Below, in pieces: positions 1 through 64,000 of a stretch of DNA of 64,000 nucleotides; position 1 is the stretch's first letter; the number at the start of each line of letters is the position of its first letter. Both the position numbers and the translations under genes were made by a program. Below the pieces are notes generated by a model that did no database searches, was not told the DNA's origin, and worked only from the letters and a program-made list of their open reading frames with translations. Source of the DNA: Thermaerobacter marianensis DSM 12885 (GTDB lineage Bacteria > Bacillota > Sulfobacillia > Thermaerobacterales > Thermaerobacteraceae). The DNA lies in contig NC_014831.1 in assembly GCF_000184705.1 (NCBI RefSeq), positions 2,542,001 to 2,606,000 on the forward strand, read 5' to 3'.

Positions 1-588
1 GTCCCGGATCCGTTCCAGATCGTTGAAGAGTGCCGCCGCGGCGGGATGGGCGGGCGGGGTCATGTCGACCACCCCCAGGCGGCCCCCCGGGCGGAGGACC
101 CGCGCCATCTCGGCCAGCGCCGCCGGCACGTCCCGGAAGTGGTGGGCCGCCCGGCGGCAGGTCACCAGGTCGAAGGACGCCGCGGGAAAGGGCAGGTCGT
201 GGACGTCGCCCACCACGAACCGCGCGTTGCGGACGCCCCGCTCCGCCGCCTCCCGGGCAAAGGCCTCGCCCATGGCCGGGGTGAGGTCGATGCCCGTCGC
301 CTCCGCCACCCGGGGCGCGAAGGTCAGGGCCGTGTGCCCGGTGGCTGTGGCCACGTCCAGCAGGTGCTGGTCGGGCCGGGGATCCAGGGCCTCGACCAGG
401 GCGTAGAGGTCGGCGCCGGCCCGGTGCCCCGGGCTCCGGCGGTATGCTTCCGTATGCTGGCCGAAGAAGGTCTTGATGGCCTCGGGGTCGCCACCTCGGC
501 CGGCCCCGGCACCGGCGGACGAACCGGCCGGGGGCGCCCCCGGTCGTTCCTGCCGTTCCTTTCGTTCGTTGCGTTCCGGCCGTTCCAC
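1..588 (-). CDS. Class I SAM-dependent methyltransferase (3' end cut by window edge)
   Basis: This is a UbiE/Coq5-like methyltransferase that would transfer a methyl group from S-adenosylmethionine to an unidentified small molecule in the cytoplasm. The SAM-binding motif I reads LLDVATATGHTA, followed by an acidic motif II end (ATGID), motif VVGDVHDLPFPAASFD and the post-motif VLRPGGRLGVVDM. The reading frame is open to base 1, so the C-terminus is missing. I chose the GTG at 588 because GGGAGG lies about nine bases upstream. The N-terminus is unusual: a charged Glu/Arg repeat (ERPERNERKERQERP) and then an Ala/Gly/Pro stretch before the fold starts near residue 40. That stretch contains one copy of the GGACGAACC repeat. 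The substrate cannot be inferred. Confidence 0.85.
   Translation of the reverse strand, partial: MERPERNERKERQERPGAPPAGSSAGAGAGRGGDPEAIKTFFGQHTEAYRRSPGHRAGADLYALVEALDPRPDQHLLDVATATGHTALTFAPRVAEATGIDLTPAMGEAFAREAAERGVRNARFVVGDVHDLPFPAASFDLVTCRRAAHHFRDVPAALAEMARVLRPGGRLGVVDMTPPAHPAAAALFNDLERIRD
517..528. repeat. Dispersed 12-mer GGACGAACCGGC, first copy of a window-wide family
   Basis: Exact 12-mer copies (either strand) begin at 517, 6926, 8904, 16276, 17903, 28236, 29453, 35436, 36181, 38109 and 54786. The 9-base core GGACGAACC occurs 24 times by hand count, adding 645, 2147, 11580, 14363, 14677, 30551, 45227, 47086, 51003, 51721, 54633, 55704 and 62544. Two (14677, 45227) are explained as codons of ABC Walker B motifs. 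Many others fall in low-complexity linkers or intergenic DNA. Confidence 0.8.
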
Positions 589-710
589 GCTTTTCCGCCT
601 CCCGTCGTGTTGCGCCAGCTCCGCGGATGGGGGCCTGGCCAGGCGGTTCGTCCACGTCGACCTTGGTTTGTCCTCGGGCCTACCTTGGTGTCTGTTCGGG
701 CCGTTCGAAC

Positions 711-746
711 CGCACCGGTTCTCGCATCGGTTCTCGCACCGGTTCC
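711..746. repeat. Three tandem copies of a 12-bp unit in a divergent intergenic region
   Basis: Units at 711-722, 723-734 and 735-746 follow CGCAYCGGTTCY with one or two differences. They lie between the divergent methyltransferase gene (start 588) and the membrane-protein gene (start 880). A GTTCGAAC palindrome sits just to the left, at about 700-707. This iteron-like array could bind a regulator of one or both genes. No long open frame with family resemblance was seen in 589-879. Confidence 0.6.
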
Positions 747-879
747 TCCCCCGGCAAAACCCGGTTACGATGGTAGCATCGGGCCTGTCCGCCTTCCATG
801 GTTCGACGGAGCCCGCCGGCCGGCGCACGGTGCGCGACGTGGCCGAAGCCGGCCTTGCACCGGTGAGGGAGGGACCACG

Positions 880-1239
880 GTGTCGACGTTGCCCTTTGTC
901 CACGGCTTTCTCGGGCCCATCGTGTTTGCCTTTGCCGTGCTGCGGGTGATCTGGACCGGGTACCGCATGCTGACGGGCCGGGATCTGCCCGCCTCCCGCA
1001 TGCTGGGTGGGTTGTCCATCGGTTTGTTCGATTTGCAAGCGCTGCTGGGCATCGTCCTACTGGCTACGGTGGGGGTAGGTACCGTGACATGGCGTCATCC
1101 CCTGCTGATGCTGGCTGCGGCGGTCCTGGCCCACATGAGCGTGGCCACGGGCCGGCGCGCCGAGGGGCGGGCGGCGGCGCCCTTCGTCCTGGCTTTGATC
1201 AGCGCCGTCCTGGTGGCGGTGGCCTATCCCGCGCCGTGA
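880..1239 (+). CDS. Small multi-span membrane protein, function unknown
   Basis: This predicted 119-residue protein is almost entirely hydrophobic, with about four membrane segments: FVHGFLGPIVFAFAVLRVIW, a segment at about 47-65, one at about 72-85, and a C-terminal one ending VLVAVAYPAP. I chose the GTG at 880 because GAGGGAGGGA stands directly upstream at good spacing. I do not recognise the family. It is followed 196 bases later, on the same strand, by another small membrane protein, so the two may share a transcript. It would act in the cytoplasmic membrane. No catalytic motif is visible. Confidence 0.65.
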   Translation: MSTLPFVHGFLGPIVFAFAVLRVIWTGYRMLTGRDLPASRMLGGLSIGLFDLQALLGIVLLATVGVGTVTWRHPLLMLAAAVLAHMSVATGRRAEGRAAAPFVLALISAVLVAVAYPAP

Positions 1240-1435
1240 CGGATCCCCGACGTCGCAGGGCGGATCCCGGATCGTAGCGTAACCCGTTCCCGCCCTGGGG
1301 CCCGGCGTGTCGCAGACCGCAGCGGATGACCTCACCGCAGCAGGCGGCGCTCCGGTGCGCCGCCAAGGGCGGTGCGGATTCTCCTGGGAACGCCTGTGGA
1401 GTCGACATCCAACGGCCTGTCAAGGAGGGCCTATC

Positions 1436-1912
1436 ATGCCGCGGGCATGGCGAAACCTGTACGTGCTGCTCATGGCCGCCTGGTTCGGCATCATGGGCTA
1501 TTACACGGGCATCCTGACCCCCACCCTGACCCGCGCCTTCCCCGCTGATTTCGGCACCATCGTGGCGGCCCTCTTCCCGGGCTACTTCCGGATGGGGGAG
1601 GTCCTCGCCTTCGCCGCCACCCTGGCGGCCCTGATGGAATACCGCGGCCATCGGGCCGGGGCGGCCCGGAACGGCGCTCCCGGCGCCGGGTGGCGCCTGG
1701 CCATCGGGCTGGCGGCCCTGGCGCTGGTGGCCGCCAACCGGGAGCTGGTTCTTCCCGCGGCCCACGCCGCCCGCGGCACCGAAGCCTTCGGCGCCCTGCA
1801 CGGCATCTCCATGGGGATCAACCTGCTGACCGCCCTGCTGGCCCTCTTGGGGACCGCCAGCGGTCTGCTGGCGGCGGCCCCAACCGAGGGCCGGCGCCCG
1901 GGGGCCCGCTGA
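1436..1912 (+). CDS. DUF4149 (TMEM205-like) membrane protein
   Basis: This 158-residue integral membrane protein has four hydrophobic segments. The central motif PALFPGYFRM-like (here ALFPGYFRMGEVLAF) and the late AFGALHGISMGINLLTALLALLG segment match my memory of the DUF4149/TMEM205 family, whose biochemical role is unknown. The ATG at 1436 is preceded by AAGGAGGGC. A polar, low-complexity loop lies between the second and third helices. It is on the same strand as the small membrane protein at 880-1239 and converges with the mtnA operon. Family assignment is moderately sure; function is unknown. Confidence 0.7.
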   Translation: MPRAWRNLYVLLMAAWFGIMGYYTGILTPTLTRAFPADFGTIVAALFPGYFRMGEVLAFAATLAALMEYRGHRAGAARNGAPGAGWRLAIGLAALALVAANRELVLPAAHAARGTEAFGALHGISMGINLLTALLALLGTASGLLAAAPTEGRRPGAR

Positions 1913-2097
1913 GACCGCCGTCCGGGATCACCCGGCGGCCGTGCCCGCAGCCCCGTTGGGGAACCACTCGTTCACGGGACCGGGCCGGCGGGGTGCCGCG
2001 TGCGGGCCCCCCCGACGGGACCTGCCGCCGGTGGAGCGCCCGCCCGCAGGTTCTTCCGCTTCGGAACCCAAGCCCGTGCAACCGGACCCGGGGCCCG

Positions 2098-3168
2098 TCA
2101 CCAGCACCCCAGGTCCTGGGCCGGCCGGCCCAGGGCCGGCGGGCCGGGTTCGTCCGGCACGGCCAGGGCCGCGATGGCGTCCCGGTAGGGCGGCCGCAGC
2201 ACGCCGCGGTCTGTGACGATGGCCGTGATCAGCTCCGCCGGGGTCACGTCGAAGGCCGGGTTGAAGGCGGGCGTCCCCTCCGGCGCCCAGCGCACGTCGC
2301 CGTACCCCGTGACCTCCCGGGGGTCCCGCTCTTCGATGGGGATCGCGTCGCCTGAGGGCAGGGCGGCGTCCACCGTGGACCAGGGCGCCACCACGTAGAA
2401 GGGAATGCCGTGGTGGCGGGCCAGCACGGCCAGCATGTAGGTTCCGATCTTGTTGGCCGTGTCGCCGCTGGCGGCGATGCGGTCGGCGCCCACCAGGACC
2501 GCGTCCACCTGGCCCGACCGCATCACGGCTGCCGCCGCCCCCTCGACGATCAGGGTGTGAGGGATCCCTTCCTTCTGGAGCTCCCAGGCCGTCAGCCGGG
2601 CGCCCTGGAGGACGGGCCGCGTCTCGTCGACCCAGACGTGGCGCAGGCGCCCCTGCTGCCAGGCGGTGCGGATGACCCCCAGGGCCGTGCCGTGGCCGCC
2701 CGTGGCCAGGGCGCCAGTGTTGCAATGGGTGAGGACCCGCGCCCCCGCGGGCAGCAGGGCGGCCCCGTGCTCGGCCATGCGCAGGTTCATGGCCAGGTCT
2801 TCCTGCTGGATGGCCCGGGCCTCGGCTTCCAGGGCCGCGGCCACCTCGCGGGGACCCGCGCCGGCGGCCTGCAGCTGGCGGTACCGGGATTCCATCCGTG
2901 CCAGCGCCCAGTGGAGGTTCACCGCCGTGGGCCGGGTGGCGGAAAGCCGGCGGATGGCGGCGGCGATGGAGTCGCCACGGGCGGCCGCCAGGGCGACGCC
3001 GTAGGCCGCCGCGATGCCGATGGCCGGGGCCCCGCGCACCGCCATGGTCTCGATGGCCCGGGCCACCTCTTCGACGGACGAACAGGCCTGCCACGCCTCC
3101 TCGGCAGGCAGCCGCCGCTGGTCGAGCAAGTGCACCACGCCGCCTGCATAGCGCACGGGTTGGATCAC
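2098..3168 (-). CDS. mtnA: S-methyl-5-thioribose-1-phosphate isomerase
   Basis: MtnA isomerises 5-methylthioribose-1-phosphate to the ribulose form in methionine salvage. The 356-residue length fits the family. Visible signatures are [32 protein letters not shown] with the catalytic Cys149, [20 protein letters not shown], and [19 protein letters not shown] with the catalytic Asp229. These separate it from the related eIF2B subunits. Translation starts at a GTG that overlaps the upstream gene's stop codon by four bases (GTGA), so it is coupled to the FlhB-like gene. No other methionine-salvage gene lies in the window. The end of the gene carries one GGACGAACC copy (2147-2155). Confidence 0.95.
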
Positions 3169-3800
3169 GGCCCGTCCCCCTTTGTACGCTCCGGGTCTCG
3201 CCGGGGCGCCGGTCCTGCGGGTCCTTGAGAGGGTGCGGCGAGCCCGGCGGCCCCAGCGGGCTCGGCGGCGGGAGCAGGCCCGCCGGCTGCGAAGGCCCCT
3301 GCGTCTGCGGAACCGGCGGGCCCGCCCGGTGTGAATGCACCCGCAGCCGGGCCGCCCGGACCGGGTGCGCCCCTAAGGGTTCCAACCGTGGCGGTCGGGC
3401 CCCGGGTGGTTCCAGCTCCGGCGGGAACGGCTGCCGCACCCCTCCCCTCCCCGGGGGACACGCCCCACCGGTCCGCCAGCCCCCGGCCCTCGGCCAGCTC
3501 GCGGTCCAGTTCGAGCGCCAGGGCCATGATGCGGGCGACCACCTCGTAAAGCGCCGGCGGGATCTCCTGCCCGGGCGGGATGCGGGCCAGGATCGGTGCC
3601 ACGGGCGAGGTCACCTGCGGGACACCGGCCTCCCGGGCCCGCCGCAGGATGGCTTCGGCCATGGCGCCGAAACCCGCCGCCACCACCCGCGGCGCCCCGT
3701 CTCGCGCCGGGTCGTAGCGCAGGGCCGCCGCCGCCCGTGGGGGCCGGGTCCTTGCCCCGCCGCTCGCCGCCGTGCCCGTCTCGTCGGGAACCGCGCCCAA
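3165..3800 (-). CDS. FlhB/EscU-family orphan export-gate cytoplasmic domain (YlqH-like)
   Basis: The first 100 or so residues match the cytoplasmic domain of type III export switch proteins: [20 protein letters not shown], then [43 protein letters not shown]. The membrane part of FlhB is absent and no NPTH autocleavage motif is seen, as in the stand-alone B. subtilis YlqH. The remainder is an Ala/Gly/Pro-rich tail of about 100 residues. No ATG or GTG is available after the upstream gene, so I chose a TTG at 3800; its ribosome site is weak. The gene sits between a FliK-like gene and mtnA. No other flagellar gene is visible, and its role is unknown. Confidence 0.65.
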
Positions 3801-3835
3801 GGTAACCCACCCCGCTCTTCGTCCGCAAGGCCGCG

Positions 3836-4498
3836 TCAGGCCGTCCGTGGCCCGGGCGGACCTTGCCTGCGGCCGTCGCCGGGGCCGGCCGCGCCGCCGG
3901 CCACCGCCGTCGATCCCCCCGACCCTTGCCCCTCCGGCACGCAGCGGACCGACGCTCCCGCGGGGTCGAACCCGGCCGCCGCCAGCAGGCGCTGCAGGGC
4001 CTCCCCGTCCCATCCCCGGGCGGCCAGTTCCGCCGCCGCCTTCGACCCCACCGCCAGGTGGAGGTAGACCCGGCGCCCCACGCCGGCCAGCCGCAACCGC
4101 CAGGCGCCTGCGTGGGGGAGCTCCCACGCCGCTTCCAGGGTCCAGGGGGTCTGGGACGGCGCCGGGCCCCCGCCGTCCCGCGGCGGCTCCGGCGGGGGCG
4201 GCAGGCGAGCCGGACCACCCCGCGGGCCGCCTGCCTGGACCTGCGCCGGGAACGCCGCAAAAGGAACCGCAATGGGCTCCGGCGACCAGGAGCCGGAGGC
4301 AGGGACCGCGGGGCCGGCCGGCGAATCGGCAAGAACCCCCGGTCCCGGCGCCACGGCGGCGGGATCCGGGGACGGGGCCGGACGCGGCACCGCAGGCGAC
4401 CGGGTGGCGGTCCCCGGTGCGGGCAACGACCTTGCGGCAGCCATCGTCGTTTCGTCGGAACGGGATGGGGCTTCCGGCGTTCTGCCGGCGCCCTTCAC
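3836..4498 (-). CDS. Proline/alanine-rich protein with FliK-like C-terminal domain
   Basis: The N-terminal half is low complexity. A compact segment beginning TPWTLEAAWELPHAGAW and continuing VYLHLAVGSKAAAELAARGW resembles the C-terminal domain of flagellar hook-length control proteins, the usual partner of FlhB-like switch proteins. The downstream FlhB-like gene supports this reading, as in the B. subtilis ylqG-ylqH pair. The start is uncertain: a GTG at 4498 has GGAGG about eleven bases upstream, and an ATG at 4444 is also possible. The stop is 35 bases before the next gene. The domain call is an inference from a short stretch. Confidence 0.5.
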   Translation of the reverse strand: MKGAGRTPEAPSRSDETTMAAARSLPAPGTATRSPAVPRPAPSPDPAAVAPGPGVLADSPAGPAVPASGSWSPEPIAVPFAAFPAQVQAGGPRGGPARLPPPPEPPRDGGGPAPSQTPWTLEAAWELPHAGAWRLRLAGVGRRVYLHLAVGSKAAAELAARGWDGEALQRLLAAAGFDPAGASVRCVPEGQGSGGSTAVAGGAAGPGDGRRQGPPGPRTA

Positions 4499-4671
4499 CC
4501 GCCGCGCCGCCTCCGCCTCCCAAGACGGCCCATACATTCCGTGGATGACCTCACTTTTCAGCCACGGCGTGACGAAAAACCAAATCAACAAGACCACACC
4601 TTTCGCATCCCGGCAAGCACCGTGGCAACGGCCGCTACGCCTGGATTACAATAGGGTAGGAGGGATCGGCG

Positions 4672-5943
4672 GTGCCCGCCAATCTGCTCCCGCTCGAGCA
4701 CCTCACCGACGCCGACTTCGACTTCCTCGCGGCGGCCGTCTCCCCGCGCCCGGATGCCCGCGACCGCATCGCCCGGCTGTTGCGGGACGGCGGCGAGGCG
4801 GTCCAGCGCGCCCTGGAGGACCGTCGGACCCACCGGGCACTGCAGGAAGGCGAGGCCGCCCGGCACCTGAGCCCCTACCTGCTCTTCTCCGTCCTGCTCC
4901 ACCGGCACCTGGCCGAGGAGCGGGCCGCCCACGCCCAGGGTCAGGGGGCGCCAGGCGGCGGCGAACCGGCCCCGGAGGCCTCCCCCCAGTCACCCTCCCC
5001 AGGAGCATCCCGCGACACCACCGGTGCACCGCCGGCATCCCCGGCCGCAGCGGACGGCACCGCTCCCGGGTCCGGGGTGTTCATCCTGAACGGGGAACCG
5101 GGCCCCGCCCCGGAGGGCCGGTCCGGCCCCGGCAGCCGGCTTTTGCTGGAGTCGCCCTGGACCCTACACTACCTGGCGGAGCTGCTGGCCTCCTTCGCCT
5201 ACACGCCCCCCGGGATCGCCGCCTTCACCCTGGGCGGCCGCCAGTACCGGTTGCCCCTGGCCGAGGTCGACCTGGCGGCCCTCAACAAGGTCGCCCTGCT
5301 GGCGGCCGAGGCCGAGCGATTGTCCATCTACCGGCGCCTGGGGGACCTGACCCTGTTCCTGTCATCGGTTGCGGTGGAACCGGCTGAAGGGGGGCAGGGC
5401 GAGGCAGGGAAGCGGCGGGAGCCCGGCCGCACCGCGACCGGCCACCGGCCGGGAGCCCAGGCTGCGACCGGTGCGGCAGGACCCGCGGAGGGTGCCACCC
5501 CATCGGATGGGGAAGAACCGGCCGCGGACGTGCAGCCGGGCGGGGCGTCCGGGGTGAAGCCCGCCGGCGAGCCGGCGCGGCCGTCCCGGCCCACCGCGAC
5601 CCCGCCCTACACCCGGATGCCGTCGTCCACGGCGGAGACGGTGCCCGACCGCAAGGATCCGGGCGCCGGCGTGCCCTATTCGGACGAAGAGCTGGAACGG
5701 GAGGGGCGGCGGTTCTACGAGTACGCCTCCCAGCACCGGGGCGCCCGCACCACCTACCTGGGATCCACCCTGCCGGTGCTGGCGGCGCAGTACGGCGCCG
5801 TCCGCAGCCTCCTGCGCAAGATCGTGCAGCAGGATCTGCCGCAGGTCTACCCGGGCGGGCTGGCACAGCTGGCCGCCCGGTGGGGGAACGCCCCCCAGCC
5901 CGGGGTCGTGGCCCTGTCGGCACCTGACGGGCGGAGGGCCTAG
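4672..5943 (+). CDS. Hypothetical protein, two conserved blocks joined by long low-complexity linkers
   Basis: I do not recognise this 423-residue protein. Residues 1-85 are mostly helical and charged (LPLEHLTDADFDFLAAAVSP onward). A second ordered block at about 140-235 includes LLESPWTLHYLAELLASFAY. A C-terminal block (RRFYEYASQHRGARTTYLGS, VLAAQYGAVRSLLRKIVQQD) ends the protein. Between the blocks are Ala/Gly/Pro-rich linkers. The GTG at 4672 follows TAGGAGGGATCGGC, a good ribosome site, and TACAAT at 4647-4652 could be a -10 element. No signal peptide or membrane segment is visible. It is divergent from the FliK-like/FlhB-like/mtnA operon. Confidence 0.7.
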   Translation: MPANLLPLEHLTDADFDFLAAAVSPRPDARDRIARLLRDGGEAVQRALEDRRTHRALQEGEAARHLSPYLLFSVLLHRHLAEERAAHAQGQGAPGGGEPAPEASPQSPSPGASRDTTGAPPASPAAADGTAPGSGVFILNGEPGPAPEGRSGPGSRLLLESPWTLHYLAELLASFAYTPPGIAAFTLGGRQYRLPLAEVDLAALNKVALLAAEAERLSIYRRLGDLTLFLSSVAVEPAEGGQGEAGKRREPGRTATGHRPGAQAATGAAGPAEGATPSDGEEPAADVQPGGASGVKPAGEPARPSRPTATPPYTRMPSSTAETVPDRKDPGAGVPYSDEELEREGRRFYEYASQHRGARTTYLGSTLPVLAAQYGAVRSLLRKIVQQDLPQVYPGGLAQLAARWGNAPQPGVVALSAPDGRRA

Positions 5944-6013
5944 CACCGCTCGGCGAGCGCTCCCCAGCCCGCGGTCGTCGCCGCCCAGGTGCCCACCGGA
6001 CGTCGCGGGGTCC

Positions 6014-6745
6014 CTATGGAAGGGTCCGCGCCCGCGCCTGTACCACCGGGCCGGTGGCCGGTGCCGGTGCGGAGGGCGGCGCCGGCGGTGGGGACGGTGC
6101 CGGCCCAGGAGCCGGCGCCGGGGAGCGCACCGGTGCCGGCGGAGGGATCGGTGCCGGTGAAGGCACCGGTGCCGGGGACGGAGATGGTGCCGGCATCGGC
6201 ACGGGTGACGTCGACCGCCGCACCACCACGGCCATCTCCGCACCGCGCGGGTCGGGATCGTCCAGCCCCAGGATGGCCTGCCAGGGTCGAGGGTAGCTGC
6301 AGCGGCGCCGGCCGCGCTGCAGGACGAAGAGCCCGTCCTCGTACGCCTGCGCGAAGAACACCGGATCCGCCAGGAGGCGCAGCCGCAGTTCCGCCATCCA
6401 TCGCCGCTCTTGACGCCAGCGGGAGAGGCCGGCGCCCCCTGCCAGAATCGCCGCACCCGCCGCCGCCAGGCCGGCCCACAGCGGCGGCCGGTTCGTCACC
6501 AGGAAGAACCCGGCGAGGACCGCCAGGGCCGCCGCCAGCAACCGTGCATACGCGCGGGCCAGGAGGCCCAGGTAGAGGGCGGGTTCGACTTGGGCGCGCT
6601 GCAGGTACAGATTGGCGACGCCGCGGCGATGCAGGTGCAGGCGCACCTGTCCCTTGCGCACCAGCGCCCGCAGGCGCGCAAAGATCGCCGCTTCTTCAAG
6701 CCTGCCATCCGTTCCCCACGGGTACCCGGCCTGACGTGTGGTCAC
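6014..6745 (-). CDS. Two-helix membrane protein with Pro-Ala-rich C-terminal tail
   Basis: This predicted 243-residue protein of unknown function has a cytoplasmic-looking N-terminus (RLRALVRKGQVRLHLHRRGV), two close membrane segments (about 75-95 and 98-115), and a conserved-looking block (ELRLRLLADPVFFAQAYEDG, LFVLQRGRRRCSYPRPWQAI). It ends in about 60 residues of repeated Pro-Ala dipeptides. The GTG at 6745 follows GGAGG with six bases between. The repetitive tail is encoded by a degenerate GGTGCCGG tandem DNA repeat and probably forms a stiff extended stalk. It lies 399 bases downstream of the amidase gene on the same strand. Confidence 0.65.
   Translation of the reverse strand: MTTRQAGYPWGTDGRLEEAAIFARLRALVRKGQVRLHLHRRGVANLYLQRAQVEPALYLGLLARAYARLLAAALAVLAGFFLVTNRPPLWAGLAAAGAAILAGGAGLSRWRQERRWMAELRLRLLADPVFFAQAYEDGLFVLQRGRRRCSYPRPWQAILGLDDPDPRGAEMAVVVRRSTSPVPMPAPSPSPAPVPSPAPIPPPAPVRSPAPAPGPAPSPPPAPPSAPAPATGPVVQARARTLP
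6057..6203. repeat. Degenerate GGTGCCGG tandem repeat inside a coding tail
   Basis: Roughly every 12-18 bases the plus strand returns to GGTGCCGG or GGCGCCGG, for example around 6090, 6140, 6158 and 6170. The minus strand reads this as Pro-Ala-Pro repeats at the C-terminus of the preceding membrane protein. It looks like slippage expansion of a short GC-rich unit. Confidence 0.6.
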
Positions 6746-7144
6746 CGCTGGCCTCCATCCCGGCGCCGGCGAAGTCGGGCTGGTCGCCGGCCGGGGCGTT
6801 GGGAGCCGCCGGCCGCCCGCCGGGTGCCCACCCGCCCCCGGCGGCCTGACGTCGCCGCATCGGGTCGCGGTCGCGCGCAGGCCTTTCCGCCCGAGGTACA
6901 CCCGCGCCCCTTCTTCATCGAACGCGCCGGTTCGTCCCACGCGGTGGGTTCTGTCGAACGAGCCCGAATCCCTGCCGGGGCTGGCGAATCCCTGGGGAAA
7001 CCCATCCCACGGGAACCGGAGCCCGGCGCGCGGCCCGGCCCGAGGCCGAGCCCCGCCGGAACGCCGTCTCGCATCCCGCGGCCTTCCACGGCGCGGTGCG
7101 TGGCGGGCGGCCCCTGCTCCAGCCGGATCGGATCGACCCACACG
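6746..7144. other. 399-base intergenic stretch without recognisable gene
   Basis: The open frames here have no family resemblance and biased shadow composition. The stretch contains one full copy of the dispersed 12-mer (GCCGGTTCGTCC, about 6926-6937). No clear promoter or terminator was recognised. Confidence 0.4.
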
Positions 7145-7765
7145 TCAAACCCGGCCTCCCCGGCGCGGCGCACCGGGCGCTGGGCGCCGGTATTGGTGCG
7201 GTACCCCGCTCCGGCCGAAGTACTGGAGTACGCCGCGGGCGATGGCCGCGGCGAGCCGCGCTTGCCCCGACGCCGATCCCAGGTAACGGGCATCACCGGG
7301 GTTGGTGATGAATCCGCATTCCACGATGACGGCCGGCATGCGGGATTCACGAATCACGTAGTAAGCGTCGCGGCCGCCGCGTCCGGCCCGGGATCGGGCG
7401 CCGCGGTTGACCAGGGGCGTCAGCCGGTCCATCCACTGCACCAGGTAACGCGCCAGGATGCGGCCGCGGGAACCGGGCTGCACCGAGTGCCAGACCTCGA
7501 AGCCGCGAGCCGACGCGTCAACGTAGGCGTTGCAGTGGACGGACACGTAGATGTCGGCACCCCAGGCGTTGGCCTCATGGGTGCGGGCGCGCAGGGACTT
7601 GCTGCGGTCGGTGCTGCGGGACATGCGCACCGCGAGCCCGTGACGGGCCAGGTGCTGGCGGGCGTGCCGGGCGATGGCCAGATTGATGTCCTTCTCGACG
7701 AGCCCGTTGCCGGTGGCGCCCGGGTCGTCGCCTCCGTGACCGGGATCGAGATAGACCTTGGGCAT
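7145..7765 (-). CDS. N-acetylmuramoyl-L-alanine amidase (Amidase_3, CwlD-like)
   Basis: This zinc amidase would cleave the bond between N-acetylmuramic acid and L-alanine in peptidoglycan. The zinc ligands are visible: His10 in YLDPGHGG, Glu24 in GLVEKDIN and His77 in VSVHCNA. The catalytic Glu149 is in VIVECGFITN. The 206-residue length corresponds to a bare catalytic domain. No signal peptide or cell-wall-binding repeat is seen, so export would need another route or the start is further upstream. The ATG at 7765 follows GAGGGGGACGCCC. Similarity to CwlD suggests spore-cortex remodelling, but no sporulation neighbour supports this. Confidence 0.9.
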   Translation of the reverse strand: MPKVYLDPGHGGDDPGATGNGLVEKDINLAIARHARQHLARHGLAVRMSRSTDRSKSLRARTHEANAWGADIYVSVHCNAYVDASARGFEVWHSVQPGSRGRILARYLVQWMDRLTPLVNRGARSRAGRGGRDAYYVIRESRMPAVIVECGFITNPGDARYLGSASGQARLAAAIARGVLQYFGRSGVPHQYRRPAPGAPRRGGRV

Positions 7766-8206
7766 GGGCGTCCCCCTCGTGAAAGGACACCTCCGCAGGC
7801 CAGCCGGCGCCGGCCGGGTGCACCTTCCGGTCCTCCGGGCGGGTAATTCCGGAAAAGCGATGGCCGAACTGGCGCTTTGCGGGAATGGCCCGGAACCGGG
7901 ATCCGGTGAGTCGCTGGCCTCGTAGGGAACCTATGAGCGCCGGTGACGGGGTGCGCCGGGGTGGACGCCCCGGACCACCGGCCTTCGGGAGGAACCGGGC
8001 TCATGGCGGGGCCACAGAACCCGGCGGCAAACGCCACGCGGACGCGAGCTTACGGGTCGCCGCCGAGCCCCCGGGCCCCGCGCTCCCGGAGAACGGTGCG
8101 CCGGGAAGGACCGGCTGTGGTATAATCGCCCTGCACGGTGCGGCGCCGCCCTTTTGCCATTTCAACTTGTTGTTTCGGTGGTGGCGCCGAGGCTTCTGGA
8201 GCGCAC
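7766..8206. other. Non-coding stretch ahead of the tRNA(CAU) gene
   Basis: No gene was recognised in these 441 bases. A perfect TATAAT lies at 8121-8126 on the plus strand, 80 bases before the tRNA, with no good -35 match at 16-18 bases. It is the likeliest promoter element for the tRNA. Confidence 0.45.
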
Positions 8207-8279
8207 GCGCCTGTAGCTCAACGGTCAGAGCAGCGCCCTCATAAGGCGTGGGTTGTGGGTTCGAATCCCACCAGGCGCC
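8207..8279 (+). tRNA. tRNA with CAU anticodon (Met, or Ile2 after lysidine modification)
   Basis: The cloverleaf is complete: acceptor GCGCCTG pairs with CAGGCGC, the D-arm is GCTC...GAGC, the anticodon stem GCGCC/GGCGT closes a CTCATAA loop (anticodon CAT), and the T-arm is GTGGG-TTCGAAT-CCCAC. CCA is not encoded. The discriminator base is C, unusual for either methionine or isoleucine acceptors. The stem lacks the initiator-type GGG/CCC pairs, so this is not tRNA-fMet. Elongator Met and Ile2 cannot be separated by eye. Confidence 0.92.
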
Positions 8280-8371
8280 CCTCCGCGGCATGGCGCGCCG
8301 GCGATGAAGGTCCCGGCGCGCAGCCCATTTTGCGGCGGGTCGCGCCAGGCGGATCCCGCCCAGCTGTTGCC

Positions 8372-8400
8372 TTGCCGGGCAAGCGGCCGGCCGCTATAAT
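8372..8400 (+). promoter_or_regulatory. Sigma-A-type promoter for tRNA-Glu
   Basis: TTGCCG (8372-8377), a 17-base spacer and a perfect TATAAT (8395-8400). The predicted start at about 8407 gives a leader of about 100 bases before tRNA-Glu. Confidence 0.75.
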
Positions 8401-8505
8401 GCGATAGGTACCATCCCGGTCCATGGACCGGCGTGTCCGGCGGCAGCGGGCCCCCGCGGGCGGGCCTGCGCCGAAGGCAACGGGGCAAGCCGGGACGGAC
8501 GGAAC

Positions 8506-8577
8506 GGCCCCATGGTCGAGTGGTTAAGACGCGGGCCTTTCAAGCCCGAGGTAGGGGTTCGATTCCCCTTGGGGCCA
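8506..8577 (+). tRNA. tRNA-Glu (UUC)
   Basis: The acceptor GGCCCCA pairs with TGGGGCC, with discriminator A at 8577. The anticodon stem CGGGC/GCCCG closes a CTTTCAA loop, giving anticodon TTC for glutamate. The T-arm is AGGGG-TTCGATT-CCCCT. CCA is not encoded. It is followed 18 bases later by an intrinsic terminator. Confidence 0.97.
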
Positions 8578-8595
8578 CAAGACATGCGTGGGATT

Positions 8596-8627
8596 CCCCG
8601 CCGCGCAGCGCGGCGGGGTTTGTTTTT
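8596..8627 (+). terminator. Rho-independent terminator after tRNA-Glu
   Basis: A perfect 10-bp stem (8596-8605 with 8609-8618) closes a CAG loop and is followed by TTTGTTTTT. This is a strong intrinsic terminator on the plus strand. Confidence 0.93.
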
Positions 8628-9095
8628 CCTGGCTGCTGCATGGCCGCCCGCCTCCGCGGGATTGCTAATGAACGAAGCACCCTGCGGAGGGGATCTTCCA
8701 TGACCTGGGAAGGAGCGCCGCCCTCCCCGGCCGTGCCGGGCGGTACGGCGACGGCCGCGCGGCCGGACCGCGGTGCGAGCCTGGCCCGCGGTCCGACCCT
8801 GAACGTGCCCCCGCGGCCCGATGGGCCGGGTCCGCGCCGCCCGGACGCCTTCAACCGCACCCTTCGCCCGCCGCGGGCCCGCATGCTATCCTTTACCACA
8901 GCCGGACGAACCGGCGACGCCGGGATGCCGGCGGCCGGCGATGCCAACCGGCCTGGCGTGCCGCGTCCACGGGCCGGTACCGGGACCGGGACCGTCACCG
9001 CACCGCCGACCGGCGTTCCGGGCCAGGACACGGCCTACGCCGCGCCCGTCCAGGCGGCGGCCGGCACCGCACCACGCACCGAGGAGGTGGGCCGC

Positions 9096-9308
9096 ATGCG
9101 GATGGAACAGGTCAAGGCCGAACTGGAGCGCTGGGGTGAGTTGATCATCACCCTGGCCTCGGGCCGCAAGTTCGAGCTGCACCTGGGCGATACGGAGTTC
9201 GACCTGCAGCACCGGGTCATCCGCATCACCGGGCCGGCCGCCCACTTCGTACTGGATGGCGACCAGGTCGAGCACGTGGAGATGCACTTCAGCCACCCGA
9301 TGGATTAG
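9096..9308 (+). CDS. Small conserved-looking hypothetical protein
   Basis: This predicted 70-residue protein begins MRMEQVKAELERWGEL and has a beta-rich middle (LIITLASGRKFELHLGDTEF) and an acidic C-terminus (DQVEHVEMHFSHPMD). I do not recognise a family. GAGGAGG lies eight bases before the ATG at 9096. An in-frame ATG at 8700 also has an excellent site (GGAGGGG plus seven bases) and would add a 132-residue low-complexity N-terminus. Several proteins in this window carry such extensions, so the longer form remains possible. No membrane segment is visible. Confidence 0.6.
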   Translation: MRMEQVKAELERWGELIITLASGRKFELHLGDTEFDLQHRVIRITGPAAHFVLDGDQVEHVEMHFSHPMD

Positions 9309-9485
9309 GGCGAAGACGGACCCGCCGGCCGGGCGTTGTCGTGGCGCCGTGATCACGGCAGGCCGCCCCCGGCGATGCGCCACGGGTGAATCCAGATGGG
9401 CCGGTGGCACCCGGGTGGAGGCCACCGGCCCGTTACCGTTTTGCGCGCCGCTGGCCCGCTGGTGCGCTTCCCGGGGCCGGGACGG

Positions 9486-10265
9486 TCATGCCCGCATCCC
9501 GCCGGCCGGCGGAGAGGCGGAATCCGGGCCGGCACCCGCCTGCCAGCCCCGGGCCCGGAGCACCGCCTGCACCCGGTCGCGAACCTGGAGCCGGGCGTAG
9601 ATCTCGCTGACCACGTTCTTGACGGTGCCTTCGGAGAGGTGGAGCCGGGCCGCGATCTCCCGGTTGGACAGGCCTTCAGCCAGCAACTCGAGGACTTCCC
9701 GCTGGCGGGCCGTCAGAGGCTCGGGGCCATCGAGCCGCGGATCGCGGGGCGGCCCGTCGCCGGGCGCCTTCCGTCGGGCCGGCAGGCGTGGCGCGGCGGC
9801 GGGGGCCGGGCCCGGCGGGGCCGGCAGGCCCCCTTGCCCGGGACTCGCACCGGCGCCCTCCCCCTCCACCAGGCTGCGCGCCAGATCCCCCGGGATGAGC
9901 CCGCCGCCCAGCACCACGAGACGGACGGCGTTGGCCAGGTCTTCCGGCGGTACGTCCTTCAGCAGGTAGGCCGCCGCCCCTGCCGCCAGGCATTGCCGGA
10001 CCAGGCCGTCGTCGCCGAAGGTGGTCAGCATGAGGACGGGCAGGTCGGGCCGCAGGGCGCGGAGCCGGCGCAAGCAGGTGATGCCGTCCATACGGGGCAT
10101 GCGCACGTCGAGCAGCGCCACGTCGAAGGCTTCGCGCTGCACCCGCTCCACGGCCTCGGTGCCGTCGGCCACGGCGGTCACCTCAAGATCGCCCTGCAGC
10201 TCCAGCAAGAGGCGCAGGCCCTCCCGCACCAGGGCCTGATCGTCGGCCAAGAGGACCCGGATCAT
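9486..10265 (-). CDS. NarL/LuxR-type two-component response regulator
   Basis: The protein has an N-terminal receiver domain (residues 1-120: acidic pair Asp8-Asp9, phosphoacceptor Asp53 in ALLDVRMP, conserved Lys in YLLKDV) and a C-terminal GerE/LuxR helix-turn-helix (LTARQREVLELLAEGLSNRE through LHLSEGTVKNVVSEIYARL). The two are joined by about 60 residues of Ala/Pro/Gly linker, much longer than usual. The ATG overlaps the kinase stop codon by four bases, so the pair is translationally coupled. The kinase and ABC exporter genes upstream on the same strand suggest it controls that exporter. Confidence 0.93.
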   Translation of the reverse strand: MIRVLLADDQALVREGLRLLLELQGDLEVTAVADGTEAVERVQREAFDVALLDVRMPRMDGITCLRRLRALRPDLPVLMLTTFGDDGLVRQCLAAGAAAYLLKDVPPEDLANAVRLVVLGGGLIPGDLARSLVEGEGAGASPGQGGLPAPPGPAPAAAPRLPARRKAPGDGPPRDPRLDGPEPLTARQREVLELLAEGLSNREIAARLHLSEGTVKNVVSEIYARLQVRDRVQAVLRARGWQAGAGPDSASPPAGGMRA

Positions 10266-11443
10266 GGCCCATCCGCCGGCCACCCGGCCGGCAACCGGCG
10301 CGGCACCCCGATCTCAACGGCAAACCCCCGCCCGGCCGCCGTCTCGAACCGCACGGTGCCGCCAACCCGCTGCACCGCCGCGGTCAACCGGCCCAGGCCC
10401 ATCCCCGGAACCAGCGTGGCGGCACCGGCGCCGTCGTCCTGGACGAACAGGCGCAGCCGCGGGCCGGCCACCACCAGCCGTACCGCCACCCGACGGGCGC
10501 GGCCGTGCCGGGCGGCGTTGGTCAGCGCTTCCTGAACGGCGCGGTACACGACGGCGGCCACCTCCCCGTCCACGTCGGACACCGCAGTGGCGTCGGGTTC
10601 CAGCACCACCCGCACGCCGACACCGCTGGCGGCGGCAAAGTCGTCGGCCAGCCGGCGGACGGCCGCCGCCAACGGCAGCCGGGCGGGGTGGAGGGAGCGG
10701 CGCAAGAGCTGGCGCACCTGGTCCAGGCCTTCCCGCAGGCCCTGCTCCACCGCCTCGAGCCGTGCCGCGGCCCCCTGGGGGTCGGCAGGCAGCAGCCGGC
10801 CGGCCAGGGACACCTGCAGGAGCTGGGCCGTCAGGGCGTGGCCCAGGGCGTCGTGGAGGCTCCCCAGCAGCTCCTCCCGCTCGCGGCGGGCCGTCACCTC
10901 GCCGCTGCGGGCCGCCAGCTCGGCGAGCCGGGCCTGGGCGGCCGCCAGCTCGGCCACGGCCCTCTCGAGCCGCCGGCGCTCGGCCCGGTGGGCGGCGTGG
11001 AGGTCGCCGCTCCAGGCGGCGGCCAGCAAGACGGCGCCTGCCAAGAGGGCCCCCTGGGGGCCGGCCGCCGCGTTGCTCCACCGGGCCCGGCGCCGCCCGA
11101 GGACCGCCGCCGCCCCCATGGCGACCGCGGCCACGGGGCCCACCAGGGCCACCTCGCGGGTGCGATGCACCGTCCAGAGGGCCATGCCCAGGGCCGCGAG
11201 CCAGGCGCCGGAGGCAGCCCAACCGGGCCCCTCCGCACCGTCCGGGTCCCAGCCCCGTAGAACGACGGTCTGGAGGAGGGCTTCCAGCACCAGGATCCCG
11301 GCCAGGGCCAGGGTCACCGCCGGCAGCGGCGCCGGGTTGGCCAGCAGCCATGCCGCCGTCCCCGCCGCGAAGAGCACCAGGCGGGTGAGGTGGAAGCCGG
11401 GTTCCTCCCCCGCGCCGGCCTGCTCCAGTTTCCATGGGTCCAC
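10262..11443 (-). CDS. Membrane sensor histidine kinase, DesK/NarX-like (HisKA_3)
   Basis: About 130 N-terminal residues hold four or five membrane segments, then a coiled-coil helix (RRLERAVAELAAAQARLAEL). The HisKA_3 box is GSLHDALGHALTAQLLQVSL with the phosphorylated His after SL. The ATPase domain shows the N-box AVQEALTNAARHGRARR, the DDGAGA motif and a G2-type GMGLGRL. I chose the GTG at 11443 from AGGGGGTGG upstream; the frame runs further but is low complexity. The kinase would phosphorylate the overlapping NarL-type regulator. The absence of an extracellular domain suggests sensing in or at the membrane, as for bilayer stress or a drug carried by the neighbouring ABC transporter. Confidence 0.9.
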   Translation of the reverse strand: MDPWKLEQAGAGEEPGFHLTRLVLFAAGTAAWLLANPAPLPAVTLALAGILVLEALLQTVVLRGWDPDGAEGPGWAASGAWLAALGMALWTVHRTREVALVGPVAAVAMGAAAVLGRRRARWSNAAAGPQGALLAGAVLLAAAWSGDLHAAHRAERRRLERAVAELAAAQARLAELAARSGEVTARREREELLGSLHDALGHALTAQLLQVSLAGRLLPADPQGAAARLEAVEQGLREGLDQVRQLLRRSLHPARLPLAAAVRRLADDFAAASGVGVRVVLEPDATAVSDVDGEVAAVVYRAVQEALTNAARHGRARRVAVRLVVAGPRLRLFVQDDGAGAATLVPGMGLGRLTAAVQRVGGTVRFETAAGRGFAVEIGVPRRLPAGWPADGP

Positions 11444-11741
11444 GGCCCCACCCCCTGGCGGCGAAGGCGGTTGCGCTCCGCCATGCCCCCGCCTCCCTGC
11501 GGTGGGGTCTCCACGCCCCTGCCGCGGGGTCCGAAGGGATCGCTGCCCAAGGCACCGGTCGGAGGGCGCCATCCTCTCCGGTTCGTCCCCGATGCTCCCG
11601 GGACGCCTGCCGGCGGTTCCACGGGCTGCACCGGGCGGCACCACCCCGTCCCACCGGCCCAGCAGGTCCGCCCCACCGGCGGTCACCTCGCCGCCGCGGG
11701 CCGCGCGACCACCACGGGCGCTCCGGGCTCCTCACACCGCT

Positions 11742-13040
11742 TCACACCGCCCAGCGCCGCAGCCCCATGACGCCGGCCGTGCCGGCCAGCAAGCCCACGA
11801 GGAACAACACCGCCACGGCCGGCCCCTGGGCCGCCCCCGGCCCGCCGAAGACGAACGCCTCCCGCACCGCGTCAAGGGCCCAATACACCGGACTGAGGCG
11901 CGCCACCTCCTGGAGCGCCGAGGGAACCACGTCCAGCGGCCAGAAGGCGCCCCCCAGCATGGCGGCGATGGTCCCCACCAGAGTGGCCACGGCATGGATC
12001 TGCTGCGAGGTGTGGGTAAACCCGGCCGCCGCCAGGGCGATGCCGCAGGCCGCCACCAGGGTCGCCACCACGGCCAGGGCCAGGGCGGGCAGCCCCGCCG
12101 CCAACCAGGGCGCTCCCATCAGCGCCGTGACACCCAGCATCGCCGCGGCTTGCAGCAGGCCGATGAGGAACAGCGCCGCGGCATGGCCTGCCACCACCTC
12201 ACCGTACGTGGCCCCGTTCACGAGGGTACGGGACAGAGTCCCCAGCGCCCGCTCCCGGTGGAGGGCCGCGGCCTGGGTGATCAGGGTCACCAGGGCGAAC
12301 ATGGCGTAGAAGCCGAACACCGCGCGCAGGAGCTGGTATTCCCGCGGCTCGACCGTGGGCCGCGGCGGCACCGCCGCCACGGGCAGGGTCCCGGCCGGGG
12401 TGCCCGTCACCAGGCCGGCGGCCACGGCCCGGATGCGGGCAACCTCTAGGCCGGGCTCGTAGCGCGGCCCGTGCCACAGTTCCAGCCGGGGCGCGCCCGC
12501 GTCCACCGACCGGGAAAAGTCCGGCGGCACCCACAACACCACCCGCTCCCGCCCCTGGTGGATGCGGGCGATGGCCTCCTCCCGCTCCAGGCGGCGCACC
12601 TGCATGGGTGTCGCCTCCAGGGCCCGCAGCAGCGGGTCGACCCACGGGCCGCGGTCCTCCACGACCACGGGCAGGACGGGCACCTGGCCCGACTGGAGGA
12701 ACATGCCCGCCCCGAGCACGCCGAAGAACAGCGGCACGGCCAGCAGCCAGAGCAGGTTCAAAGGACGCTTCAAGGTCCGGCGCGTCGCGGTGGCGGCGAC
12801 GGCCGCGACGCGCCGGGCCGCGGCACCGATCCCGGTCCCCCGTCCCGTGGGTTCCTCCCCACCGCCCGTTGCGGTAGCGGAATTTCCCCGACCGCCCTCA
12901 CCGCCGCGGGCTGGGCCCCGGCCCCCCTGGCCGTGGCCCCATCCGCTGGGGGCGGCACGCCGTCCTGCCGCCGGGCGGCGTGCCCCTCCCGTCCCGCCGC
13001 CGGTCCTCCGGTCCCTTTCGGGCCCATGGCCTTCGTTCAT
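11742..13040 (-). CDS. ABC-2 type transporter permease (second permease of exporter)
   Basis: The topology is that of an ABC-2/YhgE-like permease: one N-terminal membrane helix (LLWLLAVPLFFGVLGAGMFL), a large extracytoplasmic domain of about 170 residues, then five helices (FYAMFALVTLITQAAALHRE onward). The RALGTLSRTLVNG stretch matches the coupling region. An N-terminal low-complexity leader of about 75 residues precedes helix 1. The ATG at 13040 is three bases after the stop of the preceding permease gene. With its partner permease and the ATPase it should form an exporter of lipid or drug type; the substrate is unknown. Confidence 0.9.
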   Translation of the reverse strand: MNEGHGPERDRRTGGGTGGARRPAAGRRAAPSGWGHGQGGRGPARGGEGGRGNSATATGGGEEPTGRGTGIGAAARRVAAVAATATRRTLKRPLNLLWLLAVPLFFGVLGAGMFLQSGQVPVLPVVVEDRGPWVDPLLRALEATPMQVRRLEREEAIARIHQGRERVVLWVPPDFSRSVDAGAPRLELWHGPRYEPGLEVARIRAVAAGLVTGTPAGTLPVAAVPPRPTVEPREYQLLRAVFGFYAMFALVTLITQAAALHRERALGTLSRTLVNGATYGEVVAGHAAALFLIGLLQAAAMLGVTALMGAPWLAAGLPALALAVVATLVAACGIALAAAGFTHTSQQIHAVATLVGTIAAMLGGAFWPLDVVPSALQEVARLSPVYWALDAVREAFVFGGPGAAQGPAVAVLFLVGLLAGTAGVMGLRRWAV

Positions 13041-13043
13041 GGC

Positions 13044-14210
13044 TCACGCCTCCCCCGCCAACCGGGCGGCCACCCGGTCCAAGATCCAGCCCACGGCCAG
13101 CAGGGCGGCCCCCACCGCCGCCAGGCGCGCCGCGTCGTCCAGGACCGCGGCCGGGCCGGCGCCGGCCATGAGTTCCAGATACCCGTCCAGCATCCAGCGG
13201 TTGGGCACCCACCGCGACACCCGCGCCAGGACGTCGGGGAAGACGAAGAGGGGCATCATGGACCCGCCGAAGAAGCCGAGCACCTGGGCCAGGGCGGTGG
13301 TCACGACCTCCTTCACCTCGGGGGATCGCACGAAGGCCAGAAGCAGGCTGTTGACCCCGGCCGCGGCCAGGACCGATGCCACGGTCAGCACCGCCCACCC
13401 GCCAAGGTGCCCCCACTGGACGGCGAAGAGCAACCGCGTCGTCAAGGTCATCAGGGCCATGAAGACCAGGCCCACCGCCACGCTGCCCGCGAAGGTGCCC
13501 CCCAGGTAGGCGGCCGGGCTTGTTCCTCCCGCCCGCACCCTCAGGTAGACGCCGGTCATCCTGTCCCGCAGGTACCCCTGGGTGCCCTCCCGGGTGGCGA
13601 AGTAGATCATCATCACCGCCATCCCGGCCGCGTAGTAGGCCATGGCGCCGACCGCACCGGGAGCCGCGTCGCCACCCCCGCTGGCGGCGACCGGTGCGCC
13701 CGGCAGCGGCGCCGGCCGGACGGCCAGGTCCACGGGAACGGGACGGCCGTTGCCGGTGGCGGTTGCCGTCAGCAGGGCGGCGGCCTCCCGCATCACCGAC
13801 TCCACCACCGAACCGGCCACGGTACCTGGCTCGGCCACGACCTGCAGGGGGTCCTCCGGGAAACCCGGCGGGACCACCACGGCCGCCTCCGCCTGCCGGC
13901 GGCGCACCCCTTCCACGGCGGCTTCCGGAGTGACCGCCGCCTGCACCGCGATCCAGCCGTCGTCCTCCGCCTCCTGCAACGCCCGCTCCAGCACCGGCGC
14001 GCCGGCCAGTCCGGAGGGGATCGCCACCGCCACCCGGTAAGGCCGGTCCGGGCGGAAGTCCGGGGAGAAGGCCTGCCGGAGGCTCACCCCCAGCACCAGG
14101 TTGAACGCCAGGGGGATGAGGAACAGGATCAGGGCGCCGCGCCAGTCCGCCGCGAACCGCACCAGCTGGTTGGCGGCGATGACGGCTGCCTGCCGCAAGG
14201 CTTGCGTCAC
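13044..14210 (-). CDS. ABC-2 type transporter permease (first permease of exporter)
   Basis: This is a paralogue-like partner of the next permease: helix 1 (ALILFLIPLAFNLVLGVSLR), an extracytoplasmic domain to about residue 190, then five helices including YYAAGMAVMMIYFATREG and VLGFFGGSMMPLFVFPDVLA. The EGTQGYLRDRMTG stretch corresponds to the ABC-2 coupling helix. I prefer the GTG at 14210 because AGGAGGTG stands about six bases upstream; a GTG at 14219 would overlap that site. The ATPase stop is 12 bases upstream. Confidence 0.9.
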   Translation of the reverse strand: MTQALRQAAVIAANQLVRFAADWRGALILFLIPLAFNLVLGVSLRQAFSPDFRPDRPYRVAVAIPSGLAGAPVLERALQEAEDDGWIAVQAAVTPEAAVEGVRRRQAEAAVVVPPGFPEDPLQVVAEPGTVAGSVVESVMREAAALLTATATGNGRPVPVDLAVRPAPLPGAPVAASGGGDAAPGAVGAMAYYAAGMAVMMIYFATREGTQGYLRDRMTGVYLRVRAGGTSPAAYLGGTFAGSVAVGLVFMALMTLTTRLLFAVQWGHLGGWAVLTVASVLAAAGVNSLLLAFVRSPEVKEVVTTALAQVLGFFGGSMMPLFVFPDVLARVSRWVPNRWMLDGYLELMAGAGPAAVLDDAARLAAVGAALLAVGWILDRVAARLAGEA

Positions 14211-14222
14211 GGCCGCCACCTC

Positions 14223-15296
14223 CTAATCCCGCAGGGCCCGGCCCGTCAGGGCCAGGAACACCGTCTCCAGGTTGGGCGTCTCCAGGCGCATCCCGCGCAC
14301 CGGCACCCCGCGCCGCACCAGCTCGCCCAGCACCGCGGTGGCCTGTTGCGGCCCCCGCGGCAGGACGAACCGGACCTCACCGCCCGTCACCTCCACGGGG
14401 ACCCCCAGCTCGCGCGCCAGCTCTTCGGGGTCGTCGTCGCGGAGGACCCGGTCCCAGGGAAGGCGCAGCACGGCGGCGTCGCCTGCCAGGGCCCGCACCT
14501 GGTCCAGGGGCCCCTGGGCGATGATGCGGCCGTGGTCCATGATGGCGACGCGGCGGCAGAGGAACTCGACCTCTTCCATGTAGTGGCTGGTGTAGAGGAC
14601 GGCGATGCCGCCGGCGGCCAGCCGGCGGATGGTCTCAAGGATGTGGCGCCGGGACTGGGGGTCGATGCCCACGGTGGGTTCGTCCAGCAGGAGGAGCCGC
14701 GGCCGGCCCAGCAGGCCGATGGCGATGTTGAGGCGCCGCTTCATGCCGCCGGAGAACCGCTCCACCCGCTGCCCGGCGTGGGACGCCAGGCCGACCAGGT
14801 CCAGGGCCGCTTCGATCTGGCGGCGCGCCTCGGCGCCCCGCAGGCCGCGCAGGGCGGCGAAGTAGCCCATGTTCTGGGCCGCCGTCAGCTCCGGATAGAG
14901 GGCCACGTCCTGCGGTACCACGCCCAGCAAGCGCTGGGCCTCGCGGCGCCGGGTGGCCAGCGGGAAGCCGCCCACCTCGACCTCGCCGGCGTCGGGCCGC
15001 AGCAGGCCGGCGACCATGGCCAGGGTGGTGCTCTTGCCGGCGCCGTTGGGGCCCAGGAGGCCGAAGGTCTCGCCGGGGTACACCTCGAAGGCGACGCCGT
15101 CCACGGCGACCTGGTCGCCGAACCGCTTGACCAGGTTGCGGACCGCCAGCAGCGGCTGCCCGCGGCCCGCCGGCCCGCCCGCGTCCGCCCCGAACCCTCC
15201 CGCGCCCGGCGCCGTAGACCCGGCCGGTGACGGGACGGTACCCGAGCGGATCCCGGCATCCACCGCCGGGCGGGGATCGCCCACGACCGAAGCCAT
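14223..15296 (-). CDS. ABC transporter ATP-binding protein (DrrA-like)
   Basis: This is the ATPase of the exporter. Walker A is GPNGAGKST, the Q-loop is VVPQDVALYPELT, the signature is RFSGGMKRR, Walker B is LLLLDEPTVGID, and the H-loop is LYTSHYMEEVE. The DrrA-type C-terminal extension (about residues 265-357) is present and ends LETVFLALTGRALRD. An Ala/Gly/Pro leader of about 45 residues precedes the fold. The ATG at 15296 follows AAGGGGGATGCGGCG. It is the first gene of a five-gene minus-strand run: ATPase, two permeases, sensor kinase, response regulator. The Walker B codons happen to spell one GGTTCGTCC copy. Confidence 0.95.
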   Translation of the reverse strand: MASVVGDPRPAVDAGIRSGTVPSPAGSTAPGAGGFGADAGGPAGRGQPLLAVRNLVKRFGDQVAVDGVAFEVYPGETFGLLGPNGAGKSTTLAMVAGLLRPDAGEVEVGGFPLATRRREAQRLLGVVPQDVALYPELTAAQNMGYFAALRGLRGAEARRQIEAALDLVGLASHAGQRVERFSGGMKRRLNIAIGLLGRPRLLLLDEPTVGIDPQSRRHILETIRRLAAGGIAVLYTSHYMEEVEFLCRRVAIMDHGRIIAQGPLDQVRALAGDAAVLRLPWDRVLRDDDPEELARELGVPVEVTGGEVRFVLPRGPQQATAVLGELVRRGVPVRGMRLETPNLETVFLALTGRALRD

Positions 15297-15496
15297 CGCC
15301 GCATCCCCCTTTTCGGGTGACGTGTTGGGTTGCCGCCTGGTTCGGTTCTCATGGTAGGAACCGGTGGGAAGATGCGGTAGTGACCGCGGTCATGACTTGC
15401 GCCGCCGCCGGGCCTGGCCGGCGAAGATGCCTCAGCGGCCACCGGCGCGGGCGGGCCCGTCGCCACGTGGGGCTATCCGTCCCCCCGCGACCGCGC

Positions 15497-15533
15497 TATA
15501 CTCAGAGGAGGGTTGTGCAAAGTTCTGTGCACA
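15497..15533 (+). promoter_or_regulatory. -10 element and operator-like palindrome before the HTH regulator
   Basis: TATACT at 15497-15502 is followed at 15514-15533 by TGTGCA-N8-TGCACA, a perfect 6-bp inverted repeat. The palindrome would overlap or closely follow the transcription start, and the regulator gene begins 28 bases later. No good -35 box was found. Autorepression by the downstream HTH protein is the simplest reading. Confidence 0.55.
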
Positions 15534-15561
15534 CACGTTGCGGGGTCCGGGAGGCGACGGC

Positions 15562-16245
15562 GTGGACCTGGTGCGGATCGGCGACAAGGTGATCGACCGG
15601 CAGCGGATCTACCGGATGGTCGACCGCATCCTGGAGCTGCGTGCCTCCGGCCTGTCCCAGCAGGATGTGGCCCAGGAGCTGGGCATCGACCGCACCCTGG
15701 TCTCCCGGCTGGAGAGCCTGGGCGAGGTGCGCCGTGGCCGGAAGCTGGGCCTGGTCGGGTTCCCCGTGGGCAACCGCCAGGCGTTGGAGGAGGTCGCCCG
15801 CAGCGAGGGCGTCGACTTCGTCTGGCTGCTCACCGAGGAGGAACGCCGCCGCTTCATCGGCGAGCGCAGCGGCGCGGCCCTGCTCAACGACCTGATGCTC
15901 CTCATCGCGCGGGCGCGGGAACTGGATCACCTGATCTTCCTGGGGTCCGACATGCGGATCCGGCTGGTGGAGGCGCTGCTCGGGCCCGACCGGGTCACGG
16001 GCATCCAGATCGGCACCTCGCCCATCACCGAAGACCGCTTCGTGGACCCGGAACAGATCCGCCGGCTGATCCGCCATCTCCGCGTCCCCCGGGACGAGGG
16101 CCGGCCGCCCCGGGACGGCGCGGCCACGCGGGCGGTGCAGGACGGAGATGGGGCAGCGGGCGGGGACTCGTCGCGGGGTGGAGCTTCGGTGGCCGGTGGC
16201 GCTTCGTCGCGCGACGGGTCCCCGGCAGGGGCCAGCGCCCCGTAG
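15562..16245 (+). CDS. Helix-turn-helix transcriptional regulator
   Basis: An N-terminal DNA-binding segment (YRMVDRILELRASGLSQQDV then AQELGIDRTLVSRLESLGEV) is a clear helix-turn-helix. The following alpha/beta domain (LGLVGFPVGNRQALEEVARS, DHLIFLGSDMRIRLVEALLG) looks like a ligand-binding or regulatory domain whose family I cannot name. The last 50 residues are Gly/Ala/Ser-rich and disordered. The GTG at 15562 has GGGAGG eight bases upstream. It is 121 bases upstream of the aminotransferase-reductase fusion on the same strand, so it probably regulates that gene and itself through the palindrome at 15514-15533. Confidence 0.8.
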   Translation: MDLVRIGDKVIDRQRIYRMVDRILELRASGLSQQDVAQELGIDRTLVSRLESLGEVRRGRKLGLVGFPVGNRQALEEVARSEGVDFVWLLTEEERRRFIGERSGAALLNDLMLLIARARELDHLIFLGSDMRIRLVEALLGPDRVTGIQIGTSPITEDRFVDPEQIRRLIRHLRVPRDEGRPPRDGAATRAVQDGDGAAGGDSSRGGASVAGGASSRDGSPAGASAP

Positions 16246-16366
16246 ACCTGCGGAGCAGGGAGGCGGCCCGCCGGCGGACGAACCGGCACGGCGCCGCACC
16301 GCACCCCGCACCGCACCCCGTGGCGTCCGAACGCCGATGGCTACACACGGGATTGGAGGGCACCGG

Positions 16367-19312
16367 ATGCATCCTTTCCGGCAGTACGTCAACCCCCACC
16401 TGGGCGAGCTCCTGGAACAGATCCAGATGGATAAGCGCTTCGTGCGCGGCCAGGGCTGCTGGCTGTGGGACGAAGACGGCCGCCGCTACCTGGACTTCGT
16501 GGCGGCCTACGGCGCCCTGCCCTTCGGGTTCAACCCGCCGGAGATCTGGGCGGCCCTTGAAGAGGCCCGCCGGCAGGGCGAGCCGTCCTTCATCCAGCCT
16601 TCTTTCTTGAATGCCGCCGGCGAGCTGGCCCGGCGGCTCATCGAGGTGGCGCCCCCGGGCCTGCGGTACGTCACCTTCGCCAACAGCGGCGCCGAGGCCG
16701 TGGAGGCCGCCATCAAGCTGGCGCGGGCCGCCACCGGCCGGCCCCGGATCCTCTCCACCGAGAACGCCTTCCACGGCAAGACCTTCGGTGCCCTGTCGGC
16801 GACCCACCGCGCCGCCTACCAGGACGTCTTCTTCGCCCCGGCCGAGGGGTTCGACAAGGTGCCCTACGGCGACGTGGCCGCCCTCGAACAGGCCCTGGCC
16901 GCCCGCCCGGGCGAGTACGCCGCCTTCCTGGTGGAGCCGATCCAGGGCGAGGGCGGCATCGTGGTGCCGCCGCCGGGCTACCTGCGGGCCGCGCGGGAGA
17001 TCTGCCGCCGGCACGGCGTGCTGTTCATCGTGGACGAGGTCCAGACGGGCCTGGGCCGCACCGGAGCGCTGTTCGCGTGCCAGGCCGAGGGCGTGACGCC
17101 CGACGCCATGACCCTGGCCAAGGCCCTGGGCGGCGGGCTCATGCCCATCGGCGCCGTGCTCTGCACGGAAGAGGTCTACACCGAGGAGTTCGCCACCAAG
17201 CACTCCTCCACGTTTGCGGGCAACACCCTGGCCTGCCGGGCCGGACTGGCCGCCCTGGACCTCTTGACCCGGGACGATCAGGCCCTGGTCCGCCACGTGG
17301 CCGAGACGGGCGAGTACCTGCGCCAGGGCCTGCTGGCCATCCAGCGCCGCCATCCCCGGGTGATCCGGGAGGTCCGCGGTCGCGGCTTCATGCTCGGTCT
17401 CCAGTTCGGCGTCACCCGGGAGACCTTCCCCGGCAACCTGCTGGGCGTCATGGGCGAGCAGGAGCTCTTGACCCCGGTGATCGCATCGTACCTGCTGAAC
17501 GTGGAAGGGTTGCGGGTGGCGCCCACCCTCAACGGCGCCGACGTGATCCGCATCGAGCCGCCCCTCATCGCCACCCGGGAGGAGTGCGACTACGCCCTGG
17601 CGGCCATCGAGCGGGTGGTCGACCTGATCGACCGGGAGGACACCGCGGGCCTGCTGCGGCACCTGGTGGGGCAGGGCCGGGTGGGGCAGGACCGGCATGG
17701 CGCGACGAGCCCCGACCACGGCATGAACGGCCGGTCGGCTGCCATCGGGCGGGTGGTCGTGGGGCGCAGCGGCACCGGGGTCACCCGGGACGGGGACGGC
17801 GCGAGCCGCCGTGCCACCGGCGCCGGCGAGCTGCCCGCCACCGGTCGCGGCGGGCAGGTGGGAACCGGCACGGTCCACGGCGGGGCATCGCAAACCCCTG
17901 CCGCCGGTTCGTCCCGGGAAGAACCGGCCACGCCCTCCGACGACCCCGCTGAAGGGCGCTTTGCCTTCCTGGTGCACCCCGTCGACCTGGAGAACTATCC
18001 CGAGTTCGACCCCGGCCTGGCCGCCTTCACCCGGGAGGAACTGGCGGACCTGGCCGGCCGGTGGAACCACTTGCTGAAGCCCTTCCGCATCGGCCAGACC
18101 CGCGTGGTCTCCACCTGCGGCCGCACGGCCTACGGCGAGTTCTACGTGGTACCGCGCACCGCCGACGAGCTGCTGGCCATGCCGGCGCAGGAAGCCGTCG
18201 CCGCGGTGAAGGAGGCCCTGGACCTGGCCCGGGACGGTGGCGCCCGGATCGTCGGGCTGGGCGCTTACACCTCGGTGGTCACCCGGGGCGGGCTCCACCT
18301 GCGGGACGCCGGTGTGGCCCTGACCACCGGCAACAGCTTCACCGTGGCGGCGGCGGTGGAGGCCATCGACGAGGCCACGCGCCGGCTGGGCTTCCCCCTG
18401 GCGGAGAGCACGGTGGCCGTGGTGGGGGCGACGGGCGCCATCGGCCGGGCCACGGCCCTGCTCCTGGGCCCGCGGGTCCAGCGGCTGTTGCTTATCGGCA
18501 ATCCGGCCCGGCCCGAGCAGAGCCGCCGCCGGCTGTTGCGGGTGGCGGGTGAGATCTGCCGCCATGTCCTGGTCTCCGCCGGCCGCCCGTCTCCGGTGGG
18601 GCGGGCCGGCAGGGTCGACGACGGCGACCGGGACCAGGAGAACCATGGGGCGCCGCTCGGCGGGAGCGGTGCGGCGTTCTTCAACCGATTCGGCACGGCC
18701 GAGGCGGGGGAACTGGCGCCCCTGGCCGCGCAGTTGCTCGATTTCGGCGGCTGGCCCAACGCCGACGCTCCCGTGGAGGAGTTCGTCCGGCGGCTGGAGA
18801 CCTGGATGGCCCGGGGCCAGTGCCCGCTGGTCATCACCACCGATCTGGACGCCATGTTACCCCTGGCCGATGTGGTGGTCACGGCCACCAGCAGTACGGC
18901 CCATCTGGTGACGCCCGGCAACGTCAAGTTTGGCGCCGTGGTGTGCGACCTGAGCCGGCCCCCCAACGTGAGCCGGGAAGTGCGTGACGCCCGTCCCGAC
19001 GTGCTGGTCATCGACGGCGGGGTCATCGAGGTGCCGGGCCGGCCGTCCCTGGGGTGGAACTTCGGCTTCGAGCGGGGTCTGGTCTACGCCTGCATGGCCG
19101 AGACCATGATCCTGGCGCTGGAGCATCACTACCAGCACACGAGCCTGGGCGCGGACCTGAACCTGGAGACCATCCTCTGGCTTGAGGAGCTGGCCCGCAA
19201 GCACGGGTTCCGCCTGGCCCAGCTGCGCAGCTTCGACCGGCCGCTGCCCGACGAGGCCTGGGAGCGGCTGGTCGCCGCCCGGTCGGCGGTCCTGGGGTCG
19301 GCGGCCCGGTAA
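16367..19312 (+). CDS. Fusion of class-III aminotransferase with acyl-ACP-reductase-like (AAR) domain
   Basis: Residues 1-434 are a class-III PLP aminotransferase: FIVDEVQTGLGRTG with Asp223, TLAKALGGGLMPIGAV with the PLP-binding Lys252, and HSSTFAGNTLA. Residues 435-530 form a Ser/Gly/Thr linker. Residues 530-981 resemble cyanobacterial aldehyde-forming acyl-ACP reductase: GLGAYTSVVTRGGLHLRD, TTGNSFTVAAAVEAID, the nucleotide motif VAVVGATGAIGRATALL (about 683), VIDGGVIEVPGR, and YACMAETMILALE, where Cys909 aligns with the Synechococcus active-site Cys294. Predicted chemistry (inference): reduction of an acyl thioester to a fatty aldehyde, then transamination to a long-chain amine. GGAGGG precedes the ATG at 16367. 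The reductase domain carries an insertion at about 735-815. Confidence 0.85.
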   Translation: MHPFRQYVNPHLGELLEQIQMDKRFVRGQGCWLWDEDGRRYLDFVAAYGALPFGFNPPEIWAALEEARRQGEPSFIQPSFLNAAGELARRLIEVAPPGLRYVTFANSGAEAVEAAIKLARAATGRPRILSTENAFHGKTFGALSATHRAAYQDVFFAPAEGFDKVPYGDVAALEQALAARPGEYAAFLVEPIQGEGGIVVPPPGYLRAAREICRRHGVLFIVDEVQTGLGRTGALFACQAEGVTPDAMTLAKALGGGLMPIGAVLCTEEVYTEEFATKHSSTFAGNTLACRAGLAALDLLTRDDQALVRHVAETGEYLRQGLLAIQRRHPRVIREVRGRGFMLGLQFGVTRETFPGNLLGVMGEQELLTPVIASYLLNVEGLRVAPTLNGADVIRIEPPLIATREECDYALAAIERVVDLIDREDTAGLLRHLVGQGRVGQDRHGATSPDHGMNGRSAAIGRVVVGRSGTGVTRDGDGASRRATGAGELPATGRGGQVGTGTVHGGASQTPAAGSSREEPATPSDDPAEGRFAFLVHPVDLENYPEFDPGLAAFTREELADLAGRWNHLLKPFRIGQTRVVSTCGRTAYGEFYVVPRTADELLAMPAQEAVAAVKEALDLARDGGARIVGLGAYTSVVTRGGLHLRDAGVALTTGNSFTVAAAVEAIDEATRRLGFPLAESTVAVVGATGAIGRATALLLGPRVQRLLLIGNPARPEQSRRRLLRVAGEICRHVLVSAGRPSPVGRAGRVDDGDRDQENHGAPLGGSGAAFFNRFGTAEAGELAPLAAQLLDFGGWPNADAPVEEFVRRLETWMARGQCPLVITTDLDAMLPLADVVVTATSSTAHLVTPGNVKFGAVVCDLSRPPNVSREVRDARPDVLVIDGGVIEVPGRPSLGWNFGFERGLVYACMAETMILALEHHYQHTSLGADLNLETILWLEELARKHGFRLAQLRSFDRPLPDEAWERLVAARSAVLGSAAR

Positions 19313-19342
19313 CGGGCGGGCCGGCCCGCTTCGCCCACGGGA

Positions 19343-19364
19343 CCGGCTGGCTGCAGCCAGCCGG
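19343..19364 (+). terminator. Perfect 22-bp palindrome after the fusion gene
   Basis: Two 11-base halves beginning CCGGCTGGCTG are exact inverses with no loop. It lies 30 bases after the stop codon. There is no T-run, so it is either a factor-dependent termination hairpin, an RNA-stabilising 3' end or a dyad protein site. Confidence 0.45.
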
Positions 19365-19393
19365 CGGCACCGTAGGGGTCGGGCGGACATCCT

Positions 19394-19429
19394 CCCACGG
19401 GCTGAAGCCCCCGGGCGTAAGCCCGTGGG
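19394..19429. mobile_element. IS200/IS605-like terminal hairpin, no transposase left
   Basis: CCCACGGGCT (19394-19403) pairs perfectly with AGCCCGTGGG (19420-19429), with a smaller GCCC/GGGC pairing inside the loop. Hairpins of this composition are typical of the ends of IS200/IS605 elements. No TnpA or TnpB frame is recognisable nearby, so this would be a relic or a solitary end. A plain RNA hairpin is the alternative. Confidence 0.35.
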
Positions 19430-20071
19430 TTCCCTGAACGGGAGTTGTGAGGTCGGGGTTTGTGTGGGGGGAGTTAGGCTGGCCCCTAAGCGGGCCGGGC
19501 CGGGTCAGGCGGCCCGGGCCGCAACACCTCCAGCGCTGCGGCAGCGATGGGGAGGGCCCTCACCCCGTCGGCATTGCCCTGGTAGCCGCAGGCTACGCGC
19601 CGAAACAGCCCCTGCCGAGGCCGGTTGCGCGGGTTGCACGACCGCAGCGGAGGAGGTCCGGGAGGGAAGGGGAAAGTCGGGCCGGGGTCTGGCGGTAGCC
19701 CCCATGGGCGGTTGGAGCTGCCGGGTCGCTGGAATTTAGGCGGGTGATGCGGGGACGGGCACGGGGATGCGGTAGATGGCCGGGATGCGGTAGATGCCCC
19801 GGGCGACCCCGGTCACTTCGCCCGGGGTGTCTTCTTCGAACCTGGGGCGGCGGCACCCGGCCGGCCGGGTGCCGCCGTGCCGTCCCGGCCCGGCCGTCCC
19901 GGTCTGGTGTGCCCGGCGGGCCGGCCCCGGCCCCCTGTCCGCCGCCCCGCAGACCGGCTCGACGCCCTGTCGATTTCCCGGGAAATATGACGCGGCCGCT
20001 CCGACAGCCTTCGCCCCGTGCCACCCGCCGGCCGGAATCCCCACGCCCTCCGCGGAAGGCCAAGGCCCCCA
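19430..20071. other. 642-base region without a recognisable intact gene
   Basis: The frames present (for example the plus-strand one over 19447-19698) have no family resemblance. The region starts at the IS605-like hairpin and may hold decayed element sequence. It ends at the 3' end of queF. Near-repeats of GGTAGATGCC-like sequence occur around 19770-19800. Confidence 0.35.
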
Positions 20072-20491
20072 TCAGGCGGGGGGCCGGCCACGGCGGGCGG
20101 TGGCCTTGAGGCCAATGCCGCCGCGGGGATTCTGTTCGACCACCACCTCGACGTATTGGGGCTCCACCGCGCGGACGATGTCGTCGGCGATCTGCGCCGC
20201 GAGGGTCTCGCAGAAGGCCCCCTCGTCGCGATACGCCCAGAGGTAGAACTTGAGCGACTTCGACTCGATGCACCATTGCCGCGGGACGTAGGTGATGCGA
20301 ACCTTACCGAAGTCCGGCTGGCCCGTGCGCGGGCATACCGCCGTGAACTCGTAGGCCTCGAACTCCACCAGGTCGACCCGCGGAGCCGGGAACCGCTCCT
20401 GTTTCAGGATCGCGCGCGCTTCCGCCAGCGACCGTGGCCTGGGCAAGGGCCCGTAGGCGGGCAAGCGACCCGTGGCTTCCGTCCCGGTCAA
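20072..20491 (-). CDS. queF: NADPH-dependent 7-cyano-7-deazaguanine (preQ0) reductase
   Basis: QueF reduces preQ0 to preQ1 in queuosine biosynthesis. The 139-residue length is that of the short, FolE-like class. Signatures are YEFTAVCPRTGQPDFGKVRI, with the thioimide-forming Cys in AVCP, and the QueF motif ESKSLKFYLWAYRDEGAFCE that binds NADPH. The only start compatible with the frame is the TTG at 20491, preceded by AAGGGGGTG; a stop lies directly upstream. The gene follows the queuosine-precursor transporter gene with a 13-base gap, and the two form a queuosine operon. QueC, QueD and QueE are not in the window. Confidence 0.96.
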   Translation of the reverse strand: MTGTEATGRLPAYGPLPRPRSLAEARAILKQERFPAPRVDLVEFEAYEFTAVCPRTGQPDFGKVRITYVPRQWCIESKSLKFYLWAYRDEGAFCETLAAQIADDIVRAVEPQYVEVVVEQNPRGGIGLKATARRGRPPA

Positions 20492-20504
20492 TCACCACAC
20501 CCCC

Positions 20505-21131
20505 TTACGCAGCCATTCCTTCCCCGTCTCCCACCGCTTCGTGTCCCCCGCGGCGCGTGGCCACCAGAAAGATCGGCGTGCCCAGCACGGACAGTGCGGC
20601 CTTGACCGCATACTGGGAGAGGATCATGGGCGCCAGGGCCGGCACCGTGCCGGCGAAGGCGATGGTGATGAACAGGGCGGTGTCCGCCCCTTGGGAGACG
20701 AGGGTGCTCAGGTTCTTGCGCACCCAGCGCGGTGCTCGCCAGCGCTCCCGGATGAGGCGGAAGATGTGGATGTCCAGGAGTTGCGAGGCCAGGTAAGCCG
20801 TGAACGACGCTACGACAAACCGGCCCGTCTGCCCCAGGACCGTCACATACGCCTCGTGCACCCCGGCGGCGAAGGGAGCGGGGGGCAGCACTTGCCCGGC
20901 GTACACCAGGGCCGCCGACAGAGCCTGGGCCCCGAACCCCAGGTAGACGGCCTGGCGTGCCCGCACAAATCCGAAGCGTTCGTGGATGATGTCCATGGTG
21001 ACGAAGGCCAGGATGTACGCCACGACCGCCGCCGGGACGAGAAAGGGACCCAACTGCACGACCTTTGCCGCGGTCACGTTGGACGTCAACAGGGCGGTGA
21101 CAAACAGGACGGTATAGGCGGTGAAGTCCAT
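20505..21131 (-). CDS. Queuosine precursor transporter (YhhQ family)
   Basis: This 208-residue membrane protein has about six helices. Family signatures are TALLTSNVTAAKVVQLGPFL near the N-terminus, VTMDIIHERFGFVRARQAVY, AYLASQLLDIHIFRLIRERW, and the conserved NLSTLVSQGADTALFITIAF. YhhQ proteins import preQ0, preQ1 or queuine across the membrane, and its coupling to queF supports preQ0 or another precursor as cargo. The ATG at 21131 is preceded by GGGAGGGATCCC. The ribosome site lies at the edge of a 25-bp tandem duplication. Confidence 0.92.
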   Translation of the reverse strand: MDFTAYTVLFVTALLTSNVTAAKVVQLGPFLVPAAVVAYILAFVTMDIIHERFGFVRARQAVYLGFGAQALSAALVYAGQVLPPAPFAAGVHEAYVTVLGQTGRFVVASFTAYLASQLLDIHIFRLIRERWRAPRWVRKNLSTLVSQGADTALFITIAFAGTVPALAPMILSQYAVKAALSVLGTPIFLVATRRGGHEAVGDGEGMAA

Positions 21132-21140
21132 GGGATCCCT

Positions 21141-21189
21141 CCCTTGCGGCTTCTGCAGGCCCTCTCCCTTGCGGCTTCTGCAAGCCCTC
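21141..21189. repeat. Two tandem 25-bp units in the leader of the queuosine transporter gene
   Basis: 21141-21164 and 21166-21189 are near-identical (one G/A difference) 24-base units separated by one base, each beginning CCCTTGCGGCTTCTGCA on the plus strand. On the mRNA each copy ends in an AAGGGAG ribosome-site-like sequence, and only the gene-proximal one is at a usable distance from the ATG. Confidence 0.85.
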
Positions 21190-21400
21190 GCCGCATGGCC
21201 GGCAGTCCAACATGCGGGACGAGCAGGGACCGTGTGCCGGGGAAGCCGCCAGCGGCCGCCGGTTCCGCAGCAGCCGCGATGACCGCCAGGACCTTTCAGG
21301 CGGCGCATGAAAGTATAGCGAAAACCCCGGTCGCGACCTCCCGGCCCGGAGGCGACGACCCGCCACCGGGCCGTTGTTGGCGGGCGATTCGGCGCATGAG

Positions 21401-22681
21401 TCATGCTTGGGCAGAAGGCATCGCCAGGACCGCCGACCCGTCGACCCGGCTGTGCTTGACGTCGTACAACGCCTGGTTTGCTTGATCGAACCCGTACGGG
21501 CGCACCGCCACCCGCAGGGGGATAGCGGCCGCCACCTCCATGAACTCCCGGGCATCGCGGCGGGTCACGTGGGCCACGGTGCGCACGACCCGCTCGCCGT
21601 GGATCAGCCGGTATGGAAAGGAAGGGATGTCGGTCATGTGAACCGCATTGATGACCACGGTTCCTCCCGGCCGCACGGCTCGCAATGCCAGCGGAACCAG
21701 CTCCCCGGCGGGAGCGAAGACGATGGCCCGGTCGCACAAGGGCGGCCGGCCACCCGCCGCCGGATCCGAGCCCTCAAGGCTGAGGGGTTTTCCAGTGTCA
21801 ATCCCGCCGCCCGCCCCGCCGGGCCCGGCGCTCTTGACCCGCGCCGTACCGGTCTTGCCCGCCGCGGTGCGCGCCTCACCGGCGGACGTGGGCGCCGTCC
21901 CGGCGGCCCTGGGAACCACCCCCGAGGCGCCGGCGCCCCCTTCCGGGCCCGCCGGAGGCCAACCATCTCCCGCCGTGCCCGTGGGGCGTGCCTTCCCGGC
22001 GGCCGGTTCGTCTGCGGCCAGCACCTCCGCGCTTCCGGCCCAGGCCGCGCCCAGCTCCAAGGCCAGGCGGCGGTGTCCAGGACTGCGGGTGAACACCACC
22101 ACCTCACAACCCCGGTGCCGGGCGACCTGGATCACCAGGTGGGCGGACGAGCCGAATCCGAACAGGGCCAGCCGCTCGCCCGGCTGCAGCCCGCTCAAGC
22201 GCAGGGCGCGGTAGCCGATGACGCCCGCGCAGAGCAGCGGCGCCGCCTCGGCATCGGTGAAGGCCTGGGGAATGGGCACGGTGGAGGCGGCAGGGACGAC
22301 CATCGCCTCGGCGTACCCGCCCGGAACGTGCAGGCCGGTAAAAGCCGCGTGCGGGCACAGGTTCTCCTCTCCGCGCCGGCAGGCCGGGCAGCGGCCGCAC
22401 GCGCGGTGCAGCCAGAAGGCACCACGCCGCTCCCCGACCCGAACCCCTGCCACGCCGGGACCGACGGCGTCCACCACGCCGACCACCTGATGGCCCGGGA
22501 TCACCGGATAGGACGGCGGCACCAGGTCGCCTTCGACCGTGTGGACATCGGTCAGGCACACGCCGCAGGCCCGGACCCGCAGCCGGATCTCGCCCGGCCC
22601 CGGCTCCGGCTCGGGAACCTCCGCGAGGCGCAGGGGCTGCGAGCCGGCGTCTGCAGGTCCGTGCAGCTGCCAGGCCTTCAT
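21401..22681 (-). CDS. Zinc-dependent alcohol dehydrogenase (MDR family) with internal insertion
   Basis: The N-terminal GroES-like domain has the catalytic zinc site (RACGVCLTDVHTVEGDL and PVIPGHQVVGVVD) and the structural zinc cluster CGRCPACRRGEENLC. The nucleotide-binding domain shows LALFGFGSSAHLVIQVARHR and resumes at AIVFAPAGELVPLALRAVRP. Residues 218-310 are an Ala/Gly/Pro/Thr-rich insertion inside the Rossmann domain, containing a one-mismatch copy of the GGACGAACC repeat. It should oxidise primary alcohols or reduce aldehydes with NAD(P). The ATG at 22681 follows GGGGGGAG. It could supply or remove fatty aldehydes, but nothing ties it to the fusion enzyme. Confidence 0.92.
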   Translation of the reverse strand: MKAWQLHGPADAGSQPLRLAEVPEPEPGPGEIRLRVRACGVCLTDVHTVEGDLVPPSYPVIPGHQVVGVVDAVGPGVAGVRVGERRGAFWLHRACGRCPACRRGEENLCPHAAFTGLHVPGGYAEAMVVPAASTVPIPQAFTDAEAAPLLCAGVIGYRALRLSGLQPGERLALFGFGSSAHLVIQVARHRGCEVVVFTRSPGHRRLALELGAAWAGSAEVLAADEPAAGKARPTGTAGDGWPPAGPEGGAGASGVVPRAAGTAPTSAGEARTAAGKTGTARVKSAGPGGAGGGIDTGKPLSLEGSDPAAGGRPPLCDRAIVFAPAGELVPLALRAVRPGGTVVINAVHMTDIPSFPYRLIHGERVVRTVAHVTRRDAREFMEVAAAIPLRVAVRPYGFDQANQALYDVKHSRVDGSAVLAMPSAQA

Positions 22682-22847
22682 GGGTGCGGCTCCCCCCTCG
22701 CTCGTGCTCTGGCGGTCGCGTGGCGGCCCTTCCACCATCGTGGACCCGAAGGGACGTTCTTCCCGGTCCTATTTCACACCGCCGCACCCGGCCCCTGCCG
22801 CCGGCCGTCACGCCTGTCAGGGAGGGGGAAAGATGCCGCCCATCAGC

Positions 22848-22942
22848 TCATGGCAAGGATGCATTCAGAGGGTTCTATCATCGGAGCATACACGGACGAA
22901 AAAGGCGAGCCGAAGCTGATCCTGGAGAAGCGGCTCGTCTAA
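22848..22942 (+). CDS. Possible 31-codon small protein, doubtful
   Basis: A short frame ends IIGAYTDEKGEPKLILEKRL, less biased in composition than surrounding shadow frames. The ribosome site is poor, and a different frame from the ATG at about 22832 has a better one. The local base composition is clearly less GC-rich than the rest of the window. The remainder of 22682-23145 shows no gene. Confidence 0.2.
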
Positions 22943-23145
22943 TCGGAACCAACCGGCCCTCGTGGCACCCGTACCGGGCATGGCACTGGCGGCCTGCAGA
23001 AGTTACCCGGCGCCAGAATTGAGAGCTAAATACAGTGGCACGGTTGTTCCGATCCCCGGGCGGTTACCCGGCCGTGGCCTGGCGGGTCCTCGGCTCTCTC
23101 TTCCTGACACCTCGCAATCCCCCGCAGCCGCACTACAAATAGCAA

Positions 23146-23177
23146 GCCAGGGACGCCTTAACTAGAACGTCCCTGGC
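23146..23177 (-). terminator. Intrinsic terminator of rpoD
   Basis: GCCAGGGACG and CGTCCCTGGC form a perfect 10-bp stem with a 12-base loop. On the minus strand it is followed by TTGCTATTTG. It lies about 60 bases after the rpoD stop codon. Confidence 0.8.
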
Positions 23178-23237
23178 CCTGACTCTGCAGTCCGGATGTC
23201 CACCTTTCGTGCTAAGCGACACGTCCCGCAGACCGCC

Positions 23238-24539
<1,302 letters not shown>

Positions 24540-24669
24540 CGGACTCCCCCCTTTCCGCCGCGGTCCCCACCCCGCAGGGCGGGGCATCGGAAACCCGTAG
24601 GTGTTACAAAAGGATTCGCCGGTCCCCGTCCCTTCCGGCACTGGACCGGCGAGGGCGGTCGCAGCGGGC

Positions 24670-26811
24670 TCAACCACCCGCCCGACCCTTCAGCTGCGCG
24701 GAGAGCAGCTGAAACTTTGCCACCAAGTCGACAGGTACGGCCCGGCCGCTCGCCTCCAGGTGCGCGATGCGGCGCTGGATTTTCCATAGGCTATGTCGCT
24801 TCAGAGTTTTGATATAATCTTCTAAAATCCTTTCCCTCTCGCCGGGCTCGTCCGGCTCGGGTTCGGGCGACTGCACCAGGGCAGCCAGAACGGATGCCGC
24901 TTCCTGGATCACGGCGACGTCCAGTCGCTCGCCGGCACCCCTTTGCAGCGGGTCCCGATCTTTATTAGATTCGACGACAGGACCTGTTTGTCCTTCTCCT
25001 GCCTGTCCTTTTCCGGCTCCCGCCGCGCCACCGGCTTGCCCGGCGGGCCCCCCCGGGGTCGCCTCGCCAACGGCCCCCGGTACCCGGACTTCGCCCACCT
25101 CGGGTACACCGGCCCCCGGCCTGGAACCGGCGGCCGGCTCGGCAACGGGTCCGGTCTCCGATCCGGTTTCCGTCCCGGCCCCGGCTTCCGCTCCGGTTTG
25201 TGCTTCTGCCTCGGCTGCGGCCGCCAGGGCGTGGAGCCGCGACAGCATCCGGCCGGGGTCGACGGGATCCATCGTACCGGCCAGCTCGAAGAGCAGCCGG
25301 TGGGCCGGCGTCACCCAGTCCCCCGGCTCCAGCCGGGCGGCGATGTAGTCCCTCCACTCGGGGTGGAACAGGCTGGCCGCCACCAGACCCCGCTCGGCAC
25401 GGGCGATGCCAGCAGGAACTTCCTCCACCGGGACCCGACGGTTAGTATGCCGGACGGCCTGGACGTTATTCCCACCGGGCCGCCCGGCGGCCTGGGACGC
25501 CGCCCGCCGCAGTCCCCGCGCGGCCCGGCGCACCTCCTGCCAGAGGACCCCTTCTTCCAGGCCCAGGGAGAGGGCATACCGCCGCACGTACTCCCCCCGC
25601 TCCACGGGGTGCCGAACCCGCGCCAGCCACGGCGCCAGTTCCGCCGCCGCCCGGGCGCGGCCCCGGGGCGTGGCGGTGTCGACCTCCGCCATGACCTGCC
25701 GGAACCGGTACTCCACCACGGGCACGGCGGCATCCAGCACCCGGCGCAGGGCGTCGGGCCCCTCCCGGCGCACCACGTCGTCCGGGTCGCGGCCGGGCGG
25801 CAACTGGGCGACCCGAACCTCCACGCCGGCGTCGGCGAACAGCTCGAGGCCGCGCAAGGTGGCCCGCTGGCCCGCCGCATCGGCGTCGTAGGCGATGATC
25901 ACCTGCTGGACATAGCGCGCCAGCAGTTCGACCTGCTCCTCGCTCAGGGAGGTTCCCAGGGACGCCACCGCCGCGTAGCCGACGCCGGCACGGTCGACGG
26001 CGATGGCGTCCATGTACCCTTCGACCACCACCGCCGTGCCCGTCTCCCGCAGCCGCGGCCGGGCCCAGTCCAGCCCGTACCACAGCCGCCGCTTGCTGAA
26101 GAGCGGCGTCTCCGGCGAGTTCAGGTACTTGGGCTCCTGGCCGTCCAGGGACCGGCCGCCGAACCCCACCACCCGTCCCCGCGGGTCGGTGATGGGGAAC
26201 ATCAGGCGGTGGCGGAACCGGTCGTAATAGCCCCCGCCCGGGCGCGCCTGGGCAAGTCCGGCCTCGACCATCAGGGCGGGCGGTACCCCACGCTTCTGCA
26301 GGGCCCGCACCAGCCCGTCCCAGCCCGCCGGCGCGTACCCCAGGCCGTAACGGTCCCAGATGGCCGGCGGCAGGCCGCGTTCTTCCAGATAGGTCCGGGC
26401 GGCTTCCCCCGCGGGCGACCGCAGCGCCTGGCGGAACAACGCGGCCGCCAGGTCCAGCACCCGGGCCAGCTGCTCCTGGCGGTCCCGCGCCCGCCGCTGG
26501 CCGGGCGACAGCGGCCGCTCGGGCAGGGTCACGCCGGCGCGGCGCGCCAGCTCGGCCACGGCCTCGGGGAAGGTCCAGCCCTCCTTCTTCATGACGAAGG
26601 TGAAGACGTCGCCGCCCACCTGGCAGCCGAAGCAGTAGAACATCTGCTTGGCAGGCGAGACGGTGAAGGAGGGCGTGCGCTCCTGGTGGAACGGGCAGAG
26701 GGCCACGTACTCGCGGCCCGCCCGGCGCAGCGGCACGTACTCACCGATCACCTCGACGATGTCGAGGCGCTGGCGGATCTCGTCGACGACGTGCTCGTCC
26801 AGGCGGTACAA
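24670..26811 (-). CDS. dnaG: DNA primase
   Basis: DnaG makes RNA primers at the replication fork. The N-terminal zinc-binding domain is [11 protein letters not shown]...MFYCFGC. The catalytic core and Toprim domain show [37 protein letters not shown] and [13 protein letters not shown]. The helicase-interacting C-terminus ends in a helical block ([20 protein letters not shown]). About 90 residues of Ala/Gly/Glu-rich linker (about 527-617) separate the core from this block. I chose the TTG at 26811 because GGGAGGG precedes it by eight bases; a GTG at 26832 is an alternative. Together with rpoD it forms the macromolecular-synthesis operon. Confidence 0.97.
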
Positions 26812-26872
26812 CGCTTCGACCCTCCCCGACACCGTGGGGTTACTTCGCGCCGCACCGCCTACATCCTGCCTG

Positions 26873-26905
26873 CATTCTATATTAATATCAACTCTTAAAA
26901 AGACG
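26873..26905 (-). promoter_or_regulatory. AT-rich patch, likely dnaG promoter region
   Basis: This 33-base AT-rich island, centred on an ATATTAATAT palindrome, stands out in a GC-rich window 60-95 bases before dnaG. On the minus strand TTGATA with CAGGAT 17 bases later is one possible promoter, and TAGAAT is an alternative -10. The exact elements are uncertain. Confidence 0.4.
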
Positions 26906-27109
26906 GGTACTGCCTCGGGTCCCACCGCAGCACTCCGCCAAGGGGACGGGCCGCCCGCCCCCCGTCGCGGTGGCGGGCACCCGTCGCCCCGCCGGGGAAC
27001 GGGTGGACCAGCGCGCTCCCGCCCGCCGGGCCGAGTCGGGACGCGCCCGGGTCGAAGCCGTCGCCGGAAGCCGTCCGTCCAGCCCCCGTCACGGGCCGGC
27101 CCTACCACC

Positions 27110-28312
<1,203 letters not shown>

Positions 28313-28500
28313 CGCTCTCCCCTCCCGTCACCGAAGGCTCCGTCCCGTGCCGGCACGCCCCGGTCCCACCGGGTGCCCCGGCCCGCACCCGCCCGTCGCG
28401 TGCGGGCCGGGGCGCACCCGGGGTTGCCCGGACACCGGCGGCCCCCGAGCTTGGCGGGACGGGCCCGTGACCGCCCCACCCTGCCCGTCGCCGTTCCCTG

Positions 28501-30579
28501 TCACCGCGCCCACGCACGGCGGCGCACGGCAGGCGCCGGGCGGTAGCGCTCTTCCCGGTAGTGGCGCCAGAGGCCCTCCAGTACGGCCAGCACCCGCCGC
28601 CAGCCCCACAGGGCGCCCCACTCCAGGGGACCGCGGGGGTATCCCGTCCCCAAACGCATGGCCCGGTCGATGGCGTCACCGGTGGCGATGCCGTCCGCCG
28701 CCGCGACGGCCGCTTCCTGGGCGAGCATGGCGACCAGCCGGGCCACAACGCCGCCGGGGGCGTCGCCGACCGGATGTACCGCCAGCCTCGCCGCCTCCAG
28801 CCAGCGCCGCGCGGCGTCCAGGGCCGCCCCTTCCGTGACGGGTCCCGCCGCCAGCTCCACCGCCTCCCCCAGGGGCGGCACCGCCGCCCAGCCCACCAGC
28901 CGCTGAGGGCGGGCCAAACCCCGGGCCTGCTCCGCCACAGTCCCCGGAAGGAGGCTCACCAGCAGCGCCACGTCGGCTTCCAGCCGGCGCTCCAGCCGGG
29001 CCAGGTCGTCCAGGGCCTGGAACCAGGCTCCGGGCTCCAGGGGATCCAACTCCTCCCAGGTCACCACCACGGCCGCCGGGGAAGCCGGGGACACCGGAGA
29101 TGCCGGGGCCGCGTTCTCCAGAGGCGCTGCGGCCGCGGCCGCCCCGGCCGCAGCGGCCCCAGTGGCCGCAAGGGCCGCCGCCACACCCCCGAAGTGCACG
29201 ACGGGGATCCCCGCTTCCGCCCACCGCCGGGCCAGCTGGCGGGCCAGGGGGCCGTCGCCGGCCACCCAGAGGGAACGGGATTCGGATTCCGGGCGGCCGG
29301 GACCGGCTGGACCCGGGTGCGGGCCGCCGTCCCGAGCAGCGGCGTGGCTGCCCGGGTCCGCCGCCCGGCCGGCGTCCCCATGGTGGGCCGGTCCGGCATC
29401 CGGGGCCGGGCCGGGATCGGGCGTGCCGGGGCCCTGTCCCGCCGGCGCGGTGGCCGGTTCGTCCGCCGGGGCCACCGCCTGCCGCCATCCCTGCCAGGCT
29501 ACGCCCGCGGGCCGCCCCTCGCCGTCATAGTGGTAGAACCCGCGGCCGGTCTTGCGCCCCAGCCACCCCGCCGCCACCAGCTGCTGCTGGATGGGATGGG
29601 GCCGGTAGCGAGGCTCGCCGCCGAACCCCTCGAACACCGATCGGGTCACCGCCAGGTTCACGTCGATGCCGATGAGGTCCATCAGCTGGAACGGGCCCAT
29701 GGGGAAGCCGGCCGCCCGCACCAGGGCGTCGACGGCCTCAACCCCTGCCACGCCCTCGCCCAGCAGGCGCAAGGCCTCGCCGTAGAAGGGACGGGCCACC
29801 CGGTTCACCACGAACCCCGGCGTGTCGGCGCAGACCACCGGTTCCTTGCCCAGCCGGCGCGCCAGTTCGGCCCCCCGGGCCACGGCATCCGGCGCGCTCA
29901 AGGCGCCGGCCACCACCTCCACCAGCCGCATGGCAGGCACCGGGTTGAAGAAGTGCAGACCGATCACCCGCTCCGGCGCCGGTACCGCCCGGGCCAGGGC
30001 GGTGATGGACAGGGACGACGTGTTGCTGGCGATGAGGGCGGCCCGAGCCACCCGCTGGCCCACGGCGGCCAGGAGGTCTTGCTTCAGCGCCAGGTCTTCG
30101 GGCGCGGCCTCGATCACCACCTCCGCCGGGGCCAGGGCATCTAGGTCGGTGACCGGCCGGAGCCGCTCAAGGCGCCGGGCGGCGGTGCCCGGAGGAACCC
30201 GGCCCTCCCGCTCGTGCCACCCCCAGGCGGCGGCCAGGCGCTGGCGGGTCCGTTCCAGGGCGGCCGGCGCCACGTCGTAGAGCAGGACGTAGAACCCGGC
30301 CTCCACGGCCACCCGGGCGATGCCGCTGCCCATGGTGCCGGCGCCGAGGACGGCGAGGACGGGGGCGGTGCCCGCCTCTCCTCCCCTCGGTGCCCCTGCC
30401 CCCGGGGAGTCGGAACCGGCTCCGTCCCGGCTCCGACCGGCGGCTTCCGGCAGGCCGCCAGGGCCTTCGACCTGGCCGCCGGTGATGGGAATGCCGCCCC
30501 GCGCCGCCGGACCTTGTGAAGCCCCGGCGGGGGCGGGAGCGAGGCCGCCGGGTTCGTCCGAATGGGGTTGCAGCGTCAA
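28501..30579 (-). CDS. paaH: 3-hydroxyacyl-CoA dehydrogenase, PaaH-like, with linker-expanded architecture
   Basis: The Rossmann domain starts [20 protein letters not shown], followed by [20 protein letters not shown] and [16 protein letters not shown], the 3HCDH_N signature. The first 3HCDH_C domain includes [14 protein letters not shown] and the second ends [20 protein letters not shown]. The two-C-domain layout fits PaaH, which oxidises 3-hydroxyadipyl-CoA. At 692 residues it is far longer than the usual 480-510. The excess lies in a 65-residue low-complexity leader, a linker at about 363-436 and an Ala-rich patch near 475. The TTG at 30579 follows GGGAGG ten bases upstream. Two GGACGAACC copies lie in the low-complexity parts. 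Confidence 0.9.
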
Positions 30580-30711
30580 GGGGGATGCCTCCCGGATCCA
30601 CCCGATACGGGCGGAGTGTCGCACGGGCTGTGCCTGACGCACGAACAAGCCGGGCCGGGACCGCGCCACCGGAACGGGCCCGAACCCGCGGCGCCGCGGG
30701 ACGCGGCGGCC

Positions 30712-31509
30712 TCACCGTCCCTGGAAGCGGGGCTCGCGCTTCTCCAGGAACGCCCGTACGCCTTCCCGGTGGTCCTCGGTGTGGCCGGCGATCTCCTGCA
30801 GGTACGCTTCGTATTCGAGCACCGCGGCCAGGGACGCGCCCAGGGCGAAGTTGAAGGCCCGCTTGGCCAGGCCCATCGCCCGGGTGGCCCCCGCGGCCAG
30901 CCGCTGGGCCCACTCCCGGGTGGCGGCGGCCAGTTCCGCGTGGGGCACCACGCGGTTGACCAGGCCCATGCGCAAAGCCTCGTCGGCGGGGACCAGGTCG
31001 CCGAAGAAGGCCATCTCCAGGGCCTTGCCCAGGCCGACCAGCTGCAGGAGGAACAGGCTCGTGCCCGAGTCGGGGGCGAGCCCTACCTTGACGAACACCT
31101 GCCCGAACCGGGCCTGGTCCGAGGCGATGCGCAGATCGCAGGCCAGGGCCAGCCCGAGCCCCGCTCCCGCCGCCACCCCGTTGACGGCGGCGATGACGGG
31201 CTTTTCCATGGTCCGCACCCGCAGGATCAGCGGGTTGTACCGCTCGCGCAAGGAGCCGATGAAGGACTTCTCGCCGCCTTCCTGGCGGCCCTTGAGGTCT
31301 TCCCCGGCGGAGAAGGCCCGCCCGGTGCCGGTGATCACCACGCAGCGGACCTCCGGATCCCGCTCCGCCTGGCGCAGGGCGTCGAGCAGCTCCGACGTCA
31401 TCGTCCGGTTGAAGGCATTGAGCACCTCGGGCCGGTTTAGCGTGATGGTGAGGACGCCCCCCTCCCGCTCGGCCAGCAAGGTGGTGTAGCGGCCGTCGCC
31501 GTTGGCCAT
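30712..31509 (-). CDS. paaG: Enoyl-CoA hydratase/isomerase, PaaG-like
   Basis: This is a crotonase-fold protein of 265 residues. GRAFSAGEDLKGRQ and VNGVAAGAGLGLALACDLRI form the oxyanion hole, and FVKVGLAPDSGTSLFLLQLV contains the Asp typical of PaaG rather than the Glu of hydratases. PaaG isomerises ring-1,2-epoxyphenylacetyl-CoA to the oxepin. The tail (YEAYLQEIAGHTEDHREGVR, AFLEKREPRFQGR) is usual. I chose the ATG at 31509, nine bases after GGGAGGGG; the ATG at 31518 would sit on the ribosome site. It begins a second block (paaG-paaH-paaJ), separated from paaD by 468 bases. Confidence 0.92.
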   Translation of the reverse strand: MANGDGRYTTLLAEREGGVLTITLNRPEVLNAFNRTMTSELLDALRQAERDPEVRCVVITGTGRAFSAGEDLKGRQEGGEKSFIGSLRERYNPLILRVRTMEKPVIAAVNGVAAGAGLGLALACDLRIASDQARFGQVFVKVGLAPDSGTSLFLLQLVGLGKALEMAFFGDLVPADEALRMGLVNRVVPHAELAAATREWAQRLAAGATRAMGLAKRAFNFALGASLAAVLEYEAYLQEIAGHTEDHREGVRAFLEKREPRFQGR

Positions 31510-31648
31510 GAACGCCATCCCCTCCCGATGGATCCCGCACCGTCGCTGCCCTGTAAGGCATTGGCCGGGCGGGGCCGGAATTCCTTGCATGCCGCGGCTC
31601 GAGCCGCCCCGGTCGCACCGGCTGGAGCGGAGGCAGCGGCCCGGCTTT

Positions 31649-31662
31649 CGTGCGGCCGCACG
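31649..31662. promoter_or_regulatory. Perfect 14-bp palindrome between paaD and paaG
   Basis: CGTGCGGCCGCACG is a perfect dyad 140 bases upstream of paaG. A TTGACA on the minus strand lies just upstream (31666-31671), but the matching -10 is poor. It could be an operator for the paaGHJ block. It does not match the PaaR-type site. Confidence 0.35.
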
Positions 31663-31755
31663 GTGTGTCAAGCTGGAAATGCTTGTTGTACGATTGTTTT
31701 GTGCGCTGGCGCGATGCGGCCGTGAGGCCCTGCCCGGCGGGGAGGTGGCGGGTCC

Positions 31756-31941
31756 GTGGATGGCCGTGACAGGGATGGCGGTTGGTGGGATGAACCCGTG
31801 CTGGAAGGCACCTGGTACAACCGCCTTGTCGCCGCGGTCGTGGGCGTTGCCGTGGCAACCACGCTGTGGACCCTGGCGGGGCCCGCAACCGTCCTCCTGC
31901 TGGCTGGCTTGATTTCGGTATGGGTAGGTCGGCGTGGCTGA
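31756..31941 (+). CDS. Small single-pass membrane protein
   Basis: This predicted 61-residue protein has an acidic N-terminus (DGRDRDGGWWDEPVLEGTWY) and one hydrophobic segment (about residues 24-56: RLVAAVVGVAVATTLWTLAG continuing to the VWVGRRG end). GGGAGGTGG lies about eleven bases before the GTG at 31756. A strong terminator follows immediately, supporting real transcription on the plus strand. It lies opposite to and between paaD and paaG. No family is recognised. Confidence 0.5.
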   Translation: MDGRDRDGGWWDEPVLEGTWYNRLVAAVVGVAVATTLWTLAGPATVLLLAGLISVWVGRRG

Positions 31942-31979
31942 GACCGGAACGGGAACCCCGTTCCGGTCTCTCCGTTTTT
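31940..31979 (+). terminator. Strong intrinsic terminator of the small membrane-protein gene
   Basis: A perfect 14-bp stem (31940-31953 with 31957-31970) closes an AAC loop and is followed by TCCGTTTTT. It ends within the stop codon of paaD on the other strand. There is no T-run on the minus-strand side, so its main role is plus-strand termination. Confidence 0.92.
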
Positions 31980-32610
31980 AGAGGACTTTCATCTGCTCGA
32001 AGGGGTTTCGGCAATCCAGGCAGTACCACAGGCTGCGGCACGGGGTCGGGCCAAAGGCGTTCTCCAGGCGGGTGCGGCGGGAGCCGCAGAAGGGACAAGG
32101 CGTTCCTTCCGTGCCGGTCCCTGGCTCGCCCGCGGGCCGGCCGGCGGGCGCGCGGAACGGGATCCATTCCGCCAGCCGCCGGGCCGCCCGGCACGGGGCG
32201 GGAGGCCCGCCGGGATCGGATGCGTCTTGAGGCGCAAGCGTCGCGGTCGCCACCGGCGGCGGTGGCGCGATCCCGAAGGAGGCCAGCTTGCGCCGGCCCT
32301 CGGGCGTGATCCGGCCCGTCGACCACGGGGGGCTGTAGGCGACCCCCACTTCCACCTCCCGGACGCCGGGGACCGCCTGCAGGCGGCGGGCCACGCCCTG
32401 GCGGATCAGGCCCAGGGCGGGGCAACCGACGAACGTGGGGAGCAGGGTCACACGCACCGCCCCCGTCTCGTCCGCTTCAAGCCGCTCGACCATGCCCAGG
32501 TCGACCACGCTGACCACGGGAATCTCCGGGTCCGGCACCTCGGCCAGGGCCTGCCAGAGGGCCTCGACCAGCGCGCCGCCGTCCCGCGGGGTGGACACCG
32601 CCGCCGCCAT
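31978..32610 (-). CDS. paaD: Phenylacetate-CoA epoxidase subunit PaaD
   Basis: PaaD belongs to the MIP18/DUF59 family and helps mature the PaaABC(E) epoxidase. The DUF59 part shows ALAEVPDPEIPVVSVVDLGM, PTFVGCPALGLIRQGVA and YSPPWSTGRITPEGRRKL. The C-terminal zinc-ribbon-like domain has CPFCGS...CRSLWYCLDCRNPFEQMK, matching family Cys spacing. A Pro/Ala-rich stretch of about 60 residues separates the two. The ATG at 32610 is eight bases from AGGAGG. It is 38 bases downstream of paaC. No reductase subunit PaaE is present in the window. Confidence 0.95.
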   Translation of the reverse strand: MAAAVSTPRDGGALVEALWQALAEVPDPEIPVVSVVDLGMVERLEADETGAVRVTLLPTFVGCPALGLIRQGVARRLQAVPGVREVEVGVAYSPPWSTGRITPEGRRKLASFGIAPPPPVATATLAPQDASDPGGPPAPCRAARRLAEWIPFRAPAGRPAGEPGTGTEGTPCPFCGSRRTRLENAFGPTPCRSLWYCLDCRNPFEQMKVL

Positions 32611-32648
32611 CCCCTGCACCTCCTCCTGCGACCGGCACGTCCCGCGGC

Positions 32649-33656
32649 CTACCATTCGGCTCCCGGTTCCGAGCGGTAGACCGACGTCATCTCGTCAAGC
32701 AGTTCCCGCAGGGCGGGCGAGTGGCGGCCCTGCCGGCCGCCGAGCCCTTCCGGACCGGCTTCCTCCCACCCGGGTTCATCCACGCCGCGCTGGTCCACCG
32801 CCGCGTCCCGGTCCCCGCCCTGGGTCAAGGCTGCCATCTGCGGAGCGGTGGGCTGCATGCCGGCGACGCCGCCCGCCCGCCCCGCGGCCGCGCCCGCCAG
32901 GCCCGCCTGTTCAAGCACCTTGCCGACTTCCGCCCGCCACGCCGCCTGCAGTTCGGCCAGGGTGATGCCCCGCCAGTGGGCGGCCCGGTCCTCGTGCTCC
33001 AGCGGCTCGAACAATCCCGCCGCCAGGGGCAGGACCCGGGCCAGGGCCGCGGCCAGCCGGTCCCGCGCCTCGCCGCCCGCCCGGCCCAGTTCCACCACCC
33101 ACTGGCGGAAGTGGGCGCGGTGATAGGCCTCTTCCCGGGCGATCCGAGCGGCCGCGGCGGCCAGGGGCTCGTAGGGTGACCCGGCCACCGCCGGCCAGAG
33201 CACCCCCTCGTACTCGTTGTAGAGGAAGTGGCGGGCGATCTCCGCCGCCCAGTCGCCATTGGGCTGCTCCAGCAAGATGGCATTGCGGAAGCCGTCGGGT
33301 CCCCGGCCGAAGGCCAGGGCGTCGGGGTCGCCGCCGCCGTGACCCAGGTCGGCCAGCAACTGGTACAGCAGCGCGCCGTGGCCCACCTCGTCCTGGGCGA
33401 TGGACGAGAAGGCCACGTCCTCCTCGAGGAACGGCGCCACCCCCGTCCACTCCGACGCCCGGTGCCCGGCGATGAGCTCGTCGTCGGCCAGGGCAAAGAG
33501 CAGGGCCACCAGCGCTTCGTCGGGCGCCGGGGCCGGGGAACGGGCCGAACCCGGCGCCGCCGCCGGTCCCGGCTTCGGCGGCACCCCGGCCGGCGGCGGT
33601 GGCGTTGCTCCCGGCGGCGCCGGAGCGGGCGTTGCGGCATGCAGCGGACCGGTCAC
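32649..33656 (-). CDS. paaC: Phenylacetate-CoA epoxidase structural subunit PaaC
   Basis: PaaC is the non-catalytic ferritin-like partner of PaaA. The helical fold begins EALVALLFALADDELIAGHR, and signature stretches are EDVAFSSIAQDEVGHGALLY and ARIAREEAYHRAHFRQWVVE. A Pro/Ala-rich leader (about 45 residues) and a C-terminal tail of about 80 residues rich in Gly/Ala/Gln make it longer than the usual 250. The GTG at 33656 overlaps the paaB stop by four bases. Confidence 0.94.
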   Translation of the reverse strand: MTGPLHAATPAPAPPGATPPPPAGVPPKPGPAAAPGSARSPAPAPDEALVALLFALADDELIAGHRASEWTGVAPFLEEDVAFSSIAQDEVGHGALLYQLLADLGHGGGDPDALAFGRGPDGFRNAILLEQPNGDWAAEIARHFLYNEYEGVLWPAVAGSPYEPLAAAAARIAREEAYHRAHFRQWVVELGRAGGEARDRLAAALARVLPLAAGLFEPLEHEDRAAHWRGITLAELQAAWRAEVGKVLEQAGLAGAAAGRAGGVAGMQPTAPQMAALTQGGDRDAAVDQRGVDEPGWEEAGPEGLGGRQGRHSPALRELLDEMTSVYRSEPGAEW

Positions 33657-34183
33657 CGGGCATCCTTCCCTTCCGATCCACGCGGCCGGTCCTGGCGCCG
33701 CGGTCCCCGGCGCACCCGCACGCGCCCGCCGCGGTTGACCATGGAGTCCACCCCGGCACCGGCCGCCGGGGCGGGTTCGTCGGCCGCGGATTCCTTTTCC
33801 CAGGCAGGGGCTTCCCGATCACCGGAGGCCCCGGCCGGGCCGCCCGGCATCCTGGCGGAACGGGCCGGGGACGCGGCCGCAGCGCCGCCGGGCCCGCGCC
33901 CGAAGCGCTGCCAGAGGACCCGGGTGCGGGCGAATCCCTCCCCCAGCCGGTACGTCTTGTCGGTGGCGGGCTGCCACCAGTCGTCGTCGCCCTCGCCCAC
34001 GGCCTCGATGCAGGCCCGCGGCACGACCCAGAGGCTGACGTACTCCTGGCGGCGGCAGTAGAGCTGCAAGGCCAGCAGCCGGGCGCTGCGGCGGTCCCCC
34101 GCCAGCAGGCTGCCGCAGTGCAGGTAGGGCTCGCCCCGCCGCGGCTGGCCGAAGACCTCGTAGACCTCCATGGTGCCGCCCAT
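33653..34183 (-). CDS. paaB: Phenylacetate-CoA epoxidase subunit PaaB with C-terminal extension
   Basis: PaaB bridges PaaAC dimers. The conserved core is about 95 residues: VYEVFGQPRRGEPYLHCGSL, LALQLYCRRQEYVSLWVVPR, DDDWWQPATDKTYRLGEGFA. The remaining 80 residues are an Ala/Gly/Pro/Arg-rich tail not found in typical PaaB; it includes a one-mismatch copy of the GGACGAACC repeat. The ATG at 34183 follows GGGGAGGAACC. It starts 35 bases after paaA and overlaps paaC by four bases. Confidence 0.94.
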   Translation of the reverse strand: MGGTMEVYEVFGQPRRGEPYLHCGSLLAGDRRSARLLALQLYCRRQEYVSLWVVPRACIEAVGEGDDDWWQPATDKTYRLGEGFARTRVLWQRFGRGPGGAAAASPARSARMPGGPAGASGDREAPAWEKESAADEPAPAAGAGVDSMVNRGGRVRVRRGPRRQDRPRGSEGKDAR

Positions 34184-34218
34184 GGCCGGTTCCTCCCCGT
34201 TGCTCCCCGGCCCCGGCG

Positions 34219-35253
34219 TCACGCCGCGGCCGCTGCCCGGGCCAGCGCCTCCCGGACCCAACGGCTTTCCTCTTGGGACAGCCGCCGGATGGCCAGTCGC
34301 GCCTGGGTCTTCGGGCCCTGGCCCTGGACCACGCGCCAGAACTCGTCCCAGCCGGGATCGCCGTAGACCCAGCGGCCCCGTTCCTCGTCGTAGCGCAGCT
34401 CGGGGTCGGGGATCTGGAGGCCCAGGGCGCGGATCTGGGGCACGTACTTGCTGAGGAACTCCTGGCGCAGTTCCTCGTTGGTCCGGACCTTGATGCCCCA
34501 CCTCATGGCCTGCTCCAGGTTGGGCGACATCTCGTCGGGCGGGCCGAAGAAGTGCAGCAGCGGCCGCCACCACCGGTTGAGGGCGTCCTGGACCATCTGC
34601 TGCTGGGCCCTGGTGCCGCTCATCAGCGTCAGGATGATGTCCTCGCCGTGCTTGAGGTGGATCGCCTCTTCGGCGCAGATGCGGCGGAGGATGCGGGCGT
34701 AGGGGGCGTAGCTGGTCTGGAGCAGCGCCGCCTGGGTGACCAGGGCCGCCCCGTCGACCAGCCAGGCGATGATGCCCGCGTCGGCCCAGGTGGGCGCGGG
34801 ATAGCTGAAGACGTTGTGGAACTTGGCCTTGCCCGCCACCAGGGCGTCCAGCATGTCCTCCCGGGTGATGCCCAGGGGCGCGGCCAGGTCTTCCGCCACC
34901 CGGTAGATCAGCTGGGCGTGCCCGACCTCGTCCTGCACCTTGGCCATCAGGGCCAGCTTGCGGCGCAGGGTGGGCGCCCGCGGGATCCACTCCCGCTCGG
35001 GCAGCGCACCCATGATCTCGCTGTTGGCGTGGGTCTGGATCAGGCGCAGGCACTGCCGGCGGTACTCGTCGGGCATCCAGTCGCCGGCTTCGATCTTCTG
35101 CCCCCGCTCCAGGCGAGCGGTGAACTCGGCCATGCGCTCTGCTTCCCGCCGGTGGCCGGGCGCCTCCGGCCCGGTGGCGGCGGGTCCGGCGGCGTCCCCG
35201 CCGGCGGGGACGCGGGCCGTCACGGCACGCGGCGTGACGGTATGGTCCGTCAT
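34219..35253 (-). CDS. paaA: Phenylacetate-CoA epoxidase catalytic subunit PaaA
   Basis: PaaA is the di-iron monooxygenase subunit that epoxidises the ring of phenylacetyl-CoA. Iron-ligand helices are visible in LMAKVQDEVGHAQLIYRVAE and ICAEEAIHLKHGEDIILTLM. Other family stretches are ADWMPDEYRR-like (here AGDWMPDEYRRQCLRLIQTH) and AKFHNVFSYPAPTWADAGII. The 344-residue length is usual apart from a short low-complexity leader. The ATG at 35253 follows CGGGGAGGGGAAACC. It is the first structural gene, 235 bases downstream of paaR. Confidence 0.97.
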   Translation of the reverse strand: MTDHTVTPRAVTARVPAGGDAAGPAATGPEAPGHRREAERMAEFTARLERGQKIEAGDWMPDEYRRQCLRLIQTHANSEIMGALPEREWIPRAPTLRRKLALMAKVQDEVGHAQLIYRVAEDLAAPLGITREDMLDALVAGKAKFHNVFSYPAPTWADAGIIAWLVDGAALVTQAALLQTSYAPYARILRRICAEEAIHLKHGEDIILTLMSGTRAQQQMVQDALNRWWRPLLHFFGPPDEMSPNLEQAMRWGIKVRTNEELRQEFLSKYVPQIRALGLQIPDPELRYDEERGRWVYGDPGWDEFWRVVQGQGPKTQARLAIRRLSQEESRWVREALARAAAAA

Positions 35254-35488
35254 GGTTTCCCCTCCCCGGGCGGCCCCCGGCCGGCCGGCCGTGCCCCGGA
35301 GCTTGGCCTCGCCCCAGGCGCTCCAGCCAACGGCGGCCGGGGACCGCCCCGTGTTCCCCAAGGTGACGCGTCCCCAAGACTGAAAACCCCAAAAAGCTCG
35401 CAATCTCCAGCTCTTCCGTGGTGCGCCGGCCGGTCGGACGAACCGGCCGCGGCCGTCGGCCGGGCGGCCCGGGCGCCGGTCGGACCGG

Positions 35489-36103
35489 CTACCCCGCCGG
35501 TTCCTCCGGCGACGTGTCCGCCCGGGGCGCCGCCTCGAGCCCCTGCAAGATCAGGTCGGCAAAGGCCCCCGCGACCTCCTCCGGGCTGAGCGGCCCCTCG
35601 GGCGAGTACCACTGGTACGCCCAGTTCACCGCCGAGAGCGCCAGGAGCGCCGCAAACCGCGGGTCCACAGGGCGAAACTCGCCCCGCTGGACACCGTCGG
35701 CGACGAGTTCCCGCCAGCGGGCCTCGTACCGGTCCCGCTTGGCCTGGATGCGGCGGCGCAGGTCGTCCCGCAGGAACCGCCATTCGTGGAAGAACACGCT
35801 GGCGGTATCGCGATGCTCCGCGATGACCGACATGTGGGCCGCCAGGGCCCGCCGCAGCCGCTCCCGGGCCGTGCGGCCCTCCCGCCAGGCCTGTTCGATC
35901 CCGGCCAGGAACCGGTCCGCCGCCCGGTCCACGATGTCGAACAGGAGCTCTTCCTTGCTGTCGATGTGGGCGTAGAGGCTGCCCCGCTGCAGCTGCAACC
36001 GCTCGGCGATGTCCTGCATGGAGGTGGCGTGATAGCCCTTCTGCCGGAAGAGCTCCCCGGCCACGGCGAGGATCTCTTCCCGGCGGGCGGTGGAACGGGG
36101 CAT
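35489..36103 (-). CDS. paaR: TetR-family regulator of phenylacetate genes
   Basis: The N-terminal helix-turn-helix domain (ARREEILAVAGELFRQKGYH, IAERLQLQRGSLYAHIDSKE) is followed by an all-helical ligand domain of about 140 residues (TASVFFHEWRFLRDDLRRRI; VNWAYQWYSPEGPLSPEEVA). Such regulators usually release DNA on binding phenylacetyl-CoA. The ATG at 36103 follows CCAGGAGG. As first gene of the cluster with an operator at its own promoter, it probably autoregulates and represses paaABCD. A short disordered tail ends the protein. Confidence 0.93.
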   Translation of the reverse strand: MPRSTARREEILAVAGELFRQKGYHATSMQDIAERLQLQRGSLYAHIDSKEELLFDIVDRAADRFLAGIEQAWREGRTARERLRRALAAHMSVIAEHRDTASVFFHEWRFLRDDLRRRIQAKRDRYEARWRELVADGVQRGEFRPVDPRFAALLALSAVNWAYQWYSPEGPLSPEEVAGAFADLILQGLEAAPRADTSPEEPAG

Positions 36104-36123
36104 GGTTCCTCCTGGCAAACCAA

Positions 36124-36173
36124 CAAACGGTCGTTTGGTGAACAGCATAGCAGTGGACGGGCCCCAGCGTCAA
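36124..36173 (-). promoter_or_regulatory. paaR promoter with PaaR-type operator
   Basis: On the minus strand TTGACG (36168-36173), an 18-base spacer and TATGCT (36144-36149) form a good sigma-A promoter. CAAACGGTCGTTTG at 36124-36137 is a perfect 6-bp dyad around the predicted start, 21 bases before the paaR ATG. It fits the CNAACGNNCGTTNG pattern I recall for Thermus PaaR. Confidence 0.8.
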
Positions 36174-36268
36174 CGCACCGGGACGAACCGGCGGCCGCCG
36201 GCGACAACCAGGCGCTCCCCCGGACCCCCGGCAGCCCCGGACATTCCTGACAGCTCCGTGAATCACCA

Positions 36269-36283
36269 TGACACCGGTTGTCA
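36269..36283. promoter_or_regulatory. Operator-like dyad upstream of the DUF2325 gene
   Basis: TGACACCGGTTGTCA is a near-perfect 15-base dyad 90 bases before the DUF2325 start. A further TGACAG lies 20 bases upstream (36248-36253), suggesting a direct-repeat half-site. No clear -10/-35 pair was found. Confidence 0.35.
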
Positions 36284-36373
36284 GGGCGGAGTTGCGATGA
36301 TCGGGCTACCAAGACGGGCAGCGGGCGGCGCGGAGAAGCGGCCGGCCCGGCCGCCGCAGGAGGCGATGTGGCG

Positions 36374-37306
36374 ATGGTGGCACCGGAACTTCAGCGCTTG
36401 GCCGGACTGGGTATGGCCCTCGACCTGGTCCCTGAAGGCATGCTGTGGCTGACCTGCCAGCGGCTGCACCTTCAGCCGCCCCGCAGCCGCAGGCGGGGCC
36501 AGCTGGCGAACTGGCTCTACCGCGAGGCGTGCCGGCGGCCGTCCCTGGCCCGGTCGCTGGTGGCCGAACTCACCCCCATGCTCCTTCCGTCCCACCGTTG
36601 GGACGGCCCGCCCGAACCCGCCCAGGTGGTGACGGTCCTCAAGCGCAGCCGGCGAAAGGGCCTGGCCCTGGGGCTGATGTGGGGCATGGGCGAGACCATC
36701 GACGATCCGGCCTGGGCCGCCTGCTGGAACGACTGGTTGAAGGACTCCGCCTCCTGGCGCCGGCGCCTCACCCGGTATGTGGAGATGGTCAACGGGGCGG
36801 ATGCCCTGCAGGTTGCCCAGTCCATGGTCGCCGATGCCGAAGCGGAACGGGACCGGATGCGTGAGGCCCTGCGCGCCATGGCGAAGGCTTGCCGCCAGGA
36901 GATCGCCCGGCTCCGGGAGGAGATCGAGGCGCTCAACGCCGTCAACCGCCGGCTGGCAGTGCTGCGCCCCCTGCGGGACGCGCAGATCCTCGTGCTCGGC
37001 GATCCCGCCCACGCCGACGGGTATCGGGACCTCATCCAGCGGTACGGCGGCCGCATGGAGTTTGCCGACGGCGCCAACCGGCAAGCGGTCCGGGCCGCCC
37101 TCGACGGCCGCTACGATGCCATCGTCATCGTGACGGCCTACGGCTACCACACCACCCAGATGATGGTCCAGAAGTACGCCCGGCACGTGCCGCTGTTCTT
37201 CGCCAACCGCGGCGGGCTGGGCGTGATGGAGCGGGTCCTGGTGGAGCAGGTGATCCCCACGCTCTTCAAAAGGCTGAGGGGATTGGAGGAACCGGCCTCG
37301 GCCTAG
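36374..37306 (+). CDS. DUF2325 domain protein with central coiled coil
   Basis: The C-terminal 90 residues are a DUF2325 domain: ILVLGDPAHADGYRDLIQRY, then YDAIVIVTAYGYHTTQMMVQ and FANRGGLGVMERVLVE. Its role is unknown, though nucleotide or RNA binding has been suggested for the family. A charged helix at about 150-205 (AEAERDRMREALRAMAKACR) is probably a coiled coil. The N-terminal 130 residues are helical and unfamiliar. The ATG at 36374 lies ten bases from AGGAGG; a GTG at 36368 is an alternative. It is divergent from paaR. Confidence 0.8.
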   Translation: MVAPELQRLAGLGMALDLVPEGMLWLTCQRLHLQPPRSRRRGQLANWLYREACRRPSLARSLVAELTPMLLPSHRWDGPPEPAQVVTVLKRSRRKGLALGLMWGMGETIDDPAWAACWNDWLKDSASWRRRLTRYVEMVNGADALQVAQSMVADAEAERDRMREALRAMAKACRQEIARLREEIEALNAVNRRLAVLRPLRDAQILVLGDPAHADGYRDLIQRYGGRMEFADGANRQAVRAALDGRYDAIVIVTAYGYHTTQMMVQKYARHVPLFFANRGGLGVMERVLVEQVIPTLFKRLRGLEEPASA

Positions 37307-37357
37307 CGGTGGGCGTTGCGGCCGCCCCCGGGTGCGGCCGCCCGGGCGGCGGCGGGT

Positions 37358-38479
37358 TCACGGCGCCCGCTCGACCCGTACCCCCCGCCGCTCGAGTTCC
37401 TGGAAGAACGCCTCCGGCTCGGGACCGCCAGGAGCCTCGGGGGCCAGCACCCCCGGGCCCTGGATCCTGCCCTGGGCCATCCACAGGGCCCCCAGGGCCA
37501 CGGGGACGGCCGTCAGGCTGGCCATCGGGGCCACCGCCCGGTAGACCCGTTCTACCGGCTGCCCATCCTGCCGTCCACGCACCCGGACCACCAGGCCGGA
37601 GGCGGGCCGGGCGGGTGCCCCGACCCGCTCCAGAAGGGGGAGCAAGGGCTTGAGGATCGCCCCCAGGCGCTGGCGCCGGCGGTGGGTGGCCATGAGCCCC
37701 CAGCGGCCGAACCCGACGGCCAGGCGGTTCAGCACCGGCTCTGCCAGGCCGCCCTTGAGCCGCACCTCCTGAAGTTCCGGGATGAACCGCGGCAGGGTCA
37801 CGGGCTCGGGGTGCCCGACGTGGAACACCGTCACCGGCCCCAAGGGTCGCGGGAAGACCACCCGCTCCGCCCCGCTGCCGGCGGCAACCTGCTCCCACCG
37901 GCCGCCGGCGAAGCTGGTCACCTGGCCGCTGAAGATGTGCATGGTGTGCAGGACCACGGCCCAGCCGCGGGAGTCGGCGGAGCTGCCCGCCCAGGCGATG
38001 TGGGCGGCTTCCACCCGCTCCATGCGGCCGGCCGCGTGGCGGACGCACAGGTTGGTCAGGCCGGGCGTCCAGCCCAGGCCCGTCAGGATGGTGACCCCGG
38101 CTGCCCGGGCCGGTTCGTCCAGGTCCAGGACCCGGCGGGCGGCGTCGTGGTCGTCGCAGAGGCTGACGTACGGCCGGCGGGCGTCGATGGCCGCCCGGAC
38201 CAGGGGCTCTTCCAGCAGGTAGAACGGGCCCGCCGCGCCCACGGCCACGTCGTGCTCCGCCATCAAGGCCGCGGCGGCGCCCGGCTGGAGGACGTCGACC
38301 GCCTCGGCCACCACCTGACAGCCGGGAGCGGCCACAGGGGCCACCTGCTGGGCCACGGCCCGGGCTGCCTCCAGGTTGCGGTCCGCCACCGTGACCCGGG
38401 CCACGCCCGGCGTGCGGGCCAGTTCCTCCACCGCCCGGCGGCCCATGTCGCCGGCCCCGCCGAAGACGACGAAACGCAT
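37358..38479 (-). CDS. Saccharopine dehydrogenase family NAD(P)-binding oxidoreductase
   Basis: The N-terminal Rossmann domain starts RFVVFGGAGDMGRRAVEELA, with DRNLEAARAVAQQVAP supplying the nucleotide-specificity strand. The body follows the saccharopine dehydrogenase / Lys-9 family (AVGAAGPFYLLEEPLVRAAI; VTILTGLGWTPGLTNLCVRH). The substrate cannot be read from sequence; bacterial members include carboxynorspermidine synthases and many unassigned enzymes. The ATG at 38479 is preceded by AGGAGGGGGG. It is convergent with the DUF2325 gene and downstream of the OmpR-type kinase on the same strand. Confidence 0.85.
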   Translation of the reverse strand: MRFVVFGGAGDMGRRAVEELARTPGVARVTVADRNLEAARAVAQQVAPVAAPGCQVVAEAVDVLQPGAAAALMAEHDVAVGAAGPFYLLEEPLVRAAIDARRPYVSLCDDHDAARRVLDLDEPARAAGVTILTGLGWTPGLTNLCVRHAAGRMERVEAAHIAWAGSSADSRGWAVVLHTMHIFSGQVTSFAGGRWEQVAAGSGAERVVFPRPLGPVTVFHVGHPEPVTLPRFIPELQEVRLKGGLAEPVLNRLAVGFGRWGLMATHRRRQRLGAILKPLLPLLERVGAPARPASGLVVRVRGRQDGQPVERVYRAVAPMASLTAVPVALGALWMAQGRIQGPGVLAPEAPGGPEPEAFFQELERRGVRVERAP

Positions 38480-38582
38480 CCCCCATTCCCCCCTCCTGGA
38501 ACCGTTGGGACAGGGGACATCCCCCGCCACCACGGGCGCGCCTGGGAGGCCGCGTGACCTGCATCTTCCTGCCGCCGTTCGG

Positions 38583-40184
38583 TCATTCCTGCAGGGTACG
38601 GGCGGGCAGTTCGACCTCGAAGCGCGCCCCGCGCGGCTGGCGGTTGGACGCGCGGATCCGCCCGCCGTGACGCTCGACGATCCAGCGCGCCACCGCCAAG
38701 CCCAGGCCGAAGCCGCCTGTGGCCCGGGCGCGGGCCGCGTCACCGCGGTAGAACGGCTCGAAGATCCTCTCCAGATCGGCGGGCGGGATGCCGGGTCCCT
38801 CGTCGTCGACGGTGAGGCGGTGGTAACCGCGCGGGCCCATCCCGGGCACGAGCCGGACGGTGACGGTGGTTCCCGGGTCGGTGTAGCGGATGGCGTTCGA
38901 GAGGAGGATCAGCACGAGCTGGCGAATGCGGCTCGGGTCCACCCGCGCCGGTACCACCGCCGCCGAACCCCGTTCCAGGGCCGGCGCCTCCGATGCCCCG
39001 GCCGGGGATGCGGGCGCGTCCCGCGGCGCATCCGGCAGCGCTCCGGGTGCTGGCTCGGGCCGGCGTGACGGCACCGCGGCCGGACCAGGGCGGAACGCGC
39101 CCACCTGATAGTCCAGCACCACCCCCCGGGGGGCGGCCAGCGGCTGGGCGGCACGGACCGCTTCGCCGACCAGGGCTGCCAAGTCGCAAGGGCGGGGTTC
39201 GATGACCGGCTCGGGCCCATTGCCACGAGCCAGGGTGAGCAAGTCTTCGATGAGCCGCGCGAGCCGGTCCGCTTCCTCGACGATGTCCCGTGCCAGCCTC
39301 CGCTGGTCGGGATCCTGGAGCTCTCCTGCGAGCAACTCCGCATCGGCACGGATCACGGCCAGGGGAGTTCGCATCTCGTGGGAGGCACCTGCTGTGAAGA
39401 GCCGCTGGCGCTCCATGGCTTCCCGAATAGGCCGCAGTGCACGCCAGGCCTGGGCGTAGCCGGCTACCGCGGCCAATCCGACGCCGCCTGCGCCCGCCAG
39501 GACCAGCACGCGGAGGAGGGCGGCCAGGGAATCCTGCACGGCCGCCAGGGGCAAGGCCACCTGGACCACCGGCAGCTCCCCGGGCTCCCCTGCGCCGGCC
39601 TCGCCCCCTCTGTCACCGCGTACCGGAACCCGCGGCAGGGGCTCGGCCCGTACCCGCCAGGGACGGCCGCCCAAAACCAGGGTGGTTACGACGGGCCGCC
39701 CGCGCCGCCCCGCTTCGAGGGCGAGCGCTGCCGAGGGAAAGCCGTCCAGGGTGCCCGGACTCCGCCAGGCCACCTTCGTTCCCACCAGCAGCGCGGCTTG
39801 GGGACGTCCCGGTTCTTGTTCTTGCAAGATGCCGCGCAGGCGTTCGAAAACGTCGCCGGGCTCCCCGCGTTCCTCCGGGTCCGACGCCGGCCGGACGAGG
39901 CTCCCGGTCTCGCCGGGTTGCCTGGGTTGCTGGGACTCCTGGAGGTCGTCCGGTGGGGCGCCCGTGCCAGGGCGGTCATCCATCCAGGCGTTCTCGGGCC
40001 CAGCGAGCTGGTGACCGGCCACTTCCCGTGCCACCCGCCCGGCGAGGTAGGCCAGGGCGGAATCGACCTGATCGACCAGCCGCGCAGCGGTCCACCCATA
40101 CACGCCCGCTCCGAACACGGCGAGCACCAGGACGATGATGACCAGATTCCAGAGGGTGAGCCGGCGACGTGCGGCGTCAAACAT
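38583..40184 (-). CDS. Sensor histidine kinase, OmpR-partner (EnvZ/PhoR-like)
   Basis: Two membrane helices (LWNLVIIVLVLAVFGAGVYG and the one starting LLRVLVLAGAGGVGLAAVAG) bracket an extracytoplasmic domain of about 200 residues. The HisKA box is FTAGASHEMRTPLAVIRADA. The ATPase domain has the N-box LVLILLSNAIRYTDPG, DDEGPGIP and GFGLGLAVARWIVERHGG. Residues about 361-411 are an Ala/Pro-rich insertion inside the ATPase domain before the N-box. The ATG at 40184 lies within the end of the response-regulator gene (8-base overlap). It sits at the end of a run with ApbE and the ferric-reductase-like genes and may sense extracytoplasmic redox state. Confidence 0.92.
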   Translation of the reverse strand: MFDAARRRLTLWNLVIIVLVLAVFGAGVYGWTAARLVDQVDSALAYLAGRVAREVAGHQLAGPENAWMDDRPGTGAPPDDLQESQQPRQPGETGSLVRPASDPEERGEPGDVFERLRGILQEQEPGRPQAALLVGTKVAWRSPGTLDGFPSAALALEAGRRGRPVVTTLVLGGRPWRVRAEPLPRVPVRGDRGGEAGAGEPGELPVVQVALPLAAVQDSLAALLRVLVLAGAGGVGLAAVAGYAQAWRALRPIREAMERQRLFTAGASHEMRTPLAVIRADAELLAGELQDPDQRRLARDIVEEADRLARLIEDLLTLARGNGPEPVIEPRPCDLAALVGEAVRAAQPLAAPRGVVLDYQVGAFRPGPAAVPSRRPEPAPGALPDAPRDAPASPAGASEAPALERGSAAVVPARVDPSRIRQLVLILLSNAIRYTDPGTTVTVRLVPGMGPRGYHRLTVDDEGPGIPPADLERIFEPFYRGDAARARATGGFGLGLAVARWIVERHGGRIRASNRQPRGARFEVELPARTLQE

Positions 40185-41007
40185 GGCGGTAAGGTCCCTC
40201 GGGCAGCCGGTGCGACCGCCGGGCCGTGCCCGGCGGCTTTGGCTGCGGGGTGACGGGACCGGACAGCGATGGGCCGGGTACCCGATGGCCCTGCCCGGGT
40301 GCGCCACCGGCCGCAGGCGAGCCGCTCCACGCGCGCCCAGGGGCGACGAGGCGGTACCCGTAGCCACGGACCGACTCGATCAGGCGGCTCGCAGGCCCCA
40401 GCTTGCGGCGGAGCTGGCAGACGTGGACATCCACCACGTTGCTGGCCGGGGGCTCGCGGTCGAAGCCCCAGACGCGGTCCAGGATCTCGTCGCGGCTGAA
40501 CAGGCGGCCGGGGTTGCGCAGCAACAGCTCGAGCAGGGCCCGCTCCCGGGGCCTGAGTTCCACCGGCCGGCCGGCGACGGTGACGGTGCCCGTGGCCGGG
40601 TGGAACCGAACAGGTCCCACCTCGACGACGGGCGGGTCGGGGGGACGGGGGGCCCGCCGGCCCAGAGCGCGCACCCTGGCCTGCAATTCCACCAGGGCGA
40701 AGGGCTTGACCAGATAGTCATCGGCACCGCTGTCCAGTCCCCTTACCCGATCGGCCACCGCGTCGCGAGCGGTGAGGATCAGGATCGGCACCGGGTTGCC
40801 CTCCGCCCGCAGCCGGCGGCAGATCTCGAATCCGTCCAGGCCGGGCAACATCACGTCGAGGACCAGCGCATCAAAGGTGCCCGAACGGGCCAAATCGAGC
40901 CCCTGCAGGCCGTCGTGGGCTACGTCGACGGTGTGCCCGTCCCGTTCCAGGGCCCGGCGAACGGCCTCCGCGAGGCGCTCCTCGTCCTCCACCACCAGGA
41001 CGTGCAT
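40177..41007 (-). CDS. OmpR/PhoB-type response regulator
   Basis: The receiver domain has the acidic pocket VVEDEE, phosphoacceptor Asp51 in LVLDVMLPGLDG and the Lys in ADDYLVKPF. The winged-helix domain shows PRERALLELLLRNPGRLFSR, ILDRVWGF and VDVHVCQLRRKLGPASRLIE, ending VRGYGYRL. A Pro/Gly-rich tail of about 50 residues extends the C-terminus. The ATG at 41007 follows GAGGTAGGGG. It overlaps the kinase gene by eight bases and follows the small exported protein by 61 bases. Confidence 0.95.
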   Translation of the reverse strand: MHVLVVEDEERLAEAVRRALERDGHTVDVAHDGLQGLDLARSGTFDALVLDVMLPGLDGFEICRRLRAEGNPVPILILTARDAVADRVRGLDSGADDYLVKPFALVELQARVRALGRRAPRPPDPPVVEVGPVRFHPATGTVTVAGRPVELRPRERALLELLLRNPGRLFSRDEILDRVWGFDREPPASNVVDVHVCQLRRKLGPASRLIESVRGYGYRLVAPGRAWSGSPAAGGAPGQGHRVPGPSLSGPVTPQPKPPGTARRSHRLPEGPYRHV

Positions 41008-41068
41008 CGCTGCCCCTACCTCACCGCTTGCGCCGCCCGGGCGCCCCGGCACCGGCAGCGCCCGGTCC

Positions 41069-41470
41069 TCAGTCGTCGCCTTCGAACCCGAACCCCCATC
41101 CGTCGCCGGCTTCCGCTCCGTGGTCCGCCCCGGGTTCATGATACCGCCAACCGTGGCCACTTTCCGTTTCACTCCAGCCGGATGCGTCACGGGCTGGACT
41201 TCCGGACCCGTCCCCGTTGGTGGCAGGACGGTCGCCACCCGCGCCGACCGCGTCGTAACGCCATACCCCGCCAGCAAGCCGGGACCGGGCCGGCGCACCT
41301 GCGGCCGACCACGGGACACCCGTCGCGGCCCCGGTCCCGGCCCTCTCCCAGCCGGGACCGCCGTAGAGGTCGTCCTTGGCGGGCCACGCGCTGGTCGCCA
41401 AACCGGCCCCTGCCGCGACGGCGCCGGCCAGCATCATGATCACGATCCACCTCGCACCCGCATGGGTCAC
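41069..41470 (-). CDS. Small exported or membrane-anchored protein of the ApbE/ferric-reductase module
   Basis: This predicted 133-residue protein has a hydrophobic N-terminal helix (IVIMMLAGAVAAGAGLATSA), either a signal peptide or an anchor, followed by a polar, Gly/Asp/Trp-rich region ending DGWGFGFEGDD. No cofactor motif such as CxxCH or the FMN-attachment pattern is visible. The GTG at 41470 overlaps the ferric-reductase stop codon by four bases, so translation is coupled. Position between the redox genes and the two-component system suggests an extracytoplasmic partner; function unknown. Confidence 0.65.
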   Translation of the reverse strand: MTHAGARWIVIMMLAGAVAAGAGLATSAWPAKDDLYGGPGWERAGTGAATGVPWSAAGAPARSRLAGGVWRYDAVGAGGDRPATNGDGSGSPARDASGWSETESGHGWRYHEPGADHGAEAGDGWGFGFEGDD

Positions 41471-42060
41471 CAGCGGTCCCTCCCCGGCACCCCGGCGAGC
41501 CTGCGGCCCCTGACGGCCTGCCCATTGCCCGCCCAAGCCGCCTGCCACGCGTTAAAAGCCCGGTAGAGGCAAAGGCCCAGGAACACCGTCCCCGTACCGG
41601 CATACATCGCCCGCATCCAAGGCAACCCCGCGTCGGTGCCGGTACGGACCCCGTGCGCCAGGGCCAGGCCAAAAGCGGTCACCGATAGCGCGTGAAGCAC
41701 CTGCCACGCCCCAGCCCCCAGCCGGCGCCGTAGCCCGGCGGCGGCCACCGCGACGAGGAACCCGTACACGGCCAATGTCCCCAGGGCGGCACCTCCCGTG
41801 CGCACGGGCGCCGCGCCCGGCACCAGCAAGGCGGCCCAGCTGAACGGCACGTAGTCGTCGACCAGCAGGCCGCCCATGTGGGCGGCGGTGAAGGCCATCC
41901 CCAACAGGCCCAACCACCGATGGGCCTCCATCCACCACCGCTCAGCCCCTACCCCCAGCCCGGCGGCCAGCCGGCCGCTGCCCATCAGCCCCAGGCAGGT
42001 GGAGAGCCAGAGCAGCAGGTAGGCGGTGATCCCTGCCGCTCGCAAGAACGACCACGTCAT
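41467..42060 (-). CDS. Ferric-reductase-like transmembrane (haem b) protein
   Basis: This 197-residue protein has about six membrane helices. LRAAGITAYLLLWLSTCLGL at the start, two His pairs (EAHRWLGLLGMAFTAAHMGG; VLHALSVTAFGLALAHGVRT) and the spacing between them match the ferric-reductase-like / YedZ-type domain that binds two haems b. It would move electrons across the membrane. The ATG at 42060 has GGAGGAGGGG upstream but lies inside the apbE reading frame, giving a 119-base overlap. ApbE and small membrane partners around it suggest a flavin-based electron-transfer chain. Confidence 0.85.
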   Translation of the reverse strand: MTWSFLRAAGITAYLLLWLSTCLGLMGSGRLAAGLGVGAERWWMEAHRWLGLLGMAFTAAHMGGLLVDDYVPFSWAALLVPGAAPVRTGGAALGTLAVYGFLVAVAAAGLRRRLGAGAWQVLHALSVTAFGLALAHGVRTGTDAGLPWMRAMYAGTGTVFLGLCLYRAFNAWQAAWAGNGQAVRGRRLAGVPGRDRW

Positions 42061-43180
42061 CCGGTCGCCCCTCCTCCGGCACCGCCAGCGCGATGACACC
42101 CGGCCGCCGGCGCAACCACCCCGGTGCCTGCCGTGGTCCCAGGATCAGGACGGTTTTGGCCGCCACTTCCGCCTGGGCGGCGGTGGGTGCGATGGCGGTG
42201 ACCCGGCGAAAGCCACCTTGCACGGGCAGGCCGGTGCGCGGATCCAACAGGTGGTGCCATTCCCGCCCCGCACGGAGCCATCGCCGGCGGTCGATCCCAC
42301 TGGTGGCCACACCGCAGCGCGCTACCCCCAGGACCCATCCAGGCAGGCCGTCGATGGCCACACGCCACAACCCGCCCGCCGCCTGCGGGCCCGTCCCGGC
42401 CGCCAGGTCGCCCCCGACGTTGACCAGCGCCGGCCCCACCGTGCCCAGGACTCGGGCCGCCACATCGGCGGCCCAGCCCTTGGCGATGCCCCCGAAATCG
42501 AGGCCCGTTCCCGCCGGCAGCATGACCTCCCGAGCGCGCCGGTTCAGCACCACGGACCGGTAGTTCCCGAAAAAGGGTTGCGGCAGCGGGGGACCGCCCG
42601 CGGCCGCACCCGCGTTGCTTGGCGCGCACCCGCCGGGAACCGGCCCGGGCACCAAGCCGCGGCCCACCCGCCGAGACAGGCCCGGTTTCTCGTCCCGCCG
42701 GCCGGCCCCCGGCTTGAGCAACTGGGCGAACGGCCGGTCGTAGCCGGAAGCCTTCAAGGCGGTCACGCATGCCGGGTCGAACAGGCCACCGCTCCACTCG
42801 GACAGCGCCAGCGCCCGGGCCAGGACCGCCGCGGTCAGCCCCGTGACCCGCACGGGCCCGCCGCCGGCCTGCAGGTTCACCCGGGACACGTCACTGTCCG
42901 GGCGAAAGCGGCTGAGGCGGTGCTCCAGCAACACGAACCAGCGACGGGTCCACGCCAGGAGACGCCTCGCTTCCCGGTATCGCGTGGGCGGCACCTCCAC
43001 CAAGACCTCGACGTCGCTGTCCATGGCCCGGAAGTTCAACCGGAGGAGTTCGCGCCGCCCGGAACCGGCGCCCGGGGCGGGCCTCCTGCGACCGCCAGGC
43101 ACCTTCACGACGGCCGCGTCTTTGTATGGGCCGGGCCGCCGGGCCACCCCGGCAGGTCCACCGGACCCCCCGGTGACCAC
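41942..43180 (-). CDS. ApbE-family FAD:protein FMN transferase
   Basis: ApbE covalently attaches FMN to Ser/Thr residues of target proteins outside the membrane. Signatures are FRAMDSDVEVLVEV (usual AMGT), LEHRLSRFRPDSDVSRVN, GLDFGGIAKGWAADVAARVL, LVNVGGDLAAGTGP and HHLLDPRTGLPVQ. An insertion of about 45 low-complexity residues lies near 175-220. No lipobox or signal peptide is evident. The GTG at 43180 follows GGTGAGG and overlaps the upstream gene by 76 bases. The C-terminus overlaps the ferric-reductase gene by 119 bases, unusually long. No protein in the window shows an obvious [S/T]GA[S/T] flavinylation site. Confidence 0.9.
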   Translation of the reverse strand: MVTGGSGGPAGVARRPGPYKDAAVVKVPGGRRRPAPGAGSGRRELLRLNFRAMDSDVEVLVEVPPTRYREARRLLAWTRRWFVLLEHRLSRFRPDSDVSRVNLQAGGGPVRVTGLTAAVLARALALSEWSGGLFDPACVTALKASGYDRPFAQLLKPGAGRRDEKPGLSRRVGRGLVPGPVPGGCAPSNAGAAAGGPPLPQPFFGNYRSVVLNRRAREVMLPAGTGLDFGGIAKGWAADVAARVLGTVGPALVNVGGDLAAGTGPQAAGGLWRVAIDGLPGWVLGVARCGVATSGIDRRRWLRAGREWHHLLDPRTGLPVQGGFRRVTAIAPTAAQAEVAAKTVLILGPRQAPGWLRRRPGVIALAVPEEGRPDDVVVLASGRDHRLPAALALHLPGADGQRPAGRRAGGRG

Positions 43181-43512
43181 TGCACCTCACCCCCCGGCCA
43201 GGGGCCGCGTTCCTCCTGGATCACGGAGCCGTAGGCGGGCGCCTGCGCTCCTGCCTCACCGGCCGGATCGACGGCGGCCGGAGCGCCCGTCGCCCCGCGG
43301 TCACCATCGGGTACGGGTAACACCACCGTCATCCCGCCGAAGAACACCACGCTGGCCGCCGTCGCCGCCAGGCGCCACGGCCAGGGGCTTCGCCGCGGCC
43401 GGCCGGCAAGCCGGCCGGCCGCCGTTCCGCGACCCGGGTGCCCGTTGCGCCGCTCCGCGCCACGGCGCATCCCGGGCGCAGCGGGCGACGGCCCGTCGGG
43501 ATCCCGGTGCAT
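43105..43512 (-). CDS. Small single-pass membrane protein at the head of the apbE operon
   Basis: The predicted 135-residue protein has a basic N-terminal region with many Arg residues, one membrane helix (about 64-83: RLAATAASVVFFGGMTVVLP) and a 50-residue Pro/Gly-rich C-terminus probably outside the cell. The ATG at 43512 follows GGGGGAGCTTGG. It overlaps the apbE start by 76 bases. No family or cofactor motif was recognised. Confidence 0.6.
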   Translation of the reverse strand: MHRDPDGPSPAAPGMRRGAERRNGHPGRGTAAGRLAGRPRRSPWPWRLAATAASVVFFGGMTVVLPVPDGDRGATGAPAAVDPAGEAGAQAPAYGSVIQEERGPWPGGEVQWSPGGPVDLPGWPGGPAHTKTRPS

Positions 43513-43797
43513 CCAAGCTCCCCCCTTGTCCCGGCTCGCCCGCCGATGGCCCGCCCTTCCCCGTCGATCCGGCTTCTCCCGGCCGGCCGTGGGCAATCCA
43601 CGTCGGGGCCGCAGGCCCGTGGCGGCGAGCGCCGGGTGCACGGCCACGGACGGCTCCACCCTACGGTTGGAAGATGAAAAATGGATGAACGGCAGGGCTG
43701 CGGTGGGCGACGGGCCTGGCCTGTCGCGGTGTCCGGAGGGCCTCCTGGCGTACGCCGGGCGGCTCGCCGGCCGCCGGCCCGCGCCGCAGGTGTCCCT

Positions 43798-44565
43798 TCA
43801 GGCCAGCCCCCGGCGCAGCACCCGCGCCGCCACCAGCAGGGCCAGCAGGTCGAAGGCCAGCAGGCCGGCCAGCATCGTCCCCGCCACCCGGGCGTCCCAG
43901 CCGTAGAGGACCAGCGCCCGGGTGGCCTCGATGGCGTACGTCATGGGGTTCAGCCGCGCCAGCCACCGCATCCAGGCGGGCATGAGGTCGAGGGGTGCCA
44001 GGGCGGAGCTCAGGAACAGCAAGGGCAGGCTGAGGAAAGCGGTGATGGTGAAGAACTCGGGGTGGCGCCGGACGGCGAAGGCCAGGGCGATGGACAGGGT
44101 GGCCACCCCGGCGCCGAAGAGCCCGCCGATGCCCAGGGCGGCCAGGACCCCCGCCAGCCCGGTGGCGAAGCGCACGCCCAGCAGGTAGGCGGTCAGGGCG
44201 ATCAGCAGGTTCTGCACGGCGGTGACGGCGACGATGTAGGCGAACCGGCTGGTGACGATGGACAGCCTCCGGATCGGGGCCGCCATGAGCCGCTGCAGGA
44301 ACCCGGTCTCCCGGTCGAAGAGGAGCTCGACGCCGCCGTTGATGGCGCCGTTGAAGACGGTCATCACCATGGCGCCGGCGGTCATGAAGGTCAGATAGTC
44401 GCCGCCGGGCACGTCGCCGGCCGCCATCCGCGCCAGCAGGTGGCCGAAGAGCAGGAGCCACAACACCGGCTGCAGCACCGTGGACAGCAGGGTCAGCGGC
44501 TCCCGGCGCAGCCGGTACCACCAGCGGAGCAGCATCGTCCGGTTCTCCAGCCAGAAGAGGCCCAT
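43798..44565 (-). CDS. ABC-2 type permease (DrrB-like)
   Basis: This 255-residue permease has six helices: LTLLSTVLQPVLWLLLFGHL, YLTFMTAGAMVMTVFNGAIN, IVAVTAVQNLLIALTAYLLG and so on. The loop ELLFDRETGFLQRLMAAPIR is the ABC-2 coupling signature, and ALAPLDLMPAWMRWLARLNP is the family's conserved late loop. It should pair with the ATPase encoded nine bases upstream to export a drug, lipid or haem-related compound. The ATG at 44565 has GGGGAGGGG at rather long spacing. Confidence 0.93.
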   Translation of the reverse strand: MGLFWLENRTMLLRWWYRLRREPLTLLSTVLQPVLWLLLFGHLLARMAAGDVPGGDYLTFMTAGAMVMTVFNGAINGGVELLFDRETGFLQRLMAAPIRRLSIVTSRFAYIVAVTAVQNLLIALTAYLLGVRFATGLAGVLAALGIGGLFGAGVATLSIALAFAVRRHPEFFTITAFLSLPLLFLSSALAPLDLMPAWMRWLARLNPMTYAIEATRALVLYGWDARVAGTMLAGLLAFDLLALLVAARVLRRGLA

Positions 44566-44574
44566 CGGCTGGTT

Positions 44575-45768
44575 TTACCCCTCCCCCCGCTTGCCCCTCG
44601 GAGGCCGCACCGCCCTCCCCGGGCGCCCGGCATTGGTTCCTGCCTCGTGGAGGGCACCGGCGGCCGGGTCTTCCTCACCCAGGGGCCCGGCGGCTGCGCC
44701 GTCCTCCCGCAGGGCGTGGCCGGTGATGCGGAGGAACACGTCGTCCAGGGTGGCGCGCCGGGGCTCCACGGCGGCAACGGCCACGCCGGTCCGCCGGCAG
44801 GCTGCCAGGACCGAGGGCAGCGCCGCCACGTGGTGGGTCACCCGCAGCCACAACACCCCGGCGAGCTCGCCCGGGCCGCCCTCCCCACCCGCCCAGGCCG
44901 TGGCCCCGGGCCCCGCAGGGCCTCCCCAGCGCACCTCGTGCACCTCGGACAGGGCGGCCAGTTGCGCTGCCAGGGCGGCCACCGCTCGCCGGTCCTGTCC
45001 CGGCGCCAGGCGGAGCTGCAGGCTCTCGGCTGCGTAGCGGGCCTTGAGCTCGTCGGGCGTACCCAGGGCGCGGATGCGGCCGCGGTCGATGATGGCCACC
45101 CGGTCGCAGAGCTGGTCGGCTTCCTCCAGGTAGTGGGTGGTCAGCAGGATGGTGGTCCCCAGCTCCCGGAAGGCGCGGATGTACTGCCAGAGCCGCCGGC
45201 GGGTCTGGATGTCCAGCCCCAGGGTGGGTTCGTCCAGGAAGAGCACCGCGGGCCGGTGGACCAGGCCCATGGCCAGGTCCAGGCGCTTGCGCATGCCACC
45301 CGAGTACTCCCGCACCACCCGGTCGGCGGCCCCGGCCAACTCCACCAGGGCGAGCAACTCGTCCACCCGCCGGGCGGCCTCCCCGGGCGGCAGGTGATAC
45401 AGGCCCGCCACCAGCAGCAGGTTCTCCCGGCCGGTCAGCAGGGGGTCCACCGCCGTCTCCTGGGGCACCCAGCCGATCAGCTGGCGCACCCGATGGGGCT
45501 CCTGCGCCACGTCCACCCCCAGGACGCGGGCGGTGCCGCCGCTTGGGCGCAACAGGGACAAGAGGACTTTGATGGTGGTGGTCTTCCCGGCCCCGTTGGG
45601 ACCCAGCAGGCCGAAGATCTCCCCCTGCGCGACGGTGAAGGACACGTCCCGCACGGCCTCGATGCGCCCGAACCGGCGGGAGAGGTGGATCACCTCGACG
45701 GCGGGCAGCCCGTCACGGTCCCGGGGATTCCCCGCCCCGCCCACGCCCATCCCTCCCCGGGCGCTCAT
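44575..45768 (-). CDS. ABC transporter ATP-binding protein (DrrA/NodI-like)
   Basis: Walker A is GPNGAGKTT, the Q-loop WVPQETAVDPLLTG, the signature REYSGGMRKRLDL, Walker B VLFLDEPTLGLDIQ and the H-loop LLTTHYLEEAD. A DrrA-type C-terminal domain (about 250-345) is followed by a Gly/Ala-rich tail. The ATG at 45768 overlaps the DUF420 stop codon (ATGA); GTGs nearer the fold also have GGGAGGG upstream and cannot be excluded. It forms an operon with the DUF420 gene and the permease gene. Confidence 0.93.
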   Translation of the reverse strand: MSARGGMGVGGAGNPRDRDGLPAVEVIHLSRRFGRIEAVRDVSFTVAQGEIFGLLGPNGAGKTTTIKVLLSLLRPSGGTARVLGVDVAQEPHRVRQLIGWVPQETAVDPLLTGRENLLLVAGLYHLPPGEAARRVDELLALVELAGAADRVVREYSGGMRKRLDLAMGLVHRPAVLFLDEPTLGLDIQTRRRLWQYIRAFRELGTTILLTTHYLEEADQLCDRVAIIDRGRIRALGTPDELKARYAAESLQLRLAPGQDRRAVAALAAQLAALSEVHEVRWGGPAGPGATAWAGGEGGPGELAGVLWLRVTHHVAALPSVLAACRRTGVAVAAVEPRRATLDDVFLRITGHALREDGAAAGPLGEEDPAAGALHEAGTNAGRPGRAVRPPRGKRGEG

Positions 45769-46259
45769 GCCGGCCCGCCCGCAGCGACCCGGGCGGCGAG
45801 CCACGCTGCCAGGGCCTGGACACCGTAACCCGGGCGGCCAAAGCCGTAGAGCAGGAGAAAGGTCAGCGGCCCCGTCACCGAGGTGAAGAACCAGATCGGA
45901 TACGCCCAGCGGGCCACCCGCCGGTGGCGGCCGTACCGCCCCCGCAGGCCCAGCACCAGGGCCACCAGCACCAGCGGGGCCGTCACCGTGGCCGCCAGGG
46001 TGTGGGCAGCCAGGATCACCAGGTAGGCGGCGCGGATCGCGGGATCCCCCACAAAGGGGGTGACGCCGAACAGGGCCGCTTTCGTCAGATAGATCACGAG
46101 GAACAGAGCCTGCAGCCCGGTGGCGGCAAGCATCAGCCGCCGGTGGCCGGGGATGTCGCCGGCGCGGATGCGCGCCACCGCCCGGTAGAGAACCACCGCG
46201 CTGATGGTATTGATCAGGGCATTGGTGCCGGCCATGAGGAAGACCGGGTCGATGGTCAT
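45765..46259 (-). CDS. DUF420 membrane protein
   Basis: This 164-residue protein has five hydrophobic segments. FLMAGTNALINTISAVVLYR, the basic loop GDIPGHRRLMLAATGLQALF and the conserved His in ILAAHTLAATVTAPLVL match the DUF420 family, found near cytochrome oxidase assembly and ABC-2 genes. The role is unknown; haem or cytochrome maturation is sometimes suggested. The ATG at 46259 follows GGAAGGTGTG. It is the first gene of a coupled DUF420-ATPase-permease operon. Confidence 0.82.
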   Translation of the reverse strand: MTIDPVFLMAGTNALINTISAVVLYRAVARIRAGDIPGHRRLMLAATGLQALFLVIYLTKAALFGVTPFVGDPAIRAAYLVILAAHTLAATVTAPLVLVALVLGLRGRYGRHRRVARWAYPIWFFTSVTGPLTFLLLYGFGRPGYGVQALAAWLAARVAAGGPA

Positions 46260-46571
46260 CACACCTTCCCTTGCGATGCAGGTTCTCCACGACGCTGGCT
46301 GGGCCGGCCCGCGGGAGAAGACCCGGGTGCCCGGCGGCCCGCCGGGGGGCTCCGCCGCGGTGGCCGAAACGCCATGCCCCGCCGCCGCGCCCCTGCCACG
46401 GGCCATCACCCGCAGTCCGGTCGCGCAAGGGCCGCACGGTATTCGCAGCGATTTGCAGGGCACAGCCACCGCCCCCGGCGGCGCTCGGAGCGCCCGCCGC
46501 GATGCCGTCGAGGGCCTCGCCGGGCCTGGTCCAACCGGCGGCCCATGCCGCTCCCCGTGGGAACCGGTCCC

Positions 46572-46580
46572 ATTATACCA
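46572..46580 (-). promoter_or_regulatory. Extended -10 promoter for the DUF420-ABC operon
   Basis: The minus strand reads TGGTATAAT, a perfect TG-N-TATAAT extended -10, with no matching -35. It gives a leader of about 300 bases to the DUF420 start. The rest of 46260-46603 shows no gene. Confidence 0.6.
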
Positions 46581-46603
46581 GCGCAGGGACCGGCCGGGTC
46601 GCC

Positions 46604-47833
46604 CTACCCCGTCTCGGGCCAGAAGTGCCGCTTGAGCTCCGGCACCCGGCTGCGGGCCACGGGGATGGTGACCGGCTGGCCGGCGTGCACCACCGTGAGG
46701 TTGTAGGTGCCGTTGAAGAACGGGCTGATCTCCCGCACCTTGCGCAGGTTCACGATGTAGCCGCGGTGGCAGCGGAAGAACCGGTCGGGCGGCAAGAGGT
46801 CTTCCAGCTCCCGCAGCGTGTAGCGGGTGGGGAAGCGGTGGGTCGCCGTGTAGACGAAGACCTGGTCGTTCTCCGCCTCGGCGTAGACCACCTCTTCCAC
46901 CGGGATGGGGACCGCCGCCTCGTCCCGGACGCCCATGACCCAGCGGGGGCGGGTACGGCTCCGGCCTGCGCCCGGGGTCCCGGTCCCGCCCCCACCGGCC
47001 CCCGAGCCACCGGTCTCGGCGGCGCCGGCTCCCGAGGCGCCGGCCGGGGCAGGGGGCCCCCCCGGGACCGCCCCCCCGCTGGCCGGGTTCGTCCCGGACA
47101 TGACGCCGGAGACCCCGGTGGATCCCGCCGCGGCCGCCGCGGGCAGGCCCCCGGCGGCCGCACCACCTGCCGCCCCGGCCCCGCCGTCGCCGTGGCGCCC
47201 GCCGGCACCGTTGCGGCCGCCACCGTTGAAGGGCTGCCCGGCGCCGGAACCGGCCGCCGCCGCCAGGCGCTCCCGGACCCGGCTGAGGGCCTCCCGCAGG
47301 CGCTCGTCGCTGTAAGGCTTGAGCAGGTAGTCGAGAGCCCGGGTCTCGAAGGCCTTGACCGCGTACTCGTCGTAGGCGGTGGTGAAGATCACGTACGGGG
47401 CGCCAGGTCGCTGCCGGAGCCGCTCCGCCAGTTCCAGCCCCGACAGCCCCGGCATGGCGATGTCGAGGAACACCACGTCGTACTCGAGGGCGTCGATGAG
47501 CCGCAGGGCCTCCCGGGCCGTGGCCGCCTCACCGGTGATCTCGACCCCGGGCTCCCGGCTCAGGCGAAAGCGCAGCTCGGCCCGGGCGGGGTACTCGTCG
47601 TCCACGATGAGCACGCGCACGGGGCGGCCCTGGGCGGGATCAGCTCCGGCGTCCCACTCCCAGTCGGCCACCGCGGCCCGTCGCGCCCCGTGGCCGGCGG
47701 GTTCGGATGGGGCGCCGGTACCACCCCGCCCCGCCCCCGCATCCGCCCCGTCCCGCCCTTCCGGGCCGCGGGGCTGCGGTCCGGTGCCGTCCCGCTCTTC
47801 CTGGGCCTCTTGATGCTCGGCGGGCAGCGTCAT
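46604..47833 (-). CDS. LytTR-type response regulator (LytR/AlgR family)
   Basis: The receiver domain lies at about 70-190 (acidic pair in LIVDDEYPARAELRFRL, phosphoacceptor Asp124 in VVFLDIAMPGLSG, Lys in ALDYLLKPYSDER). The C-terminal LytTR DNA-binding domain shows VVYAEAENDQVFVYTATHRF, TLRELEDLLPPDRFFRCHRG and YIVNLRKVREISPFFNGTY. About 100 Gly/Ala-rich residues (about 195-300) join them, several times the normal linker, with one GGACGAACC copy inside. A 65-residue low-complexity leader precedes the receiver. The ATG at 47833 follows GGAGGAACC. It is 59 bases downstream of its kinase. No LrgAB-like target lies nearby. Confidence 0.93.
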   Translation of the reverse strand: MTLPAEHQEAQEERDGTGPQPRGPEGRDGADAGAGRGGTGAPSEPAGHGARRAAVADWEWDAGADPAQGRPVRVLIVDDEYPARAELRFRLSREPGVEITGEAATAREALRLIDALEYDVVFLDIAMPGLSGLELAERLRQRPGAPYVIFTTAYDEYAVKAFETRALDYLLKPYSDERLREALSRVRERLAAAAGSGAGQPFNGGGRNGAGGRHGDGGAGAAGGAAAGGLPAAAAAGSTGVSGVMSGTNPASGGAVPGGPPAPAGASGAGAAETGGSGAGGGGTGTPGAGRSRTRPRWVMGVRDEAAVPIPVEEVVYAEAENDQVFVYTATHRFPTRYTLRELEDLLPPDRFFRCHRGYIVNLRKVREISPFFNGTYNLTVVHAGQPVTIPVARSRVPELKRHFWPETG

Positions 47834-47892
47834 GATGCCGGTTCCTCCTTCACGCACCCGTTACGCATCGCGGGCGATGGCGCGCCAGGCCT

Positions 47893-49095
47893 TCAAGGAC
47901 CGGGGGCCGGTGAGGCCGGTGCGCCGCCCACGGCCGGCGACGGGTTGCCCCCGCCTGCGGCCGCCGCCAGGCCGGCGGCCGCGCCGCCGGCCTGGCGCCT
48001 CACCGGCACCACCAGCCGCACCAGGGTCCCCCGCCCCGGGCGGCTCCGCACCCGCAGCCCGTACGCCTCCCCGTACAGTCCCACCAGCCGCTGGTTCACG
48101 TTGGAAAGGCCGAGCCCCATCCCCTTGCCGACCCCCGGCCGGAAGATCTCCTGCCTCAGCTCGGGGGGGATGCCCACCCCCGAGTCCGCCACCACCACGT
48201 GCAGGTGGCCGCCCCGCACCCGGGCCGCCACCGTCAGCCGGCCGCCGCCCTCCCGGGGCGCCAGCCCGTGGACCACCGCGTTCTCCACCAGGGGCTGGAT
48301 GGTGAGCACGGGCACCAGGCAGCCGAAGGCCCGGGGATCGATGCGCACCCGGAAGCGCAGGTTCTCCCCGAAGCGGGCCTGCTCGATCTCCAGGTACATC
48401 TGCACGTACTCCAGCTCGTCCTCCAGGCGGATGAACTCGTCCCGCACCGTCAGGGCCCGCCGGAGGAACACCGCCAGCTTGACCAGCAGGTCCCGCGCCC
48501 GGTCGGGGTCGGTGCGGCTGAACATCAGCACCGTGTTCAGGGTGTTGAAGAGGAAGTGGGGCCGGATCTGGGCCTGCAGGGCCTCCAGCCGCGCCCGGGC
48601 CGCCAGCTCCCGCAGCCGCTCGGCTTCGGCCAGCTCCATCTGCAGGCTGAGCAGCTGGGCAATGCCCGCCCCCAGCCGGTGCACCAGGCCCGGGATGTCG
48701 CTGCGGTCGGTGCGGTACAGCTTCAGGGTCCCCACCACCTGGTCCCGCACCTTGAGGGGCGCGATGACCGCCGCTTGCAGCGGGCACGGGCAACCGGCGA
48801 TGGGGCACTCGAAGTCCGCCTTGGAGGTCACCAGCCGCAGCCGGCCCGTGGCCAGCACGTTGCGCGTGGCCCGGGTGAGGATGGGCTGGTGGCGGACCAT
48901 GAAGGGGCAACCCAGGCCGGCGTAGCCCAGGATGGTCTGCCGGTCCGTGACGGCTACGGCGTCCACCTCGGCGATGTCGCGGATGATCTCGCAGATCTTT
49001 TGGGCCGTCTCCTCGTTCAGCCCCTGCCGCACGTAGGGCAGCGTCTCCTCGCCGATGCGGAAGGTGTGGTCGAGGAAGGTCCACTCGGCCGTCAC
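47893..49095 (-). CDS. LytS-like sensor kinase lacking membrane domain
   Basis: A GAF domain (about 30-145) contains the LytS-type cysteine motif CPIAGCPCPLQAAVIAPLKV. The His_kinase domain follows with IRPHFLFNTLNTVLMFSR, and the ATPase domain shows IQPLVENAVVHGLAPREGGG and DSGVGIP. The membrane LytS/5TM domain is missing, so this is a soluble sensor, possibly for redox or metal through the cysteines. I chose the GTG at 49095 with GGGGGTGG upstream; an ATG at 49110 is possible. It is divergent from the aminotransferase gene, with a CRP-type palindrome between them. Confidence 0.92.
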   Translation of the reverse strand: MTAEWTFLDHTFRIGEETLPYVRQGLNEETAQKICEIIRDIAEVDAVAVTDRQTILGYAGLGCPFMVRHQPILTRATRNVLATGRLRLVTSKADFECPIAGCPCPLQAAVIAPLKVRDQVVGTLKLYRTDRSDIPGLVHRLGAGIAQLLSLQMELAEAERLRELAARARLEALQAQIRPHFLFNTLNTVLMFSRTDPDRARDLLVKLAVFLRRALTVRDEFIRLEDELEYVQMYLEIEQARFGENLRFRVRIDPRAFGCLVPVLTIQPLVENAVVHGLAPREGGGRLTVAARVRGGHLHVVVADSGVGIPPELRQEIFRPGVGKGMGLGLSNVNQRLVGLYGEAYGLRVRSRPGRGTLVRLVVPVRRQAGGAAAGLAAAAGGGNPSPAVGGAPASPAPGP

Positions 49096-49120
49096 GGCGC
49101 CACCCCCCATTCCCCATTTA

Positions 49121-49136
49121 TGTGAAGTTCGTCACA
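49121..49136. promoter_or_regulatory. Perfect CRP/FNR-family-type binding site
   Basis: TGTGA-AGTTCG-TCACA matches the canonical TGTGA-N6-TCACA. Its centre (49128.5) lies about 61.5 bases before the start predicted from the aminotransferase promoter, a classical activator position, and 26 bases before the kinase start on the other strand. Confidence 0.6.
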
Positions 49137-49154
49137 AACCGTGGTGTTTCTTGC

Positions 49155-49183
49155 TTGACCTCGCTACCGGTACGTGGTAATTT
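49155..49183 (+). promoter_or_regulatory. Sigma-A-type promoter of the aminotransferase gene
   Basis: TTGACC (49155-49160), a 17-base spacer and TAATTT (49178-49183). The predicted start at about 49190 gives a 44-base leader, too short for a T-box. Confidence 0.7.
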
Positions 49184-49233
49184 CGACGCTAACATATTCG
49201 AGGCGCCCGCGGTACGGAGGGGGTCCGAACGGT

Positions 49234-50136
49234 ATGCTGGTGTACGTGAACGGTCGCTTCGTCCCCAAGGAGGAAGCGACCGTGTCCGTCTTCGACCACG
49301 GCTATCTGTACGGCGACGGCGTGTTCGAGGGCATCCGGGCGTACAACGGCCGGGTCTTCAAGCTGGACGAGCACGTGACCCGGCTTTACGAATCGGCCCG
49401 CGCCATCCTGCTGGAGATCCCCATGCCCCCCGAAGAGATGGCCGCCGCCATCGTGGAGACCTGCCGGCGCAACAACCTGTCCGAAGCCTACATCCGCGTC
49501 GTGGTCTCCCGGGGCCCCGGGGACCTGGGCATCGACCCGCGCAAGTGCCCGGAGCCCACGGTGGTCATCATCGCCGACCGCCTGGCCTTGTACCCCGCCG
49601 AGCTGTACGAGCAGGGCATGCGGGTGATGACCGTCGCGACCCGCCGCACCTCGCCGGCCGCCCTGAACCCGCGGGTCAAGTCCCTGAACTACCTGAACAA
49701 CATCCTGGCGCGCCTGGAGGCCAATCTGGCCGGGTTCGCCGAGGTGATCATGCTCAACGACGAGGGGTACGTGGCGGAGTGCACGGGCGACAACATCTTT
49801 ATCGTCCGCCACGGGCGGCTGCTGACGCCGCCGCCGCATCTGGGCATCCTCCAGGGCATCACCCGGGACACGGTGATGGAGCTGGCCCGGCGCCGGGGCA
49901 TCCCGGTGGAAGAGGCCGTCTTCACCCGGCACGACGTCTACGTGGCCGAGGAGTGCTTCATCACCGGCACCGCCGCCGAGGTGTGCCCGGTGGTGGAGGT
50001 CGACGGGCGCAAGCTGGGCGACGGGCGTCCCGGCCCCATCACCCGCCAGCTCATGGCCGACTTCCGCGAGTACGCCCGGACCCACGGCACCCCCATCTGG
50101 GATGAACCGGCCACCCAGGCGGCGGCCGGGGTCTAG
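49234..50136 (+). CDS. ilvE: Class IV aminotransferase, branched-chain type
   Basis: This PLP enzyme would transfer amino groups between branched-chain amino acids and 2-oxoglutarate. The 300-residue length is typical. Signatures are VFDHGYLYGDGVFEGIRAYN, the PLP lysine Lys149 in NPRVKSLNYLNNILARLEAN, MLNDEGYVAECTGDNIFIVR and CFITGTAAEVCPVVEVDGR. The sequence resembles the archaeal/Firmicutes IlvE group more than D-amino-acid or aminodeoxychorismate members. The ATG at 49234 follows ACGGAGGGGG. No other branched-chain gene is nearby. Confidence 0.92.
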   Translation: MLVYVNGRFVPKEEATVSVFDHGYLYGDGVFEGIRAYNGRVFKLDEHVTRLYESARAILLEIPMPPEEMAAAIVETCRRNNLSEAYIRVVVSRGPGDLGIDPRKCPEPTVVIIADRLALYPAELYEQGMRVMTVATRRTSPAALNPRVKSLNYLNNILARLEANLAGFAEVIMLNDEGYVAECTGDNIFIVRHGRLLTPPPHLGILQGITRDTVMELARRRGIPVEEAVFTRHDVYVAEECFITGTAAEVCPVVEVDGRKLGDGRPGPITRQLMADFREYARTHGTPIWDEPATQAAAGV

Positions 50137-50229
50137 GCGCCGGCTCCCACCGCCACCCCGAGAGGGGCGGGCCCGGGGACCGGCCGCGCCGGCTACGGCC
50201 GCAGGCATTCCGTATCGCGGCCTTGTCGT

Positions 50230-50260
50230 GGCGCCGGAGCCCGGCCGTGGCTCCGGCGCC
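50230..50260. terminator. Perfect GC hairpin between convergent ilvE and corA
   Basis: GGCGCCGGAGCC and GGCTCCGGCGCC form a perfect 12-bp stem with a 7-base loop about 95 bases after the ilvE stop. No T-run follows on either strand, so termination is plausible but not certain. Confidence 0.4.
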
Positions 50261-50368
50261 GTGCTGTGCGGGAGTGCCCCACCGTCCTGGGCGGCAGGCT
50301 CTCCCCCGGCCTGTGCGATGGCACCGCGCCCGGGAGGCCCGACCTACGGCGCGCCGGGGACCTGCCGC

Positions 50369-51685
50369 CTACCCCTCATACTCCCGCTTCAGGAACCACC
50401 ACAGGCCCACGCCCAGCACCAGCATGAAGGCCAGCAAGGCAGGGTACGCCCAGGGTAGGTCCAGCTCGGGCATGTACTTGAAGTTCATGCCGTAGATGCC
50501 CGTCAGGAAGGTCAGGGGCAGGAAGATGGTCGAGAGCACCGTCAGGCGCAGGATCAGCCGGTTGGTTCGCTCGGCCGCCAGGGCCAGCCGCAGGTTCATC
50601 AGTGTGACCACCAGCTCCCGGGCGTTTTCCAGCCGGCCGCTGAGCCGGTCGGCGTGATCCCGCAGGGCTCGCAGGTACGGGCGCAGCTGGCGGCCGCCCA
50701 GGCCCTCGCCCTGGCCGTTGTAGCTGGTCTCCAGCAGCCGGTCCAGGACCTCGCTCAGGCTGTTGAGCCGCCGGTGCAGCTGGCCCGCCCGCCGGTGGAG
50801 CGTGCTGAGCAAGGCCACGCCGTCGGCTTCCCGGGCGGATCCCGCCCCGGACCGAGCCGGCCGCGGGGAGCGGGGCCTGCGGAAGCGCGGCCGGCTGCGC
50901 CCCCCCGCTACGGACTTGACCCCCGGGCCGGCCGCGGCAGGCTCGGCACCTGAACGCGGGCCCGGGCCGGTACCGGCTACGGTACCGCCCGGACCGGAGC
51001 CGGGTTCGTCCCGCAGGAAGCGGGCTTCCACGGGTTCGAGCCGGTCTTCCAGGCGCTGGACGTGGTCGCCGTAGTTGTGAAGGACGTCCTCGAGCAGGAA
51101 GTACAGCAGCCAGGGCGCCGTGCGGGGGACGGAGGCGGCCCCCGTGGCCAGGCGTTCCCGCAGCCGCGCCCACTCGTCCCCCGCAGCGTCGCAAACGGTG
51201 GTCACCTCGCCCGGGGCCAGCATGACCAGGCACGGCCTCCCCGTGGGCAGCAGCACCTGAAAGACCAGGGTCCCGCCGGCGGCTTCCACGCCGTAGGGTG
51301 CCGTGCCCGCCTCCAGCCGGCTCCAGAGGAAGGGCGCCAGCGCCCGGCGCCGCCGCATCAGGTCCCAGTCCCGGGGTTCCGGGGCCCGCACGTCGAACCA
51401 GAGCACCTTGGGATCACCGACCCGGCCCGACGGGTCCGGGCCGGGTTCCTGGCCCTCCCGGTCCGGTGGCGCAGCACCTGCCGGTTCGTGCCGGTCCTTG
51501 GGGGCGGAACCTGCCGGGGCGGCATGACCCGGGACGGGGCGCGGCGAATCATCCCATCCGGAATGGCGGTCAGCGCGGGCTCCTTCGCTTGCGGCGGCGG
51601 TGCCGGCCGGTTCCGGCCCGGCGGCGCCGGCCGGCACCTCGACCTCGACCAGGCCCCGTTCCGACCACTCCCATACAAGGATCAA
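50369..51685 (-). CDS. corA: CorA-family magnesium/divalent cation transporter
   Basis: The two C-terminal membrane helices carry the selectivity motif YGMN (LTFLTGIYGMNFKYMPELDL). The preceding long helix (RALRDHADRLSGRLENAREL) and the cytoplasmic alpha/beta domain (LWFDVRAPEPRDWDLMRRRR) are typical. CorA takes up Mg2+, Co2+ or Ni2+. At 438 residues it is about 110 longer than usual: a Pro/Ala/Gly insertion near residues 15-90 and another at about 228-288 between cytoplasmic helices. The second contains one GGACGAACC copy. I chose the TTG at 51685 with GGAGG twelve bases upstream; a start within the low-complexity stretch is possible. Confidence 0.93.
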   Translation of the reverse strand: MILVWEWSERGLVEVEVPAGAAGPEPAGTAAASEGARADRHSGWDDSPRPVPGHAAPAGSAPKDRHEPAGAAPPDREGQEPGPDPSGRVGDPKVLWFDVRAPEPRDWDLMRRRRALAPFLWSRLEAGTAPYGVEAAGGTLVFQVLLPTGRPCLVMLAPGEVTTVCDAAGDEWARLRERLATGAASVPRTAPWLLYFLLEDVLHNYGDHVQRLEDRLEPVEARFLRDEPGSGPGGTVAGTGPGPRSGAEPAAAGPGVKSVAGGRSRPRFRRPRSPRPARSGAGSAREADGVALLSTLHRRAGQLHRRLNSLSEVLDRLLETSYNGQGEGLGGRQLRPYLRALRDHADRLSGRLENARELVVTLMNLRLALAAERTNRLILRLTVLSTIFLPLTFLTGIYGMNFKYMPELDLPWAYPALLAFMLVLGVGLWWFLKREYEG

Positions 51686-51791
51686 CCCTGCCGCCCACCT
51701 CCATCCGGACGCCTCCCCGTGGACGAACCCGGCCGTGGACGGGCCCGGCCGGCCCGGCAGGCCGCCCGGGCCCCCGGCCCAGGGCACCCGG

Positions 51792-52100
51792 TTAGTCTGG
51801 CTGAACCACCTCAGCGATATGAAGGCTGACGATCTTGCCGGCAAAGCCCATGAGGTCCTTGCCCGCGGCCCGCCCCTCGGCCGACTGCAGGGCCGCCTGC
51901 AGGCTGGCGTCGTCGTCGAAGTACATCTCGGCCATCAGGTAGTAAGGCGACGAGCCGCCGGGCGAGCCGGTCACCCGGGCCACCTCCACCCGGCGCAGCC
52001 CCGGCATGCGCCGGGCAAGGGGCAGGTGAACCTCCCGGTAGTGCCGGTCGAAGGCCTCCAGGTCGTCGGGATGCTGGTACAGCGCCACCAGCTTCACCAC
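51792..52100 (-). CDS. EthD family protein (dimeric alpha-beta barrel)
   Basis: This 102-residue protein matches the EthD fold: VKLVALYQHPDDLEAFDRHY, then EVHLPLARRMPGLRRVEVAR and SPYYLMAEMYFDDDASLQAA, ending with a strand IVSLHIAEVVQ. Members are found with ether or cholesterol degradation and as small ligand-binding or isomerase proteins; the substrate here is unknown. The GTG at 52100 (or the adjacent GTG at 52097) follows AGGGGGATGTGGC. It is alone in its orientation between corA and the DUF4143 gene. Confidence 0.88.
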   Translation of the reverse strand: MVKLVALYQHPDDLEAFDRHYREVHLPLARRMPGLRRVEVARVTGSPGGSSPYYLMAEMYFDDDASLQAALQSAEGRAAGKDLMGFAGKIVSLHIAEVVQPD

Positions 52101-52264
52101 GCCACATCCCCCTCTCGCGATGGGCCGCCCCTTCCCCTTGTTTCGCCGGGGGGCGGCGGCGTTCCTGGCCCGCGGTGCCCGCGGCCGTCCCGGGTGCACC
52201 CCCGGACGGCGTGGGTTCCTCTCGTGTCCGGGGGCGGGAGGTCCTGCATAGGCGGGAAGGGAAA

Positions 52265-52320
52265 ACGCCATTTTGATTTCTTGGCTAAATAAGTTAAGTG
52301 TAGTAGCCTTAATTGAGCCC
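52265..52320 (+). promoter_or_regulatory. AT-rich leader of the DUF4143 ATPase gene
   Basis: About 55 bases of markedly AT-rich sequence include TTTTGATTTCTTGGCTAAAT and a GGCTA...TAGCC inverted repeat. No single -35/-10 pair is convincing. The contrast in composition suggests a promoter island or foreign sequence. The remaining bases of 52101-52387 show no gene. Confidence 0.45.
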
Positions 52321-52387
52321 GAACGCCGTCCGGACAGTTGGGTGCCGCCAGGGACCCATGGACGGCATCCCGGAGGGAGCCGTCACC

Positions 52388-53836
52388 GTGGTCGACGACA
52401 CGGAACTGCTGCGCGTGCTGCGCTCCTTCAACCCATGGTGGACGACAGGTAAGGTGCCCGAGCACCTGGTGCCGCCGGTGCGCCGCTCCGTCTACTATGC
52501 CCTTGCTTCCCGCCTGAGCCAGCGGCAATGGCGGCGCGCCTTCATTCTCGAAGGGCCGCGGCGGGTCGGCAAGACAACCTTGCTCTACCAGTTGGCGGCC
52601 GACATCCTGGCACGAGGCACGCTCCACCCCCGGCGCATCTTGTACGTCTCCTTCGATCACCCGATCGCCAAGCTAGCCCGCCTCGACCAGGTGGCACGCC
52701 TCTTCGCAGACGTCGCCGGCCTGTCCGAGGCCGAGCCCACTGAATCCCCCGCAGCGCTCTGGTTGCTGGACGAGATCCAGTACACGGCAGACTGGGCGGC
52801 CTGGCTCAAGTGGCTGGTGGATCAGCATCCCCACTTCCGCATCGTGGCCACCGGTTCCGCTACGGTCCAACTGCAGGTGGAGGGCGCCGACCCGGGTGTG
52901 GGTCGCTGGGCCCCGGTTCCCGTGCCGCCCCTGTCGTTCTTCGAGTATGCGGCCCTGCGCGACCTACCCCTCCCACGCCTCGACGGTATGCCACGGGATT
53001 TCCTGTGGGTGCGCCCACCGGACCGGCAGGCCATCGTCCAGCTCGTTGAGGCTTGCCGCGTGCTCGAGCCCCACTTCCACCGGTACCTGCTACTGGGGGG
53101 TTTCCCGGAGATCGCGCTCCTCGACGATCCGGGAGCCCTGGACCTGCTCCGCATCGATGTCGTCGACCGGGTCTTGAAGCGAGACATGGTCGCCCTGTTC
53201 AACGTGCGCAACATCCTGCAACTCGAGCGACTGTTCGTCTACCTCTGCTTGCACACGGGCGAAATCGTCAATCGAGAGACCCTTGCCCGGGAGCTGGGCG
53301 TCACGGGGCCCACCGTGGACAACTACCTGGCGGCCATGCAATCGGCGCACCTGATCCACCTGCTCCCCAACGTGGATCTCGGCGGGAAGAAGCTCCTGCG
53401 TACCCGGCCGAAGGTCTACCTGGCGCACCCCTCGCTGCGGAGCGCGGTCCTCATGCAGGGGGAGGACGCGCTGATGGATACCACCACCCTGGGGCACCTG
53501 GTGGAAACGGCGGTGGTCACCGCCACCCTCCACTTCGCCCGTGAAGCCGCGCCCTGGGCGGGATACTGGCGGGATCCGGCGTCAGGCCGGGAGGTGGACC
53601 TGGTCCTCACCCTGCCACAAGCCGCGGCGGTGATGGAGGTGAAGTACCAGCCGGACCCGGTCATCCGCCCGGGCGAGGGAATCGCCGTCTACCGGCGTGG
53701 CGACCCGTCCGTGGGGCGGTGGCAGATCACGCGCCGGGCAGAGGACGCCGGGCCCGATCCGGACCTTGGCCTCGTCCGTCTGCCGGCCTTCGCGTACCTG
53801 TACCTCCTGGGGTGGCTGCTCCACCACGCCGCGTGA
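52388..53836 (+). CDS. AAA+ ATPase with DUF4143 C-terminal domain
   Basis: The N-terminal AAA domain has Walker A in ILEGPRRVGKTTLLYQLAAD, Walker B LWLLDEIQY and sensor-1-like RIVATGSA. The C-terminal half matches DUF4143: TLARELGVTGPTVDNYLAAM (a winged-helix part), KVYLAHPSLRSAVL, and the restriction-fold motif GREVDLVL...AVMEVKYQ (E/D-D-ExK). These predicted ATPases are scattered by horizontal transfer; substrates are unknown. The GTG at 52388 has GGAGGGAG eight bases upstream; an ATG at 52358 has no ribosome site. Low-complexity inserts are absent, unlike its neighbours. Confidence 0.88.
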   Translation: MVDDTELLRVLRSFNPWWTTGKVPEHLVPPVRRSVYYALASRLSQRQWRRAFILEGPRRVGKTTLLYQLAADILARGTLHPRRILYVSFDHPIAKLARLDQVARLFADVAGLSEAEPTESPAALWLLDEIQYTADWAAWLKWLVDQHPHFRIVATGSATVQLQVEGADPGVGRWAPVPVPPLSFFEYAALRDLPLPRLDGMPRDFLWVRPPDRQAIVQLVEACRVLEPHFHRYLLLGGFPEIALLDDPGALDLLRIDVVDRVLKRDMVALFNVRNILQLERLFVYLCLHTGEIVNRETLARELGVTGPTVDNYLAAMQSAHLIHLLPNVDLGGKKLLRTRPKVYLAHPSLRSAVLMQGEDALMDTTTLGHLVETAVVTATLHFAREAAPWAGYWRDPASGREVDLVLTLPQAAAVMEVKYQPDPVIRPGEGIAVYRRGDPSVGRWQITRRAEDAGPDPDLGLVRLPAFAYLYLLGWLLHHAA

Positions 53837-56583
53837 TGCGCCGCGGCGAAAGCAACTGGCGCACGACAACGCATCCCTGGGGCGGAAGGGTGAGGCCGTT
53901 GCAGACTGGCGGACCGAGCGAACCCATCTTGACCGTGCCGGACGAACTGGCGGGCGTGGAGCCCGTCGCCCTGACGGGCAACTTCTGGGTCTCGCTGCCC
54001 GACCTCGACCCCGCCACCGGCGCAGCGCGCTCCATAGGCGTGCTGAGCGAGGCGGCCCGGGCGCTGATCGAGTTCGCCGGAGCGCCGGAGGCCGTCCAGC
54101 GGGACGAAACCAGGGACGACAAGGCTTCCGGCGTGACCGGGGGAGGCGACCCACCCCCGGGGCGAGCCGACGCGGGCTCCGAACCGGCGGCGGGGCCGCT
54201 GCTGGTGCCGGTGGTGGAGTGGCAGGGCCGCCGGATCTGGCCGCCGCCGCAGGCCGCACCTCCGGCACCGCATCCTCCCGCTGCCGGCTCACCGGGTCGG
54301 GGGAACGGGCACGGCCCGCAACCCCCGGTCCACTACTTGGGGGGCTGGATCCCGCGCTGGTTCATCGTGCTGCCGGGGCCGCCGGGTCTGGGCCTTGAGC
54401 TGACCTGGCTCGCCCCGGTCGACCAGCGGGGCTTCGCCTTCTACGCCCGCCTGCTGCCGCGCCCGGTGCCCGCCCCGGCCCCGCTCACCCCGCCCCACCG
54501 CGGCGCCGGGGAGCAGCAGCTCCCAACGTTCACCGGGGGCCCGGCAGCCCACGACCCGCCGTGCCCTGCCGGCGTCCCCTTGCAGCCCGTCGGGGCGGCC
54601 CCCCTGCCCGCGGGGCTGCGGCTCGGCCTGCTGGTTCGTCCCGGGGCGGTGTTCCGGACGGTGTACCACCGGCGACGGCTGTCCGGCCATTCGGTGCCTT
54701 ATCCCCACCGGTGGACCCGCTCCCTGGTCTGGGAGGCGCCGGGGACGGTCCCCGCCGGCGCCCTGGCGCTCCGATCCGCCACGGGGGACGAACCGGCCCC
54801 CACCGGGGAGCCGGGGGAGTGGGTCTTCTGGTCCGGGCCGGGGCGCGGAGAACTGATCGTGTACGGCGGCGTGGCGCCCGAGGGTGACGGCGCCGCCACC
54901 ACCGCCGTTCATCTGGCCCGGGTGGGATGGTCCACGCTGCTCGGCCGCACCCTGGGCTGGCTCGGCGAGCGGGACCCCTTCCGGCCCCTCCAGACCCCGC
55001 ACGATGCGCCGTCCACCCCACCCGTGACGCGGCACCGGGGCGTCGACCGGGACGAAACGGGGCAGCCCTCCGGTTGGGCCGCGTCGCCCCGGGCGGCCGC
55101 TGCGGCCCCGCCGGCCCCTTTCGCACGGCCAGCGCCCCCTGATCCCGCCGCACCGCAGGTGCCGGTGCGGCCGGTCCCCGCGGTGCCGGCGGCGACGCCG
55201 TACGATCCGGCCTCGCCGGGCCCAGCCCCCAGCCCCGGCCGCCCGCCCGGGAGGGACGCTACCGCCGTCCCGGCCGCTCCCCTGCGGCTGGCGGGCCTGG
55301 CCCGCGCCGTGGCCGCGGGCCTGCTCACCCCGCCCGAAGCCCGGGGCCTGGAGGAGCGCCTGCGCCGCAACCTCTGGTTCTGCGTGTTCTTCGCCCACGG
55401 CCGCACCCTGGACGGGGACCGCTGGGTCCACCTGACCTCCCGCAGCCCCCGCTACTACGTCAGCGGGGCGCACTGGACGCGGGACAGCCTGCTCTGGGCC
55501 TTTCCCGCGGTGCTGGCGGCGGACCCCTGGCTGGCCCGGGATCTCCTGGTGGCGGCCTTCGCCCGCTACACCCGCTACCCCGGCGAGCACAGCCAGTACC
55601 TGGACGGGACGGTGCTGTACCCGGGGTGGGAGCTGGACCAGGCGGCCGCATGGCCCCTGAGCCTGGCCCGTTACCTGAAGGCCACCGGCGACGGCTCCAT
55701 CCTGGACGAACCCGCCGTCACCCGAGGGCTCGTCGCCGCCCTGGATGCGGCCGAGGCCCGGCGCGACCCGCGGACGGGGCTGGTGGCCACCTTCCTCCTG
55801 CCGTCGGACGACCCGGCGCAACAACCCTTCGTCACGTACGACAACGCCCTGTACGCCCAGGCCCTGGACGAACTGGCCCAGGCGCTGGCGCGGTTGGCGC
55901 CGGACCAGCCCGGCCGGCCGGATGCACCTGCCGCCGGCCGCGGAGCGGCGTGCTCCCCGCCGCCGGCCCGGGCACCTCGCCCACCGCAGGCCGGGGCCGG
56001 CCGTGCCGCCCGGCCGGGGCCGTGGCTGGACCCGGGCTGGCTTGAGGAACGGGCCCGGATCACCCGGCAGGCCGTCTTGGCCCACTGCGTCGTCCCGGGC
56101 CCCTGGGGACCCCAGTTCGCCTGGGCGGTGGCCGGGCCCGGCGGCGCCGGGGCCGTGCTCTACGACGAACCCCCGGGCACGCTGGAGCTGCTGGGCCCGT
56201 ACGGTTTCGCCCGGCGCCGGTCCGGGGACGGGGTGGACGTCGAAACGGTCTACGCCAACACGGTGCGGTGGATCTACTCCGCCCACAACCCCTACGGCCC
56301 GCCGCCGGGCCCGTTCAGCACGCCCACGTGCCCCCATGCCCGCCATCCGTGGCTGCTCAGCGTGGCCGCCGGACTGCTGGCAGGCCGGCGAGCGTACCTG
56401 GCGTGGCTGGCCCGGGCGCCCATGGACAGCGGTTTTGCCTGTGAAACCGTGGATGCCGCAACGGGCAGGGTGCGCACGGGCCCGGCGTTCGCGACCTGTG
56501 CCGGGTTCGTCACCTGGGCGGCGCTGGTGGCCCTGGAGTCCCTGGGCAGGGAGGCCGAGCCGCCATCCAGCTCAAGCCCGTAG
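53836..56583 (+). CDS. Large glycosidase-like protein with (alpha/alpha)6 barrel
   Basis: The C-terminal domain (about 490-915) has a six-hairpin glycosidase look: LRRNLWFCVFFAHGRTLDGD, then YYVSGAHWTRDSLLWAFPAV, HSQYLDGTVLYPGWELDQAA and PFVTYDNALYAQALDELAQA. The RDS and DNA stretches recall GH125 and debranching enzymes, but I cannot assign a specific family. The N-terminal 400 residues contain beta-rich blocks (WIPRWFIVLPGPPGLGLELT, LRLGLLVRPGAVFRTVYHRR) interrupted by Pro-rich linkers. The ATG at 53836 overlaps the upstream stop (TGATG); later starts near 53895 are possible. Four GGACGAACC-type copies lie within it. No signal peptide is seen. Confidence 0.7.
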   Translation: MRRGESNWRTTTHPWGGRVRPLQTGGPSEPILTVPDELAGVEPVALTGNFWVSLPDLDPATGAARSIGVLSEAARALIEFAGAPEAVQRDETRDDKASGVTGGGDPPPGRADAGSEPAAGPLLVPVVEWQGRRIWPPPQAAPPAPHPPAAGSPGRGNGHGPQPPVHYLGGWIPRWFIVLPGPPGLGLELTWLAPVDQRGFAFYARLLPRPVPAPAPLTPPHRGAGEQQLPTFTGGPAAHDPPCPAGVPLQPVGAAPLPAGLRLGLLVRPGAVFRTVYHRRRLSGHSVPYPHRWTRSLVWEAPGTVPAGALALRSATGDEPAPTGEPGEWVFWSGPGRGELIVYGGVAPEGDGAATTAVHLARVGWSTLLGRTLGWLGERDPFRPLQTPHDAPSTPPVTRHRGVDRDETGQPSGWAASPRAAAAAPPAPFARPAPPDPAAPQVPVRPVPAVPAATPYDPASPGPAPSPGRPPGRDATAVPAAPLRLAGLARAVAAGLLTPPEARGLEERLRRNLWFCVFFAHGRTLDGDRWVHLTSRSPRYYVSGAHWTRDSLLWAFPAVLAADPWLARDLLVAAFARYTRYPGEHSQYLDGTVLYPGWELDQAAAWPLSLARYLKATGDGSILDEPAVTRGLVAALDAAEARRDPRTGLVATFLLPSDDPAQQPFVTYDNALYAQALDELAQALARLAPDQPGRPDAPAAGRGAACSPPPARAPRPPQAGAGRAARPGPWLDPGWLEERARITRQAVLAHCVVPGPWGPQFAWAVAGPGGAGAVLYDEPPGTLELLGPYGFARRRSGDGVDVETVYANTVRWIYSAHNPYGPPPGPFSTPTCPHARHPWLLSVAAGLLAGRRAYLAWLARAPMDSGFACETVDAATGRVRTGPAFATCAGFVTWAALVALESLGREAEPPSSSSP

Positions 56584-56637
56584 CAGGTCCGCGGCCCGCT
56601 CCGCGGAACACTCCCCCCGGAAGGGAGGAACCGCGCC

Positions 56638-57534
56638 GTGAACGGTGCCATGAACCTCGATTCCGGCCGGCCCCACCGGGGGGAACCGGACCCCGCTGCG
56701 CCGGCGTCCGGCGGGCCCGGGCCTGTGGGAGGAACCGGATCCGCATCTCCGCCGGCGGAGAACCGCCCGGCGGCCGGGGAGGCCGCCCCCGCTGCCGGGG
56801 GAGAGGAACCCGCGGTGGCCGCCGAGCCGCAGCCCGTGGACGTCCTGGTGATCGGCGCCCACCCCGATGACGCGGAGATCGGCATGGGCGGCACCCTGGT
56901 GAAACTCCACCGCCTGGGTTACCGCATCGGGGTGATCGACCTGACCCGGGGCGAGCTGGGCAGCAAGGGAACCCCCGAGCGGCGGGCCCAGGAAGCGGCC
57001 GCCGCCGCCCGGGTGTACGGCGCCCGGTTCCGGCTCAATCTCAACCTGGGGGACAACCGCGTGGAAGACTCGCCCGCCCTGGGACGCAAGGTCGCCGCCC
57101 TGATCCGCCGCTGCCGGCCGCGGCTGGTCTTCACCCACCACGGCGACGACCGCCACCCCGACCACCGGGGGGCGTCCTCCCTGGTCCGGCGGGCGGTGTT
57201 CCAGGCGGCCCTGCGGAACCTGGATCTGGGCGAGCCCTACCACCTGGTGGATGCGTTGCTGTTCTTCCCCGTCAACGAGTGGGTCGAACCCCGCTTCGTC
57301 GTCGACGTCACCGAGACCTTCGCAGGCAAGCTGGAGGCGATGCGCGCCTTCGCCAGCCAGTTCGTCGAGCCGACGGCTCCCATCGACCACAAGTACTTCG
57401 GCGTCGAAGACTACCTGGAGGCCGCGGTGGTCCGGGCGCGGCACTACGGGTTGCGCATCGGCGTCCGGTACGGGGAGGCGTTCGTGGCCGACGCGGTGCC
57501 CGTGGCCGACCCGGTGGCCGCCTTCCGCCGCTAG
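56638..57534 (+). CDS. bshB1: PIG-L family deacetylase, BshB1-like (bacillithiol biosynthesis)
   Basis: BshB1 removes the acetyl group from GlcNAc-malate in bacillithiol synthesis. The zinc site is VLVIGAHPDDAEIGMGGTL and HHGDDRHPDHRGASSLVRRA. BshB1-type features are DLTRGELGSKGTPERRAQEA, PIDHKYFGVEDYLEAA and GVRYGEAFVADAVPV near the end. A low-complexity leader of about 60 residues precedes the fold. The GTG at 56638 follows GGAGG nine bases upstream. The window lacks bshA and bshC, so related PIG-L deacetylases with other sugar substrates remain possible. Confidence 0.85.
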   Translation: MNGAMNLDSGRPHRGEPDPAAPASGGPGPVGGTGSASPPAENRPAAGEAAPAAGGEEPAVAAEPQPVDVLVIGAHPDDAEIGMGGTLVKLHRLGYRIGVIDLTRGELGSKGTPERRAQEAAAAARVYGARFRLNLNLGDNRVEDSPALGRKVAALIRRCRPRLVFTHHGDDRHPDHRGASSLVRRAVFQAALRNLDLGEPYHLVDALLFFPVNEWVEPRFVVDVTETFAGKLEAMRAFASQFVEPTAPIDHKYFGVEDYLEAAVVRARHYGLRIGVRYGEAFVADAVPVADPVAAFRR

Positions 57535-57628
57535 GGCCGACAGGGCCCAAGGGATGCCGGCACCGGCCCGGAGGTCGACGCCGCCAGGGCGGCAACAGGA
57601 GGCATCCAGGTCCAGGCCGGCCCCGGCG

Positions 57629-57961
57629 TTACGGGCTCGGCCGGTGGCGCGGGCGGGCAGGGGGTAGCGGTGGACGGGCCGAACCGGGCCCGCGGCCCGG
57701 CCTGTTGCCCTGTCCCGCCGCCGGCCGGGCCATCCCCATGGCGCGCAACAGGCCAAGTTCCGCCGCCTGCAGCCGCCGCACCATGGCGATGGGCGTGATC
57801 CCTTCTTCCCGGGCCAGCTCGGCAATGGAGCGGGGCGGGCTGCCGTCCAGTCCCCAGCGCCGGGTAAGCAGCCGGGCGTCGTCGGGGGCGAGCCGGTGCA
57901 GGCCCTGCCGGACCCATTCGACCCCGCCCAGGTTGGCGAAACTTCCGAGATGGACGAACAC
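57629..57961 (-). CDS. Sigma-70 region-4-like small protein
   Basis: This predicted 110-residue protein carries a single helix-turn-helix block: EWVRQGLHRLAPDDARLLTR then SIAELAREEGITPIAMVRRL, which matches sigma-70 region 4. Regions 2 and 3 are absent. It may act as half of a split sigma factor, an anti-sigma-like competitor or a specific regulator. The GTG at 57961 follows GGGGAGGGAAAGACG. The C-terminus is Pro/Arg-rich. It is divergent from nhaA. A one-mismatch copy of the GGACGAACC repeat overlaps its start. Confidence 0.65.
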   Translation of the reverse strand: MFVHLGSFANLGGVEWVRQGLHRLAPDDARLLTRRWGLDGSPPRSIAELAREEGITPIAMVRRLQAAELGLLRAMGMARPAAGQGNRPGRGPGSARPPLPPARPRHRPSP

Positions 57962-58287
57962 CGTCTTTCCCTCCCCATGCCATACATGCCGCGGCGGTCC
58001 GGGGCGTGTTGGGCATGCGTCCCGCCCGGGCAAAAGGGGATCGGGCTTGTGCGGCATAGATTTCTGAAGAAATATGAAGAAACACCGAGATAACGAAGCC
58101 TTGCGCCATCCCACTCTGGGCGGACGGATCAGGCTGGCCACCATCGTTTCCTTCAGGTATCCTTAGCTTGGTCCCCTTCAAGGTTCCAGTCTCTTGCGTG
58201 GTGCCCCTGGCCAAGAGGCGCTGGGTTGTGCCGTCCTTCTGCCAACGTCGGGGGCGCCCGATTCCCGGATACAGGAGGTGGGACACG
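57962..58287. other. Divergent intergenic region before nhaA
   Basis: This 326-base region is AT-richer at 58055-58100, where TGAAGAAA occurs twice in tandem. The last 130 bases could form a structured leader for nhaA, but I recognise no riboswitch consensus. No gene was seen. Confidence 0.4.
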
Positions 58288-59556
58288 GTGACGGGAGGGG
58301 CGAACCGCGTCCGCCCGGTGGTAGCGGGTCGATGGCAGGAGTTCCTGGCCAGCGAGGCAGGAGCCGGGCTGCTGCTGATCGTCAGCGCTCTGGTGGCCAT
58401 GGTGTGGGCCAATTCCCCAGCCTACGGGACCTATCAGCATCTGAAGGAGCTGCCCATTGCCGTGGCGGTGGGGCCAGCGGTGCTGGAGATGTCCCTGGCC
58501 GAGTGGGTCAAGCACGGCCTCATGTCCGTGTTCTTCCTGGTCGTGGGCCTCGAGATCAAACGGGAACTCCTGGCCGGGGAGCTGGCCGATCGGCGCCGCG
58601 CGGTCCTGGCGGTGGTCGCCGCCGCCGGCGGCATGGTGGCACCGGCCATCATCTACAACCTGCTGAACGCCGGCGGACCCGGCGCGCCGGGTTGGGGCAT
58701 TCCCATGGCGACGGACATCGCCTTTGCGCTGGGCGTCCTGAGCCTGCTGGGGTCCCGGGTGCCCTTGGGGCTCAAGGTGTTCTTGACCGCCGTGGCCATC
58801 GTGGACGACCTGGGCGCCGTGCTGGTCATCGCCCTGTTCTACAGCGGGGGCCTGCAGGCGGGACCCCTGCTCCTGATGGCGGCGGCCCTGGCCGCGGCGC
58901 TGGTCTACGGCACGGTGGCTCGCGGCCGTCGGCTGGGGATCTACCTCGGTTTGGGCCTGGTGGCGTGGTACGGCTCGCTGCGCGGGGGCATCAGTCCCTC
59001 GGTGGCCGCCGTGCTCCTGGCCTTCACCGTGCCCATGGGATCGCCGGAACGTCGCTCGGAGGCCGGCGACGGCGCCCACAGCGGGGCCGGTCACCGGGCC
59101 GCCGGCGGGGCCGGTGACGGGGCCGGCGGCGAGGGGGAACCCAGCCCGCTGCACCGCCTGGAACACCTCCTCAGCCCCTGGGTGACTTACGGCATCCTGC
59201 CCCTGTTTGCCCTGCTCACCGCCGGGGTGTCCCTGAAGGCGGCCGCCCTCACCCGGGTCACCACCGGTGCGTTCCTGGGTCTTTTGCTGGGCAAACCTAT
59301 CGGACTTCTGGGGTCGAGCTGGCTGGCCGTCCGCCTGGGGTGGGCGTCCCTGCCCGCCGGCACCGGCTGGGCCGCCATGGCCGGCGCCGGCCTGCTGGCC
59401 GGCATCGGCTTCACCATGTCCCTGTTCATCGCGGGCCTGGCCTTCGACGGGACACCCTACCTGGATCAGGCCAAGATCGGCGTGCTGTCCGCGTCCACCG
59501 TGGCCGGCCTGGCGGGACTGGGTGTATTGGGGCTCACCACGTCCGCACGCCGGTAA
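58288..59556 (+). CDS. nhaA: Na+/H+ antiporter NhaA
   Basis: NhaA exchanges cytoplasmic Na+ for H+ in the membrane. Signatures are VFFLVVGLEIKRELLAGELA, the ion-binding aspartates in AIVDDLGAVLVIALFYSGG, and GWGIPMATDIAFALGVLSLL. The final helices include GAGLLAGIGFTMSLFIAGLA. About 38 Gly/Ala/His-rich residues (about 251-288) are inserted in a loop between helices. The GTG at 58288 lies in a strong context (CAGGAGGTGG). It is followed 63 bases later by a second cation antiporter on the same strand, which suggests a pH and sodium homeostasis pair. Confidence 0.95.
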   Translation: MTGGANRVRPVVAGRWQEFLASEAGAGLLLIVSALVAMVWANSPAYGTYQHLKELPIAVAVGPAVLEMSLAEWVKHGLMSVFFLVVGLEIKRELLAGELADRRRAVLAVVAAAGGMVAPAIIYNLLNAGGPGAPGWGIPMATDIAFALGVLSLLGSRVPLGLKVFLTAVAIVDDLGAVLVIALFYSGGLQAGPLLLMAAALAAALVYGTVARGRRLGIYLGLGLVAWYGSLRGGISPSVAAVLLAFTVPMGSPERRSEAGDGAHSGAGHRAAGGAGDGAGGEGEPSPLHRLEHLLSPWVTYGILPLFALLTAGVSLKAAALTRVTTGAFLGLLLGKPIGLLGSSWLAVRLGWASLPAGTGWAAMAGAGLLAGIGFTMSLFIAGLAFDGTPYLDQAKIGVLSASTVAGLAGLGVLGLTTSARR

Positions 59557-59619
59557 CGATAGAGGGGCGGCAGGCCCCACCGCACCGGACCGTAGGGGCC
59601 CCGAGGGGGTGGTGGCATC

Positions 59620-61113
59620 ATTGACATCCTGACCCTGTCCCTGCTGGGTTTGGGCGTCGCCCTGCTGCTGGGGGTCGCATTGACCTGGCTGGCCGACCGG
59701 GTCGCCTTACCCGCCCTGGTCCTGTTTTTGGGCCTGGGCATGCTGGTGGGCAGCGACGGCCTGGGCTGGATCGACTTCGACAACGCCCGGCTGGCCCAGC
59801 AGGTGGGAACGGTCGCCCTTGCCCTGATCCTGTTCGAGGGCGGCCTGGCCTCGCGCTGGGCGGAGCTGCGGCCCGTCCTGGCTCCGGGACTGGCCCTGGC
59901 GACCGCCGGGGTGGCGATCTCCGCTGCCGTGGTGGGCGGCGTGGCCGCCCTGCTGCCGGGGCTGGATCTGGCCCACGGGCTGCTCATCGGCGCCATCGTC
60001 GGGTCCACCGACGCCGCGGCCGTCTTCGCCATCCTGCGCCGGACGCCGCTGCCCCGCAAACTGGCCGCCACCCTGGAGCTGGAGTCGGGGACCAACGACC
60101 CTGTGGCCATCTTTCTCACGGACTTGTTCGTCCGCATGGTGATCGAACCGGTCACCCCGCTGGAGGGAGCGGAACTGCTCCTGCGCCAGTTGGGGTTCGG
60201 TGCCGTGGCAGGGTGGGTGGCGGGGCGCGCCGGGGCCGCCGCCATGAACCGCCTGTCCGCCGACTCCAGTTATCCCTACATGCTGCTGAGCACGGGCGTC
60301 GCCCTGACCGCCTTCGGCGCCGCCGCGGTCCCGGGCGGCAGCGGGTTTCTGGCGGTCTACCTGGCCGGGCTGCTGGTCAGCCGCCATGCCCCCGTGTACC
60401 GGCTGACGGTGGTCCGCTTCCACGAGGGGCTCAGCTGGGTGGCCCAGGTGGGCATGTTCGTCCTGCTGGGGCTCCTGGTCTTTCCTAGCCAGTTGCCCTC
60501 GGTGGCCGGTGGCGCCCTGGCCATCACGGCGGCGCTGATGCTGGTGGCCCGGCCCCTGGCCATCTGGATCTGCACCCTGCCCTGGCCCTTCCGCTGGCAG
60601 GAGCGGCTGTTTCTGGGCTGGGCCGGCCTGCGCGGCGCCGTGCCCATCGTGCTGGCCACGGTGCCCCTGGCCGCAGGGGTCGAACGCAGTTGGTTCCTCT
60701 TTCACGTGGTCTTCTTCGTGGTGCTCGCGTCGGTGGCCGTGCAGGGCACCACCCTGGCGCCTCTGGCGCGGTGGCTGGGCCTGACGGCACCCGGTGCGGC
60801 ACCGGCAGAACCCCGGCTGGAGCTGGCCCCGGTGGGTCGCCCGCCCGTGGGCCTGATCCACGTGCAGGTGTCGGAGGGTTCGCCCGCTGCGGGGCGCAGC
60901 CTGGCGCAGGTCAACCTGCCCCCGGGTGCGACGGTGACCATGCTGCTGCGGGACGGGCAGGTGATCCCGCCCCGGGGCCGGACGGTGCTCCATCCCGGGG
61001 ACAGCCTCTACGTGCTGGTCCAGCAGCGGGACGTGGAGCCGGTGGTGGCGCTGCTCACGGGGACGGGGAACGGGAACGATGCGTCCGGGCCGGCCGCCGC
61101 ATCTCCCCGGTGA
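59620..61113 (+). CDS. CPA1-family K+ (or Na+)/H+ antiporter with TrkA_C domain (NhaP2/CvrA-like)
   Basis: About twelve membrane helices span residues 1-400: PALVLFLGLGMLVGSDGLGW, LILFEGGLASRWAELRPVLA, GAIVGSTDAAAVFAILRRTP and LESGTNDPVAIFLTDLFVRM with the ND ion-binding pair. The C-terminal TrkA_C/RCK part (GLIHVQVSEGSPAAGRSLAQ onward) regulates such antiporters. No ATG, GTG or TTG lies between the in-frame stop at 59592 and the TTG at 59650, which is inside helix 1. An ATT at 59620 (or ATC at 59617) with GAGGGGG upstream is the likeliest true start. It follows nhaA by 63 bases. Confidence 0.85.
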   Translation: MDILTLSLLGLGVALLLGVALTWLADRVALPALVLFLGLGMLVGSDGLGWIDFDNARLAQQVGTVALALILFEGGLASRWAELRPVLAPGLALATAGVAISAAVVGGVAALLPGLDLAHGLLIGAIVGSTDAAAVFAILRRTPLPRKLAATLELESGTNDPVAIFLTDLFVRMVIEPVTPLEGAELLLRQLGFGAVAGWVAGRAGAAAMNRLSADSSYPYMLLSTGVALTAFGAAAVPGGSGFLAVYLAGLLVSRHAPVYRLTVVRFHEGLSWVAQVGMFVLLGLLVFPSQLPSVAGGALAITAALMLVARPLAIWICTLPWPFRWQERLFLGWAGLRGAVPIVLATVPLAAGVERSWFLFHVVFFVVLASVAVQGTTLAPLARWLGLTAPGAAPAEPRLELAPVGRPPVGLIHVQVSEGSPAAGRSLAQVNLPPGATVTMLLRDGQVIPPRGRTVLHPGDSLYVLVQQRDVEPVVALLTGTGNGNDASGPAAASPR

Positions 61114-61174
61114 CCGCCTCCCCCCGGCGGCGCCGTCCCTGGCGCTCGGCGCTCCCATTCCCCCGGCCTCGCAC

Positions 61175-63865
61175 CTAGCGGCCGCGTTCTTCCACCGCCG
61201 CCCGGCCCGCCGCCAGCCGGGCGATCAGCACCCGGAAGGGCGAGCAGCTGACGTAGTCCAGCCCCGCCCGGTGGCAGAAGGCGATGGAGGCGGGGTCGCC
61301 GCCGTGCTCGCCGCAGATCCCCACCTTGAGGTCGGGCCGCACCTTCCGGCCGTCGGCCACGGCGAGCTCGACCAGCCGGCCCACCCCGGAGGCGTCCAGG
61401 GAGACGAAGGGGTTCTCGGGCAGGATCTTCTCCGCCAGGTAGTGGTGGAGGAACTTGCCTTCGGCGTCGTCGCGGCTGAACCCGAAGGTGGTCTGGGTCA
61501 GGTCGTTGGTGCCGAAGGAGAAGAACTCGGCCACCTGCGCGATCTCGCCCGCCGTCAGGGCGGCCCGCGGCACCTCGATCATGGTGCCGATGCGCACGGC
61601 CAGGTCGAGCCCCGTCTCGGCCTCCACCTCCCGCCGCACCGCCTCGATGCGCTCCCGCAGGAAGGCCAGCTCCCGCACGTGGGCCACCAGCGGGATCATG
61701 ATCTCCGGCCGGGCGTCGATGCCCCGCCGGCGCAGGTTGGCCGTGGCCCGGAAGATGGCCCGGGCCTGCATCTCGTACACCTCGGGGAAGGTGATGCCCA
61801 GGCGGCAGCCGCGGTGGCCCAGCATGGGGTTCGCCTCGTGCAGCGCCCGCACCTTGCGCAAAAGCTCCCGCCGCTCCTCGAGGCGGGACGGGTCGGTGCC
61901 GGTGAGCTCCAGACGCGTCACCTCGACCAGGAGCTCCTCCAGGGACGGCAGGAACTCGTGGAGCGGCGGATCCAGCAGCCGGATGGTCACCGGCAACCCG
62001 GCCATGGCCTCCAGGATGGCCTCGAAGTCCGCCTGCTGCATGGCGGCCAGCTCGGCCAGGGCCGCCTCCCGCTCCTCCCGGGTCTCGGCCAGGATCATGC
62101 GCTGGACGGCGGGCAGCCGCTCGGGGCCCATGAACATGTGCTCGGTCCGGCAGAGGCCGATGCCCTCGGCGCCGAACTCCCGCGCCCGGCGGGCGTCTTC
62201 CGGCGTGTCGGCGTTGGCCAGCACCCCGAGCCGCCGCGCCTGGTCCGCCCACTCCAAGAGCTGCCGGAACTCGGGCGACAGCTCCGGTTCGACCAGCGGC
62301 ACCTCGCCGGCGAACACCCGCCCCGTGGCCCCGTCGATGGTGATCACGTCGCCCTTGCGGAAGACCCGGCCCCCCACCTGGAACTCCTCCCGCTCCAGGT
62401 CGATGCGCAGCGCCTCGCAGCCGCAAACCGCGGGCTTCCCCATGCCGCGGGCCACCACGGCCGCGTGGCTGGTCATGCCGCCGCGGCTGGTCAGGACGCC
62501 CTGGGCCGCCACGATGCCGTGGATGTCGTCGGGGGTGGTCTCGGGACGAACCAGGATCACCGCCTGGCCGTCCCGGCCCAGCCGTTCCGCCTCGTCGGCA
62601 TCGAAGACGGTGGCCCCCACGGCCGCCCCCGGCGAGGCGGGCAGCCCCTGGGCCAGCGGCTCGACCGCCGCGTTGGGGTCCACGTGCTTGTGCAGGAGGC
62701 GCGCCACCTGGTCCGGGTCGACCCGCAGCAGCGCCGTATCCCGGTCGATCAGGCCCTCCCGCACCATGTCGCAGGCGATGCGCACGGCGGCCGCCGCCGT
62801 CCGCTTGCCGCTGCGGGTCTGCAAGAGGAAGAGCCGGCCGCGATCGACGGTGAACTCGATGTCCTGCATGTCCCGGTAGTGGCGCTCCAGGCGCTCCGCC
62901 ACCTGCTCCAGCTGGCGGTAGAGCGCCGGCCGCTCCTCCTTCAGCCGGGCGATGGGCTCGGGCGTGCGGATGCCCGCCACCACGTCCTCGCCCTGGGCGT
63001 TGGGCAGGTACTCGCCGTAGAGCTCGCGGGCCCCCGTCGAGGGATTGCGGGTGAACATCACCCCGGTTCCCGAGTCCGGACCCGTGTTGCCGAAGACCAT
63101 GGCCTGGACGTTGACGCCGGTGCCCAGGTCGTCGGGGATCTTGTGGATGCGGCGGTAGACCTTGGCCCGCTCGTTGTTCCACGAGTCGAACACGGCCCGG
63201 ATGGCCAGCTCCAGCTGCGCCCGCGGGTCCTGGGGGAAGTCGCGACCGGCCTCCTGCCGGACGATCTCCTTGAAGGTCGCCACCAGCCGCTCCAGTTCCT
63301 CCGCCGGGAGCTCGTGGTCGAACCGGACGCCGCGCCGCTGCCGGGCGGCTTCCAGGGCGTGCTCGAAGCGGGCGGCCGGTACCCGCAGGACCACGTCGCC
63401 GAACATCTGGATCAGCCGCCGGTAGCAGTCGAAGGCGAACCGGGCGTCCCCCGTCTCCCGCGCCAGGCCCTGGACGGCCTCGTCGTTGAGGCCCAGGTTG
63501 AGGATGGTGTCCATCATGCCGGGCATGGACACGGGGGCGCCGGAGCGCACCGAGACCAGGAGGGGCCGAACGGGGTCTCCGAACCGACGGCCGATCTCCC
63601 GCTCCAGGCGCGCCAGCTGCTGCTCCACCTGCTCCATCAGGCCGGGCGGAAACGCCCCTCCGGCGGCCAGGTAGGCCTTGCAAGCCTCGGTGGTGATGGT
63701 GAAGCCCGGCGGGACGGGCAGGCCGATGCGGGTCATCTCGGCCAGGTTGGCGCCCTTGCCGCCCAGCAGGCTGCGGTCGGCACCCGACCCCTCGTCGAAG
63801 AAGTAGACCCACCGCCGCGGCGCCGCCTGGGAACGGGCCGCGCTCTCAGGGATCCCCGTGCTCAC
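61175..63865 (-). CDS. ppdK: Pyruvate, phosphate dikinase
   Basis: PPDK interconverts pyruvate, ATP and phosphate with phosphoenolpyruvate, AMP and pyrophosphate. The 896-residue length is standard with no insertions. The N-terminal ATP-grasp domain ([40 protein letters not shown]), the phosphohistidine domain ([20 protein letters not shown], His near 455) and the PEP/pyruvate TIM-barrel domain ([40 protein letters not shown]) are all intact. The GTG at 63865 overlaps the ppsR stop by four bases. The pair is translationally coupled, which fits regulation of PPDK by reversible phosphorylation. Confidence 0.98.
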
Positions 63866-64000
63866 GGCGCTCCCCCCTTGCCAGAATCGCCAGGACCTGG
63901 TTCGCCGTCTCCTCGACGGCCTTGTTCGTCACGTCGATGACGGGGCAGCCCAGCTCCCGGAAGATGCGCTGGGCGTAGGCCAGTTCTTCCTGGATGCGCT
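63862..64000 (-). CDS. ppsR: PPDK regulatory protein, C-terminal fragment (PpsR/DUF299)
   Basis: Only the last 45 residues lie in the window; the 5' part is beyond it. The sequence [20 protein letters not shown] followed by [19 protein letters not shown] is the conserved end of the bifunctional kinase/pyrophosphorylase that phosphorylates or reactivates PPDK (or PEP synthase) on a Thr near the catalytic His. It ends in a GTGA overlap with ppdK. Confidence 0.93.

Follow-up and report, generated by a model that had tools for sequence, protein, structure and literature searches.

The fusion gene and its surroundings

The window, that is, the whole stretch of 64,000 nucleotides from Thermaerobacter marianensis DSM 12885 that was analysed, carries an uninterrupted open reading frame, free of internal stops, in which a class-III transaminase (TA) is fused to an acyl-ACP-reductase-like thioester reductase (TR). 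The gene is preceded by that of an HTH regulator, with a predicted operator palindrome upstream (Table 1). When the region upstream of the regulator was scanned for promoters, a full sigma-70 match was not found.

Table 1. Positions in the window of the fusion gene, the regulator and their features.
Feature	Position	Strand	Basis or remark
TATACT, -10-like box immediately upstream of the operator	15497..15502	+	read by eye
Predicted operator TGTGCAAAGTTCTGTGCACA, copy of the class-wide GTGCACA-N4-TGTGCAC palindrome	15514..15533	+	conservation
HTH regulator (P0002), HTH_31/HTH_3	15562..16245	+	conserved core of about 175 aa
TA::TR fusion gene, 981 aa	16367..19312	+	single copy in its own genome
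Class-III PLP transaminase (TA) domain, residues 25-418	16439..17620	+	Aminotran_3 (PF00202), E 5e-97; PDB class-III transaminases
Lys252, PLP lysine	17120..17122	+	invariant, 46 full-length homologues
Low-complexity linker, about 97 aa	17654..17947	+	pLDDT < 50 at 440-516
Acyl-ACP-reductase-like thioester reductase (TR) domain	17951..19309	+	sequence and structure matches
GATGAIG nucleotide-binding motif (GxxGxxG), residues 687-693	18425..18445	+	glycines invariant
Disordered insertion within the TR domain, residues 741-780	18587..18706	+	pLDDT < 50; short or absent in homologues
Cys909, predicted catalytic cysteine, equivalent of AAR Cys294	19091..19093	+	alignment, invariance

Besides the regulator, the neighbours of the fusion are ABC transporter genes and a QueF-like gene (partly named by eye). 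Neither an acyl-AMP ligase nor an ACP gene was seen next to it, and a tambjamine- or prodiginine-type cluster was rejected, as such genes were not seen nearby. A functional link to proS, folate cyclo-ligase and M16 peptidase neighbours (named by eye) was also rejected, because this flanking is limited to one group of Syntrophomonadaceae-like genomes. On the 3' side of the fusion, a 46-bp inverted-repeat element (19394-19439, CCCACGGGCTGAAGCC...) resembles an IS200/IS605-type end, and its 3' part was found once in the genome. Further downstream lie the QueF-like ORF (20072-20491, minus strand) and a likely queuosine-precursor transporter (20505-21737), both recognised by eye only.

Domains and catalytic residues of the fusion protein

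The C-terminal domain was matched by sequence to the acyl-ACP reductase (AAR) SeAAR (6jzq, E 2.6e-16) and to PigE (4ppm, E 1.6e-31), and Cys909, within the motif YACMAETMILALE, was aligned with Cys294 of AAR. Lys252, Cys909 and the glycines of the GxxGxxG motif did not vary among the 46 full-length homologues, and Cys909 was likewise invariant across 39 TR domains, separate TRs included. In the full-length AlphaFold model both domains were confident and disorder was confined to residues 440-516 and 741-780. An AlphaFold model of the TR domain had a mean pLDDT of 90, and its best match in the PDB was 6jzy, the complex of AAR with stearyl and NADPH (325 residues aligned at 2.7 Å, Z 37.7), followed by the carmabin TAD group at Z 33-35, with unrelated Rossmann enzymes down at Z 14. 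The domain therefore combines a whole-domain structural match to AAR with an equivalent of Cys294, which places it in the AAR fold family. The linker is much longer than the median of 30 aa found in 78 fusions, and therefore its length is a lineage-specific expansion.

These results agree with an earlier note on this DNA, which had described an intact class-III aminotransferase with Lys252 as PLP lysine, a 95-residue linker and an AAR-like C-terminal domain with Cys909 at the position of Synechococcus Cys294.

Comparison with characterised enzymes

The closest characterised counterpart is PtTamH of the tambjamine YP1 pathway of Pseudoalteromonas tunicata, described in 2022, which converts C12-ACP to the C12 amine with NADH and L-Glu, does not accept C12-CoA, and yields detectable free aldehyde when L-Glu is omitted (PMC9594044). 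Like the window protein, it has an N-terminal class-III transaminase and a C-terminal AAR-like TR with the catalytic Cys in an AAR-like motif; a TA N-terminal to an AAR-like TR in one protein, together with the PLP lysine, GxxGxxG and the cysteine, gives the window protein the architecture and the catalytic residues of a TamH-type enzyme. PtTamH is a protein of 941 aa (K340/C887) encoded in the tambjamine cluster and fed by TamA (ligase-ACP), whereas the window gene comes with a regulator and an operator of its own and lies outside any tam cluster (TamA, bipyrrole genes). A TamH-like relative (L078), compared in place of PtTamH, was 27% identical to the window protein and had an extra segment in its TA domain.

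PigE of the prodigiosin pathway (PDB 4ppm; NCBIfam NF053554) has homologous domains and also proceeds from thioester to aldehyde to amine, although its order is TR then TA, the reverse of the window protein, and its identity to the latter is low. The window protein scored 586.4 bits against NF053554, below the cut-off of 850 for this equivalog, and is therefore not assigned to it; apart from PigE, its best 25 NCBIfam matches were all transaminase families. The cyanobacterial AAR (6jzq/6jzy) shares with the window TR its fold and the position of the catalytic Cys, but it stands alone, is coupled to the oxygenase ADO and is about 26% identical to the window TR in a structural alignment. Against the AAR equivalog TIGR04058, a separate TR relative scored 142.7 bits, with a cut-off of 449.7.

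The fold, the invariant catalytic residues and the precedent of PtTamH give good support to a two-step route in which a single protein turns an acyl thioester into an aldehyde and then into an amine. In such a reaction, Cys909 of the TR domain would accept the acyl group of acyl-ACP and the domain would reduce it with NAD(P)H to the aldehyde, which the PLP domain would convert to a primary alkyl amine by transamination with an amino acid, probably Glu. Overall, the window protein is probably a bifunctional fatty-amine synthase under a conserved operator and regulator; the chain length, acyl carrier, cofactor and product given for it are predictions. The earlier note had proposed this one-protein route, and in outline the route is likely correct; its NADPH is less secure, as PtTamH uses NADH, and the channelling of the aldehyde to the transaminase that it put forward is a prediction, to be read beside the free aldehyde seen with PtTamH. 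The note was wrong to imply that a fatty-amine synthase in one protein would be new, because PtTamH already is one.

Distribution and ancestry of the fusion

The same domain order had been proposed as something to look for in other genomes, and at least 78 relatives with TA::TR were found. Of the 539 candidate relatives detected on the genome contigs scanned, 80 loci were retained and 78 fusions measured, a few of them representing the same genome twice. The fused TR domains formed one clade apart from the separate TRs (support 100/98), as would fit a single origin of the fusion and its later transfer to Pseudomonas, Rhodococcus, Chromobacterium and others. One locus with a Bacillota-like fusion, regulator and operator lies on a contig labelled Deltaproteobacteria (L011), which is probably mis-binned.

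A chance or decayed fusion with one inactive domain might be suggested by the long low-complexity linker and the disordered insertion of the window species, yet both active sites are invariant, the TR domains of the fusion, which is shared by at least 78 loci, belong to a single clade, and the operator has been conserved, so that this explanation is extremely improbable.

Within the GTDB class, separate TR genes were commoner than fusions. In Alkaliphilus, Geosporobacter and one Atribacterota genome, TA and TR were encoded by separate adjoining genes. The 57%-identical fusion of Pseudomonas and Chromobacterium has genes for an acyl-AMP ligase and a fatty-acid desaturase next to it, with a free-standing ACP (phosphopantetheine carrier) as well at the Pseudomonas locus, which holds the nearest orthologue outside the Bacillota; the fusions of Ramlibacter and Nocardia are also flanked by AMP-binding ligases. 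The ligase, carrier and desaturase neighbours in Pseudomonas follow a logic that resembles TamA-TamH of the tam cluster. At L037:1900-14027 (with ACP) and at L043, acyl-AMP ligase, desaturase, TA::TR, a GNAT protein and a MacB-like exporter are in one operon, and the Pseudomonas/Chromobacterium operon is likely an unexplored fatty-amine natural product cluster. In Rhodococcus, TA::TR adjoins mce-type (MlaD) genes (L044, L046-L049, L052-L055, L057, L059, L060), and at some loci a gene that looks MmpL-like by eye is present as well.

A long-chain product is suggested for the window enzyme by the AAR fold, by TamH and by the Pseudomonas neighbours. The same two steps could instead start from a thioester that is modified or not fatty (a short, dicarboxylic or polyketide-like one) and give a specialised metabolite or cofactor-like product rather than a lipid base. 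PigE uses such a substrate, a 3-acetyloctanoyl (branched keto) thioester, and its amine product cyclises (PMC8341465); coelimycin biosynthesis has been cited as an analogous TR-aminotransferase pair (PMC9594044). However, the Bacillota gene lies outside biosynthetic clusters, as none was found around the fusion in the Bacillota neighbourhoods inspected, the TR domain is structurally closest to the stearyl-binding AAR, and orthologues elsewhere are beside acyl-AMP ligase, ACP and desaturase genes, which makes a non-fatty substrate unlikely.

A conserved operator ties the regulator to TA and TR genes

A palindrome with the consensus TGAGCACAATCTTGTGCACA was found upstream of the regulator genes, and regulator gene and palindrome recur together across the GTDB class and in other Bacillota; the regulator and palindrome reported before the fusion in the earlier note are thus both real and conserved. 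The window palindrome by itself, at 3 mismatches, is not striking, and it is convincing because of its conservation and through nothing else. With one mismatch at most over the 14 fixed positions, it was the sole site in the 2.84-Mb genome, and a reversed control pattern gave none. In a second genome of the genus (G002), a recognisable operator before the regulator was not found.

When GTGCACA-N4-TGTGCAC was searched with one mismatch allowed, few sites per genome were obtained. Among the 75 sites listed, from 38 genomes, 22 lay before the regulator, 18 before a separate TA and 6 before a separate TR, i.e. 46 of the 75 with about 0.1 expected. At 22 fusion loci without an adjacent regulator, a perfect operator was present 20-51 bp upstream of the fusion; at the fusion loci of Pseudomonas and Rhodococcus it was absent. 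The operator thus ties TA, TR, fusion and regulator genes together. As an independent link, at the level of regulation, this indicates that TA and TR work in the same pathway also where they are encoded apart. The HTH protein would repress its own operon as well as the TA/TR or fusion genes.

The regulator core was present in 112 of the 154 genomes of the class, in one copy each. A protein of about 300 aa, found in 152 of the 154, is usually encoded next after the regulator (e.g. L131:3243-4145), and a frequent gene order in the class is regulator, this protein, a separate TR, and then greA- and lysS-like genes (by eye). In genomes with a fusion, the order is regulator, 300-aa protein and fusion, or the regulator directly before the fusion, as in the window; in the latter genome the protein is encoded elsewhere, outside the window (G000:C1:154472-155365). 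In four genomes where it is apart from the regulator, it carries the same operator. It had no Pfam or NCBIfam matches and no convincing relatives in the PDB.

TR alternates with an alpha-oxoamine synthase

In regulator-positive genomes that lack TR, the operator precedes a gene for an alpha-oxoamine synthase of the serine-palmitoyltransferase (SPT) family. When this enzyme was searched at E <= 1e-120, it was found in 21 of the 154 class genomes, spanning ten families and all TR-negative; the window's own genome lacks this orthologue group at the same threshold. In 18 of the 21 the operator was within 300 bp upstream, and in one more it preceded an upstream gene of the same operon. TR was present in 127 of the 154, and the two never co-occurred (Fisher p 7e-21, with relatedness ignored).

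The alpha-oxoamine synthases and TA::TR have unrelated folds and chemistry, but both lead from an acyl thioester to an amine-bearing product, and therefore functional displacement is the simplest reading. Since the operator stands before TA, TR and fusion genes, and TR and alpha-oxoamine synthase exclude each other, the regulon probably makes an acyl-derived amine via two interchangeable chemistries, the synthase providing an equivalent amine in the related lineages. This product could be short-chain instead: the KBL and BioF profiles scored as high as SPT, all under their cut-offs, and the family takes in short-chain (KBL) and dicarboxylic (BioF) enzymes, which lends some weight to the non-fatty substrates considered above.

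The alternation also bears on whether TR frees a fatty aldehyde for alcohol, wax or alkane formation, with the transaminase mainly scavenging or detoxifying aldehyde. Such a role would resemble that of cyanobacterial AAR, which supplies the aldehyde-deformylating oxygenase, and separate TR genes are more numerous than fusions in the class. It is nevertheless very unlikely, as separate TA genes stand under the same operator as TR and an amine-forming synthase displaces TR, both pointing to amine as the output.

On the preferred reading, a fatty-amine synthase, the amine would serve as the long-chain base of a membrane lipid or of a similar product. Extended to the regulon, this reading suggests only tentatively that the HTH protein, the operator and often the 300-aa protein may serve a Bacillota system that makes a fatty-amine building block via TR plus TA, separate or fused, or via an SPT-like alpha-oxoamine synthase; if true, Gram-positive bacteria would have a long-chain-base or aminolipid system that has yet to be described. 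The kind of enzyme is already known from PtTamH and PigE, and it is the regulon and its alternation with alpha-oxoamine synthase for which no description was found in the literature searched. Fatty-amine synthesis by a single protein, characterised so far in pigment-antibiotic pathways only, would be extended to a wide range of anaerobic and thermophilic Bacillota, and the thermophile homologue is a possible useful biocatalyst.

A literature search with TTGTGCACAA gave no paper on such an operator among those listed, and no account of the HTH/palindrome control circuit was found in the literature searched. Searches on long-chain amines with acyl-ACP reductase and on Thermaerobacter lipids gave nothing relevant, and one on quinate 5-dehydrogenase in Moorella gave nothing. 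The strict alternation under one regulator predicts an amine-bearing lipid or similar compound, a testable point; judging from the literature searched, such a compound has not yet been sought in these bacteria. The operator makes the scattered genes of the pathway findable. Examples of operator-borne alpha-oxoamine synthases are at L155:3296-4636, L151 (1857-3221, minus strand) and L148:3044-5673, and in some TR-less genomes the synthase is accompanied by an MDR-type dehydrogenase.
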